Origin: Anaerolineae bacterium
GTDB taxonomy: Bacteria > Chloroflexota > Anaerolineae > Aggregatilineales > Phototrophicaceae
Assembly (NCBI GenBank): GCA_022841825.1
Contig: JALHQT010000004.1
Coordinates: 372,001 to 436,000, forward strand
Reading direction: 5' to 3'
Length of the DNA: 64,000 nucleotides
The notes beneath the pieces are model-generated. The model was not told where the DNA came from. It searched no databases and saw nothing but the letters and a program-made list of their open reading frames with translations. Position 1 is the first letter of the stretch. Each line of letters opens with the position of its first letter. Of this stretch, positions 1 to 64,000 are shown piece by piece. The translations under genes were made by a program, and so were the position numbers.

Positions 1-987
1 TACCGCGCGGTCGAGACGGCGCAGGATACCCGCTGCCGCCAATGTCTGGCTGCGTGCGACGCGCCCATAAATGTCGTACTGACTCAGCCGTAAGCCGCGC
101 ACTCGCCAGCCAGAGAGGGCTTTGCCGTCTATGCCCACCAGTACTTTGCGGATGTGATACTGTCCTTCGATCCTCGGAACGTTGAGCGTGTCGCTTTGCG
201 CGTTGTGCTGCCAAAGCTGGCGTCTGCCGGCAAGCGTGTTGGGATCATGCGGGGGTACCGCAGCATAAGGCGGTTGCCAGATTTCAAACATGCGAGGTGG
301 TCGGAAGACCAACCGTAAGATGACCGTCAACACCCAAAGCAGGATCAATGCCACACCGAGCAGTGCGACGATCCCTGCAATCGTCAGCGGATTTGCGAAA
401 TCAAGCGCCGCGAGATCGATACTGAAAGGCAACCCCTCAATGCTGATCGTTGAAGGTGCCGGAGTGGTAGTTGGCGGAAGCGGTGTCGCTTCAAGCGTTG
501 CTGCCTGCGCCGGGACGGCAGTCTGCGGGGATAGAGTCGGCACACCGGGCGCGCGCGTGGGGCGTGGCGCGGTCAGTGTCGGGACCAGGTAGCCGACGCG
601 CGCGATATTGTTGCCTGTGGTCTGACTTTCGGCAGGTTCGATATCGCCAATCCCAACTTCCAGGCGGAAATCGACGTTGCCACCGGGAATGTCGTCCAGC
701 GCGACGTCAAAGGTCAGGATCTCGATGTCGGGACTGGCGGCGAGGGCGCGTACTGGCTGGGTCGCCACCAGCCGTTCGCCGTCGGTCTCCAGGTAGAGAT
801 TGGCGTCGGTGGATGTGGTGGCAGCGCCGCCAAGATTAAACACGCTGAACTGGAGGACAAGTGTGGTGCCGTCGGCGCTGACTTCGCGATTGGTGACAGC
901 GACCTGGTAATCCGGAGAATCAGATTGCGCATAGACCGCAGTAGCGAGTGACAGTAGCACGATGAAGGTGGTCAGCGCCTGGCGCAT
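1..987 (-). CDS. Secreted, membrane-anchored protein with CARDB-like domain (partial, 3' end outside window)
   Basis: The reading frame is open from an ATG at 987 to the window edge (329 codons, no stop), which is why the ORF track missed it. It begins with a signal peptide (MRQALTTFIVLLSLATAVYAQ), followed by a beta-rich domain with CARDB-like features (about residues 25-130, including VFNLGGAATTSTDANLYLE). A Pro/Thr-rich linker follows, then a transmembrane helix (about 200-225, IAGIVALLGVALILLWVL) and a cytoplasmic tail of at least 100 residues. CARDB-like domains are usually adhesion or scaffold modules in bacterial surface proteins. A promoter-like sequence with a dyad lies just upstream. 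The specific function is unknown. Confidence 0.8.
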   Translation of the reverse strand, partial: MRQALTTFIVLLSLATAVYAQSDSPDYQVAVTNREVSADGTTLVLQFSVFNLGGAATTSTDANLYLETDGERLVATQPVRALAASPDIEILTFDVALDDIPGGNVDFRLEVGIGDIEPAESQTTGNNIARVGYLVPTLTAPRPTRAPGVPTLSPQTAVPAQAATLEATPLPPTTTPAPSTISIEGLPFSIDLAALDFANPLTIAGIVALLGVALILLWVLTVILRLVFRPPRMFEIWQPPYAAVPPHDPNTLAGRRQLWQHNAQSDTLNVPRIEGQYHIRKVLVGIDGKALSGWRVRGLRLSQYDIYGRVARSQTLAAAGILRRLDRAV

Positions 988-1028
988 AGCTTTTCTCTAA
1001 AGGTAACAACGGATACAACCACAGTCTA

Positions 1029-1057
1029 ACTATATGCCTAAAAGCGCATATCTCCAA
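1029..1057 (-). promoter_or_regulatory. Sigma70-like promoter with internal dyad, for the gene starting at 987
   Basis: On the minus strand the -10 is TATAGT (1034-1029) and the -35 is TTGGAG (1057-1052), with a 17-bp spacer. The spacer and the edge of the -10 hold the inverted repeat ATATGC-N8-GCATAT (1032-1051), which could be an operator. The predicted 5' untranslated region is about 35 nt. The -35 match is weak (3 of 6). Confidence 0.4.
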
Positions 1058-1208
1058 GACAAGTTATCGGCGGTTGCCCTTCGCGCAGTCGCCGTTCTGG
1101 CAACGTGTCCGCTTTGAGTCCGAATCACCGCCGCTTTCCCCCACAATGACCCCCTGAATATGAAATCGTGTGTGTATCGACCGAGAAGTTCAAAAGGGAG
1201 ATACCACG

Positions 1209-1256
1209 ATGTTCGGTTACGATGGTCCGCGCCCGCCCACACCCTGGGGTCCATAG
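1209..1256 (+). CDS. Possible 15-residue micropeptide (MFGYDGPRPPTPWGP)
   Basis: This is an ATG-started ORF of 15 codons ending in TAG. A purine-rich Shine-Dalgarno-like sequence (AAAAGGGAG) lies 9 nt upstream. The peptide is Pro/Gly-rich with two aromatic residues. A perfect 14-bp hairpin starts 17 nt after the stop, so the stretch has the form of a small independent transcription unit. No downstream + strand gene exists for it to lead, since the next gene is convergent. I found no convincing promoter. It is below the length at which coding statistics help. Confidence 0.25.
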   Translation: MFGYDGPRPPTPWGP

Positions 1257-1273
1257 TCCCGGCAGTGGCACAA

Positions 1274-1306
1274 CGAAGAACGGCTCTCCTGCAGAGCCGT
1301 TCTTCG
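1274..1306. terminator. Perfect 14-bp hairpin, probable bidirectional terminator
   Basis: CGAAGAACGGCTCT pairs perfectly with AGAGCCGTTCTTCG around a 5-nt loop. It lies 35 nt past the stop of the minus-strand TPR-like gene and 17 nt past the candidate micropeptide, so it could serve both. There is no long U tract on either side. Confidence 0.6.
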
Positions 1307-1341
1307 TGTCTGGATTGCGGCGAAGAAATCAAGAAATCTCT

Positions 1342-2559
1342 TCAGGGAGAAAAGCCCTGGGCATCCCAGGCGTCCCCGATTTTCCTCGCTTCGTCCGCGA
1401 TGCTGTCTTCCAGAATATGGCGGATGTCTTTGTTATCGATTTTTTCTGCTGCTGCTGATGCCTGCGAAAGCAATAGCATCGCCCCAAGCAGATTCCCACT
1501 CATCCGTTCCAGATAAGTCTGTGCGATCTGGATGTCGATCAGACGAAACCCGGCACCGAGTCTTCGCCAGATGCGTCGTGCCTTGGCAAGATGGCGTTTC
1601 GCCTTGCGCACCTCATTGTGCGCCCCATAAGTAAGCGCGAGGGAGTGATCGCAATTGGCGACCATCGGCAGGGTCAATACCTTCTGAAATTTCTCGCGCG
1701 CGTCTGACCAGTCACGAATCGCCTGTTCGACATGACTCTGTTCAAGTGCGCCTGCCGCACGGGTGTAGAGCAGGTAGCCATGGAGAAGCAGAGTTCCGTT
1801 TGAGCAAACATGGTTCTCCAGGATCTTCAGGACGCGGTTCACCTGGTGGTAGCGCTGCTCGGTCCGCGCATTGTGCGCGCGGATGACGGCACAGTCGATT
1901 TTGCCGCGCAGGTTACCCATCCGCTTCCAGAGGCGCAAAGCACTTCGCAGGTACGAGTTGCTGGCGCGCAGGTTGTGGCGATAGGCGTAGAAAGCGGCGA
2001 GCGCCTGATAGAGTGCTGCCCGGGTAGGATGTTCCGCGGGGAGCTTCTTGGCGAGCTGCAGCGCTTTGTAGATCGTTTCCTGCTTCAAATCTGTGTAGTC
2101 ACGCTGCGGCTGCGTCTGCAAGAACAGAATGTAGCAGCGGAGCTGTGTGTCGATGTCGCCGGTTTCTACAACGCGGCTCTGGGCAATATCCGCTGCACGT
2201 CGTGCGGCAAGATGATCGCCTTCGTTAAGCATGAACTCTCCGAAGTGCAGGAATATCTCCGCTTTGAGACGTTCTGTGGACAGCTCACCGGAGTTTACAA
2301 TTGCCTCCAGAACCACGTACTGCCACCGCGGATAGTTGGCGTGCCCCTTGAGGACAGGAAGGAGTTCGTCCAGCAATTGGACGGCAGGGTAGAAAAACGG
2401 TGCTCGATGAATGCATTCGAGCAAAAGTGCATGGATCTCAGGCTCGCGGTTGTGTATCCAGGATGGATCGGGAACCTTATCTCGCACTTCCCGAATCTGA
2501 CGCAGTCTCTCGAAATAGATCCTGTCGTCCGGCGTTGGTCCGAAAGGATTGGCGACCAT
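1342..2559 (-). CDS. TPR-like alpha-helical repeat protein, function unknown
   Basis: This is a 405-residue, entirely helical soluble protein. It shows degenerate TPR-type helix pairs with alternating Ala/Leu/Tyr and basic residues, for example ALYQALAAFYAYRHNLRASNSYLRSALRLWKR split over two helices at about residues 185-215. No signal peptide, membrane segment or catalytic domain is visible. Its size and repeat style resemble the TPR halves of Chloroflexota signalling proteins without the usual N-terminal DNA-binding or NTPase domain, so it may be a stand-alone scaffold. The ATG at 2559 follows a G-rich stretch (TTGGGGGC) at suitable spacing. It appears to be a single-gene unit, with hairpins on both sides. 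Confidence 0.75.
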   Translation of the reverse strand: MVANPFGPTPDDRIYFERLRQIREVRDKVPDPSWIHNREPEIHALLLECIHRAPFFYPAVQLLDELLPVLKGHANYPRWQYVVLEAIVNSGELSTERLKAEIFLHFGEFMLNEGDHLAARRAADIAQSRVVETGDIDTQLRCYILFLQTQPQRDYTDLKQETIYKALQLAKKLPAEHPTRAALYQALAAFYAYRHNLRASNSYLRSALRLWKRMGNLRGKIDCAVIRAHNARTEQRYHQVNRVLKILENHVCSNGTLLLHGYLLYTRAAGALEQSHVEQAIRDWSDAREKFQKVLTLPMVANCDHSLALTYGAHNEVRKAKRHLAKARRIWRRLGAGFRLIDIQIAQTYLERMSGNLLGAMLLLSQASAAAEKIDNKDIRHILEDSIADEARKIGDAWDAQGFSP

Positions 2560-2678
2560 GTGATGCCCCCAATAAACACTCGCTGGGTTCTAACGCACAA
2601 TATAATGGCGGCTGAACGACCCATGCGGACAATTAGTGAGCATCATACAGAGACAACCCTTGCCGGGCAACAACATTG

Positions 2679-2708
2679 TTTTCGGGAAGTGTTTCACTTC
2701 CCGAAAAA
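2679..2708. terminator. Hairpin downstream of the sugar-dehydrogenase-like gene
   Basis: TTTTCGGGAAGTG pairs with CACTTCCCGAAAA around a TTT loop (13 bp). It starts 23 nt past the stop of the minus-strand gene at 2732. The A/T run lies inside the stem rather than after it, so it is not a textbook intrinsic terminator. Confidence 0.5.
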
Positions 2709-2731
2709 TTATTGAGGCGTGCTGCTCCTCA

Positions 2732-3898
2732 TCAGGACTGTGCTGGCATAATTTGGACGATTGTGCCGGAGTAGTTGACGATCAGCAGTTCACCCGATTC
2801 ATCTTCGCCAAATGAGCTGATCGCGTAGCCGGAATTGCGCATGAATTCCCACGACTCCCAGTTGCCCGCGCTGTCCTGCCGACCTGCCCAGATCGTCCCG
2901 TAGCCAAAATCGGCATACAGGTAAACCCCATTCAATTCAGCGATAGCGCTTCCTCGATAGATGTAGCCGCCCGTGATTGACACGCCTTCGTTGTGCGAGT
3001 ACGTGAAGATGGGCATCGTCAAGCCATCCGTGGGTGCCGCTGAACGCGCCTCGTTCGCTTCATACAGACTCCAACCATAGTTCTCACCACCGGTCGAACT
3101 TACAGGTTGATAGTTGACTTCCTCCCACACACTACCGCCGACATCTCCGATGAAGAGGTCGCCAGTTGCGCGGTCAAAGCTGAAGCGCCAGGGGTTGCGC
3201 AGCCCATACGCCCAGATTTCCGGCAAAGCTCCACTCGTTTCAACGAACGGGTTGTCTGCGGGGATGGTGTAACCCTGTTCGGAGTCCACGTCGATTCGCA
3301 GCAGTTTGGCGAGCAGTGTGTCCAGGCGCTGTCCATTTCCCTGCGGGTCACCCTGAGATCCGCCGTCGCCCATCGCGATGTAGAGATAACCATCTGGACC
3401 AAAGGCGAGGTGCCCGCCGTTGTGATTGGCGAATGGCTGTACGACGTTGAGGATCGGTTCGAGACTGGCGCTGTCTGCCACATTTGGATCGTCGGAGACT
3501 TGCAGACGTGCGACGACTGTGTTGCCCTCTGTATCGGTGAAGTTGACAAACAGGGTGCCGTTCTCCGGGTAGTTGGGATGAAAGGCGAGTCCCAGTAACC
3601 CTTGCTCGGTATAGCCGAAGCTGTTCGCTGACGGGCTGACGAGCGGGCTGATGTCGAGGAAGGGCGTGGCGAGGCGTGCGCCGTTCTGGAGTATCCAGAT
3701 GCGCCCACCTTGTTCGACGACAAACAATCGCCCGCTGTCATCCCCAGCATGTGTGACGAACAAGGGGCGCGCGAAACCGCTGGCGATTTCTTCCATACGC
3801 ACGCTGCTTGAGTCGGGAAGTGGTTGAGACTGCGCCAATGCAGGCGTAACGATGTGTGCGAGCAGCACGATGACGATGGGGAGGATTTTCAGTTTCAT
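2732..3898 (-). CDS. Secreted PQQ-dependent sugar dehydrogenase-like (GSDH family) beta-propeller
   Basis: This is a 388-residue exported protein with a signal peptide (MKLKILPIVIVLLAHIVTPALAQ). A six-bladed propeller typical of the glucose/sorbosone dehydrogenase family follows. Recognisable blocks are GLLGLAFHPNYPENG, NHNGGHLAFGPDGYLYIAMGDGG, IWAYGLRNPWRFSFD and GENYGW, which include the family's cofactor-loop histidine and Arg-Asn-Pro motif. Family members oxidise sugars outside the membrane using PQQ, but substrate and cofactor use cannot be read from sequence. The ATG at 3898 was preferred over the upstream track start because AGGTGAG sits directly before it and the signal peptide then begins correctly. 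Confidence 0.85.
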   Translation of the reverse strand: MKLKILPIVIVLLAHIVTPALAQSQPLPDSSSVRMEEIASGFARPLFVTHAGDDSGRLFVVEQGGRIWILQNGARLATPFLDISPLVSPSANSFGYTEQGLLGLAFHPNYPENGTLFVNFTDTEGNTVVARLQVSDDPNVADSASLEPILNVVQPFANHNGGHLAFGPDGYLYIAMGDGGSQGDPQGNGQRLDTLLAKLLRIDVDSEQGYTIPADNPFVETSGALPEIWAYGLRNPWRFSFDRATGDLFIGDVGGSVWEEVNYQPVSSTGGENYGWSLYEANEARSAAPTDGLTMPIFTYSHNEGVSITGGYIYRGSAIAELNGVYLYADFGYGTIWAGRQDSAGNWESWEFMRNSGYAISSFGEDESGELLIVNYSGTIVQIMPAQS

Positions 3899-4003
3899 AG
3901 AGGATCTCACCTTCTGACAATGCAGTGGCAGCAGCATACAGACTGAGCGTTGGAGGTGCATGAGAGACCCGCACTTTGACCCACGGCGTGGGGAAGCCGT
4001 ATT

Positions 4004-4402
4004 CTACGACTGCATGATTCGCGCGCTCAAGCGCATCGTACCAACCTCAATCTCGTCGCTGGCGAGCAGGCGGTAGCTTTTCCCTGGCACCAGATCAACA
4101 CCATTAATGCGCGTGCCGTTAGTACTGCGCAGGTCTTCGACGTACAGTGTGTCATCGTGGTAGCTGATGCGCGCGTGCAGGCGCGATACCCCGGCGCTCT
4201 TGGCGTCCGCGCTGGTCAGGTCAATATCGGGTTGAGAGGTATCTTCGTCACTCATGCGACCGACGATATAGCTGTCCTTAAGAGCGACCTGGAAGATGCG
4301 CTTGCGCGGTGTTTCGACCTGAAGGATCAGTCGAGCGCTGGGCGCCCCTTCGGCGGGTGTTCTGTTGAGGTCCGGGCGTAATTGTGACTTTGCTTTCGCC
4401 AT
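4004..4402 (-). CDS. FHA domain protein
   Basis: This small protein of 132 residues consists of one FHA domain after a short basic, disordered head. The phosphothreonine-binding signature is complete: the GR turn (YIVGR), the Ser-x-x-His segment (VSRLHARI) and the Asn-Gly loop (DLRSTNGTRINGV). FHA domains bind phosphothreonine peptides and usually partner Ser/Thr kinases, but no kinase gene is in this window. The track start is a TTG at 4411; the ATG three codons later is more likely. It is divergent from the DUF583 gene, with about 150 bp between them. Confidence 0.9.
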   Translation of the reverse strand: MAKAKSQLRPDLNRTPAEGAPSARLILQVETPRKRIFQVALKDSYIVGRMSDEDTSQPDIDLTSADAKSAGVSRLHARISYHDDTLYVEDLRSTNGTRINGVDLVPGKSYRLLASDEIEVGTMRLSARIMQS

Positions 4403-4504
4403 TTTAATCAAGCTTGCTCAATGGATGAGAGAGGAATCAAGTGAAGCCGTTGTATTCCACTTCCCCAATTATACTCGTGAAGTTATTCGTATGTTTGAGA
4501 AAGA

Positions 4505-4532
4505 TTGCGGACTTTGCCTCAATCGGTAGAAT
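4505..4532 (+). promoter_or_regulatory. Possible sigma70 promoter for the DUF583 gene
   Basis: TTGCGG and TAGAAT are separated by 16 bp, which would place the transcript start about 17 nt before the ATG at 4556. The -10 matches 5 of 6 positions and the -35 matches 3 of 6. Confidence 0.35.
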
Positions 4533-4555
4533 CGCCACAGATTGAGGAGAAATGT

Positions 4556-6028
4556 ATGGCGCAAAGATGGTCTCTGCTGTTTCTGCTGGTGGTGATGTTT
4601 GTATCGGTGGGGACAGCTTCGGCGCGCGATGTTCTCCAGGGGGACGAGTGTTCGATTCCGGCGAGCCAGACGATCAACGGTGATTTGTTTGTACTATGTC
4701 GAACGCTTGAGATCGATGGCGTTGTCAATGGGAATCTGATCGGCGCGGCGACCACGGCGGTGATCAATGGCGAGGTCAATGGAAGCCTCTATCTCCTGGC
4801 AGGCGAACTGACGCTGAATGGTGAAATCGCTGGAAGTCTTCATTTCGCCGGACCTGCATTACGGATTGCCTCTGAGTCGCAACTGTCCTCCGCCGACAGC
4901 GACATTTTCAGTCTGAGTCTCAGCACCCAGCTCGATAGTGGTGCGCGCGTGCCCAACTCGGTGATCGCCGTCGGTTACCAACTCGTCCTCGATGGCACAG
5001 TCGGGGGAGAAGTCAGCTTCTGGGGGTCAGCGCTGAACATCACGGGCAGCATCACGCGCGACGTGAATGCAACCGTCGGCAATTCTGAGTCCAGCGGCGT
5101 CGCCGAGCTTCAGACGCTGTTGACCTTTCTGCCGCTCGATGTGAGTCTGGAGCCGCCCGGCTTGCGGGTCGCGGAGACCGCACAGATCGACGGCATCCTG
5201 AGTTATACAGCACCCGTACCGGGCGTGATTGCGGCGACATTGTCGCAGCCGCCGGCATTTACAGAGGTGATCACGCAGCCTGATCTGACTCAGATCGCCG
5301 ACATCGTCCAGACGGACGACGCTGGACGACAACTCGGTCTGTATCTCGCACAGGTTGTGCGTGAATTTCTTTCTTTGTTTCTGGTGGGCGGGTTGGTGCT
5401 GTTGATTAGCCCGAACGGCTTCACCGCGCCGCTGCGCAGTCTGGCATCGCGCCCGATGCCGAGCGCTGGCTTCGGCTTATTGACGTTCATCATCTCGTTT
5501 CCAATGCTCGCTATCCTGGTGTTTTCGAGTGTCCTGGTGGTCGTGGCGTTCGGGCTGCTTCAGCTAGGCGATCTGACGGTGGCAAGCGCGGTTGTCCTGG
5601 GCGTGATCAATCTGGCGGTTGCGACCGCCTTTTACGTGGTTGCGATCTTTATCTCTCGCTCGTTGGTAAGCCTGGGGTTTGGGCGGATATTGCTGAGGGT
5701 ACTGCGTCCGGGTGTGGGTGGACGTCAGAACGTGGTCGCCCAACTGGCGCTCGGCTCACTCGTGCTGGCGATTGTGTTCTCCCTGCCTACGGTGGGGTGG
5801 CTTCTGAGCGCTATCGCGGCGTTTTTGGGCTTAGGGGCACTGCTTAATACCGTTCAGTCACAGCTTGAGGCACGGCGCAGACCCCAGGTCGCGCGCGTGG
5901 CTGGACAGGTTGCCCTGCCCAGTCGCTCTGACGAGGCACGCCTCTATCCGCCGCCGATGCTGAACGGCGGACAAAAGTCACCCGGCATGGATAATCTGCC
6001 ATCCGGATTTCATTGGTGGGATGACTAA
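4556..6028 (+). CDS. Exported DUF583/bactofilin-like protein with C-terminal membrane domain
   Basis: The protein has 490 residues. A signal peptide (LLFLLVVMFVSVGTASA) is followed by a right-handed beta-helix-like domain at about residues 25-200. Its repeats (TINGDLFVLCRTLEIDGVVNGNLIG, EVNGSLYLLAGELTLNGEIAGSL) are of the polymer-forming DUF583/bactofilin type. The C-terminal half carries about four hydrophobic helices (for example FLVGGLVLLISPNGF and SAVVLGVINLAVATAFYVVAIFI) and a short hydrophilic tail. Cytoplasmic bactofilins form membrane-associated filaments; here the repeat domain is predicted outside the membrane. The ATG at 4556 has a strong GAGGAG site upstream. Its end overlaps the convergent gene by 4 nt. 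Confidence 0.8.
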   Translation: MAQRWSLLFLLVVMFVSVGTASARDVLQGDECSIPASQTINGDLFVLCRTLEIDGVVNGNLIGAATTAVINGEVNGSLYLLAGELTLNGEIAGSLHFAGPALRIASESQLSSADSDIFSLSLSTQLDSGARVPNSVIAVGYQLVLDGTVGGEVSFWGSALNITGSITRDVNATVGNSESSGVAELQTLLTFLPLDVSLEPPGLRVAETAQIDGILSYTAPVPGVIAATLSQPPAFTEVITQPDLTQIADIVQTDDAGRQLGLYLAQVVREFLSLFLVGGLVLLISPNGFTAPLRSLASRPMPSAGFGLLTFIISFPMLAILVFSSVLVVVAFGLLQLGDLTVASAVVLGVINLAVATAFYVVAIFISRSLVSLGFGRILLRVLRPGVGGRQNVVAQLALGSLVLAIVFSLPTVGWLLSAIAAFLGLGALLNTVQSQLEARRRPQVARVAGQVALPSRSDEARLYPPPMLNGGQKSPGMDNLPSGFHWWDD

Positions 6029-6390
6029 AGGTCGTCGAACTCACCTTTGCGCAGCGAGATCTCAAAGGCGCGCCCGACCATCAGGACATACTCGATCCAG
6101 CCCACCAACTCATCTTCATCCACGAGTTCGAGTAGTTTGTCAAAGACATCGTCCGGGATCTGGCTGGCGACTTCAGTGCTCAGACACGCCATCGCTTGCA
6201 GGATCGAGTCGCGTGAAGGCGGCGGCTCGCTTTCCATCAATTTGTCATACCAATCGGCGACGACCGGATGTACCTGCTCACACGAACCCTCTTCTGACAG
6301 GTCGCCAAGTGTGCGGTTCGCCAGGTCCTGGAATTCTTCAAGCCACTGCGGGTCTTCGCTCGGTTCTGGCTTTTCTGTGTGTTCGTTCAT
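6025..6390 (-). CDS. Acidic hypothetical protein
   Basis: A soluble, Glu/Asp-rich protein of 121 residues with several amphipathic helices and no recognised domain. The Glu- and Trp-containing stretches (DPQWLEEFQDLANRTLGDL, VHPVVADWYDKLMES) suggest a compact helical fold. The ATG at 6390 is preceded by AAGGAAG, so the ten extra codons in the track are unlikely. Its stop overlaps the convergent DUF583 gene. I do not recognise the family. Confidence 0.7.
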   Translation of the reverse strand: MNEHTEKPEPSEDPQWLEEFQDLANRTLGDLSEEGSCEQVHPVVADWYDKLMESEPPPSRDSILQAMACLSTEVASQIPDDVFDKLLELVDEDELVGWIEYVLMVGRAFEISLRKGEFDDL

Positions 6391-6544
6391 CGCACTTCCT
6401 TTTCGCACACTCACTGCCATGACATCAGTCTAGTCGCAACCTGCCGCAAACTCAAGCGCACCTTACATACTCTAATTCTAACGTATCATTCACCTCGACC
6501 TTGCTGATACAATGAGTCAGATCTGTGTCTGTAGGTTGGAATCC

Positions 6545-7558
6545 ATGCGGCTGCGAAATCAACTGCTTGTTCTTGTCGGCATCGCTGTGAGCCTTGTCTT
6601 CCTGTGGGTCGCCTTCAATGGTTTGAATCCGGGCGCTGTCTGGGGCTTTATCCAGCATGTGCAGTTGGGCTGGTTGATCGTCGGAGTCTTGGTCTTCTTC
6701 GCTTCGATGGTGCTGATTGCGTGGCGCTGGGGATTCCTGCTGCGGGGTATTCGCAGGCTGCCCATCCTGTATCTGAGCGGGTTGGTGTCGATTGCCTACA
6801 TGGGCAACAACGTGTATCCGCTGCGTGCAGGTGAGTTTCTGCGCATCTTCCTGCTCAATCGTGATTACAGCGTGCCCGTCGCCCGCACGACGACGACGAT
6901 CTTCATCGAGCGCATCTTTGACGGCTTCATCATGCTGCTGTTCATCGTCGTTCCCCTTCGCTACATTCGGATAGATTCCCCTCAGATTCAACAGGCGGTT
7001 GACCTGACGACTCCGCTGTTTGGCGGAGGGCTGCTCATATTCCTGATCCTGGCGCTTAATCCGCGCTGGATACGGGCGTTGACGAAGCTTATCTTGCGCA
7101 TCCTGCCCGCGAAACTCTCGTCACTTGTGTATAAGTTGAGTGAAGATGTCATCAGCGGGATGGACTCGCTGCGCCAGCCGCGCTGGTTGGCAGCGGCGCT
7201 CTTCGCTTCTGTGGCGACGTGGCTATGTAATGCCGCAGTGTACTGGGTGGTTTCGTTCGCCTTTGGACTGAACCTTAGTTTCCTGGTGTTTCTGGTGGTC
7301 ACCGGTGCGGTCAATCTGGCAGGCGTGCTGCCTGCTTCGCCGGGTCAGATCGGTGTCTTCGAGTTTTTCGTCAGCACGGTGCTGATCGCAGTCGGGGTCG
7401 GCGAGGAACGTGCAATCGCTTATGCGCTGGTCGTCCATCTGGTGATCTGGCTGCCGCCGACTCTGTTGGGCTTTATCCTGCTCGTGCGGCGGGGGTTTGA
7501 TCTGGCATCGGTGGGGCGGTTGCAATCCGCGCCCGCAACTAAAGCGTCGGGCACATAA
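6545..7558 (+). CDS. Lysylphosphatidylglycerol synthase TM-region/UPF0104 family membrane protein
   Basis: An integral membrane protein of 337 residues with about eight hydrophobic helices. It has the family's conserved blocks: AWRWGFLLR, then AYMGNNVYPLRAGEFLRIFLLNR with the invariant Pro-x-Arg-x-Gly-Glu, then TTTTIFIERIFDGF, and near the C terminus GAVNLAGVLPASPGQIGVFEF. Relatives are the flippase half of MprF and the archaeal AglD-like proteins, which move lipids or lipid-linked sugars. It ends 10 nt before the FAD oxidoreductase, so the two are co-transcribed, with UDP-glucose dehydrogenase further on. A TACAAT box at 6508-6513 is a plausible -10. The ATG at 6545 was chosen because the protein then starts with basic residues before the first helix. 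Confidence 0.85.
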   Translation: MRLRNQLLVLVGIAVSLVFLWVAFNGLNPGAVWGFIQHVQLGWLIVGVLVFFASMVLIAWRWGFLLRGIRRLPILYLSGLVSIAYMGNNVYPLRAGEFLRIFLLNRDYSVPVARTTTTIFIERIFDGFIMLLFIVVPLRYIRIDSPQIQQAVDLTTPLFGGGLLIFLILALNPRWIRALTKLILRILPAKLSSLVYKLSEDVISGMDSLRQPRWLAAALFASVATWLCNAAVYWVVSFAFGLNLSFLVFLVVTGAVNLAGVLPASPGQIGVFEFFVSTVLIAVGVGEERAIAYALVVHLVIWLPPTLLGFILLVRRGFDLASVGRLQSAPATKASGT

Positions 7559-7568
7559 GAGAGGGATC

Positions 7569-8900
7569 ATGGCGGATTCGGAACGTCTCAAGATCGCAAT
7601 CATCGGCGCGGGCGTGGCGGGCATGTCCGGAGCCTGGGATTTCGCGCGTGCGGGGCATGATGTGACGATCTATGAGGCAGAAGCTACGGTTGGCGGGCTT
7701 GCTGGCGGCTTTCGCGACGACGGCTGGGCTTGGTCAATGGAGAAGTTCTATCACCACTGGTTTGAGACGGACAGCGAGATTCTGTCCCTGGCGGATGAAC
7801 TGGGACTCCGCGAAAAGATCATCTTTCCTCGCCCGAAGACCAGCTACTGGATCGATGGCAAGGTCTATCGCTCAGAGATGAATCTTTCGATGCTGCGCCT
7901 GCCGCTCTCGCTCATGTCCCTGTTTCGGATGGGGCTGGCAGGCGTCTATCTGAAGTTTCTCACGCGCGACTGGCGGGGTCTCGAAAAGGTGACCGCGGAT
8001 CAGTGGCTGCGGCGTTGGATGGGCGACGAGGCTTACCGCCGCCTGTGGCAGCCGCTTCTGATCGGTAAATTCGCTGATCAGTATCGTGAGGTGAACATGG
8101 CGTGGCTGTGGGCGCGTATCAAGACGCGCTCCATACGGCTCGGCATCTTCCAAGGCGGCTTCCAGGCATTTCTCGATGCATTCGCCGAGAAGCTCCTGGC
8201 AGCAGGGGTGCGAATGCGCCTGGGGACGCCGATATCGCGTATCGCCAGCGTGGGTGGAAAGCCTGTGTTGACGACGCCGGATGGTGACATTTCGTATGAC
8301 ATTGTGCTGACGACGACTTCGCCAGCGCTGCTACTCCGCATGGCACCCGAACTGGCAGCAACTGCCTATGGTCAGCAGGCGGCGGCGCTGCGCAGCATTG
8401 GCGCGCTGTGTGTGGTGCTTGCGCTCAAGCAACCGCTGCTGACGGATGGCACCTACTGGCTGAACCTGCCCGCGACGAGTTCCGACAAGCGCGAAACTCG
8501 ATTTCCGTTCCTGGCACTGGTCGAGCATACCCAATGGATGGATCGTGCGAATTATGGTGGCGACCATCTTGTCTACTGCGGCGATTATGTGCCGGTGACA
8601 CACGAATACTTCTCGATGAGTGAGGACGCGCTGGTTCAGCGGTTTACATCGGTGCTGAACACGGTCAATCCTGCCTTCAAGCCTGAGTGGATTCGTAAGT
8701 CGTGGGTTTTCCGTGCACCGTATGCGCAGCCTGTGCCGGGTGTCGAACACAGTCAGAACATCCCGGGGTTGCAAACACCGCTGCCGGCGCTGTACTGGGC
8801 GAGTATGAGTCAGGTCTATCCCTGGGATCGTGGTACGAACTTCGCGGTCGAGATAGGTCGTCGGGCGGCGCGATTGGCGCTTGCGGACGCGAAAGCCTGA
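7569..8900 (+). CDS. NAD(P)/FAD-dependent oxidoreductase of the amine oxidase/protoporphyrinogen oxidase superfamily
   Basis: The protein has 443 residues. The N terminus carries the dinucleotide-binding motif (IAIIGAGVAGMSGAWDFARAGHDVTIYEA) followed by the GG motif (VGGLAGGF). A C-terminal segment (YWASMSQVYPWDRGTNFAVEIGR) closes the FAD site. Similar proteins in bacterial polysaccharide clusters act on sugar or lipid intermediates, and some resemble UDP-galactopyranose mutase in fold. The substrate cannot be deduced. It follows the flippase-like gene closely and precedes UDP-glucose dehydrogenase, which suits an envelope-glycan role. The ATG at 7569 has GAGAGGG upstream. Confidence 0.85.
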   Translation: MADSERLKIAIIGAGVAGMSGAWDFARAGHDVTIYEAEATVGGLAGGFRDDGWAWSMEKFYHHWFETDSEILSLADELGLREKIIFPRPKTSYWIDGKVYRSEMNLSMLRLPLSLMSLFRMGLAGVYLKFLTRDWRGLEKVTADQWLRRWMGDEAYRRLWQPLLIGKFADQYREVNMAWLWARIKTRSIRLGIFQGGFQAFLDAFAEKLLAAGVRMRLGTPISRIASVGGKPVLTTPDGDISYDIVLTTTSPALLLRMAPELAATAYGQQAAALRSIGALCVVLALKQPLLTDGTYWLNLPATSSDKRETRFPFLALVEHTQWMDRANYGGDHLVYCGDYVPVTHEYFSMSEDALVQRFTSVLNTVNPAFKPEWIRKSWVFRAPYAQPVPGVEHSQNIPGLQTPLPALYWASMSQVYPWDRGTNFAVEIGRRAARLALADAKA

Positions 8901-9019
8901 AGTAAGCCGACGTTGTGAGTTGCTTGTTAGGCGTATCCATTAATCTTATGGATGCTTAGTGTCAGTTGTAACACGGCTGTCATCGTTTCCTGGCTGATGG
9001 CAGTGTAATTGGAGGCTTC

Positions 9020-10375
9020 ATGAGGAAGATTTGTGTCATTGGAACTGGCTATGTGGGTCTGGTCACTGGGACTGGATTTGCTGACCTGGGGAACGACGTG
9101 GTGGGTGTAGACATCAACCCCGAACGCATCGAACAGCTCAATCGGGGCATCATGCCGATTTATGAGCCAGGGCTTGAGGAGATGGTCGAGCGCAACATGA
9201 AGAGCGGTCGTCTGCGCTTTACGACCTCCTACGAGGAAGGTCTGAAAGACGCGGAGTTTGTCTTCATCTGCGTCGGCACGCCGGAAGGCGTGGACGGAGA
9301 GGCTGATCTGAAGTATGTGCGCGCAGCGGCGGAGACCATCGCCAAGCTGATGACTCGTAAGTTGATCATCATCAACAAATCGACGGTTCCAGTGGGCACA
9401 GGCGATTGGGTGTCCGAAATCGTCAAGCGCGCGCAGCCGGAGCCGAAGCCGTTCGCAGTGGTTAGCTGCCCGGAATTCCTGCGCGAAGGTTCTGCTGTCA
9501 CGGACTTCATGCATCCCGACCGTGCGGTATTTGGCTCGACCGACCGTGAAGCCGCTCAAGAAGTGTCCGAGTTATATGAGACGCTGAATGCGCCGATTGT
9601 CATCACCGACATCCGAACCGCCGAGATGATCAAATATGCCTCGAACGCCTTTTTGGCGACGCGTATCAGCTTCATCAACGAAATCTCGATCATGTGCGAG
9701 AAGATGGGCGCTGACGTGATGGAGGTGGCGCGCGGTATGGGCTTGGATAAGCGCATTGGGCAGCACTTCTTGCAAGCGGGTGTTGGATATGGCGGCTCGT
9801 GCTTTCCCAAGGACGTGAAGGCACTGGCGTACATGGCGGCTACGCATGGCACGCATCCGGAACTCCTCAACGCGGTGATGCAGATCAACGACTTCCAGCG
9901 TAAACACATCCTGCTCAAGCTGCATGATGTCCTGGATGGCAACATACAGGATAAGGTGATCGGTATCCTGGGGTTAGCGTTCAAAGAAAACACCGACGAC
10001 ATCCGAGAATCGCCCGCGCTTTCTATCGCCCGCCAGCTTGTCAATCGCGGGGCACAGGTGCGCGCTTTCGACCCGGTCGCGATGGAGCATTCCGCCAAGT
10101 CGCTGCCCGAGTTGGCGATGTGTGGAAATGCCTACGAAGTCGCGGAAGGCGCGGATGCGCTCGTGATCGCGACGCCCTGGAACGAATTCAAGCAGTTGGA
10201 TATGGCGCGTGTGCGCGCGAGTATGCGGTTGCCAAACCTTGTCGACGGTCGCAACATGTACGACCCGGAAACCATGTGGGAACTTGGGTTCAACTATCGG
10301 GGAGTCGGGCGCGGCTATCAGGGGCGCGGTGTGCATTTCAAGTCCGAAAATGGCAATGGGAACGGAAGCCACTAG
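9020..10375 (+). CDS. ugd: UDP-glucose 6-dehydrogenase
   Basis: This enzyme oxidises UDP-glucose to UDP-glucuronate with two NAD+, supplying uronic acid for surface polysaccharides. The 451 residues match the family length. The NAD-binding site is at the start ([28 protein letters not shown]), [11 protein letters not shown] and [10 protein letters not shown] follow, and the catalytic cysteine lies in [13 protein letters not shown] at about residue 260. The C-terminal UDP-binding domain contains [16 protein letters not shown]. The tail is Gly/Asn-rich (GNGNGSH), an unremarkable extension. The start has a good site (TTGGAGG). A strong intrinsic terminator follows, so this gene ends its transcription unit. 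Confidence 0.97.
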
Positions 10376-10419
10376 GATTGACGCTCGCAGCATTTGCGAG
10401 TCGCCTTGAGACAGTTCGC

Positions 10420-10455
10420 AAAAAGAAGGATGCCAACAGCGGCATCCTTCTTTTT
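10420..10455 (+). terminator. Strong intrinsic terminator after ugd
   Basis: AAAAAGAAGGATGCC pairs perfectly with GGCATCCTTCTTTTT around a 6-nt loop. The T run closes the stem, giving a typical rho-independent terminator that may work in both directions. Confidence 0.9.
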
Positions 10456-10472
10456 GTGCGGAACTTCGCTGC

Positions 10473-10502
10473 TTGTCACGGGACGGCTTCCGAGGGTATA
10501 GT
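10473..10502 (+). promoter_or_regulatory. Sigma70 promoter for the PspC/LiaF-like operon
   Basis: TTGTCA and TATAGT (each 5 of 6 matches to consensus) are separated by 18 bp. The predicted transcript starts about 30 nt before the ATG at 10539. It lies directly after the ugd terminator, so the operon has its own promoter. Confidence 0.65.
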
Positions 10503-10538
10503 AACCGCAGATTCTTCTCACTAGTCACGCGAGATGTC

Positions 10539-10898
10539 ATGCTGCGCAGCTTCACGGATCGGGTTTTCGGCGGGGTATGTGGCGGGCTTGCCGCTTCGCT
10601 TCGCATCAATAGCTGGATATGGCGCGCGCTTTTCGTGGTGCTGGCGGTTGCGAGCGGGGGCGCGTTTGCCGTGTTGTATGTGTTGTTGTGGTGGCTCGTG
10701 CCACAGCAGCGGCTGAGTGTCGAACGCCAGTCCGGGCTGCCTGTTCTCCTGGTGCTGCTGCTCATCGCGGTCACCATCGTGTTTTGGTACGGTCGTGATC
10801 TTGGCTGGTGGAATGCCCCGGATGGGACGACTCTTTATCTGCCCATACTTGCGCTCGTCGGGAGCGTCGTCTTCTTTCTCCGACAGGTAAGGGCGTAA
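10539..10898 (+). CDS. PspC domain protein
   Basis: A membrane protein of 119 residues. It begins with the PspC signature (MLRSFTDRVFGGVCGGLAASLRINSWIWRALFVVLAV), then a second hydrophobic segment ending in WWLVP, and two more hydrophobic stretches in the C-terminal half. PspC proteins sense or relay envelope stress and are often paired with LiaF-type proteins, as here: the next gene starts immediately after this stop (TAAATG). The ATG at 10539 gives the canonical PspC N terminus. Its ribosome binding site is weak (GCGAGA). Confidence 0.9.
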   Translation: MLRSFTDRVFGGVCGGLAASLRINSWIWRALFVVLAVASGGAFAVLYVLLWWLVPQQRLSVERQSGLPVLLVLLLIAVTIVFWYGRDLGWWNAPDGTTLYLPILALVGSVVFFLRQVRA

Positions 10899-11858
10899 AT
10901 GCGTTTGCAGCGACGTACCGCACCTCTCTTAGGGCTGGTCTGCGTGATCATCTCTGTGACGCTGATGGCTCAATCCATCGGCGCGCTTCCCAGCGGTTTG
11001 ATCGACCTCATGCTGCGGGGTTGGCCCGCGCTGCTGGTATTGGGTGGACTTGCCGTATTGCTCCGCGACCGCTTTCCCCTGAGCGGATTGATCGCCTTGG
11101 TGGTTTCCGTCGCGCTGACGGCTGGCATTGCCTACTACGCCTTCGATGCGCGTGCGCAGCAGCAGCGCAGCGATAACCGTCAGCCGATTGAGCAGGTCCT
11201 TCCCGCAAATATCACGCTGCTGCGGCTGCGTGTTCAAGCGCTGGATACTGAGGTTGAACTTCTCCGATCCCTCGACGCTGTCCCCCTGGTCACAGGGGAA
11301 TTCGTGGGAAGCAGCGACAATACCTTTGATGTCTCCTATGAACTCCTGCCGGACGACTCGGTCACGCTGACGATTGCCGAAGTCCGTACGAGCGGGTTTC
11401 CGTTCCTGGAGACGGTCGGTCGCGGTGCTCTGCAACTTGAACTCCCGCCGGGTGTGCCGATGGATGTCGAATTCGTCAGCGAGCAGGGCAATATCATCCT
11501 TAATCTGAGTGGAACGGCGTTGGAGCGCTTGAATGTCAACGCGCGCGGCGGCGATGTCATCGTGACGCTGCCCTCGTACCAGCCTCTTTTCACTGGTGAT
11601 GTCAACACACTTGGCACCATCGAAGCTCAAAATGGCGATTTGACCATACGTGTTCCTGAGGATGTCGCGGGGCGTTTTGAACTCAATCGAGGTGGTAGTG
11701 GCGTCGTTCCCCAGTTCAACCCGGATGTTTACAACTACCTTCAGGGCGACGTCTTAGAAGCGCGCCTGATTGACATTGCCGATATTGCCGTCCGCTACAC
11801 CCTGACGGCACCGCGTGGCTTGATCCGTCTGGATGTCCCTGAGTCGCCTTCGGGCTGA
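10899..11858 (+). CDS. LiaF/LiaI-like membrane protein with adhesin-like beta domain
   Basis: The protein has 319 residues. Three hydrophobic helices come first (GLVCVIISVTLMAQSIGALP, GWPALLVLGGLAVLL, LIALVVSVALTAGIAYYAF), with the short spacing seen in LiaI/LiaF N-terminal regions. An exported beta-rich domain follows from about residue 90, with repeats such as MDVEFVSEQGNIILNLSGTALERLNVNARGG that resemble DUF4097/DUF2154 adhesin-like proteins. It directly abuts the PspC gene, so translation is probably coupled. The likely role is envelope-stress sensing; this rests on neighbourhood and architecture, not on a catalytic motif. Confidence 0.75.
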   Translation: MRLQRRTAPLLGLVCVIISVTLMAQSIGALPSGLIDLMLRGWPALLVLGGLAVLLRDRFPLSGLIALVVSVALTAGIAYYAFDARAQQQRSDNRQPIEQVLPANITLLRLRVQALDTEVELLRSLDAVPLVTGEFVGSSDNTFDVSYELLPDDSVTLTIAEVRTSGFPFLETVGRGALQLELPPGVPMDVEFVSEQGNIILNLSGTALERLNVNARGGDVIVTLPSYQPLFTGDVNTLGTIEAQNGDLTIRVPEDVAGRFELNRGGSGVVPQFNPDVYNYLQGDVLEARLIDIADIAVRYTLTAPRGLIRLDVPESPSG

Positions 11859-11864
11859 GTGCTG

Positions 11865-12776
11865 ATGACCTGGCGCGTTCACCTTCCGCACCCCGTCATT
11901 CGTCGGATTGATCTGCTGGTCGCCGAGAAGACAGTGGTTGCGGTCTGGACGCAGCCCGACCGCGTCCACTTCTATGATCAAAGAAATGGGTCGCTGCTTG
12001 GGGAGCGTGTGGTCGAAAAGCTCGCCTTCTCGGATCGTCAGGATGAGCGTTGGCGGGCTTTTTTGAACGGGCTGAAGGCACCCAACGAGCGCTTTCTGCC
12101 CGTGGTTCGCGCCCAGAACATGCTGATCCGCACAACTGAGGATGGGCGAACGCGCTTGCTCGACACCGGTGACGGACTGTACCTTGAAGTCCTGGGCAAG
12201 GAGTCATTGCTTACCATCGAGCAGGACAGCAAGCTGATCGCGGTTGAACTTGATCGCGAAAGTGGGGCTGTGGTCGGATTGGATATGCGTGGAAGACTGC
12301 ATGTCTTTCAGCAGCGTCTCTACGCAGGCATCTATGATACGGGATTGGAGTCTGCGGATTCCTCCGCGATGCGTGTCCTGGTCGCAGATGGCGGTAACCA
12401 GATCATGGTGACCGATGGACAGAGCGTGGTCATGATGGATGCGCTGGGGAAGGTTCGCAAGCGGCTCGAACTCCATTACTCGTTAGGGGCGTGGGGCGTG
12501 TCGCAGGATGGAAAATGGTTGGCGACCGGCGATGCTGAGACCGGGGTCATGCGCCTGTATGATGGGACGACACTGATGCCCGCCTACCAGCGATTTGCCA
12601 TCGATCTTGCTGCGGATGCTCGCAGGTTGAATCCTTCCGCCGGGAACCAACCGTCCAGCGTGGTCCCCGGCGTCCTCGCGCTGACCAATCGAGGCGTGTT
12701 GGCGTTTGCCATGGGTTCGCTCTTGTGTGTCACAAGCATGACGAAGATGCGCGCTGTCCCTGCGTCCCAGGCTTGA
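11865..12776 (+). CDS. Beta-propeller-like hypothetical protein
   Basis: A soluble protein of about 303 residues with degenerate propeller-type repeats: YDQRNGSLLG, VVGLDMRGRLHVFQQ, NQIMVTDGQSVVMMDALGKVRKRLE, GVSQDGKWLATGDAETGVMRLYDG. These have the look of WD40/quinoprotein blades. No signal peptide is present. It starts 6 nt after the LiaF-like gene; the track uses a GTG at 11859, and the ATG at 11865 is equally placed. It is probably the third gene of the PspC operon. Function unknown. Confidence 0.65.
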   Translation: MTWRVHLPHPVIRRIDLLVAEKTVVAVWTQPDRVHFYDQRNGSLLGERVVEKLAFSDRQDERWRAFLNGLKAPNERFLPVVRAQNMLIRTTEDGRTRLLDTGDGLYLEVLGKESLLTIEQDSKLIAVELDRESGAVVGLDMRGRLHVFQQRLYAGIYDTGLESADSSAMRVLVADGGNQIMVTDGQSVVMMDALGKVRKRLELHYSLGAWGVSQDGKWLATGDAETGVMRLYDGTTLMPAYQRFAIDLAADARRLNPSAGNQPSSVVPGVLALTNRGVLAFAMGSLLCVTSMTKMRAVPASQA

Positions 12777-12843
12777 GTCTCATCGCGTATCCAGCCGGAT
12801 GACACATGCTTGGGCGTGCGCGCAATGGGTAGGAAGATAAGGC

Positions 12844-13764
12844 ATGTTCACTCCGCATCACTACGGATTGTTCTTCAGCCAGCAGCATGTTGACTATGCA
12901 AGAAAGCACGTAGCACATGCGCCGATAGCGGCTGCATTTAACGTCCTGCGCCATGCGACAGCCGAAGGAGCAGCAGCGGCGCAGTTGGCGGGTCTGCGTT
13001 ATCGCTTCCTGAGCGATCTCGAGTCTGGCGAGATCGCCCTGACGATCATGGATGCGCTGTTCAGAGACTTTATGGAACGTCCTGACAATCTCAATCTGCT
13101 CAGGGATGCTGTCATTCTGGCGCAGTGCATCGAATTGCTGCGCGATCATCCCGCCGCGCACCCTGCGCAGGTCACACATTGGCAAGAAGCCCTGCACGAA
13201 CGGACTGCCGCTCTCAACGACCGTGCGCACGCCGATGACTACCTTGAGACGCTGTGGATGGGGCTGGCGAACATGGCAACCGGAGTCGTGCTGGAGCGTG
13301 AACCGCTCTTTGAGCGCGGTGCGCAGGTGTATCGGGATGCCATTGCACACGCGGTGAGTCCACGCGGGCACATCGAGCCGCTGACCCTGAAGGGCGAGAC
13401 AAGTGTGATGCTACGGATGGTGCTGGGCGTAGAGGCGCTGGTGATGATGGCGGAACTGGCTGCACAGGTCGGCGTCGATCTTTGGCGCTGCGAGGTGCGC
13501 GGGGTCTCGGTCATGACGTGTGCGCTGTACCCCATGTATTACTTCTACGTGACCGACAAGTGGAAGTGGGAAGCTATCACGCCCGAAGAAGTGCAGGCGG
13601 CTTACCGGGCGCATGGCGGCTATCTGGAGATTATCAATAAGCGCTATACTCCGCGCGACATCAAGCCGCTGCTCGAAGATTTGCGCCCGATCCATGATCC
13701 GCTGGCAGGCGGGGTCCCGACGCTTTCCCATGGGATTGTCGCGCGGCGCGGTTTGTTTGGCTGA
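12844..13764 (+). CDS. Alginate lyase-like (alpha-toroid) protein
   Basis: The protein has 306 residues. It is all-helical and carries the block typical of the alginate lyase family: GHIEPLTLKGETSVMLRMVLGVEALVMMAELAAQVGVDLW, broken here only for description at the GVDLW end. It also has the preceding segment with conserved Trp and Asn (ETLWMGLANMATGV). Family members cleave uronic-acid polysaccharides. The usual catalytic Asn-His and Tyr positions are not clearly all present, and I see no signal peptide, so activity is uncertain. Uronate-supplying UDP-glucose dehydrogenase lies 2.5 kb upstream. The ATG at 12844 follows GGAAGATAAGGC. Confidence 0.55.
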   Translation: MFTPHHYGLFFSQQHVDYARKHVAHAPIAAAFNVLRHATAEGAAAAQLAGLRYRFLSDLESGEIALTIMDALFRDFMERPDNLNLLRDAVILAQCIELLRDHPAAHPAQVTHWQEALHERTAALNDRAHADDYLETLWMGLANMATGVVLEREPLFERGAQVYRDAIAHAVSPRGHIEPLTLKGETSVMLRMVLGVEALVMMAELAAQVGVDLWRCEVRGVSVMTCALYPMYYFYVTDKWKWEAITPEEVQAAYRAHGGYLEIINKRYTPRDIKPLLEDLRPIHDPLAGGVPTLSHGIVARRGLFG

Positions 13765-13797
13765 AGCCCATGTGAACATCTGCAAAGGTCCGGAATT

Positions 13798-15192
13798 GTG
13801 AACTTCAATCCAGTCACTCCCGAAATTCTCGATGTGCTGCGTGGCATAGTCGGGGACGACGCACTTTCCACCGCTGCTTCCGAGCTGGATCTGCACGCGC
13901 GTGATCAATCGCACTATGCGCCGCATCGCGCAGAAGTTGTCGTCTTTCCAACGACGGCACAACAGATCGCGGACATTCTGCGCGCTGCCAACGACGCTCG
14001 TATTCCGGTGACCCCCTGGGGCGTCGGTACTGGGTTGGAGGCGGGGTCGATTCCACTCTTTGGCGGGATTTCGCTGTCGCTCGAGCGGATGGCGAAGATC
14101 GTCGCCATTCATGCGGATGATTTCCAGGTGACCGTTCAACCTGGCATCGGTCATAAAGATCTGAACGCCGAGCTGGCGCGTCACGGATTGTTCTTCCCGC
14201 CAGATCCGGGCGCGAACGCCAGTGTTGGCGGCATGCTCGCCAACAATGCGGCTGGGATTCGCACCGTGAAATATGGTGCGAGCAAAGATAACGTGCTGCA
14301 GATGCAGGTTGCGCTGGCGGACGGGCGACTCATTCGTGTCGGCTCTCGGTCGGTCAAGCAGTCGGCGGGCTATGACCTGCTGCATCTGTTCGTCGGCAGC
14401 GAGGGCACACTCGGCGTCATCACCGAGGCGACGCTCAAGCTGGTGCCGGTTCCCGCGCACATCAGCGCTGTGGTTGCCGCTTTTCCGACGGTCAGCCAGG
14501 CGGTAGAGACGGTGGTCGCGGTGCGTGGGGCAGGGCTTGACCCGGCGGCGCTGGAGTTTGTCGATGCTGCGCACGCGGTCATGTTGAGCCAGAGCGATGG
14601 TGTGGAACTGAGCGCGCATCCGCACGTGTTCATGGAGTTCCACGCCGCGCATAACGCGACGCTGGAGGCAGGGCTGGCGAGCGTGCGCGAAATCTGCGCC
14701 GAGATGGGCGCGCTGAATGTGCGGGCGACGACCGATACCGCAGAACGTAAGAAGCTCTGGCACGCGCGCCATCACTCCTACGAGATCATGGTTCGGTCAC
14801 ATCCGGATAAGCAGTTCTACATCATGGATGTCGCCGTGCCGATCAGCGCTTATCCTGAGTTAATCGCCTATGTCGAAGCGCTGACGGCGGAGCGTTCCAT
14901 CAAAGCATATATGATCGGTCATGCGGGCGATGGCAATATCCATGTCGAGTTCCCGTATGCGACGGATGCCGAAGACGCGAAGATGAAGCAGGCAAATCAT
15001 GACATCGTCCTCAAGGCGCTGGCGCTCGGCGGCACCTGCACGGGGGAACATGGCGTGGGCGTGGGCAAGGCGCGGTATCTGCGCGAGGAACACGGCGAGG
15101 GTTTGGATGTGATGCGCGCGCTCAAGCAGACGCTTGATCCAAATGGAATCCTGAATCCGGGGAAGATTTTTGTCGCGGAGGAATCAGATTAG
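13798..15192 (+). CDS. FAD-binding oxidase, glycolate oxidase GlcD / D-lactate dehydrogenase type
   Basis: This 464-residue flavoprotein oxidises 2-hydroxy acids such as glycolate or D-lactate. The PCMH-type FAD domain is at the N terminus: VVVFPTTAQQIADILRAANDARIPVTPWGVGTGLEAG, VTVQPGIGHKDLN and PPDPGANASVGGMLANNAAGIRTVKYG. The C-terminal cap holds the family's HAGDGNIH motif and GTCTGEHGVGVGK near the end. GlcE and GlcF partners are not adjacent, so it may act as a single-subunit enzyme. The start is GTG at 13798 with AAAGG upstream. It ends at a palindromic repeat element. Confidence 0.93.
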   Translation: MNFNPVTPEILDVLRGIVGDDALSTAASELDLHARDQSHYAPHRAEVVVFPTTAQQIADILRAANDARIPVTPWGVGTGLEAGSIPLFGGISLSLERMAKIVAIHADDFQVTVQPGIGHKDLNAELARHGLFFPPDPGANASVGGMLANNAAGIRTVKYGASKDNVLQMQVALADGRLIRVGSRSVKQSAGYDLLHLFVGSEGTLGVITEATLKLVPVPAHISAVVAAFPTVSQAVETVVAVRGAGLDPAALEFVDAAHAVMLSQSDGVELSAHPHVFMEFHAAHNATLEAGLASVREICAEMGALNVRATTDTAERKKLWHARHHSYEIMVRSHPDKQFYIMDVAVPISAYPELIAYVEALTAERSIKAYMIGHAGDGNIHVEFPYATDAEDAKMKQANHDIVLKALALGGTCTGEHGVGVGKARYLREEHGEGLDVMRALKQTLDPNGILNPGKIFVAEESD

Positions 15193-15220
15193 CCGAGCGG
15201 TAGTTCTCGGTCGAGCAGGA

Positions 15221-15289
15221 AACCGCCACGACGCCAAGCCCGCCAGGAATATGAGTTCTTCCCACGGCGTGTTTGGCGTCCTGGCGGTT
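15221..15289. repeat. Palindromic intergenic repeat (GCCATGACGCCAA type), copy 1
   Basis: AACCGCCACGACGCCAA (15221-15237) is an inverted repeat of TTGGCGTCCTGGCGGTT (15273-15289), 16 of 17 positions matching, around a 35-bp centre. The same arms recur perfectly at 37771-37818. It lies between convergent genes. The rest of 15193-15353 holds a weak GGGG-CTAA-CCCC hairpin followed by a short T run, possibly the glcD-type gene's terminator. Confidence 0.7.
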
Positions 15290-15353
15290 CACTTTACATT
15301 GCGAAGTTGGGGCTAACCCCCTTGTCGGCTTTTAACTTAACCTCGGTGCTGGA

Positions 15354-15641
15354 TTAGCCGCGACGCAGAATGGTCTTGCCGATGAAGAGCAGGATAACCG
15401 CGCCGACGACCGAAATCACCAGGTTGATGAGGACACGTTCAACACCACCCGCTCCGCCGGGACCCATGCCGAGAAGCCCGGCGACAAAACCCCCGATGAC
15501 CGAGCCTGCCAACCCCAGGAGAATGTCCTGGATGAGCGGGGCATCCGTGCTCTTCATAATCGAGCGCGCCACCATCCCTGCGAGCGCCCCAACGACCAGC
15601 CAACCCACGCAAATCAACGGATTGAGTGTCAACCATTCCAT
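15354..15641 (-). CDS. GlsB/YeaQ/YmgE family (transglycosylase-associated) stress membrane protein
   Basis: A protein of 95 residues with three hydrophobic helices and the family's Gly-rich pattern: ICVGWLVVGALAGMVARSIM, then ILLGLAGSVIGGFVAGLLG, then VLINLVISVVGAVILLFIGKTI. These small inner-membrane proteins respond to general or acid stress; their biochemistry is unknown. The ATG at 15641 has GAGGGGAGA upstream, so the 37 extra residues in the track are not used. It lies 82 nt after the DUF1003 gene and is likely co-transcribed with it. Confidence 0.88.
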   Translation of the reverse strand: MEWLTLNPLICVGWLVVGALAGMVARSIMKSTDAPLIQDILLGLAGSVIGGFVAGLLGMGPGGAGGVERVLINLVISVVGAVILLFIGKTILRRG

Positions 15642-15723
15642 GCTTTGTCTCCCCTCATACACGTCTCTTATACCCCTATACGAAATTATAGGGATCAGGT
15701 TGCGTGAGGGCAAATGATTTCCT

Positions 15724-16353
15724 CTAGCCCACGATCGTATGCCCATTCCCATGCTGAACGCGCTCGATCATACGCACAGTGGCATTGAGTTCTTTGCGGC
15801 GTGCTTCGACCAGAACATTGACGAGGCGCGTCTGCATCGTCAGCGCGTCGGTCAGCGAGTCGATCTTGCGGTGTAAGTCCGCGATCTCGACTTCGTTTTT
15901 CAAATTGACCTGGTAGTCGTTTTCCGACTGTGCGCGGTCTTTTGTCGCCTGACGGTTCTGCGACATCAGGATGACGGGTGCCTGGAGCGCCGCGAGCGTG
16001 CTGAGTATCAGATTGAGCAGGATGAATGGAAAGGGATCGAATGCCTGCGTGCCGAGATAGAAATTGACCCCCATCCACGCACCCATGATGACCACGAAGA
16101 GGATGATGAATTTCCAGCTTCCGGCGAAGGTCGAGAGCTTGTCCGCGAGGCGGTCTCCAACTGAAGCGCGTTCGTCGATCTGTTCGTAAACATCGTCCGT
16201 CACGATATGCGGACGCAGATCGGCGATCAGTTCCTGTGCTTCCGGGCTGAGGAGGTTTTCCAGCTCTTCAATTTCGGTGATCAGATCCTGGATCTCGTCG
16301 TCGGACCCATCCACCGGCGGCACAATACGATTGAGCAGCAGATCGTTGTACAT
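15724..16353 (-). CDS. DUF1003 membrane protein
   Basis: The protein has 209 residues. An acidic N-terminal helix (DEIQDLITEIEELENLLSPEAQELIADL) precedes the DUF1003 core of two transmembrane helices. The core contains the family's most conserved segment, AFDPFPFILLNLILSTLAALQAPVILMSQNRQATKDR, described here as two adjacent parts ending in QNRQ. A C-terminal coiled coil (ADLHRKIDSLTDALTMQ) follows. The family's function is unknown. The ATG at 16353 has a strong GGAGGG site. Its long 5' leader contains a possible three-way-junction RNA. Confidence 0.88.
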   Translation of the reverse strand: MYNDLLLNRIVPPVDGSDDEIQDLITEIEELENLLSPEAQELIADLRPHIVTDDVYEQIDERASVGDRLADKLSTFAGSWKFIILFVVIMGAWMGVNFYLGTQAFDPFPFILLNLILSTLAALQAPVILMSQNRQATKDRAQSENDYQVNLKNEVEIADLHRKIDSLTDALTMQTRLVNVLVEARRKELNATVRMIERVQHGNGHTIVG

Positions 16354-16450
16354 GAGATAGCCCTCCACTATGCATAGGGGTGAACAGCAGCATCCTGCGG
16401 TCACGCTGTGCAAGAATGATGTGATGCAGTTGTGGAACAGGGCTTAGGTT

Positions 16451-16506
16451 GCTGGGGGATGCCTCACACTCGTGAGGTCGGCAATAGCGCTGGTGCGCTC
16501 CCCAGC
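16451..16506. other. Possible structured RNA element (three-way junction)
   Basis: Three perfect helices nest in 56 nt: GCTGGGG/CCCCAGC closing, CCTCAC/GTGAGG, and AGCGC/GCGCT. The element lies in the 361-bp gap between the propeller gene's stop and the DUF1003 start, so on the minus strand it would be in the DUF1003 leader or the propeller gene's 3' end. The rest of that gap holds an unproven ORF tail (16525-16710) and nothing else I can name. Confidence 0.35.
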
Positions 16507-16714
16507 CAGACGTGGATGTGTGGGCTAGGGCGCTGTGGCGCTATCGCCGCCCGGCAACGGCGGCAACTGTTCGATATTACTACCAGCGTCCATCAGTTCC
16601 TTCACTTGAACAAAGCGAATAGAGTCGCACGCAGCAATGCGCACGATGAATCCGACTTTACAACGCTTTCTTACGCCTGTAAACCCCTCAATTCTGAGCG
16701 GTCGCCGGGCAGAA

Positions 16715-17713
16715 TTAGAAGCCGGTGTATGCCTGTATTTGCTGCCCATCGCTCACGATCAGCAGCTCGTCATGGATCAGCATCTGCGAGGCGGCGATGT
16801 CGAGGGTGAGCGAGCCGATCTCGCCCATCGTGTTCGGGTTGGTCGCATCGTAAATGCGTAAGTCGCGGCTGTTTTCGCTGGCGACGATCAGCCATTCGCC
16901 CTCTTCACGCGCGCTGAACTGCATCTGGATGGGCTGGTCGCCTTCGACGGTGAGGGTGCCTTGCTGCTGCATGGTTGCCGTATCGAACAGGACAATCTCG
17001 TGGGTGCCGCTGATGACGGCTCCCAGGCTCAGTCGCTCATTCAGTATCAGTGTCCCTGGCTCGTCACGCAGGTCAAGCGTGCGCGCAGAACGGGGTGCCT
17101 GGTTGCGGCGTAGGAGGTACTGCACCACCTGAGCAGGCGAATCCTGCGCAATGAGTGCGACATTGCTGCCGATTGCCCCTGATTGTGGCTCGGCACGGGT
17201 TCCCAATGGATACGCAATCATGTCGGTTGCCGACACGATCTGTACCAGCGAGTACCAGCTTTCGCCGATCAACAGCGCCCACCGGAAATCCGGAGCGATA
17301 TTGATAAAGCGGGCATTGTCTTCAATATCGACGATGTTCAGGACGGCATAACTGGAGACGTCGAAAGGGTCAGGTCCAATACTTTCCAGAGCATCACTGC
17401 CCGAACCGAAATCGACCGTGACGAGGGCGTAATCGCGCGCGGCAGTCAGCGCGCTCGGTTCGGCGTCGAGCGGTACCGCCGCTACTTCCTCCAGGAGATT
17501 TTCCAGCGAGAGCGAATAGACCTGGAGGATCTGGGTGCGGGCATTGGTCACAAACAGCGATCTGCCGTCGCCTGAGACCGCCATCGCCTGGACATCTCCG
17601 GCGTCAACAACCGCCGCCGGCACAGGGGAGTCCTGCGCCAGCACGGTTGGAACGAGTCCCAGAACTATGAGCGCAAACAAACACAGCGCGCGTGCGCCAG
17701 CATGACGGTTCAT
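16715..17713 (-). CDS. Secreted YVTN-type beta-propeller protein
   Basis: The protein has 332 residues. A signal peptide (ALCLFALIVLGLVPTVLAQ) precedes repeated blades of the form MAVSGDGRSLFVTNARTQILQVYSL, LTAARDYALVTVDFG, VASENSRDLRIYDATNPNTMGEIGSL and LIHDELLIVSDGQQIQAY, typical of extracytoplasmic seven-bladed propellers. Such proteins bind partners or ligands at the cell surface and rarely have catalytic activity. It starts 12 nt after the Asp/Glu-rich gene, with AAAGG before the ATG, so the two form an operon. An open reading frame continues in another frame past its stop and may be a relic. Confidence 0.8.
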   Translation of the reverse strand: MNRHAGARALCLFALIVLGLVPTVLAQDSPVPAAVVDAGDVQAMAVSGDGRSLFVTNARTQILQVYSLSLENLLEEVAAVPLDAEPSALTAARDYALVTVDFGSGSDALESIGPDPFDVSSYAVLNIVDIEDNARFINIAPDFRWALLIGESWYSLVQIVSATDMIAYPLGTRAEPQSGAIGSNVALIAQDSPAQVVQYLLRRNQAPRSARTLDLRDEPGTLILNERLSLGAVISGTHEIVLFDTATMQQQGTLTVEGDQPIQMQFSAREEGEWLIVASENSRDLRIYDATNPNTMGEIGSLTLDIAASQMLIHDELLIVSDGQQIQAYTGF

Positions 17714-17725
17714 GACAGCCTTTGT

Positions 17726-17986
17726 CTAGTATTCGTCCTCGTCCTCGTAGAAATCATCCTCGTCGTCGTCAAACTCATCCTCGTCCTCGTAGAGGTCTTC
17801 GTCATCATCGTAGTCGAAGTCATCCTCATACTCGTCGAACCCATCGTCTTCGAGCTCTTCATCTTCGAACTCGTCTTCTTCCTCGATGACGAATTCACCT
17901 TCATCTTCGACTTCGAGATCATCTTCGAATTCTTCGTCGGTATCCCCGAAGTCTTCCACACGGTTACGGAGCAGGTCCCATTCCAT
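17726..17986 (-). CDS. Highly acidic low-complexity protein
   Basis: An 86-residue protein of which nearly all after residue 12 is Asp, Glu, Phe and Tyr (EDDLEVEDEGEFVIEEEDE and similar). It has no hydrophobic core and should be disordered. Comparable tails in other bacteria bind divalent cations or basic proteins, but a stand-alone function is unknown. The ATG at 17986 is preferred to the TTG at 18025. It precedes the propeller gene by 12 nt. The codon pattern (GAC/GAG/GAT/GAA only) makes the DNA repetitive. Confidence 0.65.
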   Translation of the reverse strand: MEWDLLRNRVEDFGDTDEEFEDDLEVEDEGEFVIEEEDEFEDEELEDDGFDEYEDDFDYDDDEDLYEDEDEFDDDEDDFYEDEDEY

Positions 17987-18033
17987 ATTGGTCTTCACCC
18001 TGGGTCTGTCAGACTGCCGAATCAACTGAGGTC

Positions 18034-18064
18034 ATTGTAGCGCAAAGCGCGCGAATTTTAGCAA
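18034..18064 (-). promoter_or_regulatory. Possible promoter for the acidic-protein operon
   Basis: On the minus strand TTGCTA (18064-18059) and TACAAT (18039-18034) are separated by 19 bp. The predicted start lies about 40 nt upstream of the ATG at 17986. The spacer is longer than ideal. Confidence 0.35.
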
Positions 18065-18092
18065 GACACTTGCATTGTGCAAGGCTCGTTTT

Positions 18093-18674
18093 TCATGAAT
18101 GCTGATCCTTTCCAATGCCATCCACAAAAAGCCTGTGAAGGCGCAAATCGTCGGTGAGTTCGGGATGGAAGGCAGTCGCAAGCAGATGTCGCTGCCTTAC
18201 GGCGACGATACGTCCGTCGTCCAGTGTCGCCAGCACTTCCACCCCGTCACCAGCGCGTGTGACAATTGGTGCACGGATGAAGATGGCATGGTAGGGCTGT
18301 GCTCCCAACGCGGGCATCACGAGATCGCGCTCGAAACTGTCAATCTGCCGCCCGAACGCATTGCGGTTGACGGTGATGTCCATCACGCCGAGGATGGGCT
18401 GTCGGTCGATGCCGATGTCTTTCGCCAGGAAGATCATGCCTGCGCAGGTTCCCCAGGTCGGTTTGTGCTGCGCGAAGTCGCGCAGAGGTTCAACCAGCCC
18501 GTAAGCAGTCGCCAGTTTGCCAATGGTGGTGCTCTCGCCGCCAGGGATGATCAGCCCATCAAGCCCGAGCAGGTCTTCGGGCATTCGAACTTCAACGGGT
18601 TCGACCGCCAGGGCTTGCAGCTTGTGTTCGTGTTCGATGAATGCGCCTTGCAAAGCCAGTACGCCAACTCTCAT
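18093..18674 (-). CDS. pdxT: Pyridoxal 5'-phosphate synthase glutaminase subunit PdxT
   Basis: PdxT hydrolyses glutamine and passes ammonia to PdxS, which builds PLP. The 193 residues match the family: VGVLALQGAFIEHEHKL, LIIPGGESTTIGKL, the nucleophile cysteine in WGTCAGMIFLA, and the His-Glu pair in TAFHPELTDD. The family's central motif VMDITVNRNAFGRQ is present. PdxS is not in this window, which is unusual because the two are normally adjacent. PLP enzymes are frequent nearby (two aminotransferases, one decarboxylase). The ATG at 18674 starts exactly at the conserved N terminus. Confidence 0.96.
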   Translation of the reverse strand: MRVGVLALQGAFIEHEHKLQALAVEPVEVRMPEDLLGLDGLIIPGGESTTIGKLATAYGLVEPLRDFAQHKPTWGTCAGMIFLAKDIGIDRQPILGVMDITVNRNAFGRQIDSFERDLVMPALGAQPYHAIFIRAPIVTRAGDGVEVLATLDDGRIVAVRQRHLLATAFHPELTDDLRLHRLFVDGIGKDQHS

Positions 18675-18770
18675 GCCTCGTATCGTCCTCTGTGCTTGAC
18701 CAGTTTCTGTGTGCCTCACAAACTAATCGTGCTGCATCCCGGATGACTGGTCAAGCCCCAGACCCGCCAA

Positions 18771-20114
18771 TTACACAGGAACCGCCGCGACTTCCAGCAT
18801 CGCTTCGTGCAGGACCGCCATACCCTCGTCAATCTGCTCATCGGTGATGTTCAAAGGCGGCAGGAAGCGGATGCAGTTGCTGTACAACCCCGCACGAATA
18901 GCGATGAGACCTCGCTTGAAAGCTGCCTGGGTGATCGCCTGCGTCTCGTTGGTGGCAGGTGCTTTGCTGTGCGGATCGCTGACGAGTTCCATCAGCACCA
19001 TCGACCCCAAGCCGCGCACATCGCCGATGATCGGGAATTCTTCCTGAAGGCTGATGAGGTGTGAGCGAATGCGGTCGCCAACCTGACGGGCGCGCGCCAG
19101 GAATTCGGGGCTGCGCAGCATCGTGATGGCTTCGACTGCGGCGACACAGGCGAGCGGGTTACCGCTGTAGGTGCCGCCCAAGCCACCGGGATGCGGCGCG
19201 TCCATGATCTCTGCCTTGCCGGTGACGGCTGCCAGCGGCATTCCTGCCGCCAAGGATTTGGCAGTAACGATCACATCCGGCGCGATGCCGTAGTGTTCGC
19301 TGGCAAAGAGCCGTCCGGTGCGCCCAAAGCCGCACTGAATTTCGTCGGCGACCATGACGATGCCGTGCTGCGTACACAGCTCGCGAATGCGCTGGAAAAA
19401 GCGGAGCGGCGCGGGCAGGAAGCCGCCTTCGCCCTGGACTGGCTCAATGACAATCGCCGCGACCGCCGACGGATCGACGTAAGCGGTGAAAGCATTTTCG
19501 AGGCGGGCAATGCAGTCATCGATATAGGCGTCCTCACTCAGCCCCGCAGGACGGCGATAGAGGTTGGGGAAGTGCAGGCGGTAAACTTCCGGTGCGAAGG
19601 GACCAAAGCCCTTTTTGAACAGGTTGTACTTGCTCGTCATCGCCAGCGTCAGGTTGGTGCGCCCGTGATAGGCGTTCTCGAAGACGATGATGGCGGGGCG
19701 TCCGGTGTAGCTGCGCGCGATCTTGACGGCGGTTTCGACCGCTTCCGACCCGCTGTTGACGAGCACGGATTTCTTGGGGAAGTCGCCTGGGGTAACCTCG
19801 TTGAGCAGTTCGGCGACGCGGACATACGGCTCATAGGTGCCGACAATGGCGCAAAGATGGATCATCTCTGCCGCCTGCTGCTGGATGGCGGCGACGACGT
19901 TCGGCGGGCAGTGCCCGACTGCCAGCGCGCCGATGCCGCCCGCGAAATCGAGGAATGTGTTGCCGTCGGCATCGGTCAGTGCCGCGCCTTGTGCTTTCAC
20001 GACGGCAATCGGCGTCAGCTTGGCGGCACCGCGCGCCGTCGCCGTTTCGCGGCGGGCGACCAGCGCACGGCTGTTGGGTCCCGGGATTTCGGTTTTCAAA
20101 TGAATAGTAGGCAT
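18771..20114 (-). CDS. Class-III aminotransferase, 4-aminobutyrate aminotransferase type
   Basis: This PLP enzyme probably transfers the terminal amino group of 4-aminobutyrate or a related omega-amino acid to 2-oxoglutarate. It has 447 residues. Visible features are SGSEAVETAVKIARSYTGR (phosphate site), AYHGRTNLTLAMTSK, EPVQGEGGFLPAP, ADEIQCGFGRTG and the PLP lysine in VIVTAKSLAAGMPLAAV. The ATG at 20114 has AGGAGA upstream; the 114 extra residues in the track are not protein-like. The 3' end lies about 100 nt from the pdxT start in the same direction. Its pairing with an aldehyde dehydrogenase at 39-40 kb fits a GABA shunt. Confidence 0.92.
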   Translation of the reverse strand: MPTIHLKTEIPGPNSRALVARRETATARGAAKLTPIAVVKAQGAALTDADGNTFLDFAGGIGALAVGHCPPNVVAAIQQQAAEMIHLCAIVGTYEPYVRVAELLNEVTPGDFPKKSVLVNSGSEAVETAVKIARSYTGRPAIIVFENAYHGRTNLTLAMTSKYNLFKKGFGPFAPEVYRLHFPNLYRRPAGLSEDAYIDDCIARLENAFTAYVDPSAVAAIVIEPVQGEGGFLPAPLRFFQRIRELCTQHGIVMVADEIQCGFGRTGRLFASEHYGIAPDVIVTAKSLAAGMPLAAVTGKAEIMDAPHPGGLGGTYSGNPLACVAAVEAITMLRSPEFLARARQVGDRIRSHLISLQEEFPIIGDVRGLGSMVLMELVSDPHSKAPATNETQAITQAAFKRGLIAIRAGLYSNCIRFLPPLNITDEQIDEGMAVLHEAMLEVAAVPV

Positions 20115-20282
20115 CGCGCGGTTTCTCCTGAAAACACTACAACCCGCCGTAAACCCTGATTTGAGGTCAACACCAGGTAAGTCGGTTAAGAAATGTAGAG
20201 GCATATCATAGCGTGGACAGCAGGTAATCACTACGGCTTCGCGGTATGATTGGCGGGCTGTTCCGACCAAGACGCATGAACG

Positions 20283-22085
20283 ATGACACTTTCCAAGAAA
20301 TCCCAACTTGCGCTGCTCACTGCCATCCTCGTCCTTGCCGCTGCCACACGCATCCTGCACCTGGGTGACCAGGCGTTCTGGCTCGACGAAGGTTCGACCT
20401 ACTTCATTCTGACGCAACCCGATATGTTCGAGGCGCTCGCGCGCACCGACGTGCATCCGCCGCTCTTTTTCATGCTGCTGCGCGGCTGGGTGGCGCTGAC
20501 TGGCTGGTCAGAAGTTTCGATGCGCATGTTCTCCGTCCTGTTCAGCATCCTATGTGTGGCGCTGATCGTCCCGCTGGCGAAGGTGATGAATCGCGGGCGC
20601 GGTTGGTTCCAGACGCCTGTCGTCTGGATACTGGCGGCGCTGATGCTGACGCTCTCCGACCCGGATGTCGTGCTGGCGCAGGACGCGCGGCAGTACACGC
20701 TGCGGTCGGCACTCAGCATCGTCTGCATGATCGGCTATCTGCGCTGGGCGCACAAACCATCGTGGCGTCGCCTCTGGCTGTGGTTTCTGCCCGCTGTCGC
20801 GCTGATGTACATCCAGTATCAGAGCGCCTATCTGTTCCTGCTGCAAGGCTTGCACGTCCTGATCTTCCTGCGCGGGCGTGTGCGAATCGTGGCGATTGTG
20901 ACGCTGGCGCTGGTGGGCGTGGCGTTTCTACCGTGGGCGCTGGGATATGCGCTGGGGCAGAGCGACAACGACTTTGGTATCTTCTCGTCGCTGCCATCGG
21001 ACTGGTGGACGCTGACCGAGATCATGCGCAAGTACATCAGCACGCAGTGGGCGCTGATGCTGCTACTTATGGTGTTGGGGATCGCGGTGCTGATGCCGGA
21101 AAAGCGCCGGCTGAACTTCAAACTAGATGGCACGACCTTTCTGCTGGTGATGTGGATCGTGCTGACGGTCGGCATCACCTTCGTCTGGAACCTCTGGTAT
21201 CCGGTGCTCGCGCCGCATCGTCTGCTGTTCATCTCCATCCCCATCGCGCTGCTGATCGCGCAGGGGCTGCGTAACATCCGTGCACCGGAGCGCTGGCTGC
21301 TGGTCGGCGTGATCACGGTGTTTGGCTTATCGGTCGTGGATGACTACTACCCGAAAGAACCCTGGGACGACATGGCGAGCAGTGCGACTCAATACAGCGA
21401 GCCGGGCGACCTGGCGCTGCTGGAGGTGTATCGCGGCGATAACCCGCTGCGCTACTATCTTGATCAGCAGAGCGGCTATGCACTGGATGTCGAGTCGCTG
21501 CACCGCTGGCGCGAGTTTCGGGCGGCGGAGTATCCGCACGGCATTCTAGACATCATCGATCAGCATGATCATGTCTGGCTGCTGCACTGGAGTCCGGATC
21601 GCTTCGTCTTTGACTTTCTGGCGCAGACCGGACATGTGCAGACGGCGCTGCAAACGACCAGGCATCTCGACAATGATCTGAATGTCTACCGTTTTGATCG
21701 ACTGCCAGACGGCGAGGTTGCGCGCTTCGAGAACGGCATGATCCTGCGCGATGTCGCCATTCACGAGCCAGAGATGCGGGTCGATCTGTGGTGGACGACC
21801 GAAGCAGCGCTGCCGCTCGATTACAGCGTGTCGGCGTTTCTGCTCGATGCGAATGGGCAGCTCGTGGCACAGCACGATGGCTTCCCATTCGTGAATGCTC
21901 GCCCGACGACTGCGTGGTCACCAGGCGATGTCATCTATGATCCGAAGCCGTTGCAGCCAACGGTGCTGCCGCCCGGAACCTACACAGTTGCCGTGCAGCT
22001 CTATACCTATTTCGATGGAGTTCGTTACCCGACGGTCGGCGGCGACGACTGGGCGACCGTCGGGACGCTGATGATTACGCCGTGA
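20283..22085 (+). CDS. GT-C (family 39-like) membrane glycosyltransferase
   Basis: An integral membrane protein of 600 residues. The first loop holds the acidic motif of polyprenol-phosphate-sugar transferases (FWLDEGSTYF), followed by DVHPPLFFMLLRGW with the conserved His-Pro-Pro. About ten hydrophobic helices run to residue 350, then a soluble extracytoplasmic beta-rich domain fills the C-terminal 230 residues. The acceptor is unknown. It is the only + strand gene between 18 and 28 kb and overlaps the convergent aminotransferase by 11 nt. A TATGAT box about 34 nt before the ATG could be a -10. Confidence 0.85.
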   Translation: MTLSKKSQLALLTAILVLAAATRILHLGDQAFWLDEGSTYFILTQPDMFEALARTDVHPPLFFMLLRGWVALTGWSEVSMRMFSVLFSILCVALIVPLAKVMNRGRGWFQTPVVWILAALMLTLSDPDVVLAQDARQYTLRSALSIVCMIGYLRWAHKPSWRRLWLWFLPAVALMYIQYQSAYLFLLQGLHVLIFLRGRVRIVAIVTLALVGVAFLPWALGYALGQSDNDFGIFSSLPSDWWTLTEIMRKYISTQWALMLLLMVLGIAVLMPEKRRLNFKLDGTTFLLVMWIVLTVGITFVWNLWYPVLAPHRLLFISIPIALLIAQGLRNIRAPERWLLVGVITVFGLSVVDDYYPKEPWDDMASSATQYSEPGDLALLEVYRGDNPLRYYLDQQSGYALDVESLHRWREFRAAEYPHGILDIIDQHDHVWLLHWSPDRFVFDFLAQTGHVQTALQTTRHLDNDLNVYRFDRLPDGEVARFENGMILRDVAIHEPEMRVDLWWTTEAALPLDYSVSAFLLDANGQLVAQHDGFPFVNARPTTAWSPGDVIYDPKPLQPTVLPPGTYTVAVQLYTYFDGVRYPTVGGDDWATVGTLMITP

Positions 22086-23352
22086 CCGCGGTCTCCTGTG
22101 TTTGCGCCAGGGCATGCCCGAAGACGGTGAGCGCTGCGTCAATCTCCGCATCGTTGACGATGAGCGGCGGAATCCAACGGATGATATTGCCGTAAGTGCC
22201 GCAGGTGAGCAGGAGCAGATGCTGCTCCAGGCAGGCTTTCTGCACCAACGCGGCTGCTGCGCCATCCGGTTGACCTTCGTTGGTGAATTCGACACCGATC
22301 ATCAGTCCTCGCCCGCGCACGTCGCCGATGATGGGATACTGCGTCTGGAGGCGTTTTAGCCCATCGACTAATCGCGCACCTTCCGCTGCCGCATTGCCGG
22401 GCAGATTCTCATCACGGATCACGTCGATAGTGGCGCTCGCCGCCGCCGCGGCGAGGGCGTTGCCGCCATAGGTGCCGCCGTGTGAGCCGGGCAGCCAATG
22501 GCTCATCAGCTCGCGGGTGGAGGCGACGCACGAAATCGGCACGCCGCTGCCCAAGCCCTTCGCCATGATGATGATGTCGGGGTCAATTTGCGCCTGCTCA
22601 AAGCAGAACAGGGTGCCGGTACGCCCAAAGCCCGTCTGCACTTCGTCGGCGACGAACATGATGCCGTGCTTGCGGCACAACTCGCGGACTTCCTGCAAGA
22701 AGCGTGCGGGCGCGGGCACATAGCCGCCTTCGCCGAGCACCGGTTCGATCACGATGGCGGCAGTTTCGTCCGGCGCGGTCTGCGTCTTGAGCAGCAGGTG
22801 GAGTTGATTCAGGCAGTAATCGCTGGTCTGCTCGTCATCCCAACCGTACTTGTAGCTGTAGGGGAAAGGGGCGACAAGGACCCCAGCAGGCAGCGGCTGA
22901 TAGCCACTGCGATAGACGGTCTTGCTGGTGGTCATCGCCATCGTTTGCGCCGTGCGCCCATGAAAGCTGCCCTGGAAGACGATCAGGTTGGGGCGTCGCG
23001 TCGCCATGCGCGCCAGCTTGACTGCGCCCTCGGTCGCTTCTGCGCCGCTGTTCGAGAAGAAGAAAGTGTCGATATGCGCAGGGGTGACTTCGTTGAGCTT
23101 GTGCGAGAGTTCGACCACTGTGGGCGAGATGACGACGTTCATCTGCCCATGCAGCAGCTTTGCCGCCTGCGCCTGGATCGCGGCGACGACACGCGGGTGA
23201 CAGTGCCCGGTATTGGTGACGCCGATGCCACAGGTAAAGTCGACATAGCGGTTGCCGTGTTCATCATACAGATAGATGCCCTCGCCACGCACAGGTTGGA
23301 TCATCGTCATGTGCGACCAGACGGGAGAGAGATGGTCGGTGGAGAGTGTCAT
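22075..23352 (-). CDS. Class-III aminotransferase (second omega-aminotransferase)
   Basis: A PLP-dependent aminotransferase of 425 residues. Family motifs are GEGIYLYDEHGNRYVDF, NTGHCHPRVV, SNSGAEATEGAVKLAR, FHGRTAQTMAMT, EPVLGEGGYVPAP, ADEVQTGFGRTG and the PLP lysine in IIMAKGLGSGVPIS. It differs clearly from the enzyme at 18771-20114, so the pair is not a recent duplication. Putrescine, 4-aminobutyrate or acetylornithine-type substrates are all possible; the nearby decarboxylase and amine oxidase favour diamines. The ATG at 23352 has AAAGGA upstream. Confidence 0.9.
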   Translation of the reverse strand: MTLSTDHLSPVWSHMTMIQPVRGEGIYLYDEHGNRYVDFTCGIGVTNTGHCHPRVVAAIQAQAAKLLHGQMNVVISPTVVELSHKLNEVTPAHIDTFFFSNSGAEATEGAVKLARMATRRPNLIVFQGSFHGRTAQTMAMTTSKTVYRSGYQPLPAGVLVAPFPYSYKYGWDDEQTSDYCLNQLHLLLKTQTAPDETAAIVIEPVLGEGGYVPAPARFLQEVRELCRKHGIMFVADEVQTGFGRTGTLFCFEQAQIDPDIIIMAKGLGSGVPISCVASTRELMSHWLPGSHGGTYGGNALAAAAASATIDVIRDENLPGNAAAEGARLVDGLKRLQTQYPIIGDVRGRGLMIGVEFTNEGQPDGAAAALVQKACLEQHLLLLTCGTYGNIIRWIPPLIVNDAEIDAALTVFGHALAQTQETAVTA

Positions 23353-23385
23353 AAACAAATCCTTTGGTGAAGGATGGTAAGCAAA

Positions 23386-23445
23386 GAAGAATGCCTCTAT
23401 TGCCCTTACTTTAGACTTTTAACTTTAGACTTTCAACTACCAAGA
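23386..23445. repeat. Short AT-rich direct repeat (ACTTTAGACTTTTA)
   Basis: The motif ACTTTAGACTTT occurs twice in tandem (tttagacttttaactttagactttc). It lies between the minus-strand GNAT gene's terminator and the next aminotransferase. Such word-like repeats are common in Chloroflexota and Cyanobacteria intergenic regions; this is recalled knowledge, not a search. Confidence 0.4.
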
Positions 23446-23453
23446 CATACAAA

Positions 23454-23481
23454 GCGAGGCTCGCCTTTATGCAAGCCTCGC
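23454..23481 (-). terminator. Terminator after the GNAT gene
   Basis: GCGAGGCT and AGCCTCGC form an 8-bp stem with a 12-nt loop, followed on the minus strand by TTTGTAT. It lies about 40 nt past the stop at 23520. Confidence 0.6.
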
Positions 23482-23519
23482 GTGCTGACGAATCAACGAT
23501 TGGGACTCCTGTTACTGGA

Positions 23520-24317
23520 CTACGCACCTGCCTTTGCTGATTTGTCATGGTGGATAGTCGGGGTCTGAAGATAGGGTGAGGTCTGACGTGTGGTCAGCCC
23601 AATGGTGCGGCGTGTGGGATAGACGCGCTCCGGTTGGCGTTCCGGATGATAGTCCGGGTTATTCCAGACCATCAGGGCGGCATTGCCATGTGTATCGGGA
23701 TCCCCCACGTAGTTAGGAATGATGCAGATCGGCTTGAAGCCCATGCGGAACTGCTTGGTCAGGTTGGTGTCAAAGATCTCGCCAGCAACCACATGACGCA
23801 GGTACTCTTCGGGCGTATAGCGTTTGTGATAGCGGTGATAGTCTTTGAGCGTACCGCCAGCAACAAGCCCGCGCAGGTTGAGCTTACGAATAACGTGGCG
23901 ACGCGCATCCGTCAACTCTCGCCCGATGCCGCAGCCCTGGTAATCGGCGTGTACTGCCGACTCGACGCCGTACAGCCAGTTTCCATCAGGGTTGTGGGTG
24001 GAGATCCAGGCATGGTCGGTTGTGATGCGCCAGGGTTCGACGAGGGAACGGGGATGTTTGGGGTCAAAGGCGACCCTCATGCTGACGGTCACTCCCACCA
24101 CACGGTTGTGGTCGGTATCGACCGCGATGAACTGCCCTTGCGGGAAGACCTTCATATGATTGAGGAATTGCTCGGCGAGGATGGCATCCCCAGGATTGTG
24201 AATTCGATCTGTGCCGTAGACCTGGTGCTGGAGCGCTTCCATTTGCGGTGCGTACTCTGGGCGGCTGCGTATCACATGGATATGGGGTCGCGGAGGCTCG
24301 CTCTTTTCGTGGCTCAT
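23520..24317 (-). CDS. GNAT family N-acetyltransferase (tandem paralogue 1)
   Basis: The protein has 265 residues and a GNAT fold. The acetyl-CoA loop is in GVESAVHADYQGCGIGRELTDARR at about residues 115-140 (pattern Q/R-x-x-G-x-G), preceded by the strand with GQFIAVDTDHNRVVGVTVSMRV. The C-terminal part carries GFKPICIIPNYVGDPDTHGNAALMVWNNPDY, shared with the two paralogues in the window. The acyl acceptor is unknown; the amine-metabolism setting suggests a polyamine or amino compound. The ATG at 24317 lacks a close Shine-Dalgarno site: AAGGAAGAA lies about 20 nt upstream with a small GCGC-GTTTA-GCGC hairpin between. Confidence 0.85.
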   Translation of the reverse strand: MSHEKSEPPRPHIHVIRSRPEYAPQMEALQHQVYGTDRIHNPGDAILAEQFLNHMKVFPQGQFIAVDTDHNRVVGVTVSMRVAFDPKHPRSLVEPWRITTDHAWISTHNPDGNWLYGVESAVHADYQGCGIGRELTDARRHVIRKLNLRGLVAGGTLKDYHRYHKRYTPEEYLRHVVAGEIFDTNLTKQFRMGFKPICIIPNYVGDPDTHGNAALMVWNNPDYHPERQPERVYPTRRTIGLTTRQTSPYLQTPTIHHDKSAKAGA

Positions 24318-24457
24318 ATAATGGCGCTAAACGCGCTTCTTCCTTTCTGCTTTCGCTACTCTGCCGTCAAGTTTGTCATCCAACAGAAATATGACCAATG
24401 CACATTTCTGTAGAAAAACCGAATACGTTGTTTGTGCGAGCAGACCAAACTGCCCGC

Positions 24458-24514
24458 GTGAAGCGAGTTTTTACACTCGCTTCACCATTTTGACAACGTG
24501 TTTTCATAAACACG
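24458..24514 (-). terminator. Two tandem hairpins after the interrupted GNAT gene
   Basis: CGTGTTT/AAACACG (24497-24514) and GTGAAGCGAG/CTCGCTTCAC (24458-24485) lie 19-75 nt past the stop at 24533, within an AT-rich gap. Together they would end the amine oxidase-GNAT transcript. Confidence 0.55.
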
Positions 24515-24532
24515 CTGGAGTTTTCGATATCG

Positions 24533-25306
24533 CTAATCCCCGATACCGCCTGCGAATGCTGCTGCAATACGCGGCATCGGCTTCGCCACATGCACGCGCC
24601 GTACCTCGAAGACCGGTGCTTCGGCTGGCTTACCCAGGACGTAATCCGGGTTGTGCCAGATGATCGCGACCGCCCAGTCATGGGTACGCGGGTCGTGGAT
24701 GTAATCCGGGATCAGGTTATGTACCTTAAATCCCTTGTGAAGCTGCTTGGTCAGGTTCGTATCGTAGCGTTTGCCTTCGACCACTTCCTGCACGTACTGC
24801 TCGATAGAGACTTCGTGTGCGCTCAGGTGATAGTCCATCGGCATTGCGCCAGCGATCAAGCCGCGTAAGTTCAGGCGGCGCAAGACATTGAAACGTGCGT
24901 CCATCAATTTGCTGCCCACGCCTTTGCTGCGATAATCCGGGTGTACGCACGACTCAACGCCGTACATCCATTCGCCGTGGGACTTATGCGTGGTCAGTCA
25001 CCCATCGCCGGTGGTGGCGCGCCAGGTTTCGCGCAGGTCTTCAGCCGGGTTAAAGTCGAGCCGCATCCCCGAAGTCAGACCGACGACGCGCTGCGTCGTG
25101 GTGTCGATGGCGACGAACTGACCTTCCGGGAAATGACGCAGATGGCTGCGGAACTCATCCGCGTGGAGAATTTCCGGGTCGCCTGCGTAGGCGATGCTTT
25201 GCAGTTCTTCCATCTGCTCGGCATATCGCTCGTGCGACGGCACGATGACGATCTCGGCATTGGCTATGCGGTTGTGTTGTTTTTCCTTCAACGGGAAGGC
25301 GTACAT
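24533..25306 (-). pseudogene. GNAT family N-acetyltransferase interrupted by one in-frame TGA (tandem paralogue 2)
   Basis: The track splits this into two ORFs (25306-24998 and 24967-24533), but both are in the same frame and join across a single TGA at 25000-24998 (codon 103 of 257). On either side the protein aligns with the intact neighbour: ATTGDG-stop-LTTHKSHGEWMYGVES against ITTDHAWISTHNPDGNWLYGVES, so TGA replaces a Trp. The third paralogue at 38 kb also has Trp there (GHNWLTTH). No other damage is seen in 257 codons. Either a recent nonsense mutation, a sequencing difference, or stop-codon readthrough explains this. The ATG at 25306 has AGGAA upstream, 17 nt after the amine oxidase stop. 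Confidence 0.85.
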
Positions 25307-25323
25307 GATCGAACAGTTCCTAT

Positions 25324-26598
25324 CTATGATGACATCTGTGGGCGCAGGAGAAATTCCCGCGTTTGGTCTGCTGCACGGCGACCACTTACGTATGCGCCAT
25401 GCACCGTCGCTCCCCAGGCGTTTTTCACCGTCGCCTCGCCCGCCCAGAAGAGCGGCGGGGTAGGCGAAGCCAGCGCCGGGCGCGCGTGATGCGCGCCCGG
25501 CGGCACGATGCTGTAAGCACCAAGGGCGTAAGAATCGGCAGTCCAGTTGATCCAGCGGGCTGCCGTCGGCGTCAGGTCTGGAAGACCCAACTCGGTTTTG
25601 AGCGTCTGCAACGCTGCTTCCAGCGCACCCGCTTCGCCAAGCGCGTGGAGCGTGCGGGCATAGTCGCCCGTCGCAAAACAGGTGATGACCTGCCCGCGGA
25701 CGTCTCTGCCAACGCTGGGTGACCAGATCATTGGCGGATTGAAGGCGCTGTAGAACGCGCCAATGCCTTCTGGCATCACCGGTTGGTCAAACCAGAAGAC
25801 CAGTTTCATCCCAGGACCCATCCGCAAAGACTGGATCGTCGCCTGCTTGTCGTCGGGCAGCGCGGGATCAAAGGTCAAGCTGCCACTCTGAAGGACGCCG
25901 ATGGGGAGGGTGATAATGGCGGCATCGCCGCTGAAGGTGTCGCCCAGCGTCGTCTGTGCCTGGACACCGTACTTGCCCCAGGTGATGCGTTCGACGACCG
26001 TGTTCAGGCGAATGTCCAACCCGTGCGCGAGACGATCCAGCATCCGAACGTAACCGCCGACCACGCGGAAGTCGCCGTCACCCGCTTCTGTGTCCGTCCA
26101 TTCTTCCGACGCGGCAATCGCGCTGATCTTGTCGGGCGAGTCGCCGCTGGCATTGGCAAAAGAGCGGCGGGTGTAATGGATCTGCTCATCGGTGAAGCCG
26201 ATGCGGCGCAGGTAACCTTCCAGCGATTCGTACTCGCCGGGTGGTGGAGTCAGAGGCAGTGCCCATGACCGCGTGATGTCGAAGTCGGGATGATGTTCGC
26301 GGGCATGCGCCATCGTCACCACCGAGCCATTGGCAAGGCGGACGAGGGAATCATCAGTTTTGCGCCAGAGATGAGTTTCTAGCCCTGTTTCGCGGGCGAG
26401 CAGTCAGCTTGGAGCGTTATCCCCATGGATAAACTCCGCGCCGAACTCCACCGGATGCGGGGCAAATGTATAGTCCGTGTGTACGCGACCACCGATTCGG
26501 GAACGCGCCTCCAGGACGAGGACATCTACACCGGCATTGCTGAGTTCGCGCGCAGCAGCGAGACCCGCCATCCCTGCGCCTATCACCAGCGTTGCCAT
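25324..26598 (-). pseudogene. Flavin monoamine/polyamine oxidase-like gene with one in-frame TGA
   Basis: The N-terminal ORF (26598-26404) has the FAD motif [27 protein letters not shown] and GGRVHT; the larger ORF (from 26322) ends with FWAGEATVKNAWGATVHGAYVSGRRAA, the family's C-terminal FAD segment. They are in one frame, joined across TGA at 26406-26404 (codon 65 of 424): FIHGDNAPS-stop-LLARETGLETHLWRK. Trp is expected at or near this position in related amine oxidases (from memory). Apart from the TGA the gene looks full length. The enzyme would oxidise amines to aldehydes with release of H2O2. It has its own promoter and is followed by the GNAT gene after 17 nt. Confidence 0.85.
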
Positions 26599-26641
26599 CA
26601 GAACACCTGCTTTGCAGACAAAATGCCTATACTTAGGTTAC

Positions 26642-26670
26642 AGCATAATCATGAACGTTAAGAAAGTCAA
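26642..26670 (-). promoter_or_regulatory. Sigma70 promoter for the amine oxidase-GNAT operon
   Basis: On the minus strand TTGACT (26670-26665) and TATGCT (26647-26642) are separated by exactly 17 bp. The predicted transcript start is about 37 nt before the ATG at 26598, which has AGGTG at good spacing. Confidence 0.6.
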
Positions 26671-26685
26671 CGGGGGTAGAGGTCT

Positions 26686-26710
26686 GTACCCCCCAGAAAT
26701 TGGGGGGTAC
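26686..26710. terminator. Palindromic hairpin after the decarboxylase gene
   Basis: GTACCCCCCA and TGGGGGGTAC form a perfect 10-bp stem around GAAAT. It lies 27 nt past the decarboxylase stop. On the + strand it is followed by GTCTTTTG. It separates the decarboxylase from the amine oxidase promoter. Confidence 0.65.
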
Positions 26711-26737
26711 GTCTTTTGAGCGACCGCGTCAGTTCAG

Positions 26738-27916
26738 TCAGTTAGGCATGTGTTCGAGTTCGGTCTCGACGTGTGCCTGATGGCGTTCGACACCCAAGCC
26801 GATGAACTGCGGAATGGGGAAGCCGTTGAACGCCGCCGCATACTCGTTGGTGTAGGCACCGGCATCGAAGAAGACCAGGCGCTCGCCGATGTGCGTCTCC
26901 GGCAGTGCGACCTTGCGCGCGATGACATCGCAGCTATCGCAGCTTGGACCCGCCAGCGTGAACTCATGCAGGGGGCGTTCGAGTGACTCTTCGTCCAGCG
27001 GCTGGACAATCGGCGGGAAGCCCTCAAATGTCTCCATCAAGCCGTTGAAGACGCCCGCATCGAGATACAGCCAGGTTTCGCTGCCGCGTTCCGCTTTGCC
27101 GACGACTTCGACCACCAGGCGTCCCCCTTCGGCGACCATCGCGCGCCCCGGTTCCAGGATTAGCTTCATGCCGGGGGTATGCGGGATGTATTCATGGATC
27201 GCCATCATGACATCCATGCCGATGTTCTCAATAGTCGGGATGCTGGCGTCGTGGTAACTGCCTGCCGGATAGCCACCGCCCAGGTCGAGAAACGTGAAGT
27301 GATGCCCGCGCGCCGCCGCCGCGTGCCACAGGTCGCTGGCGGACTGGATAGCGTTGACCCAGTTGCTGGATGACAGGCACTGCGAACCGACATGGAACAT
27401 GATGCCAATCGGCTGCAACCCACGTTCCTGTGCCAGGTCGCACAGTGCGAGCGCGGTATCGCCATCGACGCCGAACTTGCCAGCGAGCGGCAGGACTGCG
27501 CCGCTGTTATCGACGGCGAGGCGGATGTAGACGCGCGCGCCAGGCGCATGGCGGGCGACCTTTTCGATTTCGTACGTCGAATCGACGACCATCGCGTACA
27601 CGCCAACCTCATGCATTCGCTTGAGGAACGGGACATTCTTGATCGGGTTGCTGCACAGGATGCGCTCGCCAGCGCCACCTGCGGACAAAGCCAATTCCAG
27701 TTCGGCGAGCGAGGCGATTTCAAAACCGCCGCCGAGTTCTGCGATGCGCTTGATGACCAGTGGGTTCGCGTTCGCCTTCATGGCGTAGAAAATCTCTGCA
27801 CCAGGAAAGGCACTCAGGAAACGAAGATAGGTCGTGTCGATTGCGTCGAAATCAAGGACGAGCGCGGGAGTGACGAGGGACGGATCACGCAGAATGCTAT
27901 CCAGGCGGTTGTTCAT
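26738..27916 (-). CDS. PLP-dependent ornithine/lysine/arginine-type decarboxylase (fold type III)
   Basis: This enzyme probably decarboxylates ornithine or lysine to putrescine or cadaverine. It has 392 residues, as in eukaryotic-type and bacterial L/ODC. Motifs are the PLP lysine in IFYAMKANANP, MFHVGSQC, DLGGGYPAG, LEPGRAMV, and the active-site cysteine loop GPSCDSCDVIA that marks the decarboxylases rather than diaminopimelate enzymes; the C terminus has DAGAYTNEYAAAFNGF. It is separated from the amine oxidase by a hairpin and promoter. The start ATG has only a weak site (AAAGCGAG). The 230 bp upstream hold an AT-rich stretch with the dyad GCATAA-N10-TTATGC at 27989-28010. Confidence 0.92.
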   Translation of the reverse strand: MNNRLDSILRDPSLVTPALVLDFDAIDTTYLRFLSAFPGAEIFYAMKANANPLVIKRIAELGGGFEIASLAELELALSAGGAGERILCSNPIKNVPFLKRMHEVGVYAMVVDSTYEIEKVARHAPGARVYIRLAVDNSGAVLPLAGKFGVDGDTALALCDLAQERGLQPIGIMFHVGSQCLSSSNWVNAIQSASDLWHAAAARGHHFTFLDLGGGYPAGSYHDASIPTIENIGMDVMMAIHEYIPHTPGMKLILEPGRAMVAEGGRLVVEVVGKAERGSETWLYLDAGVFNGLMETFEGFPPIVQPLDEESLERPLHEFTLAGPSCDSCDVIARKVALPETHIGERLVFFDAGAYTNEYAAAFNGFPIPQFIGLGVERHQAHVETELEHMPN

Positions 27917-28146
27917 CTCGCTTTACAGAGCACCTCATTTGGAAAACTGAATAGGACACACAAGCATCACATGATACGGACTTTTTCCGCATAATTACGT
28001 TAAGTTATGCTTAAAATGCCACAAAGTTCTACACACGCTCAGCATTCAAGTTTATTCCCTGTCCCTGCGCTTTGTTCTAGGTGTTCCTCAGCAAAGACGC
28101 GGCATAATCAGCCTACCGTGTTTCCGATGAGGATTGGGTTGAGAAG

Positions 28147-28782
28147 ATGGCGAATCAGGGCATTACAAACAGCGATGACATGAAAGACACTGGGCGCATT
28201 GACGCCTTCAGCGATGGGGTATTTGCAATCGTCATCACGCTGCTCGTCTTCAACCTGCGTGTGCCGCCGCCAGACGAAGCGGATCAGGTCGGGTTGATCA
28301 CGCTGCTGCTGCGCGATTGGGTGGCGTATCTGGCGCTGATCACCAGCTTCGCCATCATCGGCATCATGTGGGTCAATCACCACCGTATGTTTCTCTTCAT
28401 TCGGCGCGTGGATAACACACTCCAGTACATCAACCTCTTGCTGCTCTTGGGCATCACACTCGTCCCATTCGTGACAAATCTCGTCGGGCAGTACGTGGGT
28501 CGTCGTGATGCCTGGCTCGCGGGCTTGATTTATGGTGTCAATGCGCTTTTCATCGCCTTATGTTTCAACTTCTTCTGGCGGCATGTACGGCGGAATCCAG
28601 AGCTGCTGACCGCTGGATACAATGTTGCGCATATCGATGGCATCACCAGTGCCTATCGCTTGGGACCGCCGGGTTACATCACGGCGATCCTGCTCTCGTT
28701 CGTCAGCGTGCCACTGAGCCTTGTTGTACATCTGGCGCTTGCCATTTACTTTGCACTGCCGAACCGCCGCCCTGCATCATGA
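28147..28782 (+). CDS. TMEM175 family potassium channel-like protein (DUF1211)
   Basis: The protein has 211 residues. It has six hydrophobic helices and the TMEM175 signature RIDAFSDGVFAIVITLLVFNLRVP in the first helix, with the second-helix segment IIGIMWVNHHRMF. Bacterial members are weakly selective potassium channels that assemble as tetramers of six-helix subunits. The ATG at 28147 is used; an alternative at 28180 begins closer to the signature. It converges on the TIR gene with 8 nt between stops. CATAAT about 40 nt upstream could be a -10. Confidence 0.9.
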   Translation: MANQGITNSDDMKDTGRIDAFSDGVFAIVITLLVFNLRVPPPDEADQVGLITLLLRDWVAYLALITSFAIIGIMWVNHHRMFLFIRRVDNTLQYINLLLLLGITLVPFVTNLVGQYVGRRDAWLAGLIYGVNALFIALCFNFFWRHVRRNPELLTAGYNVAHIDGITSAYRLGPPGYITAILLSFVSVPLSLVVHLALAIYFALPNRRPAS

Positions 28783-28790
28783 GTCGGGCG

Positions 28791-30476
28791 TTATGTCTCC
28801 CAGTCGGGCACAGCGTCGAGCGTTACGCCATCGTTCAGCGTGACCGCATCTGCCACGATCCAGACCACCTCACCATCGGGCATCGTGACTTGCAGGTACC
28901 ATTCGCGTCTGATCTGCGCTTTGCTCAGGATCGCGACATTTGTTCCAGGAACGATACGCCCCGAACGCCGAAGCCCCCGAACCGGGTCACCGACCCAGAT
29001 TGCGGGTGGGCCGTCTGAGGGCGCATCCCCATTAGCCACGACTCCGAAAATGTCCTCGGTGACATTGGGTGAGTCGCTTGCTGCGATTATCGGTCGGCTT
29101 GTGCCCGTTGGGCTTATGGCGGTGGGGAGGCTGGCGACTTGCGTCACGGTCGTCGCCTCGATATTGGCGACTCTTGGATTGCTTGTTTGCAGGACCAGCA
29201 CGCCCACGATGCCCGCCAGGAGAATTCCAAGCAATCCGCCATAGCGCAACATGCCTGCGCTCCCGGACTTGCGTTTGCGGGAGACCTGCGATACCGGGGC
29301 GGATGGTTCAGCGGCGCGCTGTGGCATGGGCGGAATGGGTGCCGACGCGGAGGCGGACGGTGCTGCGCTCGTCTGAACAGGCGATGCAGGTGGGGTGGCT
29401 GCCTCAATGCGTTTGCTGATGTTGATAGGCACGGTGGGTGCGCTAGTGCTTACGGTCTTGCTGATGTCCACCGTTGCTACCGGACGGGTGGGCGCGTTCA
29501 TCGCATTACGTTCACGCTCGGCGGATTGGGGAATGCCCACGCTGGCAAGCGCAAAGGCGTGCTCAGTCACCTGCTCGCTGATGCGCGTGGCGACCAGGTT
29601 TTCTGCGATGACGCGCTCCTCGATCACGAGTCGCACCATGACCGCCGCGCGTCCCAGGTACGCTGTATCCCTGGGCAGCAGAGTAAAGATGATCGTGCGG
29701 GTGTCGTGATCCGGTTGGATTTCGACTTCAGCCGCGCCTTCGCCGCAGGCGTTGTTCGGATACTGCACAGCGTATTGCTCGGATGAAACCTGGATGCAGG
29801 CGCTGACCGGGAGCAGTGTGCCGTCTGCCGCGCGCGGGAAGGTGAGCGGAAAGGTTGCCGCCCGCACATCGTCCTTCTTGATCTCGTCGCCATACTCTGT
29901 TAGATCCGGGAGTTCACCGCGCAGCCCCTGCGTATCGAGCTGGCTGATCTTGACGCGCACCTCGGTCGGGATGGCGCGGGCGGTCTGGCGTGGCATGGCA
30001 GATTCCAGGCGGCGTTCCTGCACGGTGCGGGTCGATGACGGCTTCATAAAGCCGCGCGGAGTCGGAACCTCGATATGGACTTCCTCGCCGCGCCGATTCT
30101 TGGGCGGCAGAACTTTGGCGAGCGCAGAATAGAATTCATCTCTGGGCAGCGACGCATTGCGCACATTGGCGAACTGCGTCAGGATGAGACGGGGGAAGAC
30201 TTCCCCTGCCAGCAGCAGTGGGAAGATCGGCTTGCCCTGGTTTTCGGCATAAGCCAGCTCGCGGGGCACCCAGGCGCTGGCGGCAGCCTCCGGCGACATG
30301 ATGACCAGCACGGCTGCCGCCTGGTCGATTGCCTGGACGATGGCGGATTCCCAGTTGTCGCCGTACTCAATGTGGGCGTCGAACCAGACGTCAAAGCCAC
30401 GCTCAAGCAGGCTGTCCACAAGTTTACGAACGTACTCGATGTCCCGTCGGCTGTAGGAAATAAAAAGATGTGACAT
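28791..30476 (-). CDS. TIR domain membrane protein with beta-sandwich and C-terminal SH3-like domain
   Basis: The protein has 561 residues. The TIR domain (about 1-110) begins MSHLFISYSRRD and includes the position of the NADase-type glutamate, E73 in SAWVPRELAYAENQ. A beta-rich region at about 170-320 follows, then an Ala/Pro/Ser-rich linker, one transmembrane helix (about 405-430, YGGLLGILLAGIVGVLVL) and an extracytoplasmic domain ending in an SH3-like fold (GTNVAILSKAQIRREWYLQV, GEVVWIVADAV). TIR domains of this family cleave NAD or make signal nucleotides, or act as scaffolds. A cytoplasmic TIR domain joined to an outside sensor suggests transmembrane signalling or defence. GGGGCAAGGGG precedes the ATG. 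Confidence 0.85.
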   Translation of the reverse strand: MSHLFISYSRRDIEYVRKLVDSLLERGFDVWFDAHIEYGDNWESAIVQAIDQAAAVLVIMSPEAAASAWVPRELAYAENQGKPIFPLLLAGEVFPRLILTQFANVRNASLPRDEFYSALAKVLPPKNRRGEEVHIEVPTPRGFMKPSSTRTVQERRLESAMPRQTARAIPTEVRVKISQLDTQGLRGELPDLTEYGDEIKKDDVRAATFPLTFPRAADGTLLPVSACIQVSSEQYAVQYPNNACGEGAAEVEIQPDHDTRTIIFTLLPRDTAYLGRAAVMVRLVIEERVIAENLVATRISEQVTEHAFALASVGIPQSAERERNAMNAPTRPVATVDISKTVSTSAPTVPINISKRIEAATPPASPVQTSAAPSASASAPIPPMPQRAAEPSAPVSQVSRKRKSGSAGMLRYGGLLGILLAGIVGVLVLQTSNPRVANIEATTVTQVASLPTAISPTGTSRPIIAASDSPNVTEDIFGVVANGDAPSDGPPAIWVGDPVRGLRRSGRIVPGTNVAILSKAQIRREWYLQVTMPDGEVVWIVADAVTLNDGVTLDAVPDWET

Positions 30477-30581
30477 GCGCGACCCCTTGCCCCTATCAGC
30501 AGAACATCGTCGCTGATAGCGGCATTATAGGACGGGTGTGAATCGGACGCCACAAGGCGAAGGGGATGGGCGGGGCATCAG

Positions 30582-30650
30582 ACCTCACCCCCTCAGTCCC
30601 CATCTCCGTTTACGGAGATGGGGAGGCGAGCGAAGCGAGCAGGGGTGAAG
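30582..30650. repeat. REP-like palindrome copy 1 (ACCTCACCCCCT family)
   Basis: Outer arms (ACCTCACCCCCT and its imperfect complement AGGGGTGAAGT) enclose the inner hairpin CCCCATCTCCG-TTTA-CGGAGATGGGG and the direct repeat GCGAGCGAAGCGAGC. It begins 7 nt past the stop of the vWA gene on the minus strand, so it may act as its terminator. A closely related copy lies at 33038-33109. Confidence 0.75.
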
Positions 30651-30657
30651 TTGCAGG

Positions 30658-32922
30658 TTACTCCACCGTCACCTCGTAGGCGATGTCGTCGAGGACGACG
30701 ATGACACGCTCACCCAGGGCGAAGTATTCCGCCAGGTCAGGTTGTGCGGCGAGCAGTTCAAAGTAGGCATCGCTGAGGAAGACGACTTTCTGCGTGGTCA
30801 TCGTGTCGGGTGCGAAGGTCGTATCCGTCCAGACGCCGTTTTGGAGCAGGAAGGTCTTGTCGCCCACCGTCTGGATTGGGTTGACCGGCGCAGGCGGCGC
30901 AAAGCCACCTTCTCCACCCACCCCTGGGGTGCCAAACGGGGCGAGAGTTCCGGCGGCGGTCATGGTTGGCATCGCTGCCGCGACGGGTGCTGCTGCCGCT
31001 TCCATCGAACTGAACGCATCGGCTGCATCGACCGCGCTTGCGCCCGATGTGCTGCCTGCCAGCATTTGCGCCTGCTCGTTGACCGCGCGTGCCGCTTCGT
31101 CCCGACCAGACTGGGTCAGGATGTCGTTTTCGTCAATCAGGAAGCTGGTGTAGGGGGTGATGATGCCGTAGCGCACGCTCAGGCTGACGATGCTGTCGAC
31201 AAGTTCGGGATTTTCGCCGTTCAGGCGGATGTTGTTCATCATCTCGCCGATGCGTCGGGTCGCCCACAAACGCGCGATGAAGGACTCGCCGCCTGCCTGA
31301 CGCGGGAAGTCCATGCCATCGTAGACCAGGGTCTGGTCGCTGCCCTGCATCGTGCCGCTGACGCGCACCGAGACATCGTCCGCGCCGTCCCGATAGCGCC
31401 CGACGATCACGAGCTGGTTGCCCGCGAACAGGTCTGGGAGGGGTTGCGCCGGATACAGGGTGTCGATGGTTACGCCATCGAGATCAATGACGAGATCGGT
31501 CAGGACGGGCGCGCTGATACGGTTGTAGAGGCTGGCGACTTCTTCATCGATTCGCTCGGTGGGGCGAACATACGAGCCAGTGCCGCGATGTTCGCGGACG
31601 ATGGTATCAAGCAGGAAGGTATCGACATCATCACCGACGCCGAAAGTGAAGATGCGTGCGTTGACATCGGCGGCGTCGAGGTTCTGCAAGATCATCTGCG
31701 GGTTGGTCTCGCCTTCGGTCGCCAAGCCGTCGGTGATGAACAGGATGGTGAGCGGGCGTTCCGAGTCGGCGAAGCTGAGAGCGGTGGTCAGCGCGCCGTT
31801 GATGTCCGTGCCACCGTCGGCTTCCTGGCTCATGACCCAGTCGGCGGCGCTGCTCGCCACGCTGGCGGGTTCGAGCGCTGAGCTGTAGGTGCGCCAACCC
31901 GTGCTGAAGAGGATGACGTTGAAGCGGTCGGCGGGGTTGAGGTTGTCCAGCACGTAACGCGCCGCTTCCTGCGCCTGTCCCCACTTGAGACCATCCATGC
32001 TGCCCGACTGATCGACGACAAGCACGATGTCTTTGGGCGCAATAACCGTATCTTCGGTCTGTGACGGCGGTTGGACCAGCAGCATGAAGAAGCCATCTTC
32101 ATTCGCGCTTTCGCGGTAGGTCAACAGGTTGACGTTCAGGCGGTCGCTGGTTTCGACGCCGTAGTAAAGGCTGAAGTCCTGGTCAGGGCTGTAGCCGGTC
32201 GCTTCAAAGCCAGCGCGGAAGCTCAGGTCGTCCGCAGCGCGGCTGAGGGCGATGCTGTGACTGGGGGAGTAGATGTTGCTGATGCGCTCGCTGCTGTTGA
32301 CGCTGACGCTGATGCTAGTCTGCTCGACCGGGCGGCTGCTCGTCAGCCGTGTCACATCCAACGGGTAGACGTAATGGATCAAGCCGTTGTCGATGGTGAG
32401 CGCCTGGCTGTAGGTGATGGTGATGCGGCGATGTTCGCCCGGTGGGATGGGGAAGACGTTCGCCTGCACCAACTGCGAGCCGATGTACTCCAGAAGCGCG
32501 GGGTCGCGGTACTGGCGGACGATGGCATCATAGACCGCGCGTGCTTCGTCGGCGGGCAGAACGCGCGCTTCAATCGGAATGTCATTGATGTACATGACCA
32601 GGTTTTCGACCACCGCGCCCTGTGGCAGCGGGAAGACAAATGTGCCTTCTGCCAAGCCATTTCCATCATTATCGAAGCGCATATCGACGCTGGTGCGAGC
32701 GATTTGTGAGTCGATCTCGACATTGACGCGGTGATAGGGAATTTTGAGCCATTCGGGATTGGTGAAGACGCCGGGCTGAATCGGCTGTGGGCAGGGGGGG
32801 AAGGTTGGGCAAACCACACCCGGCTGACAATCCGGCGGCATCGGACAGGGCACCGTTTGCGCGCCGACCGCCGTAACACCGACCATGAGCAGCAGGAAGA
32901 CGGTCATCAAGAAGCGTTTCAT
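30658..32922 (-). CDS. Secreted VIT and von Willebrand factor A domain protein
   Basis: The protein has 754 residues. After a signal peptide (MKRFLMTVFLLLMVGVTAVGAQ) and a Cys/Pro-rich segment, a VIT domain (about 50-200) contains FVFPLPQGAVVENLVMYINDIPIEARVL. The vWA domain (about 290-470) has a complete metal site: DIVLVVDQSGSMDG, then a Thr and Asp in DGGTDINGALT and ITDGLATEG. The C-terminal third is beta-rich, with an Ala-rich linker. The architecture matches inter-alpha-trypsin-inhibitor heavy-chain-like bacterial proteins, which bind ligands through a metal. The ATG at 32922 has the strong site GGAGGTAAC, but that site is locked in a predicted 15-bp hairpin. Confidence 0.92.
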   Translation of the reverse strand: MKRFLMTVFLLLMVGVTAVGAQTVPCPMPPDCQPGVVCPTFPPCPQPIQPGVFTNPEWLKIPYHRVNVEIDSQIARTSVDMRFDNDGNGLAEGTFVFPLPQGAVVENLVMYINDIPIEARVLPADEARAVYDAIVRQYRDPALLEYIGSQLVQANVFPIPPGEHRRITITYSQALTIDNGLIHYVYPLDVTRLTSSRPVEQTSISVSVNSSERISNIYSPSHSIALSRAADDLSFRAGFEATGYSPDQDFSLYYGVETSDRLNVNLLTYRESANEDGFFMLLVQPPSQTEDTVIAPKDIVLVVDQSGSMDGLKWGQAQEAARYVLDNLNPADRFNVILFSTGWRTYSSALEPASVASSAADWVMSQEADGGTDINGALTTALSFADSERPLTILFITDGLATEGETNPQMILQNLDAADVNARIFTFGVGDDVDTFLLDTIVREHRGTGSYVRPTERIDEEVASLYNRISAPVLTDLVIDLDGVTIDTLYPAQPLPDLFAGNQLVIVGRYRDGADDVSVRVSGTMQGSDQTLVYDGMDFPRQAGGESFIARLWATRRIGEMMNNIRLNGENPELVDSIVSLSVRYGIITPYTSFLIDENDILTQSGRDEAARAVNEQAQMLAGSTSGASAVDAADAFSSMEAAAAPVAAAMPTMTAAGTLAPFGTPGVGGEGGFAPPAPVNPIQTVGDKTFLLQNGVWTDTTFAPDTMTTQKVVFLSDAYFELLAAQPDLAEYFALGERVIVVLDDIAYEVTVE

Positions 32923-32924
32923 CT

Positions 32925-32966
32925 CGTTACCTCCGTGCAATGAACTTTCTCTGCATGGAGGTAACG
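32925..32966 (-). promoter_or_regulatory. Hairpin masking the ribosome binding site of the vWA gene
   Basis: In the minus-strand mRNA the arm CGUUACCUCCAUGCA pairs with UGCACGGAGGUAACG (14 of 15 pairs) around a 12-nt loop. The 3' arm contains the whole Shine-Dalgarno sequence and ends 2 nt before the AUG. The 5' arm carries ACCUCC, an internal copy of the anti-Shine-Dalgarno core. Confidence 0.55.
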
Positions 32967-33037
32967 AATGTCACGGACAACTTGTTCCCAGTGGAGTTGT
33001 TCAGATTTAGTATCTATCCGTAAACTGGTCTTGCTTG

Positions 33038-33109
33038 ACCTCACCCCCTCAGTCCCCCTCTCCGTACACGGAGAGGGGGAAGCGAGCGCAGCGAGCAGGG
33101 GGTGAGGTT
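33038..33109. repeat. REP-like palindrome copy 2 (ACCTCACCCCCT family)
   Basis: The outer arms ACCTCACCCCCT and AGGGGGTGAGGT are a perfect 12-bp pair; the inner stem is CCCCCTCTCCG-TACA-CGGAGAGGGGG; GCGAGCGCAGCGAGC lies between. It begins 12 nt past the stop of the FHA gene at 33122, the same placement as copy 1. Confidence 0.8.
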
Positions 33110-33121
33110 TCCGGATAGGTT

Positions 33122-34015
33122 TTAGTACGGAATCTGGACGACCACGAAGGTCGTGTTGCCGATGCGCAGGCGGCTGCCATGCCGCACCTGCTGCTTACCC
33201 TCGTAGACTTCGATGTCGTTGACGAACGTGCCGTTGCGGCTGCCCAGGTCTTCGACAAACAGCGCGGGTTCGTCGGTCTGCTTATCGCGCGCCAGCTCGA
33301 ATTTGCAGTGCTTATTGCTGACGTATTCGTCGTGGCTGAGGACGAGTGTGACGGCGCTGTTCTTCTTTGACCGACCGATGATGTCGCCATGCACGATGGG
33401 GATGGGCAGCGCATTCTTAGGCTGGTCAAAGGCGAGGAGGAAGCGGATGGCGACTCCCTTGGGCTGCACCGGCTTGGCACCCCGCGCGACGGGCGCGGCG
33501 GGCAGCCCGCTGCGCATGGGATGCGATTCGAGGGTCGGCACGTCGGGGAACTCGGTGCGCCGCGTCCGCAGGATTTCCGGTTCATCGTCCAGATCGCGCG
33601 GCTTGACGGGGGTCGATGGCAGTTTGCCCGTGAGCGGGGCGTTGATCAGCGACTCGTAGTTCAGCGGGGTCGCCATCACGCCGTTTTCGATACCCGTCAT
33701 GTTGACCGTGCCGCCTTGGACACCATGAATGTTGTTGGTGATGCTGACGCTGCGCGGCGTACTCTTTGATTTTTTGTGGCTGGGCACTGCCTTCAAGCCA
33801 GTCTCCGTCAGATCAAGGATGCCATCGCCTGCGTCGGCGATATAACCGATGGTGAGCAGCTCGCCAAATGCCTTGTCGGCGCGCGCGGTATCGGAGAGAT
33901 GGCATGCGCTTTTGATCTTGCGTTTATGGCGCTCCATGGCATCGCGCGTACTGCTCATATAGGTGAGGATGGTTTCGGCATCCTGAGATAAGTTGGTGGT
34001 CTGTATGATAGCCAT
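33122..34015 (-). CDS. FHA domain protein with N-terminal winged-helix-like region
   Basis: The protein has 297 residues. Residues 10-85 look like a winged helix (ETILTYMSSTRDAMERHKRK, LLTIGYIADAGDGILDLTETGLKAV). A linker rich in Pro and Arg follows, and an FHA domain occupies about 195-295: VHGDIIGRSKKNSAVTLVL, YVSNKHCKFEL, VEDLGSRNGTFVNDIEV. Binding residues Arg, Ser, His and Asn-Gly are all present. It could couple DNA binding to Thr phosphorylation. The ATG at 34015 follows AAAGAG; the track's TTG two codons earlier is less likely. The divergent gene at 34266 also looks winged-helix-like and shares the 250-bp control region. Confidence 0.85.
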   Translation of the reverse strand: MAIIQTTNLSQDAETILTYMSSTRDAMERHKRKIKSACHLSDTARADKAFGELLTIGYIADAGDGILDLTETGLKAVPSHKKSKSTPRSVSITNNIHGVQGGTVNMTGIENGVMATPLNYESLINAPLTGKLPSTPVKPRDLDDEPEILRTRRTEFPDVPTLESHPMRSGLPAAPVARGAKPVQPKGVAIRFLLAFDQPKNALPIPIVHGDIIGRSKKNSAVTLVLSHDEYVSNKHCKFELARDKQTDEPALFVEDLGSRNGTFVNDIEVYEGKQQVRHGSRLRIGNTTFVVVQIPY

Positions 34016-34120
34016 GGTCAAACTCTTTACGCTGGTCGCGCCTGACGTTTGTTACGATGAAGTCGCAGGTTGTTTGCGGCGGCGGCGTTAACCGAAAATC
34101 AACCTTCTCTCTACGATTAG

Positions 34121-34190
34121 AATATAATGAATTGTCGGCACAACAATAAAAGAAATTGTGAAATTCATAAATTGTCGCAGATAATTGCAG
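34121..34190. promoter_or_regulatory. AT-rich divergent control region with repeated AATTGTCG motif
   Basis: The 250 bp between the two divergent genes are AT-rich. AATTGTCG occurs at 34130 and 34170, with variants AATTGTG (34154) and AATTGCAG (34183). ATTGT-N7-ACAAT forms a dyad at 34131-34147. A minus-strand -10-like TATATT overlaps the first copy. This looks like an operator array, but no regulator is assigned. Confidence 0.35.
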
Positions 34191-34265
34191 ACACGGTAGA
34201 ACTTTTCGCGTGATTTGCAGTCGTTATGCATTATCTCACTGGGCTTGATGTAGAAGGGTAGGACG

Positions 34266-34871
34266 ATGCCAAGTCGTTCGGATGAATATCGGTCGAAAAT
34301 ACTGGATAAGGTGGATCGCCTGCTATCGGAATTCGCGGAAGGAAAAGTCAGCCGCGAACAGTTTCATGCCATCTATGAGCATTACAGCACCCAACTCGAA
34401 ATGGTCGATCAACTGGACAATCCTGAGGTGAGCGCTGCATCGGCAGATGTCACCGGAACGACGATTGCGATCCGTGCGGCGCACATGGGCAAAGCGCTAG
34501 GCTTGATGATCTACCACAACAAGCGCGGTACGTTTGTCGATACGCTCGGTGAGTTCGACATTTCGCCCTCCACGCTCTCACCCACATTGAACAATTTCAC
34601 GTCGATGATGGAGTCCGGACAGCTCATCGACCGTCGCATTATCAAACAACCGGACAATCGCTGGCTGATGTTCGCCGCAGGGCGGTTTACCACGGTGGTC
34701 TCGCTCTTCCATCACGAACCCTCGGCGATCCAGATCCGCGAAGTTGAGCGTATGCATCACGACTTCGAGCTGGCGAACGAATCGGCGCTCCGTAGCAGCA
34801 ACGCCATCGACAACAACACGCTTGCCTATCCGTTCATCGTGATGCTGCAAAAGAAGCTCAAGAAGGCATGA
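34266..34871 (+). CDS. Hypothetical protein with possible winged-helix domain
   Basis: A soluble 201-residue protein. An N-terminal amphipathic helix (SKILDKVDRLLSEFAEGKVSREQFHAIYEHY) resembles a dimerisation segment. The central part (GTFVDTLGEFDISPSTLSPTLNNFTSMMESGQLIDRRII, a helix-turn-helix-like pattern) is followed by a beta hairpin ending in NRWLMFAAG. I do not recognise the family. AGGGTAGGACG precedes the ATG. It is divergent from the FHA gene. Its stop directly abuts the convergent stop of the next gene (no gap, TGATCA). Confidence 0.7.
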   Translation: MPSRSDEYRSKILDKVDRLLSEFAEGKVSREQFHAIYEHYSTQLEMVDQLDNPEVSAASADVTGTTIAIRAAHMGKALGLMIYHNKRGTFVDTLGEFDISPSTLSPTLNNFTSMMESGQLIDRRIIKQPDNRWLMFAAGRFTTVVSLFHHEPSAIQIREVERMHHDFELANESALRSSNAIDNNTLAYPFIVMLQKKLKKA

Positions 34872-35873
34872 TCAGACCTGGACACGATTCGGGTCAATGA
34901 CGTATTCCCACCAGTTCCACGCAATGCTGTTGGTGCTGCCCTCGATGTGCGGGAAGTGGCGGAACCACCACTTGTGATGCTCGCGGATGTCGCCGCCGCC
35001 CCAGTCGGATGCGGTGACAATGCGGGGTTCGCCTGTCAGGTCGGGGAAGCGAAGCCAGTTGTCACAGCGCGCGGGGACGGGACGCATGTTGCCCCAGTCG
35101 TAATCGCGCAGGCTGTTGGGCGCGAAGTGGACGTTGCCGCATTCCGCCTGACCTGGGTACTTGAGATCGTAGCGGGTGAAACGCTCGAACAGGTTGGCGT
35201 CGCCGTGCACGCGCTCAAAGACCTTGTAGAGGATCGATTCGGCGCGATGCCCCAAGTCCTCCAGCATTTCGCCGACGCCACGCTCAAAATTGAAGCCCAT
35301 GATGACGAAGCGGCGCTCGCAGCTTTGTGTTCCCTGGAGCGGCGGCGCGTTGCACCAGAAAGCGCCTCTGCCGCACATGATCGACTCGTAGTAACCGCCG
35401 TAGGGATGCCCGAACAGCCAGACCTCGTCGATGTCGCCGCGCTCGATGCGGCGCATCATGTCGAACTCGCGGACGAGCGCCATGTAATCGACGCCATCGG
35501 GGTCGTGGAATTTACGCGTGCGCCAGGCGTCGAGATAGCTTGACTCGTCGTAGCGAAAGCCGTCGTTTTTGACCGGGTAGCCATCGACGACGATATGCTC
35601 GGCGATCTCGTAGTTGGCGTAGCCGTAGCTGCACCAGCGCACATCGTCGATGTAGCCCTTGGCGAGCGATTCGGTGTCGTTCCAGCGGAAGTGCTGCTTG
35701 AGGGTGATGCCGCCCTTACTGCGCAGCGTCGGGTTGTGGGTGATCATCAGCACTTTGCGGCGGATGGGGGCAGGCGCGGGGTAATCGCCGGGCGGCGGGT
35801 TGAACGGCTGATTGTCGAGCGGGTGATTCTCGCCAGCAAACCATCGCTGCAATTGTCCCAACCAGTTTGGCAT
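34872..35873 (-). CDS. Conserved hypothetical protein, GGYYES/WCNAPP type
   Basis: A 333-residue protein without signal peptide or membrane helix. It has many Trp, Tyr and Gly residues and striking blocks such as RRKVLMITHNPTLRSKGG, DEVWLFGHPYGGYYESIMCGRGAFWCNAPPL, FVIMGFNFERGVGEMLEDLGHRAES, CGNVHFAPNS and HHKWWFRHFPHIEG. The Asp-Glu-Val-Trp and Gly-rich blocks look like the core of an enzyme or sugar-binding fold. I recall similar conserved proteins of unknown function in bacteria and fungi but cannot name the family. The ATG at 35873 was chosen because GAGGA sits 7 nt before it. Confidence 0.75.
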   Translation of the reverse strand: MPNWLGQLQRWFAGENHPLDNQPFNPPPGDYPAPAPIRRKVLMITHNPTLRSKGGITLKQHFRWNDTESLAKGYIDDVRWCSYGYANYEIAEHIVVDGYPVKNDGFRYDESSYLDAWRTRKFHDPDGVDYMALVREFDMMRRIERGDIDEVWLFGHPYGGYYESIMCGRGAFWCNAPPLQGTQSCERRFVIMGFNFERGVGEMLEDLGHRAESILYKVFERVHGDANLFERFTRYDLKYPGQAECGNVHFAPNSLRDYDWGNMRPVPARCDNWLRFPDLTGEPRIVTASDWGGGDIREHHKWWFRHFPHIEGSTNSIAWNWWEYVIDPNRVQV

Positions 35874-35984
35874 GTGCATTCCTCGTCTGATGACTGGCGA
35901 CCACTATACCGCACAAACGGGTGATATAGGCGCATAGAGGGTTTTGAAGTATCATTTTGCCAGGAAGCTACGAAAGGATTGCTG

Positions 35985-37700
35985 ATGCTGACGAATTTGC
36001 CTGCGACTCATGAGGAGTTTGCCAAACTCTCCTGGGCTGAAATTGAGCCATTTGCTCAGGCGCTCATCGAACGCCCGCTGACTGCCGAGACGGCGGACGA
36101 ATGGCTGCTTGACTGGACAAGCCTCGCCCGACAGATCGATGAAGCCAAGACACGGTTGGAAGTCGGGACGACGCTCGACACAACCGACGAGGCGCTGAAC
36201 CAGCGTTATCTCGCCAATCTCGAAAATGTCGTCACGCCCTGGCGCGCCGCCGAGCAGAAGCTGAAGGAGAAGCTGCTGGCGAGCGGATTGGAGCCTGCCG
36301 GGTTTGAGATTCCGCTGCGCGCCATCCGCGCAGAAGCGGCGCTCTTCCGCGAGGCGAACCTAACGCTCTTCAACGAAGAAGATCGCCTGGAGACGGAATA
36401 TGATCGCGTCATCGGTGCGCAGACTGTGATCTGGGACGGCGAAGAGAAGACCCTGACCCAGCTCACGCCATTCCTCGAAAGCCAGGATCGCGATCTACGC
36501 GAGCGCGCCTTCCGGCTTGCCGCCGAGCGCCGCTTGCAGGATCGCCCAGCGCTGAACGACTTGTGGCACAAGTTCCTGGACGTGCGCCATCAAATCGCCC
36601 TCAACGCCGACCAACCGGATTACCGCGCCTACAAGTGGATCGAGATGAAGCGCTTCGACTATACGCCGGACGATGCGCGGCGCTTCCACGCGGCAATCGA
36701 GGAGGTGGTCGTCCCGGCAGGGCGGCGGCTCCTGGAACGTAAGCGTGAGCGCATGGGGGTAGACGTGCTGCGTCCCTGGGATGCCGACTGGCGGATGACC
36801 ATCGATCCGCTCAACCGCCCGCCGCTGGCTCCATTCAAGGACGGCGCAGAGCTGACCGCCAAATCGACCGCCATGTTCCGCCAGGTCGATCCAAAGTTCG
36901 GGGAGTACCTGGACATCATGGAGCGCGACAGTATGCTCGATCTCGTCAATCGCAAGGGGAAGGCACCCGGCGGTTACCAGACCTATTTCGCCGTGCAGAA
37001 GCGCCCGTTCATCTTCATGAACGCCACCGGTTCGCATGGCGATGTGCAGACGATGCTGCACGAGGGCGGGCATGCCTTCCACAGCTTTGAGTCGATGCAC
37101 CTGCCGTACTATCAGCAGGGCGACATCACGATGGAGATCGCTGAGGTGGCGTCAATGTCGATGGAGCTGCTCGCCGCGCCGTATCTGACGGCGGACTACG
37201 GCGGCTTTTACGTGTCGCAGGCGGACGCCGACCGCGCCTTTGTCGATCATTTGACGGGATTGATTCGCTTTTGGGGTTACATGTCCGTAGTCGATGGTTT
37301 CCAGCATTGGGTCTATACGCACATTGACGACGCGCACGACATCGCACAGTGCGACGCCAAATGGGTCGAGCTGTGGAACCGCTTCATGCCCGTCGAGGAC
37401 TGGTCTGGCTTCGAGGACTCGCTCAACGCCTACTGGCAGCGTCAGGGGCACATCTACGGCAACCCGTTCTACTATATCGAGTATGGCTTGGCGCAGTTGG
37501 GCGCGGTGCAGGTCTGGCGCAATTCCCTGAGCGATGCCAAGGGCGCGGTGGCGGCGTATCGTCAAGCGCTGTCGCTGGGCGCGACCCGGACGCTGCCGGA
37601 GCTGTTCGCGGCTGCGGGAGCGAAATTCGCTTTTGACGAGGCGATCTTCCGCGAGGTCGTGCCGCTGATCGAGGACACCATCAACCGCCTGGATGGGTAG
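35985..37700 (+). CDS. M3 family oligoendopeptidase (PepF-like)
   Basis: A cytoplasmic zinc peptidase of 571 residues that cleaves short peptides. The zinc site HEGGHAFH is at about residues 352-359, with a second metal ligand glutamate in ITMEIAEVASMSMELLAA. An N-terminal helical cap (ETADEWLLDWTSLARQIDEA) and FEDSLNAYWQRQGHIYGNPFYYIEYGLAQLGA near the C terminus are family hallmarks. The ATG at 35985 has AAAGGA upstream. The gene is followed by a long palindromic repeat element. Confidence 0.93.
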   Translation: MLTNLPATHEEFAKLSWAEIEPFAQALIERPLTAETADEWLLDWTSLARQIDEAKTRLEVGTTLDTTDEALNQRYLANLENVVTPWRAAEQKLKEKLLASGLEPAGFEIPLRAIRAEAALFREANLTLFNEEDRLETEYDRVIGAQTVIWDGEEKTLTQLTPFLESQDRDLRERAFRLAAERRLQDRPALNDLWHKFLDVRHQIALNADQPDYRAYKWIEMKRFDYTPDDARRFHAAIEEVVVPAGRRLLERKRERMGVDVLRPWDADWRMTIDPLNRPPLAPFKDGAELTAKSTAMFRQVDPKFGEYLDIMERDSMLDLVNRKGKAPGGYQTYFAVQKRPFIFMNATGSHGDVQTMLHEGGHAFHSFESMHLPYYQQGDITMEIAEVASMSMELLAAPYLTADYGGFYVSQADADRAFVDHLTGLIRFWGYMSVVDGFQHWVYTHIDDAHDIAQCDAKWVELWNRFMPVEDWSGFEDSLNAYWQRQGHIYGNPFYYIEYGLAQLGAVQVWRNSLSDAKGAVAAYRQALSLGATRTLPELFAAAGAKFAFDEAIFREVVPLIEDTINRLDG

Positions 37701-37715
37701 TTGCTGATGCGTTGA

Positions 37716-37885
37716 AACACGAAGGGACGGAGTCAACGAAGAAACACGGAGGGAATTCCACTTGGCGTCGTTGGCGTCATGGCGGTTCAATCAAAGCGAT
37801 CAACCGCCATGACGCCAAGAGCGCCAGATGTGCTGAATCTCCGTGTGCCTTCGTATTCTCCGCGACTTCTCCGCGACTTCGTGTT
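37716..37885. repeat. Nested palindromic repeat element, copy 2 (AACACGAAG outside, GCCATGACGCCAA inside)
   Basis: The outer arms are an imperfect inverted repeat (AACACGAAGG...ACACGGAG against CTCCGTGT...CTTCGTGTT). The inner arms TTGGCGTCATGGCGGTT (37771-37787) and AACCGCCATGACGCCAA (37802-37818) match perfectly around 14 nt. The inner arm recurs at 15221-15289. The roughly 170-bp element fills the gap between the convergent peptidase and GNAT-DUF952 genes and could fold back completely. Confidence 0.8.
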
Positions 37886-37889
37886 GAGA

Positions 37890-38861
37890 TCAGATTTCAG
37901 GTTGGCGAAAAGCACCTGCCTCATCCGGTGCGTAGGGCACGACGCGGATGACGGCGTCGAGATTGAGCGGCGCGTAGAGATGCGGGAATCGCTCGTGCGC
38001 GCGCTCTGGGTTCCGGGGCGCTTCGTAGACGAGCGGTGTCGTCAGCTTGCCCGGATCGATCTCCAAGAGAAGGACGTCCTGCCTTCCGGCATAGTAGCGA
38101 TTGGCGCTGCCCGCGACCTGCTCCAGCGTCGAAAAGTGTATGAAGCCCTCCTTTGCCAGGCTGGACGCGCTGTAATGGGTTCCGCCGCGCGCGCTGTCCC
38201 AGGCTGCCTGTGTGATGATGTGATAGATCATGGTTTGTCCTTGATAGTCCGGGTTTTCGCGCATGAGCAGCGTGGCGGTGTTATCCGAGCGCGGGTCGGT
38301 CACGTAGCCATAGAGCAGGCGGACAAAGCGCAATCCGCTGCGGAGCTGGGGCGTCAGCGTTGGGTCGGTCAGCTCGCCCGCGACCACACGCGCCGCATAC
38401 GTCTCGATGCTCATGCCGCGATGCGTGTCATAGCCCGGCAGCAGCCCGGCGACCAGCTCGCCGCGCAGCCCTAATCGCCGCGCGAGTTTCTGTCGTTCGG
38501 CATAGAACAGCTTCGCGATGCCCATCCGTCGAAAATCGGGATGCACGCTCATGTCGATGCCATACAGCCAGACGCCGTTTGGCTCGTGCGTGGTCAGCCA
38601 GTTGTGCCCGATGAACGGAATGTAGTGGGCGGGCGGCGGATCGAAGTTCGTGCGCATACTGGTCGATGCGGCGGCGAGGCGCACCCCATCCGGCGCATGT
38701 GCCAGCGCGACGAACTGCCCTTCCGCGAATACCCGCATATGGCTGCGATAATGCTCCGCCGTGAAGTAGTCTTCTTCCGGCAGGGTAGGGAAGCATGCGC
38801 GCTGCATATCAGCGGCGGCTTCCGCGTGTTCCTCGCGCGTGTTGACGATCTCAAGCTTCAT
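37890..38861 (-). CDS. GNAT acetyltransferase fused to a DUF952 domain
   Basis: The protein has 323 residues. Residues 1-210 are a GNAT domain of the same subfamily as the tandem paralogues at 23.5-25.3 kb, with GHNWLTTHEPNGVWLYGIDMSVHPDFRRMGIAKLFYAER (acetyl-CoA loop RRMGIA) and NPDY near the end. Residues about 212-320 are a DUF952 domain: IYHIITQAAWDSARGGTHYSASSLAKEGFIHFST, ... LLEIDPGKLTTPLVYEAP, FPHLYAPLNLDAVIRVVPY. DUF952 proteins are usually stand-alone and of unknown function. No frameshift is needed. The ATG at 38861 follows a weak AAGAAGAAC-like site. Confidence 0.9.
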   Translation of the reverse strand: MKLEIVNTREEHAEAAADMQRACFPTLPEEDYFTAEHYRSHMRVFAEGQFVALAHAPDGVRLAAASTSMRTNFDPPPAHYIPFIGHNWLTTHEPNGVWLYGIDMSVHPDFRRMGIAKLFYAERQKLARRLGLRGELVAGLLPGYDTHRGMSIETYAARVVAGELTDPTLTPQLRSGLRFVRLLYGYVTDPRSDNTATLLMRENPDYQGQTMIYHIITQAAWDSARGGTHYSASSLAKEGFIHFSTLEQVAGSANRYYAGRQDVLLLEIDPGKLTTPLVYEAPRNPERAHERFPHLYAPLNLDAVIRVVPYAPDEAGAFRQPEI

Positions 38862-38896
38862 GAGTGTTCTTCTTTAGGCGCAGATCATAAGTGACA

Positions 38897-38970
38897 GTGC
38901 GAAGTGCGCAGTGCGAGGTGCGAACAAGCAGAGGATTGTTCTTTTGCACTACGCACTGCGCACCTCGCAC
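38897..38970. repeat. GTGCGAAGTGCGCAGTGCG imperfect inverted repeat
   Basis: GTGCGAAGTGCGCAGTGCG...GTGCGAA on the left pairs with TTGCACTACGCACTGCGC...CTCGCAC on the right, about 27 bp with a few mismatches and a 19-nt centre. It lies 4 nt past the aldehyde dehydrogenase stop and could end that transcript. The arm itself is built from a GTGCG repeat unit. Confidence 0.65.
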
Positions 38971-38974
38971 GACT

Positions 38975-40417
38975 TCATACGCCGCCGATAAAAATCGTCT
39001 TGCTCTCCATGTACTCGTGCAGCCCTTCGGCACCGCTTTCGCGCCCGATGCCGCTTGCTTTGACGCCGCCAAATGGCGCTTCTGGCGTGACGGGCATCCA
39101 CTCGTTTATGCCGATCATGCCGAATTCAAGTTGTTCGTAGACGTGGATGGCGGTCGTCAGATCGTTGGTTTGCACGTAGGCGGCAAGCCCGGCTTCCAGA
39201 CCATTGGCGAGCGCAATCGCTTCGTCGGGATCGGTGAACGGGATGATCGGCATGACGGGACCGAAGACTTCATCGCTGTACACGCGCATGTCCGGCGTGA
39301 CGTTTGCCAGCACGGTTGGCTTGTAGAAGTAGCCGCGCTCGAACTCCGCTGGGCGCGCCCCACCTGCCAGCACTTCTGCACCCGCACCCACCGCCTCGCC
39401 GACCATGCGCTCCAGACGGTCGCGCTGCACGGTATTGATGAGCGGTCCTACGTCGGTCGCCGGGTCAATGCCGTTGCCGAGTTTCAGCCCATTGGAGGCT
39501 TTGACGGCAGCGTCGATGAACTCCTCGGCGATTTGCGTGTGGACGTAGAAGCGCTGCGGCGCGATGCAGACCTGCCCGTTATTGCGGTACTTGCTGGCGA
39601 CGGCGGCTTTGGCGACCTTTTCGACGTTGACATCGGGGAAGATCAGGACGGGTGCGTTGCCGCCCATCTCCAGCGCCAGTTTGGTAACGGTGCGCGACGC
39701 GCCATCCATCAGCAGCTTGCCGACGCGCGTGCTGCCTGTGAAGCTGATCTTGCGCAGGCGCGGGTCGTCGAGCATGACCTGCCCCATCGCCGCCGGGTCG
39801 CCGTTGATGCAGTTGATGACGCCAGCGGGCGCGCCGCTTTCGTGGAGCGCCTGCGCCATGAGCATGGCGGTGCGTGGTGTGTATTCCGACGGGCGACCGA
39901 CGACGGTGCAGCCTGCGCCCAGGGCAGCCGCCCAGCCGCGCGCCGGGTTGTATGCGGGGAAGTTCCAGGCGGTGATGACGCCGACGACGCCGAGCGGCTG
40001 TGAGATGACCATCGTGCGGCGGGTGCTGCGGCGGTCGGGGATGACACGACCGTAAGCGCGTTTGCCTTCTTCCGCGTACCACTCAAAGAAGTTGGCGCTG
40101 GTCGTCCATTCACCGCTTGCCTCGCGCAGCGGCTTCCCGCTCTCCTCGCTGGTGACGCGCGCCAGGTCGTTAAGGCGCGCACGTATCCAGTTCGCGGCGC
40201 TTTTCAGGACTTCTGCGCGTTCATAGGGCGTCTTGCCCGCCCAGGTGGGGAAGGCGGCAGCGGCGGCGTCGATGGCGGCGGTCGCGTCGCGCGCGCCGCC
40301 GAACGGCAGGATGCCGAGCGAGGTTTCGTAGGCGGGGTTAATCAGATCCCAGGTGCCGCCGTCAAGGGCATCGACCCACTCGCCATTGATGAGCTGCTTG
40401 AAGATGTAATCGGACAT
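38975..40417 (-). CDS. NAD(P)-dependent aldehyde dehydrogenase, succinate-semialdehyde dehydrogenase type
   Basis: An enzyme of 480 residues that oxidises an aldehyde to the acid. The order of motifs is standard: WNFPAYNPARGWAAALGAGCTVVGRPSEYTP, FTGSTRVGKLL, the general base glutamate in KLALEMGGNAPVL, the catalytic cysteine in NNGQVCIAPQRF, and PFGGVKASGIGRESG near the C terminus. The GabD type is suggested by overall motifs and by nearby 4-aminobutyrate aminotransferases, not by a unique residue. Note GRPSEYTP where KPSE/RPSE is usual. The ATG at 40417 excludes 35 poorly conserved residues of the track ORF. Confidence 0.9.
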   Translation of the reverse strand: MSDYIFKQLINGEWVDALDGGTWDLINPAYETSLGILPFGGARDATAAIDAAAAAFPTWAGKTPYERAEVLKSAANWIRARLNDLARVTSEESGKPLREASGEWTTSANFFEWYAEEGKRAYGRVIPDRRSTRRTMVISQPLGVVGVITAWNFPAYNPARGWAAALGAGCTVVGRPSEYTPRTAMLMAQALHESGAPAGVINCINGDPAAMGQVMLDDPRLRKISFTGSTRVGKLLMDGASRTVTKLALEMGGNAPVLIFPDVNVEKVAKAAVASKYRNNGQVCIAPQRFYVHTQIAEEFIDAAVKASNGLKLGNGIDPATDVGPLINTVQRDRLERMVGEAVGAGAEVLAGGARPAEFERGYFYKPTVLANVTPDMRVYSDEVFGPVMPIIPFTDPDEAIALANGLEAGLAAYVQTNDLTTAIHVYEQLEFGMIGINEWMPVTPEAPFGGVKASGIGRESGAEGLHEYMESKTIFIGGV

Positions 40418-40442
40418 GGATTCTTTACCCTTCTCGCTATTA

Positions 40443-40472
40443 TGTGAGAGTATTCTGATAATATGACTCACA
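40443..40472. promoter_or_regulatory. Possible operator dyad TGTGAG-N18-CTCACA
   Basis: The dyad sits between the divergent aldehyde dehydrogenase and Mrr-like genes, in an AT-rich 90-bp gap, and overlaps -10-like TATTAT and GATAAT sequences on both strands. Binding protein unknown. Confidence 0.3.
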
Positions 40473-40507
40473 AATATGCACGCATGATTGACTTCAGAGG
40501 GTAGCCG

Positions 40508-41260
40508 ATGACCACACAACAAGCAATGTTTGATAACTTCATGACCACTATTGTTTGGCTCTTTCAGCTTCTCTTTGATCTTTGGCCACTAATGCTTTTG
40601 TACGCGTTTGCGGGCATTCTGAATCGAAATGGCAACGTGCTGCGACCGTTGGCTGCTGTAGCTGTGTTGTGGGTTTTATTGCGGTTTGCACTCTACTTTC
40701 TTTCACCTCTCGCCCCCAACGTGACCGGATTGAAGATAATCCCGGAACCTGTCAACACAACTGCATATCTACTGGTTGCAGGTGGAATTGTTCTTTTGTG
40801 GCTGGCGTGGGAATACCTGAAACGTGGTTACTTTCGGCGGAAGACCGGAAAAATCGACAGCATAGCGGCAATGGTCGAGCTGTCTCCTTCGCAGTTTGAA
40901 GACATGATTGTCGAACTCTATCGCGTTGCAGGGCACGATGCCAAACGCACCGGGCGCACAGGCGATCACGGTATCGATGTCATCGTGAATGCGAAGAATG
41001 GCGAAAAGTGGGTTGTGCAATGCAAGCGCTGGCGCGGAGGAACTATCGGTGAGCCGCTTGTGCGTGACTTTTACGGAGCAATGCAGCATGAGAAGGCGGA
41101 CAAAGGCATTATCATCACAACAGCCCACTTTTCCGCAGCTGCGCAGCGCTGGGCGCGCGGCAAGCCGCTCAATCTCTATCATGGTGAGCAACTGCTGCGC
41201 CTTTGGCGGCGCGCGCAGGCGACAAGAGAAGTAGCCACAAAGTCATCAACGATTGCATAA
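40508..41260 (+). CDS. Membrane-anchored Mrr-like restriction endonuclease
   Basis: The protein has 250 residues. Two to three hydrophobic helices occupy residues 10-115 (TTIVWLFQLLFDLWPLMLLYAF, VAVLWVLLRFALYFLS, AYLLVAGGIVLLWLAWEYL). The C-terminal half is an Mrr_cat nuclease domain with the PD-(D/E)xK core: LSPSQFEDMIVELYRVAGHDAKRTGRTGDHGIDVIVN, then WVVQCKRW; the catalytic residues are D of GIDV and Q-x-K. Mrr enzymes cut methylated DNA or act as general defence nucleases. The 5' third is AT-richer than neighbouring genes, which hints at transfer. GAGGGTAG lies just before the ATG. Confidence 0.87.
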   Translation: MTTQQAMFDNFMTTIVWLFQLLFDLWPLMLLYAFAGILNRNGNVLRPLAAVAVLWVLLRFALYFLSPLAPNVTGLKIIPEPVNTTAYLLVAGGIVLLWLAWEYLKRGYFRRKTGKIDSIAAMVELSPSQFEDMIVELYRVAGHDAKRTGRTGDHGIDVIVNAKNGEKWVVQCKRWRGGTIGEPLVRDFYGAMQHEKADKGIIITTAHFSAAAQRWARGKPLNLYHGEQLLRLWRRAQATREVATKSSTIA

Positions 41261-41415
41261 TCGTAGCGAGCGGGGGAGATGGCGGACGAGGCGCGCCCCT
41301 ACCACCACACTATTTCGCGTGTTTCCGATACTTCTCTGATGATCGCGTCATCTGTCCGTAAGCGTACATGCGGTATCATGGTGGCAAGTTCGATACACAG
41401 ATAGGACTGCAAACG

Positions 41416-41964
<549 letters not shown>

Positions 41965-42002
41965 GGCAGGCAGCGGTCAATCGACCGTCAGTTGGATGAA
42001 CG

Positions 42003-42030
42003 AGGGGCTGTGCGCCCCTTGTTCTGTTTC
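42003..42030 (+). terminator. Intrinsic terminator after msrA
   Basis: AGGGGC-TGTGC-GCCCCT forms a 6-bp GC stem followed by TGTTCTGTTTC. It begins 39 nt past the msrA stop. Confidence 0.6.
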
Positions 42031-42047
42031 TGGCAAATCCCTACAAT
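42019..42047 (+). promoter_or_regulatory. Possible promoter for the lytic transglycosylase gene
   Basis: TTGTTC and TACAAT are 17 bp apart, with the predicted start about 28 nt before the ATG at 42082. The -10 matches 5 of 6 positions and the -35 only 3 of 6. It overlaps the T run of the preceding terminator. Confidence 0.4.
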
Positions 42048-42081
42048 GCCGCTAATGGTGTTGGACGAGTTGGGTGAAATC

Positions 42082-44421
42082 ATGAAAAAACATGCCGCGC
42101 TGTTGGTCGCTTTCGTCGCCCTCGCTGTGCTCATCACGCCCGCCCATGCCCAGCAAATCCCGTTCACGCCGACCCCCGCGCTGCAATCGCCGCTGGATGC
42201 TGCCGCCGCTGCCCTGCATATCGGCGACTATGCCGGGGCGCTGGCGCAGTACAACGCCGCCACCGCAAATTCTGGCACTTCGTGCGCCGCGCTTTACGGA
42301 ACGGGCGTGGTTTATGATCGAATGGGCATGGACGCCGAGGCGGCGCAGGCGTTTACGCAGCACATGGATGCCTGTGGTGCGTCATTCCGCGCGCTGGTGC
42401 TGCGGGGCGATGCGCGACAGGCGACTGGCGATTCGAGCGGTGCCCTGGCGGATTTCGAGACGGCGCTCTCAATGGGTGGCGGATTGATTGACAGCTATCT
42501 GTATGAGCGCATCGCCGCCGTGAATCCGGATGCCAGCGTGCTCTATCTGCGGTTGGCTGCCGAGGCGGGGCGCGAACCCCAGAGCGAGTATGTGCTGCGC
42601 AGCGAGCTGGCACAGGTATACGCCGTGATTGGTCGCCCGGACGAGGCGCTCGCGCAGTATGAGGCGATCCTGGCGCGCGGGCTGCTCAGTGTGGACGGAC
42701 AGCGCGATGACATCGCCGCCATCGAGGTGCAGGCTGCCAATCTGCAAATTGCCTTGGGGGACGCGCAGACGGGCTACGCGCGCTTGCAGCGGGTGATGAG
42801 TGAGTACACCGATGAACCCGCCGCGTTTGACGCGCTGGTTGCGCTGGTGACTGCAGAGCAGCCCGTCGATCTGCTGCTGCGAATGCGCATCAATGTCGCC
42901 AACGACAACTTCCAGCCTGTTGTCAGCGTTCTGACCGCGACTCTGGCATCGCCGCCAGGCGACCAGGCGAATCTTCCTGAGCTGTATCTGCTCTTGGGGC
43001 GCGCGCAGCGGGGGATTGGCGACAGCGCCGCTGCATTGACGACGTTCCAGCAGGTGCGCGACCTGTTCCCGACCTCGCCTGAAGCGTCGATTGCCGCTGT
43101 CGAACAGGCGGAGACCTACGAGGCGACAGGCGAAACCCTCAACGCCATCAACGCCTACATCACCGTCGCCAGCGCTTATCCGGCATCGCCGGAAGCGCCG
43201 GATGCAGTGCTGCGCGCGGCGCGCCTGCTGCGCGAGGCGGGCGACGCCGCGCAGGCGGTCAACTACTATGACCAGCTTGGGCTGCTGTTCCCCGGCACGG
43301 AGGCGGCAGAGGCGGGGCTGTTTGAGGCGGCACGCTTGCTGCAAGCGGCGGGCGACGCGCAGCGCGCGGCGGCATTCTATGGGCGCAGCGGCTCATCGCA
43401 CGCGCTTTTGTGGCAGGGGAAGGTGTTGAGCGCAATTGGCGATGCTGCGGGCGCGCAGGCGGCATGGCAGAACGCAGTAAATGCTGATCCAGGAACCTTC
43501 TTCAGCCAACGAGCGTGCGCGCTGCTCAACAATACGCCCGCTTATGAGCCTTCGACCAACATCCGCCTTGCAGACCCGACTCCGCAGGAGATCGCCGACG
43601 CTGAAGCCTGGTTGGGCGGGATCATCGGTGCGCCTGTATCGGCGGCGCTGCCCCCTGACCTGGCGTCCAATCCGCTGCTGGTGCGCGGGACGGAGTTGTG
43701 GGCGCTGGGTTATTGGCGCGAGGCGAATGCCGAGTTCGTGGCGCTGCATCGCCAACTGCGCAACGATCCGGTCGCCATGTTCCAGCTCACGAGCTACTAC
43801 CGGGGCATCCGCGCTTACCGTGCGTCGATCATTTCTGGAATTCGCGTTGTCGTGCTTTCCAACGTGCCGATCCCCGAAATTCCGTCGTACATCGTCCGGC
43901 AGGCGTATCCCATCTACTTTGCCGACCTGGTGCTGGAACGCGCGCGCGAATATCAGCTTGATCCGCTGTACGTAGCATCGCTCATTCGCCAGGAGTCCAG
44001 CTACGATGTAACGGCGTTCAGCGGGGCGGGCGCGCGTGGGCTGATGCAGCTCATGCCCCCGACCGCCCAGGATGTGGCGGATCGTTTGGGGCTGACGAGC
44101 TATCAGTTGAGCGATTTGTATCGCCCGCTGGTCAACGTGCAGATGGGGTCGTTTTATCTCGGTTCGACGCGCGACTTTCTGGGTGGCGATGTCGTCGGGG
44201 CGCTGCTGGGTTATAACGCGGGTCCCGGACGCGCGGCGGGTTGGACGGAAAGCGCGCAGGGCGACATTGACCTGCTCTACGAGACGATACCGTTCGAGGA
44301 GACGCAGCTTTACCTCGACATCACTTATGAGAATTTCGCGGTTTACCGCGAGATCTACGGCGATGGGATGCCGGACTGCTTCTTCGTCGTCACGCCGCCC
44401 GCGACGACGCAGGGCGCATAA
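42082..44421 (+). CDS. Lytic murein transglycosylase with TPR repeats (Slt-like)
   Basis: An exported protein of 779 residues. A signal peptide (HAALLVAFVALAVLITPAHAQ) is followed by about 15 TPR-like helix pairs to residue 600. The C-terminal SLT domain (about 630-760) has the catalytic glutamate in VASLIRQESSYDV, then GARGLMQLMPPTAQDVA and LLGYNAGPGRAAGW, as in Slt70-type enzymes that cleave peptidoglycan between MurNAc and GlcNAc. The length is slightly above Slt70. The ATG at 42082 was chosen over the track start 30 residues earlier because it starts the signal peptide and has GGGTGA upstream. Confidence 0.93.
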   Translation: MKKHAALLVAFVALAVLITPAHAQQIPFTPTPALQSPLDAAAAALHIGDYAGALAQYNAATANSGTSCAALYGTGVVYDRMGMDAEAAQAFTQHMDACGASFRALVLRGDARQATGDSSGALADFETALSMGGGLIDSYLYERIAAVNPDASVLYLRLAAEAGREPQSEYVLRSELAQVYAVIGRPDEALAQYEAILARGLLSVDGQRDDIAAIEVQAANLQIALGDAQTGYARLQRVMSEYTDEPAAFDALVALVTAEQPVDLLLRMRINVANDNFQPVVSVLTATLASPPGDQANLPELYLLLGRAQRGIGDSAAALTTFQQVRDLFPTSPEASIAAVEQAETYEATGETLNAINAYITVASAYPASPEAPDAVLRAARLLREAGDAAQAVNYYDQLGLLFPGTEAAEAGLFEAARLLQAAGDAQRAAAFYGRSGSSHALLWQGKVLSAIGDAAGAQAAWQNAVNADPGTFFSQRACALLNNTPAYEPSTNIRLADPTPQEIADAEAWLGGIIGAPVSAALPPDLASNPLLVRGTELWALGYWREANAEFVALHRQLRNDPVAMFQLTSYYRGIRAYRASIISGIRVVVLSNVPIPEIPSYIVRQAYPIYFADLVLERAREYQLDPLYVASLIRQESSYDVTAFSGAGARGLMQLMPPTAQDVADRLGLTSYQLSDLYRPLVNVQMGSFYLGSTRDFLGGDVVGALLGYNAGPGRAAGWTESAQGDIDLLYETIPFEETQLYLDITYENFAVYREIYGDGMPDCFFVVTPPATTQGA

Positions 44422-44532
44422 TCGCGGAAGACGTGACATCTCGCGGAGATCGAGAGATCATCGTCACTATCCGTAATCTCCCCTTCGCCTGATAATGTGA
44501 ATACTTTCACAAGATGAGGTGAGGGGGGAGAT

Positions 44533-44916
44533 ATGGTGAAGTTTTTGATACCCGTTTTGTTGGCGCTCGCGCTGTTTCTGACCGCCTGCGCAACCGAACC
44601 GGTTGCTCTAAACGAGCCGCCCGCGTCCATCGCTGTGGGTCCTGTGCGCGATGCCTATTTGTACGCGATGTCGCACCCTGAGGAGCTTGCCAAATATCCC
44701 TGCCACTGTGGTTGTGACGCGATGGGGCACGAAAACAGCCTTCAGTGCTTCATTCAGGAGAGCAATCCGGACGGCACGTTTATCTTCGATATGCATGGGG
44801 CAAGCTGCGGTGTGTGCGTCTACACGGCACAGGATGTGCGCACGATGACGGATGCGGGGGTGAGCGAAGAAGAAATCCTCGCCCACGTCAATCGAACGTA
44901 CGGGCAGCAAAGCTGA
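44533..44916 (+). CDS. PCYCGC-motif lipoprotein
   Basis: The protein has 127 residues. A lipobox (LFLTAC, cysteine about 19) marks it as a lipoprotein. It contains the diagnostic cysteine cluster KYPCHCGCDAMGHENSLQCF and a second cluster HGASCGVCVYTAQDV, probably binding a metal or forming disulfides. The family of PCYCGC proteins is found in Gram-positive and related bacteria, function unknown. GGGGGGAG precedes the ATG. It is followed after 43 nt by the convergent permease stop. Confidence 0.85.
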   Translation: MVKFLIPVLLALALFLTACATEPVALNEPPASIAVGPVRDAYLYAMSHPEELAKYPCHCGCDAMGHENSLQCFIQESNPDGTFIFDMHGASCGVCVYTAQDVRTMTDAGVSEEEILAHVNRTYGQQS

Positions 44917-44959
44917 CACCTGGAGGGTGCATTGAATTGCGCCCTCGTCATGAAATCGG

Positions 44960-46267
44960 CTACTTCCCCTCTTTTTCGTAAGGGACGCCGTCCGCCTTGG
45001 GCGCGACCGCTTTGCCGACCAGCCCCGCGAGCACGACAATCGTGATGATGAAGGGCACCATTTGCAGGAATTGTGACGGAATCGGCACGCCGAGTAGTTG
45101 AAAGCGCTGACCCAGCGCGTCCGAGAAGCCGAAGAGCAGACCCCCACCGAATGCGCCGAAAGGCGTCCAGTTGCCGAAGATCATCGCTGCCAGCGCAATG
45201 AAGCCGCGACCACTGGTCATGTTGTCCTCGAAGCTGCCATTCGTCTCCAGCGAGAACCATGCGCCCGCCAGCCCCGCGATTAGCCCGCCGATCATGACAT
45301 TGATCCAGCGATTGCGAATGACGTTGATCCCCAGCGTATCCGCCGCTTTGGGGTTTTCGCCGACCGCGCGCGTGCGTAAGCCCCACCGGGTGTAGAACAG
45401 CACAATGTGCGTGACGAACAACAGCACGAACATCATATAAAAGATTGGGCGACCGTTGAAGAAAACTTCCCCGACCACCGGAAGCTGGCTGAGACCCGGG
45501 ATGGCGAACTGCTGGAGCGGTTCGCGCCCTGCTTCCGACGAGAGCAGGACTTCGCGCCGGATGAAGCTGGTTATTCCGACCGCGAGGATGTTGATGACCG
45601 TACCGCTGACGATCTGATTGGTCTTAAAGGTGATGCTCAACCAGGCGTGCAGCACTGCCATGATGCCGCCCGCCAGCGTGGCGACGACGACGCCGATCAA
45701 CTGCGCCTGGGCATTCGGCATCGTGCCGAGCAGCAGCGTGAATGCGACAAAGCCGAACGCCGCGCCCGTCAGCATCATGCCTTCGATGGCGATGTTGGTC
45801 ACGCCAGAACGTTCGCACCAGATGCCTGCCAGCGCGCCCATGACAATCGGCGTTGCCAGACGCATACTGACTTGCAGCAGTACCGTGACATTGGTGCTGG
45901 CACCCGCCGCCGCGATGATGATGACCGCAGGGATAATCAGGATGCCGCTGATCAGGGTCGCGATGCGCTTGGCACGCTCCATTGCTGGAGGAGCAAGAAG
46001 GGCGAACAGCCCGCCAACGAGCCAGACAATGCCGATGACTAACGTGGCTGCCTGCGTTGGCACCAGAAGTTCCGGCAGATTTGCGCCAAAGGTCAGCCTT
46101 GTGACGGTATCGGGTGCAATGAACTGAATGGCGTTCCAGACCAGGATGGCGCCAAAGACGATGAAGAAGGTGGCAAACACGCCTTGCCGAGTGATCTTGA
46201 TATCGTCACGCCAGCTTTTGGTTTGCTCCGCTGGAGCAGGGGCGATAGTGGGTGTGATGGTTGCCAT
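44960..46267 (-). CDS. ABC transporter permease, nucleoside/BMP type (second permease)
   Basis: A membrane protein of 435 residues with about ten hydrophobic helices. The family motifs are AGIWCERSGVTNIAIEGMMLTGAAFGF and AVGENPKAADTLGINV, typical of the YufQ/NupQ-like permeases working with BMP-family lipoproteins. It is the last gene of an operon with the other permease (11 nt upstream) and the double ATPase. The N-terminal 150 residues carry extra helices before the core. No BMP-type binding protein is in the window. The ATG at 46267 excludes eight track residues. Confidence 0.93.
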   Translation of the reverse strand: MATITPTIAPAPAEQTKSWRDDIKITRQGVFATFFIVFGAILVWNAIQFIAPDTVTRLTFGANLPELLVPTQAATLVIGIVWLVGGLFALLAPPAMERAKRIATLISGILIIPAVIIIAAAGASTNVTVLLQVSMRLATPIVMGALAGIWCERSGVTNIAIEGMMLTGAAFGFVAFTLLLGTMPNAQAQLIGVVVATLAGGIMAVLHAWLSITFKTNQIVSGTVINILAVGITSFIRREVLLSSEAGREPLQQFAIPGLSQLPVVGEVFFNGRPIFYMMFVLLFVTHIVLFYTRWGLRTRAVGENPKAADTLGINVIRNRWINVMIGGLIAGLAGAWFSLETNGSFEDNMTSGRGFIALAAMIFGNWTPFGAFGGGLLFGFSDALGQRFQLLGVPIPSQFLQMVPFIITIVVLAGLVGKAVAPKADGVPYEKEGK

Positions 46268-46278
46268 GTGATGTCTTC

Positions 46279-48528
46279 TTAACTCCCCCAACCTTTGGCG
46301 AAGATGTTGGTGACCTTCTCGTCAGATTTGGGCACCCGCCAGACGTAGCGAACGATAGCATCTGCCGCGATGAACATGATGATCAGCGCCTGAATGATTT
46401 TCACCAGGTCAATCGAAATGTCTGCGCGGATCTGCATCAAGCCCGCGCCTGTCAGCAGCGCGCCCCATAGCAGCCCGGCGATGGGCATGCTGCGTGGGTT
46501 GCTGCGCGCCAACAGCGCGACGGCGATAGCATCGAAGCCGACGCCCGCAAAAAACAAAGGTTTCATGTTGTACTGCACGCTCGTCACTTCGATGGCTCCT
46601 GCCAGACCTGCCAGCGCGCCACCCAGCGCCAGCGCCAGGATGATGTTCCAGCGCACGTTCATGCCCGCATACCGGGCGGCGTCACTGTTCGCGCCGACGG
46701 TGCGCAGCTCAAAGCCGAGCGTGGTTTTTTGCAGGAACCAGTCCGTCAGCCAAACGGCGGCGACCATGATGACGAAGCCCAGGTGGAGGGCACCACGGAC
46801 GTTGATGAACTGGAGGAACAAGCCCACGACGAGCGTGACGCCGCCGAGGATGGCGGGCTGCACGAATGCGCGCATACCGCTCGCCTTCTTGCGCCGCGAC
46901 CAGAGCGCCAGCAGGAAGACGACGATGCCTGCTGCAACGATCACCCAGGGCGAGAGATCCGTGAACTGCGGCATTCTGAGGGCTTCTATCAGGTCGGGCG
47001 TCTTGGGGGTGCTGGCGTTGATGTCGAGCAGGATGACCGGGTCGGTCGATTTGATCAGCCAATCGACCAGGCGGATGGAGATGTAATTGAGCATGATGGT
47101 CACGATGACCTCATGCGCCCCGGTGTATGCTTTGAGCGCGCCGGGGATGGCACCCCACAGGAAACCGCCGACGATACCCATGACGATGATCAGCGGCAGA
47201 TGAATGACGGGCGGCAATCCCGCGAAGATGGGCGAGATGGCAACCCAGACCGCCAGGATGGCACCTGCGTAAAGCTGCCCTTCCGCGCCAATGTTGAAGA
47301 CGCCTGCTTTGAAGCCGAGCGCGACCGCCAGACCCGCGATGATGAACGGGATTGAACGGACGAGCATTTGCTCCAGGTTTTCTGGAAAGAAGATTATGGC
47401 GGAATTGCCCAGCCGCGCGTAGAGCGTCTGTGGAACGGTCGCGCCATCGGCGTTGGTCGTCGTGACGGTTCCCGTGAGCATGCTGCCCGCTCCGACGATC
47501 AGACGGTCACCAGGGCGGCGGATGAGCGTGTTGTTGGCAATGGCGTCGTCAAGCTCTTCATTGAGCGCGGTGCCAACATCGGCGTTCGTCAGGATGCCCT
47601 GTTCGTAGAGCGCACGCACCAACTGCACCTGCTCATTGAGCCGCGTGGGGTCGGTGATGCCTGCGGCGGTCAGCGGCTCGACGATGGCGATGGCTTCGAG
47701 GACTGCGCTGGCGGCGGAGCGCGCTGCCTGACCGGGATCGGTGTTATCCGCTCCAACTTCCAGAGAGGCGATTGCTGCAAGAGCGCTCGCTTCAGGGCTG
47801 TCGAGCGCGATGTTCGCTTCGCCAAGGCGGTCGATAGTGCTGACGAGGCGCTCAAGACGGACGATGCCTTCGCTGTTCAGGATTTGCATGTAGCGCAGCA
47901 GGTCGGCGTCGCCCATCGCTGCGGTCGAGGGGGCGAGTGCGGAAATCGCCTCACGCGCATTACTGGGAAGCGCGTCTAAGCCGATGACGTATGGCTCCGC
48001 GAGCGCGCGGACATCCCCGCGTTCTGCCTCGTTCAGTTCGGCGATCATCGGTCGCATCGTGTTGAGCGTTTCGACGCCGAGCGATTGGATCTCGCCGACG
48101 CTGACGCTCAGTTCCGCCAGTCCTTCGTCGCTCACTTCGCCCAGGGCGGGTAGGATTTCCGCGTAGCGCTGCGCGGTGTTAATGCCAACGGCGGACAGCG
48201 CGGCGGCATCCTGCCCCAAGCGGCGAAGATCGCGGACGGTGAATGCACCGGCTTGCGTGAACGTCGTGACCAGTTCAAGGTCGTCGGGTGTGACCGTATC
48301 GTTGATGGCGACGCCAAGCGAGCCTTCGATGAGCGCGCTGTAGGCGGTGCCAGAGATCGCCAGTCCGCGCCCGACATCCCCGCGCCCGCCCGTCAGGATC
48401 ATGAACGGGACTGTCAGCAGTAGGGCGGTAAGTACCGCAAGCACGGGCACCAGGGAAGGGGAAATGCGCCCCCATGTCCGCCCGATAGGCGCGAGTCCCC
48501 CTTGTGGGCGGAGTGTTGCTTCAGCCAT
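46279..48528 (-). CDS. ABC transporter permease, nucleoside/BMP type, with large extracytoplasmic insertion
   Basis: The protein has 749 residues, about twice the usual YufP/NupP length. One helix near residue 30 (SLVPVLAVLTALLLTVPFMILTGG) is followed by an Ala/Leu-rich, mainly helical segment of about 320 residues without hydrophobic helices. The permease core begins at about 375: LGFKAGVFNIGAEGQLYAGAILAVW, ... VNVRGALHLGFVIM, ... AVGANSDAARYAGM. The insert lies between the first helix and the rest, so it should face outside. It overlaps the ATPase gene by 8 nt, so translation is coupled. No frameshift is seen. Confidence 0.9.
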   Translation of the reverse strand: MAEATLRPQGGLAPIGRTWGRISPSLVPVLAVLTALLLTVPFMILTGGRGDVGRGLAISGTAYSALIEGSLGVAINDTVTPDDLELVTTFTQAGAFTVRDLRRLGQDAAALSAVGINTAQRYAEILPALGEVSDEGLAELSVSVGEIQSLGVETLNTMRPMIAELNEAERGDVRALAEPYVIGLDALPSNAREAISALAPSTAAMGDADLLRYMQILNSEGIVRLERLVSTIDRLGEANIALDSPEASALAAIASLEVGADNTDPGQAARSAASAVLEAIAIVEPLTAAGITDPTRLNEQVQLVRALYEQGILTNADVGTALNEELDDAIANNTLIRRPGDRLIVGAGSMLTGTVTTTNADGATVPQTLYARLGNSAIIFFPENLEQMLVRSIPFIIAGLAVALGFKAGVFNIGAEGQLYAGAILAVWVAISPIFAGLPPVIHLPLIIVMGIVGGFLWGAIPGALKAYTGAHEVIVTIMLNYISIRLVDWLIKSTDPVILLDINASTPKTPDLIEALRMPQFTDLSPWVIVAAGIVVFLLALWSRRKKASGMRAFVQPAILGGVTLVVGLFLQFINVRGALHLGFVIMVAAVWLTDWFLQKTTLGFELRTVGANSDAARYAGMNVRWNIILALALGGALAGLAGAIEVTSVQYNMKPLFFAGVGFDAIAVALLARSNPRSMPIAGLLWGALLTGAGLMQIRADISIDLVKIIQALIIMFIAADAIVRYVWRVPKSDEKVTNIFAKGWGS

Positions 48529-50074
48529 GTGCGACCGCCTTCTGTTGTACAGCCTGTTCCGATTTGACCCCCGCCATTAGCAAACCGACTCGGTTGCGGT
48601 CGGCGTCGGCGATAGGCAGGATATCAATGATCTGACCCGCGTACATGACGGCGACACGGTCAGAGAGCGAGAGGATTTCGTCGAGTTCTGCTGAGACGAG
48701 CAGCACTGCCGTTCCGCTGTCGCGCATGGCGACGATCTGGCGATGGATGAACTCGATTGAGCCGACATCGAGACCGCGCGTAGGCTGGGCGGCGATGAGC
48801 AGCTTGCTGGGGCGGGAGAATTCACGCGCGACGATGGTCTTTTGCTGGTTGCCGCCGGAAAGCTTGCCGATGTTGACGAAGATGCCTGGCGTGCGTACGT
48901 CAAACTTCTTCACCAGGGCTTCGGCATTCTCCTCTATGGCGTCTTCATTGGCGATTACGCCGCTGCTGAAGGGCTTGATGTAATAGGTTTGCAGGACGAG
49001 ATTGTCCTTGATGGGAAAGTCGTAGACCATCCCGTTCTTCTGGCGGTCTTCGGGGACGTGCCCAACGCCGACTTCGGTCACACGGCGCGGCGAGGCATGG
49101 GTGATGTCATGAGTGTCGAGTGTGAGATGCCCGCTGATAATGGGGCGCAAGCCTGTGATCGCTTCGATCAGCTCGGTCTGCCCGTTGCCCTGGACCCCTG
49201 CGATGCCCAGGATTTCGCCCGAGAAAACGTCCAGCGAGAGATGCTTGACGGCGAGCAGGTCCCGGTCGTCTTTGACCGTCAGATCGCGGATTTGCAGGAC
49301 GGGCGCGCCAGGGTTGGCAGGCGCTTTATCGACGCGCAGCAGGACTTCGCGCCCGACCATCATGGCGGCGAGCGATTCCTGCGTCGCCGATTTTGGATCG
49401 GCATGACCTGCGACTCTTCCGCCGCGAAGCACGGCGACGCGGTCGCAGATTTCCAGCACTTCTTTGAGTTTGTGGCTGATGAAAATGATGCTCACGCCCC
49501 GGTCGATCAGGGTGCGCATGATGTCAAATAAGCCCTCGGCTTCCTGCGGAGTCAGCACGGCAGTAGGCTCGTCGAGGATGAGGATGTCGCACTTCCGGTA
49601 GAGCGCCTTGAGGATTTCGACGCGCTGCTGTACGCCGACGGGTAAGTCCTGAACCAGCGCATCCGGATCAACGTCTAGCCCATACTGTTTGGCGATTTCG
49701 AGGATACGCGCCTTTGCCGCGCGGCGGTTGAGAAACAGCCCGCTCACGGTTTCATTGCCGAGCATGATGTTCTCGGTGACGGACAGCACCGGGACGAGTT
49801 GAAAGTGCTGATGGACCATGCCGATGCCTCGTGCGATGGCATCGTTCGGGTTTCGGATATGGGCGGCTTTGCCATTGATGAGGATTTCGCCTTCGTCTGG
49901 CGAATAAAGCCCATAAATTAAATTCATTAAGGTGCTTTTTCCTGCGCCGTTCTCGCCCAGCAACCCCAGTACCTCGCCTTTACGCAGTTGTAAGTCGATG
50001 TGATCGTTGGCGAGGACGCCTGGGAATCGTTTAGTGAGACCGCGCACTTCGAGCACGGTGGGGGTCTCGATCAT
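48521..50074 (-). CDS. ABC transporter ATP-binding protein with two ATPase domains, nucleoside type
   Basis: The protein has 517 residues with two fused ABC domains. The first carries the Walker A GLLGENGAGKSTLMN, the signature loop DLPVGVQQRVEILKAL and Walker B ILILDEPTAVLTPQ. The second has GIAGVQGNGQTELIEA (atypical Walker A, normal for this family), KLSGGNQQKTIVARE and LLIAAQPTRGLDVGS. This is the RbsA-like/YufO arrangement used for simple sugars and nucleosides. It is the first gene of the transporter operon, 49 nt after the PucR regulator. AGAGG lies before the ATG. Confidence 0.95.
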   Translation of the reverse strand: MIETPTVLEVRGLTKRFPGVLANDHIDLQLRKGEVLGLLGENGAGKSTLMNLIYGLYSPDEGEILINGKAAHIRNPNDAIARGIGMVHQHFQLVPVLSVTENIMLGNETVSGLFLNRRAAKARILEIAKQYGLDVDPDALVQDLPVGVQQRVEILKALYRKCDILILDEPTAVLTPQEAEGLFDIMRTLIDRGVSIIFISHKLKEVLEICDRVAVLRGGRVAGHADPKSATQESLAAMMVGREVLLRVDKAPANPGAPVLQIRDLTVKDDRDLLAVKHLSLDVFSGEILGIAGVQGNGQTELIEAITGLRPIISGHLTLDTHDITHASPRRVTEVGVGHVPEDRQKNGMVYDFPIKDNLVLQTYYIKPFSSGVIANEDAIEENAEALVKKFDVRTPGIFVNIGKLSGGNQQKTIVAREFSRPSKLLIAAQPTRGLDVGSIEFIHRQIVAMRDSGTAVLLVSAELDEILSLSDRVAVMYAGQIIDILPIADADRNRVGLLMAGVKSEQAVQQKAVAHG

Positions 50075-50123
50075 CGATGAACCTCTTTTGAGTCTCGGTC
50101 GTTTTGTAACAGGATAAAAACTG

Positions 50124-51740
50124 TTAGCTGCCGAGTATATCGTCGCTTTGGAAGAGGCGCATCAATTTGAGAGCGACCTGCATATTGATCCTGACGAGCG
50201 GTTCATTCAGCTTGATTCCGCACAGCGTCTCGATTCGTTCCAGACGATAGTTGAGGGTGCTGCGGTGAATCGAGAGCTGTTCGGCTGCTTCGACGCCGTT
50301 GCCGCCAGCATCGAGGTAGACTTCCAGCGTGTTGAGCAGACTGCTGCCGGTTTCCGCCGCCAGGCGTCGAATGAGGGGGACATACGGATTACTCGTCAGG
50401 CTGCTGCTGCCTGCACGAAAGAGCGTATGAAGGTAGCCCAGCGTTTCAAAGTGTACGACGGGATCTCTGCTTGCGATACGCCGCGCGATCAGGAGCGTTT
50501 CCTGGCACTGCGCATACAGAGCCGGGACACTTGCGCCGCCACTCAGGCTGCCGCTGACCGCGATCCGCGCATCTGGGCTGGCGAGGAGGAGTGACTGCGC
50601 CAGTTCCGCGCTGCTGCTTTGCGCCAGGACAACAACCTGCCCCGCAAACTGCCCGACAACCCCCCGTGCATGGAGCGCGGCGAGCGCCCGATTGATCCTG
50701 CGATCCAGTTCCGTCAAGCGGATGGTCGCCCGTTCCGGCGCGTCAATCACATACATCGTCAGGACAGCGTTCACGTCAAGCCCATACCGCAGCGCCAGAT
50801 CCGCGACGACAGCTTCGCGTCCCGGTTCCTGCTGGATGAGCTGCGCCAGCAAGCCGCCTTTGAGCGAGGCTTCGGCGTTTTGGACGGCTTCCTGATGGAA
50901 GATCATCAGCGCTGCGACGGTCGCGCCACTTTCAATCGCCAGGCGGTCGAGGTCGTTGAGGGGGCGGTCGCCCGCGATGATCCAGATGTAGCCGTACAAG
51001 TCGCCGTGCACGACTATGGGTGCGAGGATGCGCTCCATCTCCAACCCGACATCCGGCATCTGTGCAATGTGAACCGGGCGCATGGTGGAGCGGATTTGTC
51101 CCAGAATCCCGCGTTCTTCGAGCGCCTGAACCAGGCGTGGGTCGGTGCGCCCTTCCTTAAGCGTATAACTGCGTGCTTCGTCGTAAGCAGCGAGGTTACA
51201 GCTTGCCAGCGCTTCAAAGCGAGCGTTTTCGATGCTGACGGATTGATGGATCAGGCTCGCCAGCGTCTCCGCGAGGCTTTGCAGGTTGCCGCCTTCCAGG
51301 ATGAGTTGATTAAGGCGGCGATGAATATCGAGCGCCTGCTCGACATTGCGCATGTTGGCGGCAGCGATGCGCTGGTTGATCGCTTTTGCCACGTCAACGA
51401 AGCGCACCTGCCAGGGGATTTCGATCAGTACGAAGTCGCAGGCTTCGGCGGCATCCCGCAGCGCGGTTGGCGCACGTTCGATAACACGCCCGACCGCCAG
51501 CCCAAGCGCGACGACCTGTTTCTCCGCCAGCGCCTGGATGTAGTCGCGCTGTTCCTGGTCGCTGTCGGGCAGGGCATTTGCGGTCGTCAACACGAATTCA
51601 CCGCCGTTCAGCCATTGTGCGGCATCCGGGACGCCGACGACATGCGCCCAGGAGATGCTTTGCGTAAGATGGCTGCGCCCGGCAACGACGGCTGCGCCCG
51701 TCAGTTCCGGGAGTTCAAGCGCTTCTGAAAGGGTCAACAT
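50124..51740 (-). CDS. PucR family transcriptional regulator
   Basis: The protein has 538 residues. An N-terminal PucR-type sensor domain (SEALELPELTGAAVVAGRSHLTQSISWAHVVGVPDAAQWLNGGEFVLTTA, described as adjacent parts) is followed by a GAF-like middle region and a C-terminal HTH_30 domain (LLNTLEVYLDAGGNGVEAAEQLSIHRSTLNYRLERIETLCGI). PucR regulators control purine catabolism and transport, which fits a nucleoside-type ABC operon starting 49 nt downstream in the same direction. The ATG at 51740 lies within a few bases of the tRNA-Sec promoter on the other strand. Confidence 0.93.
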   Translation of the reverse strand: MLTLSEALELPELTGAAVVAGRSHLTQSISWAHVVGVPDAAQWLNGGEFVLTTANALPDSDQEQRDYIQALAEKQVVALGLAVGRVIERAPTALRDAAEACDFVLIEIPWQVRFVDVAKAINQRIAAANMRNVEQALDIHRRLNQLILEGGNLQSLAETLASLIHQSVSIENARFEALASCNLAAYDEARSYTLKEGRTDPRLVQALEERGILGQIRSTMRPVHIAQMPDVGLEMERILAPIVVHGDLYGYIWIIAGDRPLNDLDRLAIESGATVAALMIFHQEAVQNAEASLKGGLLAQLIQQEPGREAVVADLALRYGLDVNAVLTMYVIDAPERATIRLTELDRRINRALAALHARGVVGQFAGQVVVLAQSSSAELAQSLLLASPDARIAVSGSLSGGASVPALYAQCQETLLIARRIASRDPVVHFETLGYLHTLFRAGSSSLTSNPYVPLIRRLAAETGSSLLNTLEVYLDAGGNGVEAAEQLSIHRSTLNYRLERIETLCGIKLNEPLVRINMQVALKLMRLFQSDDILGS

Positions 51741-51744
51741 GCGT

Positions 51745-51750
51745 TATAAT
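51745..51750 (+). promoter_or_regulatory. -10 box of the tRNA-Sec gene
   Basis: A consensus TATAAT lies 11 nt before the first base of the tRNA. No good -35 is visible at 16-18 bp. It is only 4 nt from the divergent PucR start codon, so expression of the two units may interfere. Confidence 0.55.
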
Positions 51751-51761
51751 GCCGCTCTCTT

Positions 51762-51855
<94 letters not shown>

Positions 51856-51913
51856 TCATTCGCTTTGCGCGAACGCCGCTGCGTCAGTCGTGCTGCCCAT
51901 CTATGGCGATTCC

Positions 51914-52540
51914 CTAGAAGAAACCAAAGCGTCGCTGATGCCGCTCCTCTTTGAAAGGGTCGCCATTGTTGTGATAGCCCGCGTTTTCCCAATAGCCGGG
52001 TTTGTCTGCCGCGCTGAATTCCAACGCGCGCAGCCACTTGGCGCTTTTCCAGAAGTAGCGCTTGGGTACCAATGTGCGCAGCGGGTATCCATGATCGGGT
52101 TCGAGCGGCTTACCGTCGAACTTGTACGCCAGCATCACGTCATCATCCATCATGACATCCAGCGGCACGTTGGTGGTGTAGCCGCCATCGCAGTGTGCGA
52201 TCACATGCTTGACGTTCGATTTGATCCCGAACAGCGCGACGAAGTCGCGGAAACGCACACCCTCCCAGATCGTGTCGAATTTGCTCCAGGTGGTCACGCA
52301 GTGGATGTCGCAGGTCTGCGCGACGGTGGGCAGAGCAATGAACTCGCTCCACGTCCAGCGCATTTCCTTTTCGACCAAACCGAACACACGCAGATCCCAA
52401 CGTGCAGCGTCGAAGCGCGGCACTTGCCCGACATGCAGGATGGGGAAGTCGAGCGTCAGCGACTGCCCTGGCGGCAGGCGTCCTTCTTTCTTGATCCGGG
52501 CTTCATCTGCGCGGCGCTGATCGACTGTCTCTCTGCTCAT
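51914..52540 (-). CDS. Sulfite oxidase-like molybdopterin-dependent oxidoreductase
   Basis: The protein has 208 residues, a single oxidoreductase molybdopterin-binding domain. The Mo-ligating cysteine lies in CDIHCVTTWSKFDTIWEGV; further blocks are GYTTNVPLDVMMDDDVMLAYKFDGKPLEPDHGYPLRTLVPKRYFWKSAKWL. It resembles YedY/MsrP-like proteins but has no Tat signal, so it is probably cytoplasmic. The substrate is unknown. The ATG at 52540 has GAGGGA upstream. It converges on the tRNA-Sec gene with about 58 bp between. Confidence 0.92.
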   Translation of the reverse strand: MSRETVDQRRADEARIKKEGRLPPGQSLTLDFPILHVGQVPRFDAARWDLRVFGLVEKEMRWTWSEFIALPTVAQTCDIHCVTTWSKFDTIWEGVRFRDFVALFGIKSNVKHVIAHCDGGYTTNVPLDVMMDDDVMLAYKFDGKPLEPDHGYPLRTLVPKRYFWKSAKWLRALEFSAADKPGYWENAGYHNNGDPFKEERHQRRFGFF

Positions 52541-52594
52541 GGAAATCCCTCGAAATAGTCTCACACTCATCAGAGGGATTATAGTCCATTTGTG

Positions 52595-52628
52595 GCGAAA
52601 ACTCCTGCCTCCAGGCAGGAGTTTTCGC
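52595..52628. terminator. Perfect 16-bp hairpin after the PPC-repeat gene
   Basis: GCGAAAACTCCTGCCT pairs exactly with AGGCAGGAGTTTTCGC around a 2-nt centre (effective loop slightly larger). It starts 17 nt past the stop at 52645 on the minus strand and lies about 55 bp upstream of the molybdopterin oxidoreductase gene's start. Confidence 0.75.
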
Positions 52629-52644
52629 TAACCAGTCTCGTTGT

Positions 52645-54012
52645 TTATTCGCTGCCGTTGCGATCCAGAATTACAGTGACTTCGCTGTCCTGGTAGCTGT
52701 AATCCTCTACCTGCACCAGCACAACCCCATCGCTTGGAACGACGAGGCTCGCCGATAGATCGCTGATGGTGCTTGCGCTGAGGTAACTGAGTGTTGACCC
52801 GGATTGCAGTACCGTGATTGACACTGACGACGACGGGACGTTGGTGTAATCGAACGTCAGAGTCACGCTTTCCCCCGCGTTCCCGGTAAACGTGACCGTG
52901 TTCCGCGTGATGTTACTGGAGAACGAGAGCGTCTGTGCGCCTCTATCCAGCGATTCCAACACGGTCTCGTCAAACTGAATAGTGACGCTGCCGCTGCTGT
53001 CCGGTTCAAGCGTGCGGACGAGGATCGTATAGGTGCCGGTGGTTGGAATCTGGAACGCTCGAATGGTCGGGTCGGCTCCGCTGTAACTATCGCTGTAGGC
53101 AACCTGATAGCCTTCGGGACCGTTGAGCACGAGTGCCGTGCCGACTACCGCGCCACCTTCGACGGTGAGATCGATGATGTCGCCCTGCTCGGCGCTGAAC
53201 TGATAGTAAAGGTAAGAGCTTGCGCCGCTCAAACGCCCCTCGGCATTTTCGCCAAATTCGAGTGAGATGATCTCGGCGCGCTGCAGCGTGAGCGTGAATG
53301 TGCCGGTGTCGTCATTGCCGAAGCTGGTTGCCTCGATGGTGTACAAGCCATCTTCCGGGAGCACATAGGGACCAATGAGGGAGTTGAGGTTACCCGCGCC
53401 GTCGTCATTGCTGACCAGGGGGAAGTCCTTCTCCAGTTCCGGGTAGAGGTGGAGATAGGTATCCCAGGTATTTCCGGTCGAAATCATGGTGATGATGATG
53501 GTGTCTCCCGCGTCGCCACGGAAGGTGTAGTAGGTGCGCAGCGCGTCCGGCGTCAGCTCCCCGTCAATCGTCATGCCATATTCGATGAGATCGATGGTGG
53601 TTTCTGCCGTCGTCAGTGTGTATGCGCCGTAATTGTCCTCGGTTAGCGTCGAGCCAAGCGCCGCGCCGTAGCTCTGGACAACAATGGTGTACAGCCCACT
53701 TTCCGGGATCAGAAACCGCGAGATGCGTGAGTTTCTCTCTCCGGCACCGTCGTCGTTGCTCGCCAGGGTCTGTCCTTCGCTATCGAGGAGGGTGAGGAAT
53801 GGGTCAAAATCCGTCGAGATCAGGGTAATGGTGATGATCTGTTCGGCTGTCGCCGCAAACTGGAAGGACGCACGCGGTGTTTCTTCTGACAACGTGCCAT
53901 CGATCGTGTTGCCGATCACGATGGGACGGGCGTCATCCTGCGCGGAGACAACTGTGAGCGGTAAGGCGAGCAGCAGCGCCAGTATCAGCAATTGTCGTAG
54001 AGACTTAAACAT
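52645..54012 (-). CDS. Secreted protein with repeated PPC-type beta domains
   Basis: The protein has 455 residues. A signal peptide (LLILALLLALPLTVVSAQ) leads into at least three pre-peptidase C-terminal (PPC)-like repeats, each with the pattern Phe-x-Phe...ITITLISTDFDPFLTLLDSEGQTLASNDDGAGERNSRISRFLIPESGLYTIVVQSYG, seen again with NTWDTYLHLYPEL...SNDDGAGNLNSLIGPYVLPEDGLYTI. The last 100 residues are a different beta domain. PPC domains help secretion or bind partners and are usually attached to proteases; none is fused here. The ATG at 54012 has AGGGAGG upstream. Confidence 0.88.
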   Translation of the reverse strand: MFKSLRQLLILALLLALPLTVVSAQDDARPIVIGNTIDGTLSEETPRASFQFAATAEQIITITLISTDFDPFLTLLDSEGQTLASNDDGAGERNSRISRFLIPESGLYTIVVQSYGAALGSTLTEDNYGAYTLTTAETTIDLIEYGMTIDGELTPDALRTYYTFRGDAGDTIIITMISTGNTWDTYLHLYPELEKDFPLVSNDDGAGNLNSLIGPYVLPEDGLYTIEATSFGNDDTGTFTLTLQRAEIISLEFGENAEGRLSGASSYLYYQFSAEQGDIIDLTVEGGAVVGTALVLNGPEGYQVAYSDSYSGADPTIRAFQIPTTGTYTILVRTLEPDSSGSVTIQFDETVLESLDRGAQTLSFSSNITRNTVTFTGNAGESVTLTFDYTNVPSSSVSITVLQSGSTLSYLSASTISDLSASLVVPSDGVVLVQVEDYSYQDSEVTVILDRNGSE

Positions 54013-54179
54013 GGAGAGACCTCCCTTAGCCAGTATTCGGTATTCTCGTATCCCCCAAGCCATTGTAATGCCGTTTCGACTTCGTCTTGCCTTGACTTGC
54101 CCAACGGAGTGCATACGACCTGCATGTGTGTTACAGTGGAACCATTGTTGGACTCGTGAACATCAAAAGGTCGATCACC

Positions 54180-54725
54180 ATGATCGAACAAGCAGCTGGC
54201 TTTGCTCGCCCGCTTCTTAATCTGCCCTGGGCACGGCGGACGCGGCGCAACCATGCGCTGGAACACGCCACCATCACCATCCTGGCGACTCGGCTGCGCA
54301 ACCTGCGCATGGCGGGGCGCAGCGATGCCGGTGGCTTCGTCCTGTTTGGCGATGTGCCGACTGAATCGGTCGAACAGGCAGCCGAGGATGCGCTCCTGCG
54401 CCTGGCGCGCGGCGATCACAAACTGGCAGTCCACCCCAACTGCGGGACGAACCTGATCACGACCGCGTTCATGACCAGCGTCGCCGCAATGGTCGGGCTG
54501 ACCGGTGCGCAGCGCCGCGATTGGTTCGGACGGTTGCCATTCATGATGATGCTGGTGATGGTGGCTGGGATGCTGTCGCAGCCGCTCGGTACATCGCTGC
54601 AGAAACATGTGACGACCGATGCCGATCCCGCTGACACAGAGATTATCGAGGTCACGCGCCACGAAGTGACGATGCCTTTCGGCGGCAAAATGACCCTGCA
54701 TCGGGTGAACACACGCTCCTCATGA
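54180..54725 (+). CDS. DUF6391-type membrane protein
   Basis: The protein has 181 residues. It starts with the conserved block RRTRRNHALEHATITIL near residue 20 and later has VHPNCGTNLITTAFMTSVAAMVG, a hydrophobic helix; a second helix (LPFMMMLVMVAGMLSQPLG) follows. The His in ALEHAT and the Cys in HPNCGTN are the family's most conserved residues. Function unknown. It overlaps holA by 4 nt (ATGA), so the two are translationally coupled. The ATG at 54180 has AAAAGG about 10 nt upstream; a longer GTG-started form is possible. Confidence 0.75.
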   Translation: MIEQAAGFARPLLNLPWARRTRRNHALEHATITILATRLRNLRMAGRSDAGGFVLFGDVPTESVEQAAEDALLRLARGDHKLAVHPNCGTNLITTAFMTSVAAMVGLTGAQRRDWFGRLPFMMMLVMVAGMLSQPLGTSLQKHVTTDADPADTEIIEVTRHEVTMPFGGKMTLHRVNTRSS

Positions 54726-55711
54726 GCAAGATCTACACGCTCTACCTGCTTCACGGCGACGATGACCTGCGGATTGAGGAAGAAGCGATTCGACTGGAGA
54801 ACCAGTTTGACGATCCTTCCAACCCCGGATTGAACACATCGTCGTTTGATGGGGCTAGCGCGGATGTCGGTGAGATTATGGGCGCGGCGCTGGCATTCCC
54901 GTTCCTGGCGGAGCGGCGATTGGTCATCGTCAAAGACCTGGTCGCGCATCTGACGCGCAAAGGCGCTGGAAACACGGGCAAAAAGGCGCTTGAGACGCTG
55001 ATCCAGCAGCTTCCGGACCTTCCGGATTGGGCCCGTTTGATCCTGATTGAGCGACAGCGCATTGACGAAAAAAACAAGCTCGTGCAGCTTGCGCGTTCGC
55101 ATGAGCGCGCCGCCGAGAAGCTGTGCCTGGTTCCAAAAGACACCACCCAGTGGATCAGCAAGCGCGCGCAGGAAACGTACGGCACGCCGATCAATTCCCA
55201 GGCAGCCCATGCCCTGGCGATGGTTACGAATGGCGACCTGCGCGCGGCGGACAGCGAGCTGTACAAGCTCTCGTTGTATGTCGATGGCGCGCGCGCGATC
55301 AGCGAGGAAGATGTCAGCCTGCTGACTCCTTATGTTTCCGAGACGAGCATGTTCGATATGGTGGATGCACTGGCGGAAGGACGGACGACTGCGGCAGCGT
55401 CACTGCTGCACCGCTTGTTAGGGCAGCAGGAAGACCCCTTCGCTCTCTACGGGATGATCATCCGGCAGTTCCGCCTGCTGCTGCTGGCGAAAGAACATCT
55501 CGTGGGGGGTGGTAGCCCCAAAGACCTGCCCGGCGTCCTGGGTGTCCACGCGTACCCGGCGGAGAAAGCCGCGAAACAATCTCGCAGCTTCACGATCCCG
55601 CAGTTGGAGCGTATCTATCGCTTGTTGCAGGAATACGACTGGAAGATGAAGACCGGGCGCATCGAGCCGCTGCTTGCGCTGGATCTGCTGGTTGCCAGTC
55701 TGGGACGCTAG
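54722..55711 (+). CDS. holA: DNA polymerase III subunit delta
   Basis: HolA is the clamp-loader subunit that opens the sliding clamp. The 329 residues fit the family. Typical segments are YLLHGDDDLRIEEEAIRL at the start, PFLAERRLVIVKDL, the central GTPINSQAAHALAMVTNGDLRAADSELYKLSLY and the C-terminal QQEDPFALYGMIIRQFRLLLLAKE and YDWKMKTGRIEPLLALDLLV. It overlaps the DUF6391 gene by 4 nt and converges on the GT-C gene. Confidence 0.96.
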   Translation: MSKIYTLYLLHGDDDLRIEEEAIRLENQFDDPSNPGLNTSSFDGASADVGEIMGAALAFPFLAERRLVIVKDLVAHLTRKGAGNTGKKALETLIQQLPDLPDWARLILIERQRIDEKNKLVQLARSHERAAEKLCLVPKDTTQWISKRAQETYGTPINSQAAHALAMVTNGDLRAADSELYKLSLYVDGARAISEEDVSLLTPYVSETSMFDMVDALAEGRTTAAASLLHRLLGQQEDPFALYGMIIRQFRLLLLAKEHLVGGGSPKDLPGVLGVHAYPAEKAAKQSRSFTIPQLERIYRLLQEYDWKMKTGRIEPLLALDLLVASLGR

Positions 55712-55765
55712 AGGCGTGATGCGTCACTCGTAGCAGGTTGTTGATCACAGTCGACGGTGTGAAGG

Positions 55766-57985
55766 TTATGGCGACAGCGGAATGATGATGAAACCCTCCG
55801 CGAGTCGTTCGCCATCGGCTGTGGTGACCGGAAGGCGCTGGTTAGCCAGCGGATCGATCCACCCAATGCGCAGGGCTGCGGCGTCCGGCGTCTGTGGAAA
55901 AAAGAGCTTGTCCTGGACGCTCTCTCCGCTCCTCCACGCCGAGGTTGGGTAGTAGCCGCCCAGCGGCGGACGATCCTGCTGCGCGATGATGCTGCCCTGC
56001 GCATCGAGAACATGAGCGAAGAACTGGTAGTCTCCCGCGTTTTGGTGTTCGGTCGTCCAATCCAGCGACACCCACAAGTCGCCGCTGTCCTCGGCGACGC
56101 CATAGCGGATCAATCGGATGTCTCCGAAGCGCCAGTCAACCTCCATGTCCGCTTCGGCAGCGGCGAAGTCGAAGTACAGCGCACGATGCCCGTCAACCGC
56201 GCTCTCCTGCGCAAACGAAGCATGTTCCCACAACCAGCCTTCGATCCAGTTATTCGCGTCCGCTGGCGGAAACCACGTGACATACCACAGTCGGCTGTCG
56301 AGCGCCTGTGCGTGCCGCCACATAGGAGCAGCGAGCGGATCGTCTGGGGCGGTCGGCGCAGTCATCGAGAGGACGGGGTGCGACTCGATATCGAGGAGCG
56401 CGCTGCCGTAATGGTTGCTGGCGACAAGGAGGGGCGCGGTTTCGGGAAGCGCACTCTCCAGGCGGCGGGCGGACTCGACCGATGGGTCGTCCTGTTGGCT
56501 TGCGGGTACGAGGTTCAGCACGACGAAGCAGATCAAGAGAACAGAAGCAAGTGGGCGGGCGTTCCGTGAACGAAACAGCCAGCCTGCCGTGCCTGCCAGC
56601 GCAAGAGCGCACACTGCGATCGGCCCATCGCCGCGCAGCCACATCGGGTCGAATGGGGTGCTCTGGGCGAGCAGTTCGAGGTGCCCGATGACGGCATTGG
56701 CGGAACCATCGGTCAGCACATCGTCGCGCAGGGTTGCCACTACGGCGTCCATGTCGCCTGTGCCGTAGCGCCCGCTGAGGACTCCGTAAAACGGATAGGG
56801 ACTCAACACTATTCCGGGGATCTGAACTCCAATCGATAACGCTGCAAGCAGGCTGACGCCGACCGCAGTGCCGCGCTGGCTGAAGGTGCGCTCGATGATC
56901 GGTGCCGTGCAAAGCATGATCAGCGGGAGTACGGGCAGAATGAAGCGCGGACCCCAGACCACGCCACCGTGCCAGCTCCACCAACTGGCATATACGGCGA
57001 ACTGCGCGCCGATGAGCGCCAGCAGTAGCCAGGTCGTTTTGCTCTGTACGCGCGCCAGCAGCCATGCACCCGGCAGCGCCATCAGGGCGAGCGGTGTGTA
57101 CCACAACAGTCCGCGATAGGGGCTGAAGGTCAAACCAAAGAGTCCGAGCAGGAACGGGCGGTTGAATCCTTCACCGTCGCCAAAGTAATAACCGCTGGTC
57201 AGCGGGCTGCCGAAGCGGGCGGCATTGTAGATCGCGATGATCACCAGTGTGACCGCGATGGGCGCTGAGAAGGCAGCCGCTGCCTGCAAAAGGCGTGTTG
57301 CCGTCGCTTTGCCCCTGAGCGAAGGTGCGAGTGCGAAGACAGCGAGCAGCACGGCGGTCAGCAGATACGTCAGGTTGATGCCTGTGGCGAAGCCGATAGC
57401 GGCTCCTGCCCAGACGAGCGGGCGCAGGCTGCCATCGCGCCAGAAGCGGAGGATCGAGAGCACCGCGCTCAGGATCAACAGGGCTGCCAGGGGTTCGCCA
57501 AACAACGTCTTGGTGTAGACCACCGCCGTGCTGCCGAAGCCGTACAATAATGCTACCCCCAGCGCCGTGCGCGGGCGAACATCCAGCGCTCGCACCCCCG
57601 TATAGAGGAGCGCACCGGTCAGCGCGGTGACGAGAGGGTTGAAGAGCATCGCCGTCGCCCGCACGGGCAGCCATGGCGCGACTTGTGCGGCGATCGTGAG
57701 GGGAAGGAGCGCGAGTGATGGCGCGACGCCTTTCTTAGAATAGAGCGCGCCATCCAGCCCAAAGACGCCCATGCGTGACATGTCGTGTTCAAAGAGGGCA
57801 TCCTGTGCGCCGATGACGCTGATGTCTGCACTGCCGCTGCGCACGAGCGCTGCGGATACGGCAAGGATCGCGTCTCCGTCCGCACTATCCGGCGTGTTGA
57901 TGTAGACCAGGAGGTAGCCTGCCAGCAGGATCAGGAAAACGAACATGCGCAGACGCGCATCATTCGAAAGTGTCGGTTTCGCCAT
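55766..57985 (-). CDS. GT-C type membrane glycosyltransferase-like protein
   Basis: An integral membrane protein of 739 residues. The first outside loop has acidic residues in NTPDSADGDAILAVSAALVRSG, and about 11 hydrophobic helices run to about residue 490, including GVALLYGFGSTAVVYTKTLFGEPLAALLIL. A beta-rich extracytoplasmic C-terminal domain of about 240 residues follows. The layout is similar to the GT39-like protein at 20.3 kb, but sequence motifs differ (no DEGxxYF). Substrate unknown. It starts 14 nt after the SLC13-type gene in the same direction. Confidence 0.8.
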   Translation of the reverse strand: MAKPTLSNDARLRMFVFLILLAGYLLVYINTPDSADGDAILAVSAALVRSGSADISVIGAQDALFEHDMSRMGVFGLDGALYSKKGVAPSLALLPLTIAAQVAPWLPVRATAMLFNPLVTALTGALLYTGVRALDVRPRTALGVALLYGFGSTAVVYTKTLFGEPLAALLILSAVLSILRFWRDGSLRPLVWAGAAIGFATGINLTYLLTAVLLAVFALAPSLRGKATATRLLQAAAAFSAPIAVTLVIIAIYNAARFGSPLTSGYYFGDGEGFNRPFLLGLFGLTFSPYRGLLWYTPLALMALPGAWLLARVQSKTTWLLLALIGAQFAVYASWWSWHGGVVWGPRFILPVLPLIMLCTAPIIERTFSQRGTAVGVSLLAALSIGVQIPGIVLSPYPFYGVLSGRYGTGDMDAVVATLRDDVLTDGSANAVIGHLELLAQSTPFDPMWLRGDGPIAVCALALAGTAGWLFRSRNARPLASVLLICFVVLNLVPASQQDDPSVESARRLESALPETAPLLVASNHYGSALLDIESHPVLSMTAPTAPDDPLAAPMWRHAQALDSRLWYVTWFPPADANNWIEGWLWEHASFAQESAVDGHRALYFDFAAAEADMEVDWRFGDIRLIRYGVAEDSGDLWVSLDWTTEHQNAGDYQFFAHVLDAQGSIIAQQDRPPLGGYYPTSAWRSGESVQDKLFFPQTPDAAALRIGWIDPLANQRLPVTTADGERLAEGFIIIPLSP

Positions 57986-57999
57986 AGCGGGCGATTGTA

Positions 58000-59796
58000 C
58001 TACACGCCCCAGAAGACGCGCATTCCTATCAACAGCATGACGAAGGTGATCACCGTCATGGCAGCGCCGACTTTGGGGAAATCGCTCGTTCGATAGCCGC
58101 CCGGACCCATCATCAGGACGTTGACAGGGTGCGCGGTTGGCAGCAGGAAGGCGGTCGAGCAGCCAATCGCCGCCGCGACCGCCATTGCCTGCGGATCGAT
58201 GCCCGCCTGGATCGCCGCGCCTATGGCGATGGGTCCGATGACGAGCGAGGCGACCTGCCCCCCCATCACCTGGGTGATCACGGTTGTCAGCACGAAGACA
58301 CCGGCGATGATGGCAAGCCCGCCGAACGGGATCAAGTTATTCGCCACGATGTCGCCGATCCGCTGCCCCAAGCCCGTGTTGACGAGCGCGATGCTGAGGG
58401 GAGACATGCCAGCGATCAGGAAGATGACGCGCCACTCGACGGCGCGATACGCACCATTCATCGTCAGGCAGCCGCTTAGAACCATCAGCACTGCGCCAAG
58501 CAGCATGGCGATGGGGGTAGGGATGACCTCGAAGAGGGCGAGCAGCAGCACGCCACATAAGATGCCTAGCGCCCAGTGCGCTTTCTGAGGGAGCGGCGGA
58601 CGTGCAGTATGGCTGCTCTGGAGCATGAGAAAATCCCGATCCTGCGCCAGTGAGCGGATTGCCCGCACGGGACCGACCATCAGCAGTGCATCGCCGACCT
58701 GGAGCGGGAAGGTGCCGACATCGGTGCGGTAGCTGCGCCCTTCCCGCCACAGGGCAACATTTGTCAGCCCGTAGCGATTGCGGAAACGCAGCTCTTTCAG
58801 GGTCTTTCCGATGATGCTGGAGCGTGGTGGAACGATGATTTCGGTCAAATCGACCGCGTATTCATGACCATTGCTGCTTTCGCGCCCGACCAGTGCTCCC
58901 CATTCTTCAAGCCTGCGGACGCGCTCTTCACGCCCCAGGACGAGCAGAAAGTCGTCCGCCTGGATGACTTCGGTCGGTTCTGGCGTCAGGATCGCCTGCT
59001 GTCCACGCCAGATGGCAAGGACGGTGATGCCCAGTTTCTCGCCGATCTGACTTTGACTCAGCGGCAGCCCTGCAAGCGCTGCGCTGCCGGGGACGCGAAT
59101 TTCCCACATGCGTTCTTTCAGGCGATAGGTATCTTCCAGGTTGCGGGATAGGGCGTAGGGACTTGCGATCTGACCGACGGAGTCGCGCTTTGGCAGCCAC
59201 TTGCGCCCCACAAGCGCCATGAACAGCAGTGTCGCTATCACGATCAAGCCGCCGGTAGGCGCGAAATCCAGGATGCCAAGACCGGGAAGCCCGCGGTCGA
59301 TCAGCGTGTCGCTGAGGACAATATTGGCAGTGGTGAAGTAGGTCGCCATGCCGCCGACCAGCGTTCCGAACGAGAGCGGGATGAGCAGCTTGGAGGGCGA
59401 AACGCGCGAGTCTCGCCCGACCTGCACCGCCGCGGGCAGCAGGACGGCACCCGCGGCAATATTGTTCATGACCAGGGAGAGCAGCGCCCCAGCCGCCATG
59501 AACATGACGACCAACCGTCCTTCGCGCCCTGCACCGATTTCGCGCAGGCGATTTGCAAGCCACTGGACGACACCTGTGTTTTCCAAACCCGCACTCAGGA
59601 TGAACAGACCGAAGATGGTGATGATGGCTGGGCGGCTAAAGCCTGCGAGTGCCTCAGTCGCGGTGACCACGCCGGTCAGCATCAGGATCAGCAGCACCGT
59701 GAGCGCTACGAGATCGGCGGGTACTCGGTTGGTCAGCAGCAGGACAAGTGCCCCAACCACAACAGCAATGAGGATCAGTTCTGGGCTGGTCAGCAT
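58000..59796 (-). CDS. SLC13 family permease with two TrkA-C domains
   Basis: The protein has 598 residues. Six or seven N-terminal helices (for example SLVMNNIAAGAVLLPAAVQVGRD with the Asn-Asn of the ion-binding hairpin) are followed by two cytoplasmic TrkA-C (RCK_C) domains at about 220-390 (EIRVPGSAALAGLPLSQSQIGEKLGITVLAIWRG and VDLTEIIVPPRSSIIGKTLKELRFRNRYGLTNVALWREG), then more helices with the second hairpin PTAHPVNVLMMGPGGY. These carriers transport sulfate, phosphate or dicarboxylates. No substrate-specific residue can be named. Confidence 0.93.
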   Translation of the reverse strand: MLTSPELILIAVVVGALVLLLTNRVPADLVALTVLLILMLTGVVTATEALAGFSRPAIITIFGLFILSAGLENTGVVQWLANRLREIGAGREGRLVVMFMAAGALLSLVMNNIAAGAVLLPAAVQVGRDSRVSPSKLLIPLSFGTLVGGMATYFTTANIVLSDTLIDRGLPGLGILDFAPTGGLIVIATLLFMALVGRKWLPKRDSVGQIASPYALSRNLEDTYRLKERMWEIRVPGSAALAGLPLSQSQIGEKLGITVLAIWRGQQAILTPEPTEVIQADDFLLVLGREERVRRLEEWGALVGRESSNGHEYAVDLTEIIVPPRSSIIGKTLKELRFRNRYGLTNVALWREGRSYRTDVGTFPLQVGDALLMVGPVRAIRSLAQDRDFLMLQSSHTARPPLPQKAHWALGILCGVLLLALFEVIPTPIAMLLGAVLMVLSGCLTMNGAYRAVEWRVIFLIAGMSPLSIALVNTGLGQRIGDIVANNLIPFGGLAIIAGVFVLTTVITQVMGGQVASLVIGPIAIGAAIQAGIDPQAMAVAAAIGCSTAFLLPTAHPVNVLMMGPGGYRTSDFPKVGAAMTVITFVMLLIGMRVFWGV

Positions 59797-59833
59797 GGAA
59801 CCACTCAGGGATAGCCGGGCAAGTCTTGCACAG

Positions 59834-59862
59834 TTGCAATGTTACCCGTAATCGGCTATTCT
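59834..59862 (+). promoter_or_regulatory. Possible promoter for the small membrane protein
   Basis: TTGCAA and TATTCT are separated by 17 bp. The predicted transcript starts close to an ATG at 59868, so the message would be leaderless for that start or have an 80-nt leader for the ATG at 59946. Confidence 0.35.
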
Positions 59863-59945
59863 GTTCAATGAACCAACCTACGAAATTATTCTTTGCAAAA
59901 GAAATCTTGCTCAAACCTGTAGACTTGGACAGAAAGCGTGTCCAT

Positions 59946-60134
59946 ATGGTGTTGCCTGTGTTTGAATGTCTTGCTCTTTGGTTTGTAATCTCCGTGCCTT
60001 TCAGCCTGTTTCTTGGGGCTTTCCTGGCACGGCGTGAAGCCGGACAGAGCGTCGTGGTGCCTGTTCGCGCGCGCGACTCAGAGACACTTCCTGCGGCACA
60101 ACCCGCCGCGACCAGCTATGAAGCTGCCAAATAG
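59946..60134 (+). CDS. Small single-pass membrane protein
   Basis: A protein of 62 residues with one transmembrane helix (LPVFECLALWFVISVPFSLFLGAFLA) and a short basic, then Ala/Pro-rich cytoplasmic tail (RREAGQSVVVPVRARDSETL). The start is uncertain: ATG 59946 gives a compact protein after a weak AGAAAG site, and ATG 59868 would add 26 basic residues just at a predicted transcript start. Function unknown. Confidence 0.5.
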   Translation: MVLPVFECLALWFVISVPFSLFLGAFLARREAGQSVVVPVRARDSETLPAAQPAATSYEAAK

Positions 60135-60139
60135 GTCGA

Positions 60140-60499
60140 TCAGGCAACCTGCAAGTGCAGGGCTGCGCGTGCCTGATCCAGGGTTTCTGTGATTTCAAGC
60201 TGCTGGAAGAATGGCAGGATCATTTGCAGGGCTTCGTAGCCTGGTTCACAGACCAGAATTAACATGCGGACATTCGAAGGCGTATACGTGAACGCCGAGC
60301 GCTGATAGGCGGTAATCTTGCCCGCTGGCGGTTGGCTGTCCTTTGTATTGAGTATGATGTCCACGTCCTCATCCGTCCCCGCGATCATCGCACCAGAGAC
60401 CCTTACGCTGTCTGCGAGTTCGTCCCACGACCAGGTGGGATCAAAATCCCAGCGGATGACGGTTTGTTCTTGATTGTCCCACTGGACTGTGATCGCCAT
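60140..60499 (-). CDS. Hypothetical protein, STAS-like size
   Basis: A soluble alpha/beta protein of 119 residues. It begins MAITVQWDNQEQTVIRWDFDPTWSWDELADSVRVSG, with a run of Trp residues typical of a small family often seen in Chloroflexota (from memory), and ends ILPFFQQLEITETLDQARAAL. The alternating strands and helices and the modest length recall STAS/SpoIIAA-like proteins, but no phosphoacceptor serine motif is clear. The ATG at 60499 has GGAGTTGGG upstream; the 36 earlier track residues are AT-rich noncoding sequence. Confidence 0.7.
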   Translation of the reverse strand: MAITVQWDNQEQTVIRWDFDPTWSWDELADSVRVSGAMIAGTDEDVDIILNTKDSQPPAGKITAYQRSAFTYTPSNVRMLILVCEPGYEALQMILPFFQQLEITETLDQARAALHLQVA

Positions 60500-60627
60500 T
60501 TCCCAACTCCATGACCATAGTACTGCTCTGATACTCTTATTGTAGCGGGAAACGTAAAAATAGAATTGAGATGAATTGAGAATTGATGATAAATTAACGA
60601 AATTCACGCTGCTTTACGCAACTATGT

Positions 60628-60655
60628 TTGTGTCCCCCCTCAGAGTGGGTACAAT
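60628..60655 (+). promoter_or_regulatory. Possible promoter for the large membrane protein gene
   Basis: TTGTGT and TACAAT are 16 bp apart. If used, transcription begins at about 60662, downstream of the track's TTG start (60628), which supports the TTG at 60688. Confidence 0.35.
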
Positions 60656-60687
60656 TGCATTTTCAACTAGCGAGTGAGCCGTTCGCC

Positions 60688-63186
60688 TTGACTTTCAATC
60701 GACGAGCCGTCTTGATTTTTGTCGCCTGGATGTTTTGCCTCTCGCAGTGGGGGCTGGCGTCCGCTCAGGTGTCCTCATCTTCACAGGCGAGTATGGAAAT
60801 CGAAGCGGGGTATGACGGCTACTATCGCGAAAACGATTGGCTGCCACTGCGCGTTGCTCTGGAAAACCCAGGTGGCGACCTGCGTGGTCGTCTGGTGGTT
60901 CGCCCCGAAACGTCTGGCAGCGCCTTCGCTTCGACCTTCAGCACGCCCGTCGACTTACCTGCCCGCGCGACACAGAATATTCTTTTCTACGCGGTCGCTT
61001 CTGATCTGACGAATCAGGTTCGTGTGGAACTGCTCGACGAAGAAGGCGCAGTGCTCGCCAGCTCATCGGCACCCTTGCAGCGCATCCAACAGCCCGATCA
61101 TCTCGCAGTCGTCATCACCGATGCCACCGCTGGGGCGGTCGATCTATCCGGGGTGCGCAGCGGCAGCTTCTTGGGCGTTCAGGCATTCATGCGCATCGAA
61201 GACTTGCCGGACCAAAGCGGGTTGTTCGACGCGGTGGACATGCTGGTCGTCTCGGATACCGACACTGGCGGGGTCAGCGACGCGCAGCGTGATGTGCTGC
61301 GCCAGTGGGTGATGAATGGCGGACATCTCATTGTCACAGGCGGCGCAGAGTGGCAGGCGACCGTCGCGGGTTTGGCTGACCTGCTGCCGCTGCGCGCGAC
61401 TGCCGTCCAGGATGTGGAGGGTTTGAGGGCGTTTTCGCGCTGGCTGGGCGGGGATTCTGCGCTTGCGGATCGTACCTTGATCGCCATGGGCGAACTGTCT
61501 GCCGATGCGGATGTGCTTCTGGCGGATGAGCAGGGGCTGCCGCTGGTGGTGCGCCGAATAATGGGGGCGGGTGTTGTCGATTTCGTCAGCGCCAGCCCTA
61601 ACGCGCTGCCGCTTCGCGGGTGGTCGGTGCTGCCGGAACTCTGGTATACCCTGGCTTCGTCCGCGCCTGGACAGCCCAGTTGGGGCTATGGCATCCTGCG
61701 GTGGGATCGGGCTGCGGAGGCAGCGCGGATTCTGCCCGGATTTGACCTGCTGCCTGACATTCTGCCGCTGCTCGTCTTTGTCGCCCTGTATATCGTCTTG
61801 ATTGGTCCAATCAACTACCTGGTTCTCAACCGGATCAATCGCCGCGAGTGGGCATGGTTCACGATACCGCTGCTGATCCTGGTGTTCACTGCGGCGGCGT
61901 ATGCGCTTGGCACGAACCTGCGCGGGACCGAAGTAACCCTCAATCAAATGACGTTAGTGCGCTCCTGGGCAGACAGCCCGGTGTCGCGGCTGGATGCAGT
62001 CATCGGGATGCTGTCTCCGCAGCGCGCCGTGTATGGATTGCAGATCGATAATGCTGCAGTGCGCCCAGTTCCGCTGCCGCGCATTCTGCCCGGCGGGGGA
62101 CTTGATCCTACGCTGGAGGGGACGCGCGCCGATGTCGCGCAGGGTGAGGATTTTGCGCTCCAGGACATCACGATTGACGCGGGCTTCATCGCCAACCTGA
62201 CGGCGAGTGCATCGGTGCCGCGACCGAACATGACTGGCGAGGTGAGCATCAGCGACGCCCCCTCCGTCGATGGGCAGCAGCAGGTACGCGGTGTGGTCAG
62301 CAATGATGGCAGCGTGCCCCTTTATGATCCAATTATCCTGGCGCGTGGTATTGCGTATCAACTGCCGGACGTGCTGCAACCGGGGGATGTTGTCCCGTTT
62401 GAGCTGACTCTGCCGGGAGAAGACCTGCCGTCGCCGACGCTTTATCGCCCCCTGGTTGCTGGCAACCTGACACTGGTCGCGGCACGGCAGGAACTGCGGC
62501 TCGACCAGACTCTCTTTGATATACTGGGGGATAATGCGGTCACCGATCTTGACAGCTTTTTCATCAACGAATCGCTGGCGGGCTTGGACAACAGACGGCG
62601 TCAGTTGTTTCTGGCAGCGGTCATTCGCGACAGCTTTGGCATGACCGGGCGTGCGAATGAGACCTATCTGATGGGCTGGACAGACGAGCGTATGCTGACG
62701 AGTGAGGTCAGCGGCGCGAACTGGCGCACGCAGGACACGACGCTCCACGTCATCCAACTGGCGCAGGAGCGCGTTTATCGCCCGGAACCGGTCGTCGTCA
62801 GCGCCGATCAGTTTGTTTGGTCGGGTCGGACACTCAGCGGGTTAGGCGTGGTTGCTCCGATGCTCGTCCGGCTGGACCCTGGTGAAGAAGTGACTTTTCG
62901 TTTCACCCCGGTCGCCACGGCGCGGCTGGATGAGGTCGAGTCGCTGTCAGTCGTCTTTGTGGGGCAGACGACAGGCACTCGCCGCCTCCCATTCGCCCTG
63001 TGGGACTGGCGACGCCAGCAGTGGGTGGATATGCAGGCGGAAGACACGCAGTTCCGAGTGCCAAATCCCGGACGTTTCATCGGTCCGATGAATGCGGTCG
63101 AGATGCGCCTGCGTTCGGATGATGTCGGCGGGTTCTTCCGAGTTGAACGGGTTGCCATTGAACAATCCGGGCGGTTTATTCGTTAA
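60688..63186 (+). CDS. Large exported membrane protein with glutamine amidotransferase-like fold
   Basis: About 832 residues. A signal-anchor (NRRAVLIFVAWMFCLSQWGLASAQ) leads to an exported region of beta domains; a flavodoxin/class-I GATase-like fold covers about 150-240 (FDAVDMLVVSDTDTGGVSDAQRDVLRQWVMNGGHLIVTGG). Two transmembrane helices follow at about 360-420 (LLPDILPLLVFVALYIVLIGPINYLVLNRIN, WFTIPLLILVFTAAAYALG), then another large exported region. No nucleophile cysteine is seen. Similar proteins sit next to ABC-2 exporters; here an ABC ATPase starts 34 nt downstream. No ATG is available, so the start is probably TTG at 60688. Confidence 0.75.
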   Translation: MTFNRRAVLIFVAWMFCLSQWGLASAQVSSSSQASMEIEAGYDGYYRENDWLPLRVALENPGGDLRGRLVVRPETSGSAFASTFSTPVDLPARATQNILFYAVASDLTNQVRVELLDEEGAVLASSSAPLQRIQQPDHLAVVITDATAGAVDLSGVRSGSFLGVQAFMRIEDLPDQSGLFDAVDMLVVSDTDTGGVSDAQRDVLRQWVMNGGHLIVTGGAEWQATVAGLADLLPLRATAVQDVEGLRAFSRWLGGDSALADRTLIAMGELSADADVLLADEQGLPLVVRRIMGAGVVDFVSASPNALPLRGWSVLPELWYTLASSAPGQPSWGYGILRWDRAAEAARILPGFDLLPDILPLLVFVALYIVLIGPINYLVLNRINRREWAWFTIPLLILVFTAAAYALGTNLRGTEVTLNQMTLVRSWADSPVSRLDAVIGMLSPQRAVYGLQIDNAAVRPVPLPRILPGGGLDPTLEGTRADVAQGEDFALQDITIDAGFIANLTASASVPRPNMTGEVSISDAPSVDGQQQVRGVVSNDGSVPLYDPIILARGIAYQLPDVLQPGDVVPFELTLPGEDLPSPTLYRPLVAGNLTLVAARQELRLDQTLFDILGDNAVTDLDSFFINESLAGLDNRRRQLFLAAVIRDSFGMTGRANETYLMGWTDERMLTSEVSGANWRTQDTTLHVIQLAQERVYRPEPVVVSADQFVWSGRTLSGLGVVAPMLVRLDPGEEVTFRFTPVATARLDEVESLSVVFVGQTTGTRRLPFALWDWRRQQWVDMQAEDTQFRVPNPGRFIGPMNAVEMRLRSDDVGGFFRVERVAIEQSGRFIR

Positions 63187-63220
63187 TGAGATGGGCTACG
63201 GGCGGCGAGGAAGCGAACTG

Positions 63221-64000
<780 letters not shown>

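Follow-up and report, generated by a model that had tools for sequence, protein, structure and literature searches.

Can a gene with a stop codon in its interior, where its relatives encode tryptophan, still yield its enzyme? The question is raised by a GNAT-superfamily gene on the minus strand of the 64,000-nucleotide stretch of DNA analysed here (the window). A preliminary description of the locus took two open reading frames, 25306-24998 and 24967-24533, for one frame with a TGA in place of a conserved Trp. In accordance, positions 24533-25306 read as a single gene of 257 aa that ends with TAG, and the TGA at codon 103 (24998-25000) is the sole stop inside the frame, so that the gene is free of other lesions, as had been claimed. 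Alignment of homologous copies places this TGA at a Trp column. The intact tandem paralogue (23520-24317, minus strand) has TGG at the same column, and Trp is also present in the paralogue at 38 kb, in agreement with the earlier reading. Also in the window, the product of 37890-38861 (minus strand) is GNAT-like in its N-terminal half, which is fused to a DUF952 domain.

The readthrough product of the GNAT gene matches Pfam Acetyltransf_1 (3.6e-06), and its AlphaFold2 model has a mean pLDDT of 84. The nearest fold matches of the model are GNAT-like decarboxylases (CurA, GphF, and SxtA) and N-acetyltransferases; when the GNAT alignment was run as a profile against solved structures, no match was obtained. 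In the model, codon 103 is positioned between helix 95-99 and strand 113-121. Therefore, truncation at the TGA would cost more than half of the GNAT fold.

A second interrupted gene adjoins the first. The flavin amine oxidase gene (25324-26598, minus strand; 424 aa, TAG terminator) lies 17 nt upstream of the GNAT start codon, and its codon 65 is a TGA (26404-26406), again at a Trp column and followed by CTG (26401-26403). This TGA, which the preliminary description overlooked, is the sole in-frame stop of the gene. The readthrough product matches Pfam Amino_oxidase (1.2e-67), and the sequence matches include LSD1/2, polyamine oxidases, and spermine oxidases. The TGA occupies one column across 19 distinct oxidase copies, and among the nearest oxidases without the TGA, four have Trp at this position and one has Ser. 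In three genomes, the oxidase is partly deleted or degraded and the neighbouring TGA-bearing GNAT gene is kept (G013, C34:50400-50979; G011, C48:1631-1913; G004, C55:299681-299911), indicating that the oxidase is dispensable there.

Conservation and coding constraint

We searched for GNAT orthologues in 60 relatives and then in 98 genomes of one Chloroflexota family, which belongs to the class Anaerolineae. TGA-bearing orthologues are found in 34 genomes from six genera of this family, at about 50-65% protein identity. The TGA falls in one alignment column in 33 distinct copies, the window copy included, and 28 homologous copies have TGG at that column. None of the GNAT matches in f2-f8, families of the same order, carries a TGA. 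We built a protein tree from 63 GNAT copies after masking the TGA column. It requires a minimum of 5 changes between TGA and non-TGA, compared with about 21 when the labels are shuffled, indicating an old trait that has mostly passed by descent and has switched only occasionally.

The region 3′ of the TGA evolves as coding sequence. In comparisons of 528 GNAT pairs, nonsynonymous differences have a median of 0.39 for the codons that precede the TGA and 0.24 for those that follow it; for the 12 closest pairs, dN/dS ranges over 0.06-0.24 on the 5′ side and 0.05-0.13 on the 3′ side. The coding constraint 3′ of the TGA is thus at least as strong as that 5′ of it. The suggestion that selection acts on the rest of the gene is therefore supported: relaxation 3′ of the TGA, which the preliminary description had itself named as evidence to the contrary, is not found. 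The downstream half of the GNAT gene is very likely translated and useful.

The interruption could instead mark a pseudogene or an error of sequencing or assembly. Intact TGG paralogues do adjoin the GNAT gene, and a few relatives have a degraded oxidase gene, as described above. Against this, the same base is present in 34 genomes, constraint persists after the stop, and nearly all GNAT copies are without a second lesion, with no lesion other than the TGA recurring. Because separately assembled genomes of such divergence share this TGA, an error at base 24998 is ruled out, and a systematic sequencing error at the motif, with both sites really TGGCTG, is rejected on the same conservation. We regard the chance that either gene is simply broken or misread as practically negligible. 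GNAT copies with TGG stand in the same tandem arrays as the TGA copy, so the TGA copy may be non-essential.

The nucleotides that follow the TGA

In our alignments, the conservation extends beyond the stop codon. The codon immediately 3′ of the GNAT TGA (24995-24997 in the window) is CTG in 33/33 TGA copies and in 13/28 TGG homologues; among Leu codons the difference gives a Fisher p=3e-5, with sequences treated as independent although they share ancestry. Other conserved Leu columns of the TGA-bearing GNAT copies use mixed codons, and TGACTGA is the longest invariant run of the 33-copy alignment. In the oxidase, the codon after the TGA is CTG in 18 of the 19 copies and CTT in the remaining one. 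Leu therefore follows in 19/19 TGA copies, compared with 0/20 non-TGA homologues (Fisher p=1e-11, again with sequences of shared ancestry treated as independent), in which the residue after Trp is commonly Asp or Glu. Because this Leu occurs solely in the TGA oxidases, the protein sequence appears to have been altered to supply CU after the UGA.

Two marks of programmed readthrough are thus observed: an in-frame stop kept with coding constraint on both sides, and a nucleotide context kept beyond what the protein requires. The same hexamer in two unrelated gene families is hard to explain other than by a shared rule, and from these comparisons it is nearly certain that UGA recoding is conserved in both genes.

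Work on a fungus points to a role for the two nucleotides next to the stop: UGA-CU is the minimal readthrough context there, is sufficient, and is also effective in human cells (PMC4207609). In 1.66 Mb of the genome to which the window belongs, UGA-CU accounts for 10 of the 457 TGA terminators of long ORFs, and CU follows other stops in 38/727 cases (Fisher p=0.01). Such a deficit is expected if UGA-CU terminates poorly.

Decoding of the UGA

We scanned for interrupted genes ab initio in a 436-kb stretch that includes the window and, more widely, in the 1.66 Mb, which represents 28% of the genome. In the 436 kb, the only convincing genes interrupted by TGA-CTG are those of the GNAT protein and the oxidase. 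Internal stops of any kind in the 1.66 Mb are mainly adjacent genes in the same frame, plus one selenoprotein-like gene. Together, these scans indicate that the code is not reassigned. In addition, TGA is the terminator of 457 of the 1184 long ORFs in the 1.66 Mb, and a genome-wide UGA = Trp code (table 4) is rejected.

The selenoprotein-like gene belongs to the AhpC/TSA family, and its in-frame TGA forms the U of a U-x-x-C motif (GUIFC; G000, C1:748189, minus strand; L246:7764-8342). Judged by this motif, it is probably a true selenoprotein. Its presence, together with that of SelA, SelB, and a tRNA-Sec (51762-51855, plus strand) in the window's genome, raises the possibility that the GNAT protein and the oxidase are unrecognised selenoproteins, which likewise have an in-frame UGA in an enzyme gene. 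However, SelA, SelB, and tRNA-Sec are all absent from six TGA carriers (G003, G004, G008, G010, G011, and G014), where absence means SelB below the cut-off and tRNA-Sec below the gathering score, and 5/6 of these genomes are 91-96% complete. SelA and SelB are also absent from G063, G070, and G076. Cys is found at the TGA position in none of the aligned GNAT or oxidase homologues, and the non-TGA GNAT homologues mostly have Trp. Moreover, the letters after the TGA amount to one fixed codon, and no conserved SECIS-like hairpin was found. Selenocysteine is therefore a highly improbable residue at these codons.

The tRNA-Sec is the only tRNA with a UCA anticodon found in the window's genome by RF00005 and ARAGORN, and a suppressor tRNA(UCA) is accordingly rejected for this genome. 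A single tRNA-Trp (CCA) is found among its tRNA genes (L194 / L134:824-895). It has a U-U mismatch at 31:39, which leaves an anticodon stem of 4 bp that is open at its base. All tRNA-Trp sequences read from g13 have a 31:39 mismatch, in carriers and the non-carrier alike. Across carriers, a mismatched 31:39 pair occurs in the window's genome and in one other genus, and U11-A24 occurs in others. Both features are common across the family, several non-carriers included, and carriers G002, G003, G013, G015, and G035 have neither. A tRNA-Trp variant (G24A or a 4-bp anticodon stem) is thus rejected as the general cause; it may help UGA reading, but it is not the switch.

A 4-bp anticodon-stem tRNA-Trp(CCA) that reads UGA as Trp accompanies stop-to-Trp reassignment in other bacteria (PMC13092985), and that study reports G24A and A9C as further tRNA-Trp changes that promote readthrough. 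The resemblance would lie in a tRNA-Trp(CCA) that decodes UGA as Trp, and in the mismatched 31:39 pair of the window's tRNA-Trp, although this pair is of the bottom-unpinned stem type set aside in that study. In contrast, there is no reassignment here, the recoding is limited to specific genes with CTG, and some carriers lack the tRNA feature.

Each of the 15 genomes checked has release factor 2, encoded by a prfB without an in-frame stop. A +1 frameshift of the prfB type, for which UGA-C would be the context, is rejected, because the same frame is conserved 3′ of the TGA. No conserved covarying RNA structure follows the TGA; the consensus is weak (-4.2 kcal/mol) and shows little covariation. 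With the tRNA, RNA-structure, and selenocysteine explanations failing, the UGA-CU context is the remaining common factor.

A-to-I editing of the mRNA would convert UGA to UGI, to be read as UGG, with CUG as part of the editing site. Like readthrough, it would yield Trp and need conserved flanking letters. Bacterial TadA editing sites are UACG-like. Premature stop codons are edited in fungi, and TadA catalyses mRNA editing in bacteria. The fungal editing has a preference for U at -1 and for hairpin loops (PMC11156358), but here G precedes the A, and no conserved hairpin is found at the TGA. We consider editing unlikely and infer that the recoding occurs at translation.

Alternatively, UGA-CUG could be given a sense meaning, possibly as an unusual amino acid, by a tRNA that escaped detection or by a decoding factor dedicated to it. 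The nearly absolute coupling to CTG in two unrelated genes would fit such a factor, as would the lack of any tRNA-Trp feature that accounts for all TGA-bearing genomes. However, the tRNA search in the window's genome, which has both TGA genes, gave no second UCA tRNA, and ordinary Trp is the simplest reading because most homologues have Trp at the position. We give this alternative only a slim chance.

The sequence comparisons are best explained by programmed, gene-specific readthrough of UGA-CUG, with Trp inserted by near-cognate tRNA-Trp, to which we assign a probability of roughly 0.78. In this mechanism, the UGA would be kept where the protein needs Trp, in both the oxidase and the GNAT gene, inside a context that terminates weakly. 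Some ribosomes would take near-cognate Trp-tRNA(CCA) at the UGA over release factor 2 and complete the full-length enzyme; the remaining ribosomes would release a short N-terminal fragment, which is probably inactive. Elsewhere in the genome, UGA acts as a normal stop. Both the identity of the inserted residue as Trp and the efficiency of its insertion are presumed from this scheme.

The proposed readthrough resembles the UGA-CU(A) readthrough of fungi and animals in its core motif, UGA then CU, and in near-cognate decoding, which is presumed there (PMC4207609). It differs in that the ribosome and release factor are bacterial, the stop lies inside one enzyme domain and not before a C-terminal extension, and the third base after the UGA is G instead of A. 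That two adjacent genes carry the same UGA-CUG family-wide, with the minimal motif of fungi and animals, suggests a weak-termination context shared across domains of life. The two genes would offer a natural test case for competition between release factor 2 and tRNA-Trp. Deliberate readthrough has seldom been described for bacteria. In the open-access papers searched, we found no report of deeply conserved stop-codon readthrough within ordinary bacterial enzymes, nor, in those on bacterial programmed readthrough or Chloroflexi recoding, of the GNAT/oxidase case. Gene callers will split such genes or drop them as broken.

The amine-metabolism cluster

In the window's genome and two relatives, the genes are ordered decarboxylase, amine oxidase, GNAT, GNAT paralogue(s), and aminotransferase; the oxidase-GNAT pair is spread more widely than the full cluster. 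The decarboxylase (26738-27916, minus strand) is PLP-dependent and, by its domains, of the ornithine/DAP/arginine type, and the class-III aminotransferase (22075-23358) lies on the same strand and is conserved in the cluster. The decarboxylase domains and the oxidase matches together make polyamine or related amine metabolism the likely function. Between the decarboxylase and the oxidase there is a 12-pair hairpin (26685-26711) that resembles a terminator or attenuator. Upstream of the oxidase, a promoter-like TTGACT-17-TATGCT (26642-26670, minus strand) is recognised by its match to the consensus, and two relatives have a TTGACT box at the corresponding position.

The location of the genes in this cluster makes control by polyamine level plausible. 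In human cells, spermidine increases UGA-CUAG readthrough more than 20-fold through near-cognate decoding (PMC9841425), which makes a polyamine-sensing readthrough switch on amine-consuming enzymes an attractive hypothesis. By this analogy, UGA-CUG could act as a metabolite-sensing switch, in which a rise in amine or polyamine would give more readthrough and hence more oxidase and acetyltransferase; we put this forward tentatively, as a doubtful proposal. More generally, the readthrough would presumably serve to limit or regulate the enzyme level, possibly with a polyamine response, and the two genes are candidates for a bacterial metabolic control that works through readthrough.

The antizyme frameshift, OPRL1 UGA-CUAG (PMC9841425), and AMD1 readthrough (PMC13025110) are likewise recoding events at a stop codon, and the cluster, with its decarboxylase, adds to the likeness with polyamine-responsive recoding. 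Those systems are eukaryotic, however, antizyme uses +1 frameshifting, and the polyamine response is only hypothesised here. If true, the switch would be a bacterial counterpart of antizyme feedback.

The decarboxylase itself terminates with TGA-CTG (26740-26735, minus strand) in the window's genome and two relatives, and it may belong to the same recoding circuit. Readthrough of this stop would append similar 10-aa tails in G002 and G013 (LTRHDFVSAN and LTRHEDVSQN; L144 and L145). In the window's genome, the next stop would be reached just two residues beyond the UGA.

Two minor observations concern other sequences. At 28791-30476 of the window (minus strand), the first 92 residues of the encoded protein show weak similarity to two anti-phage models, Thoeris ThcB4 and retron-TIR, with scores below the cut-offs. 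JAHHHY010000009.1 (L284), titled as the cyanobacterium Pleurocapsa minor, belongs to the Chloroflexota genome G012 and is apparently mislabelled.
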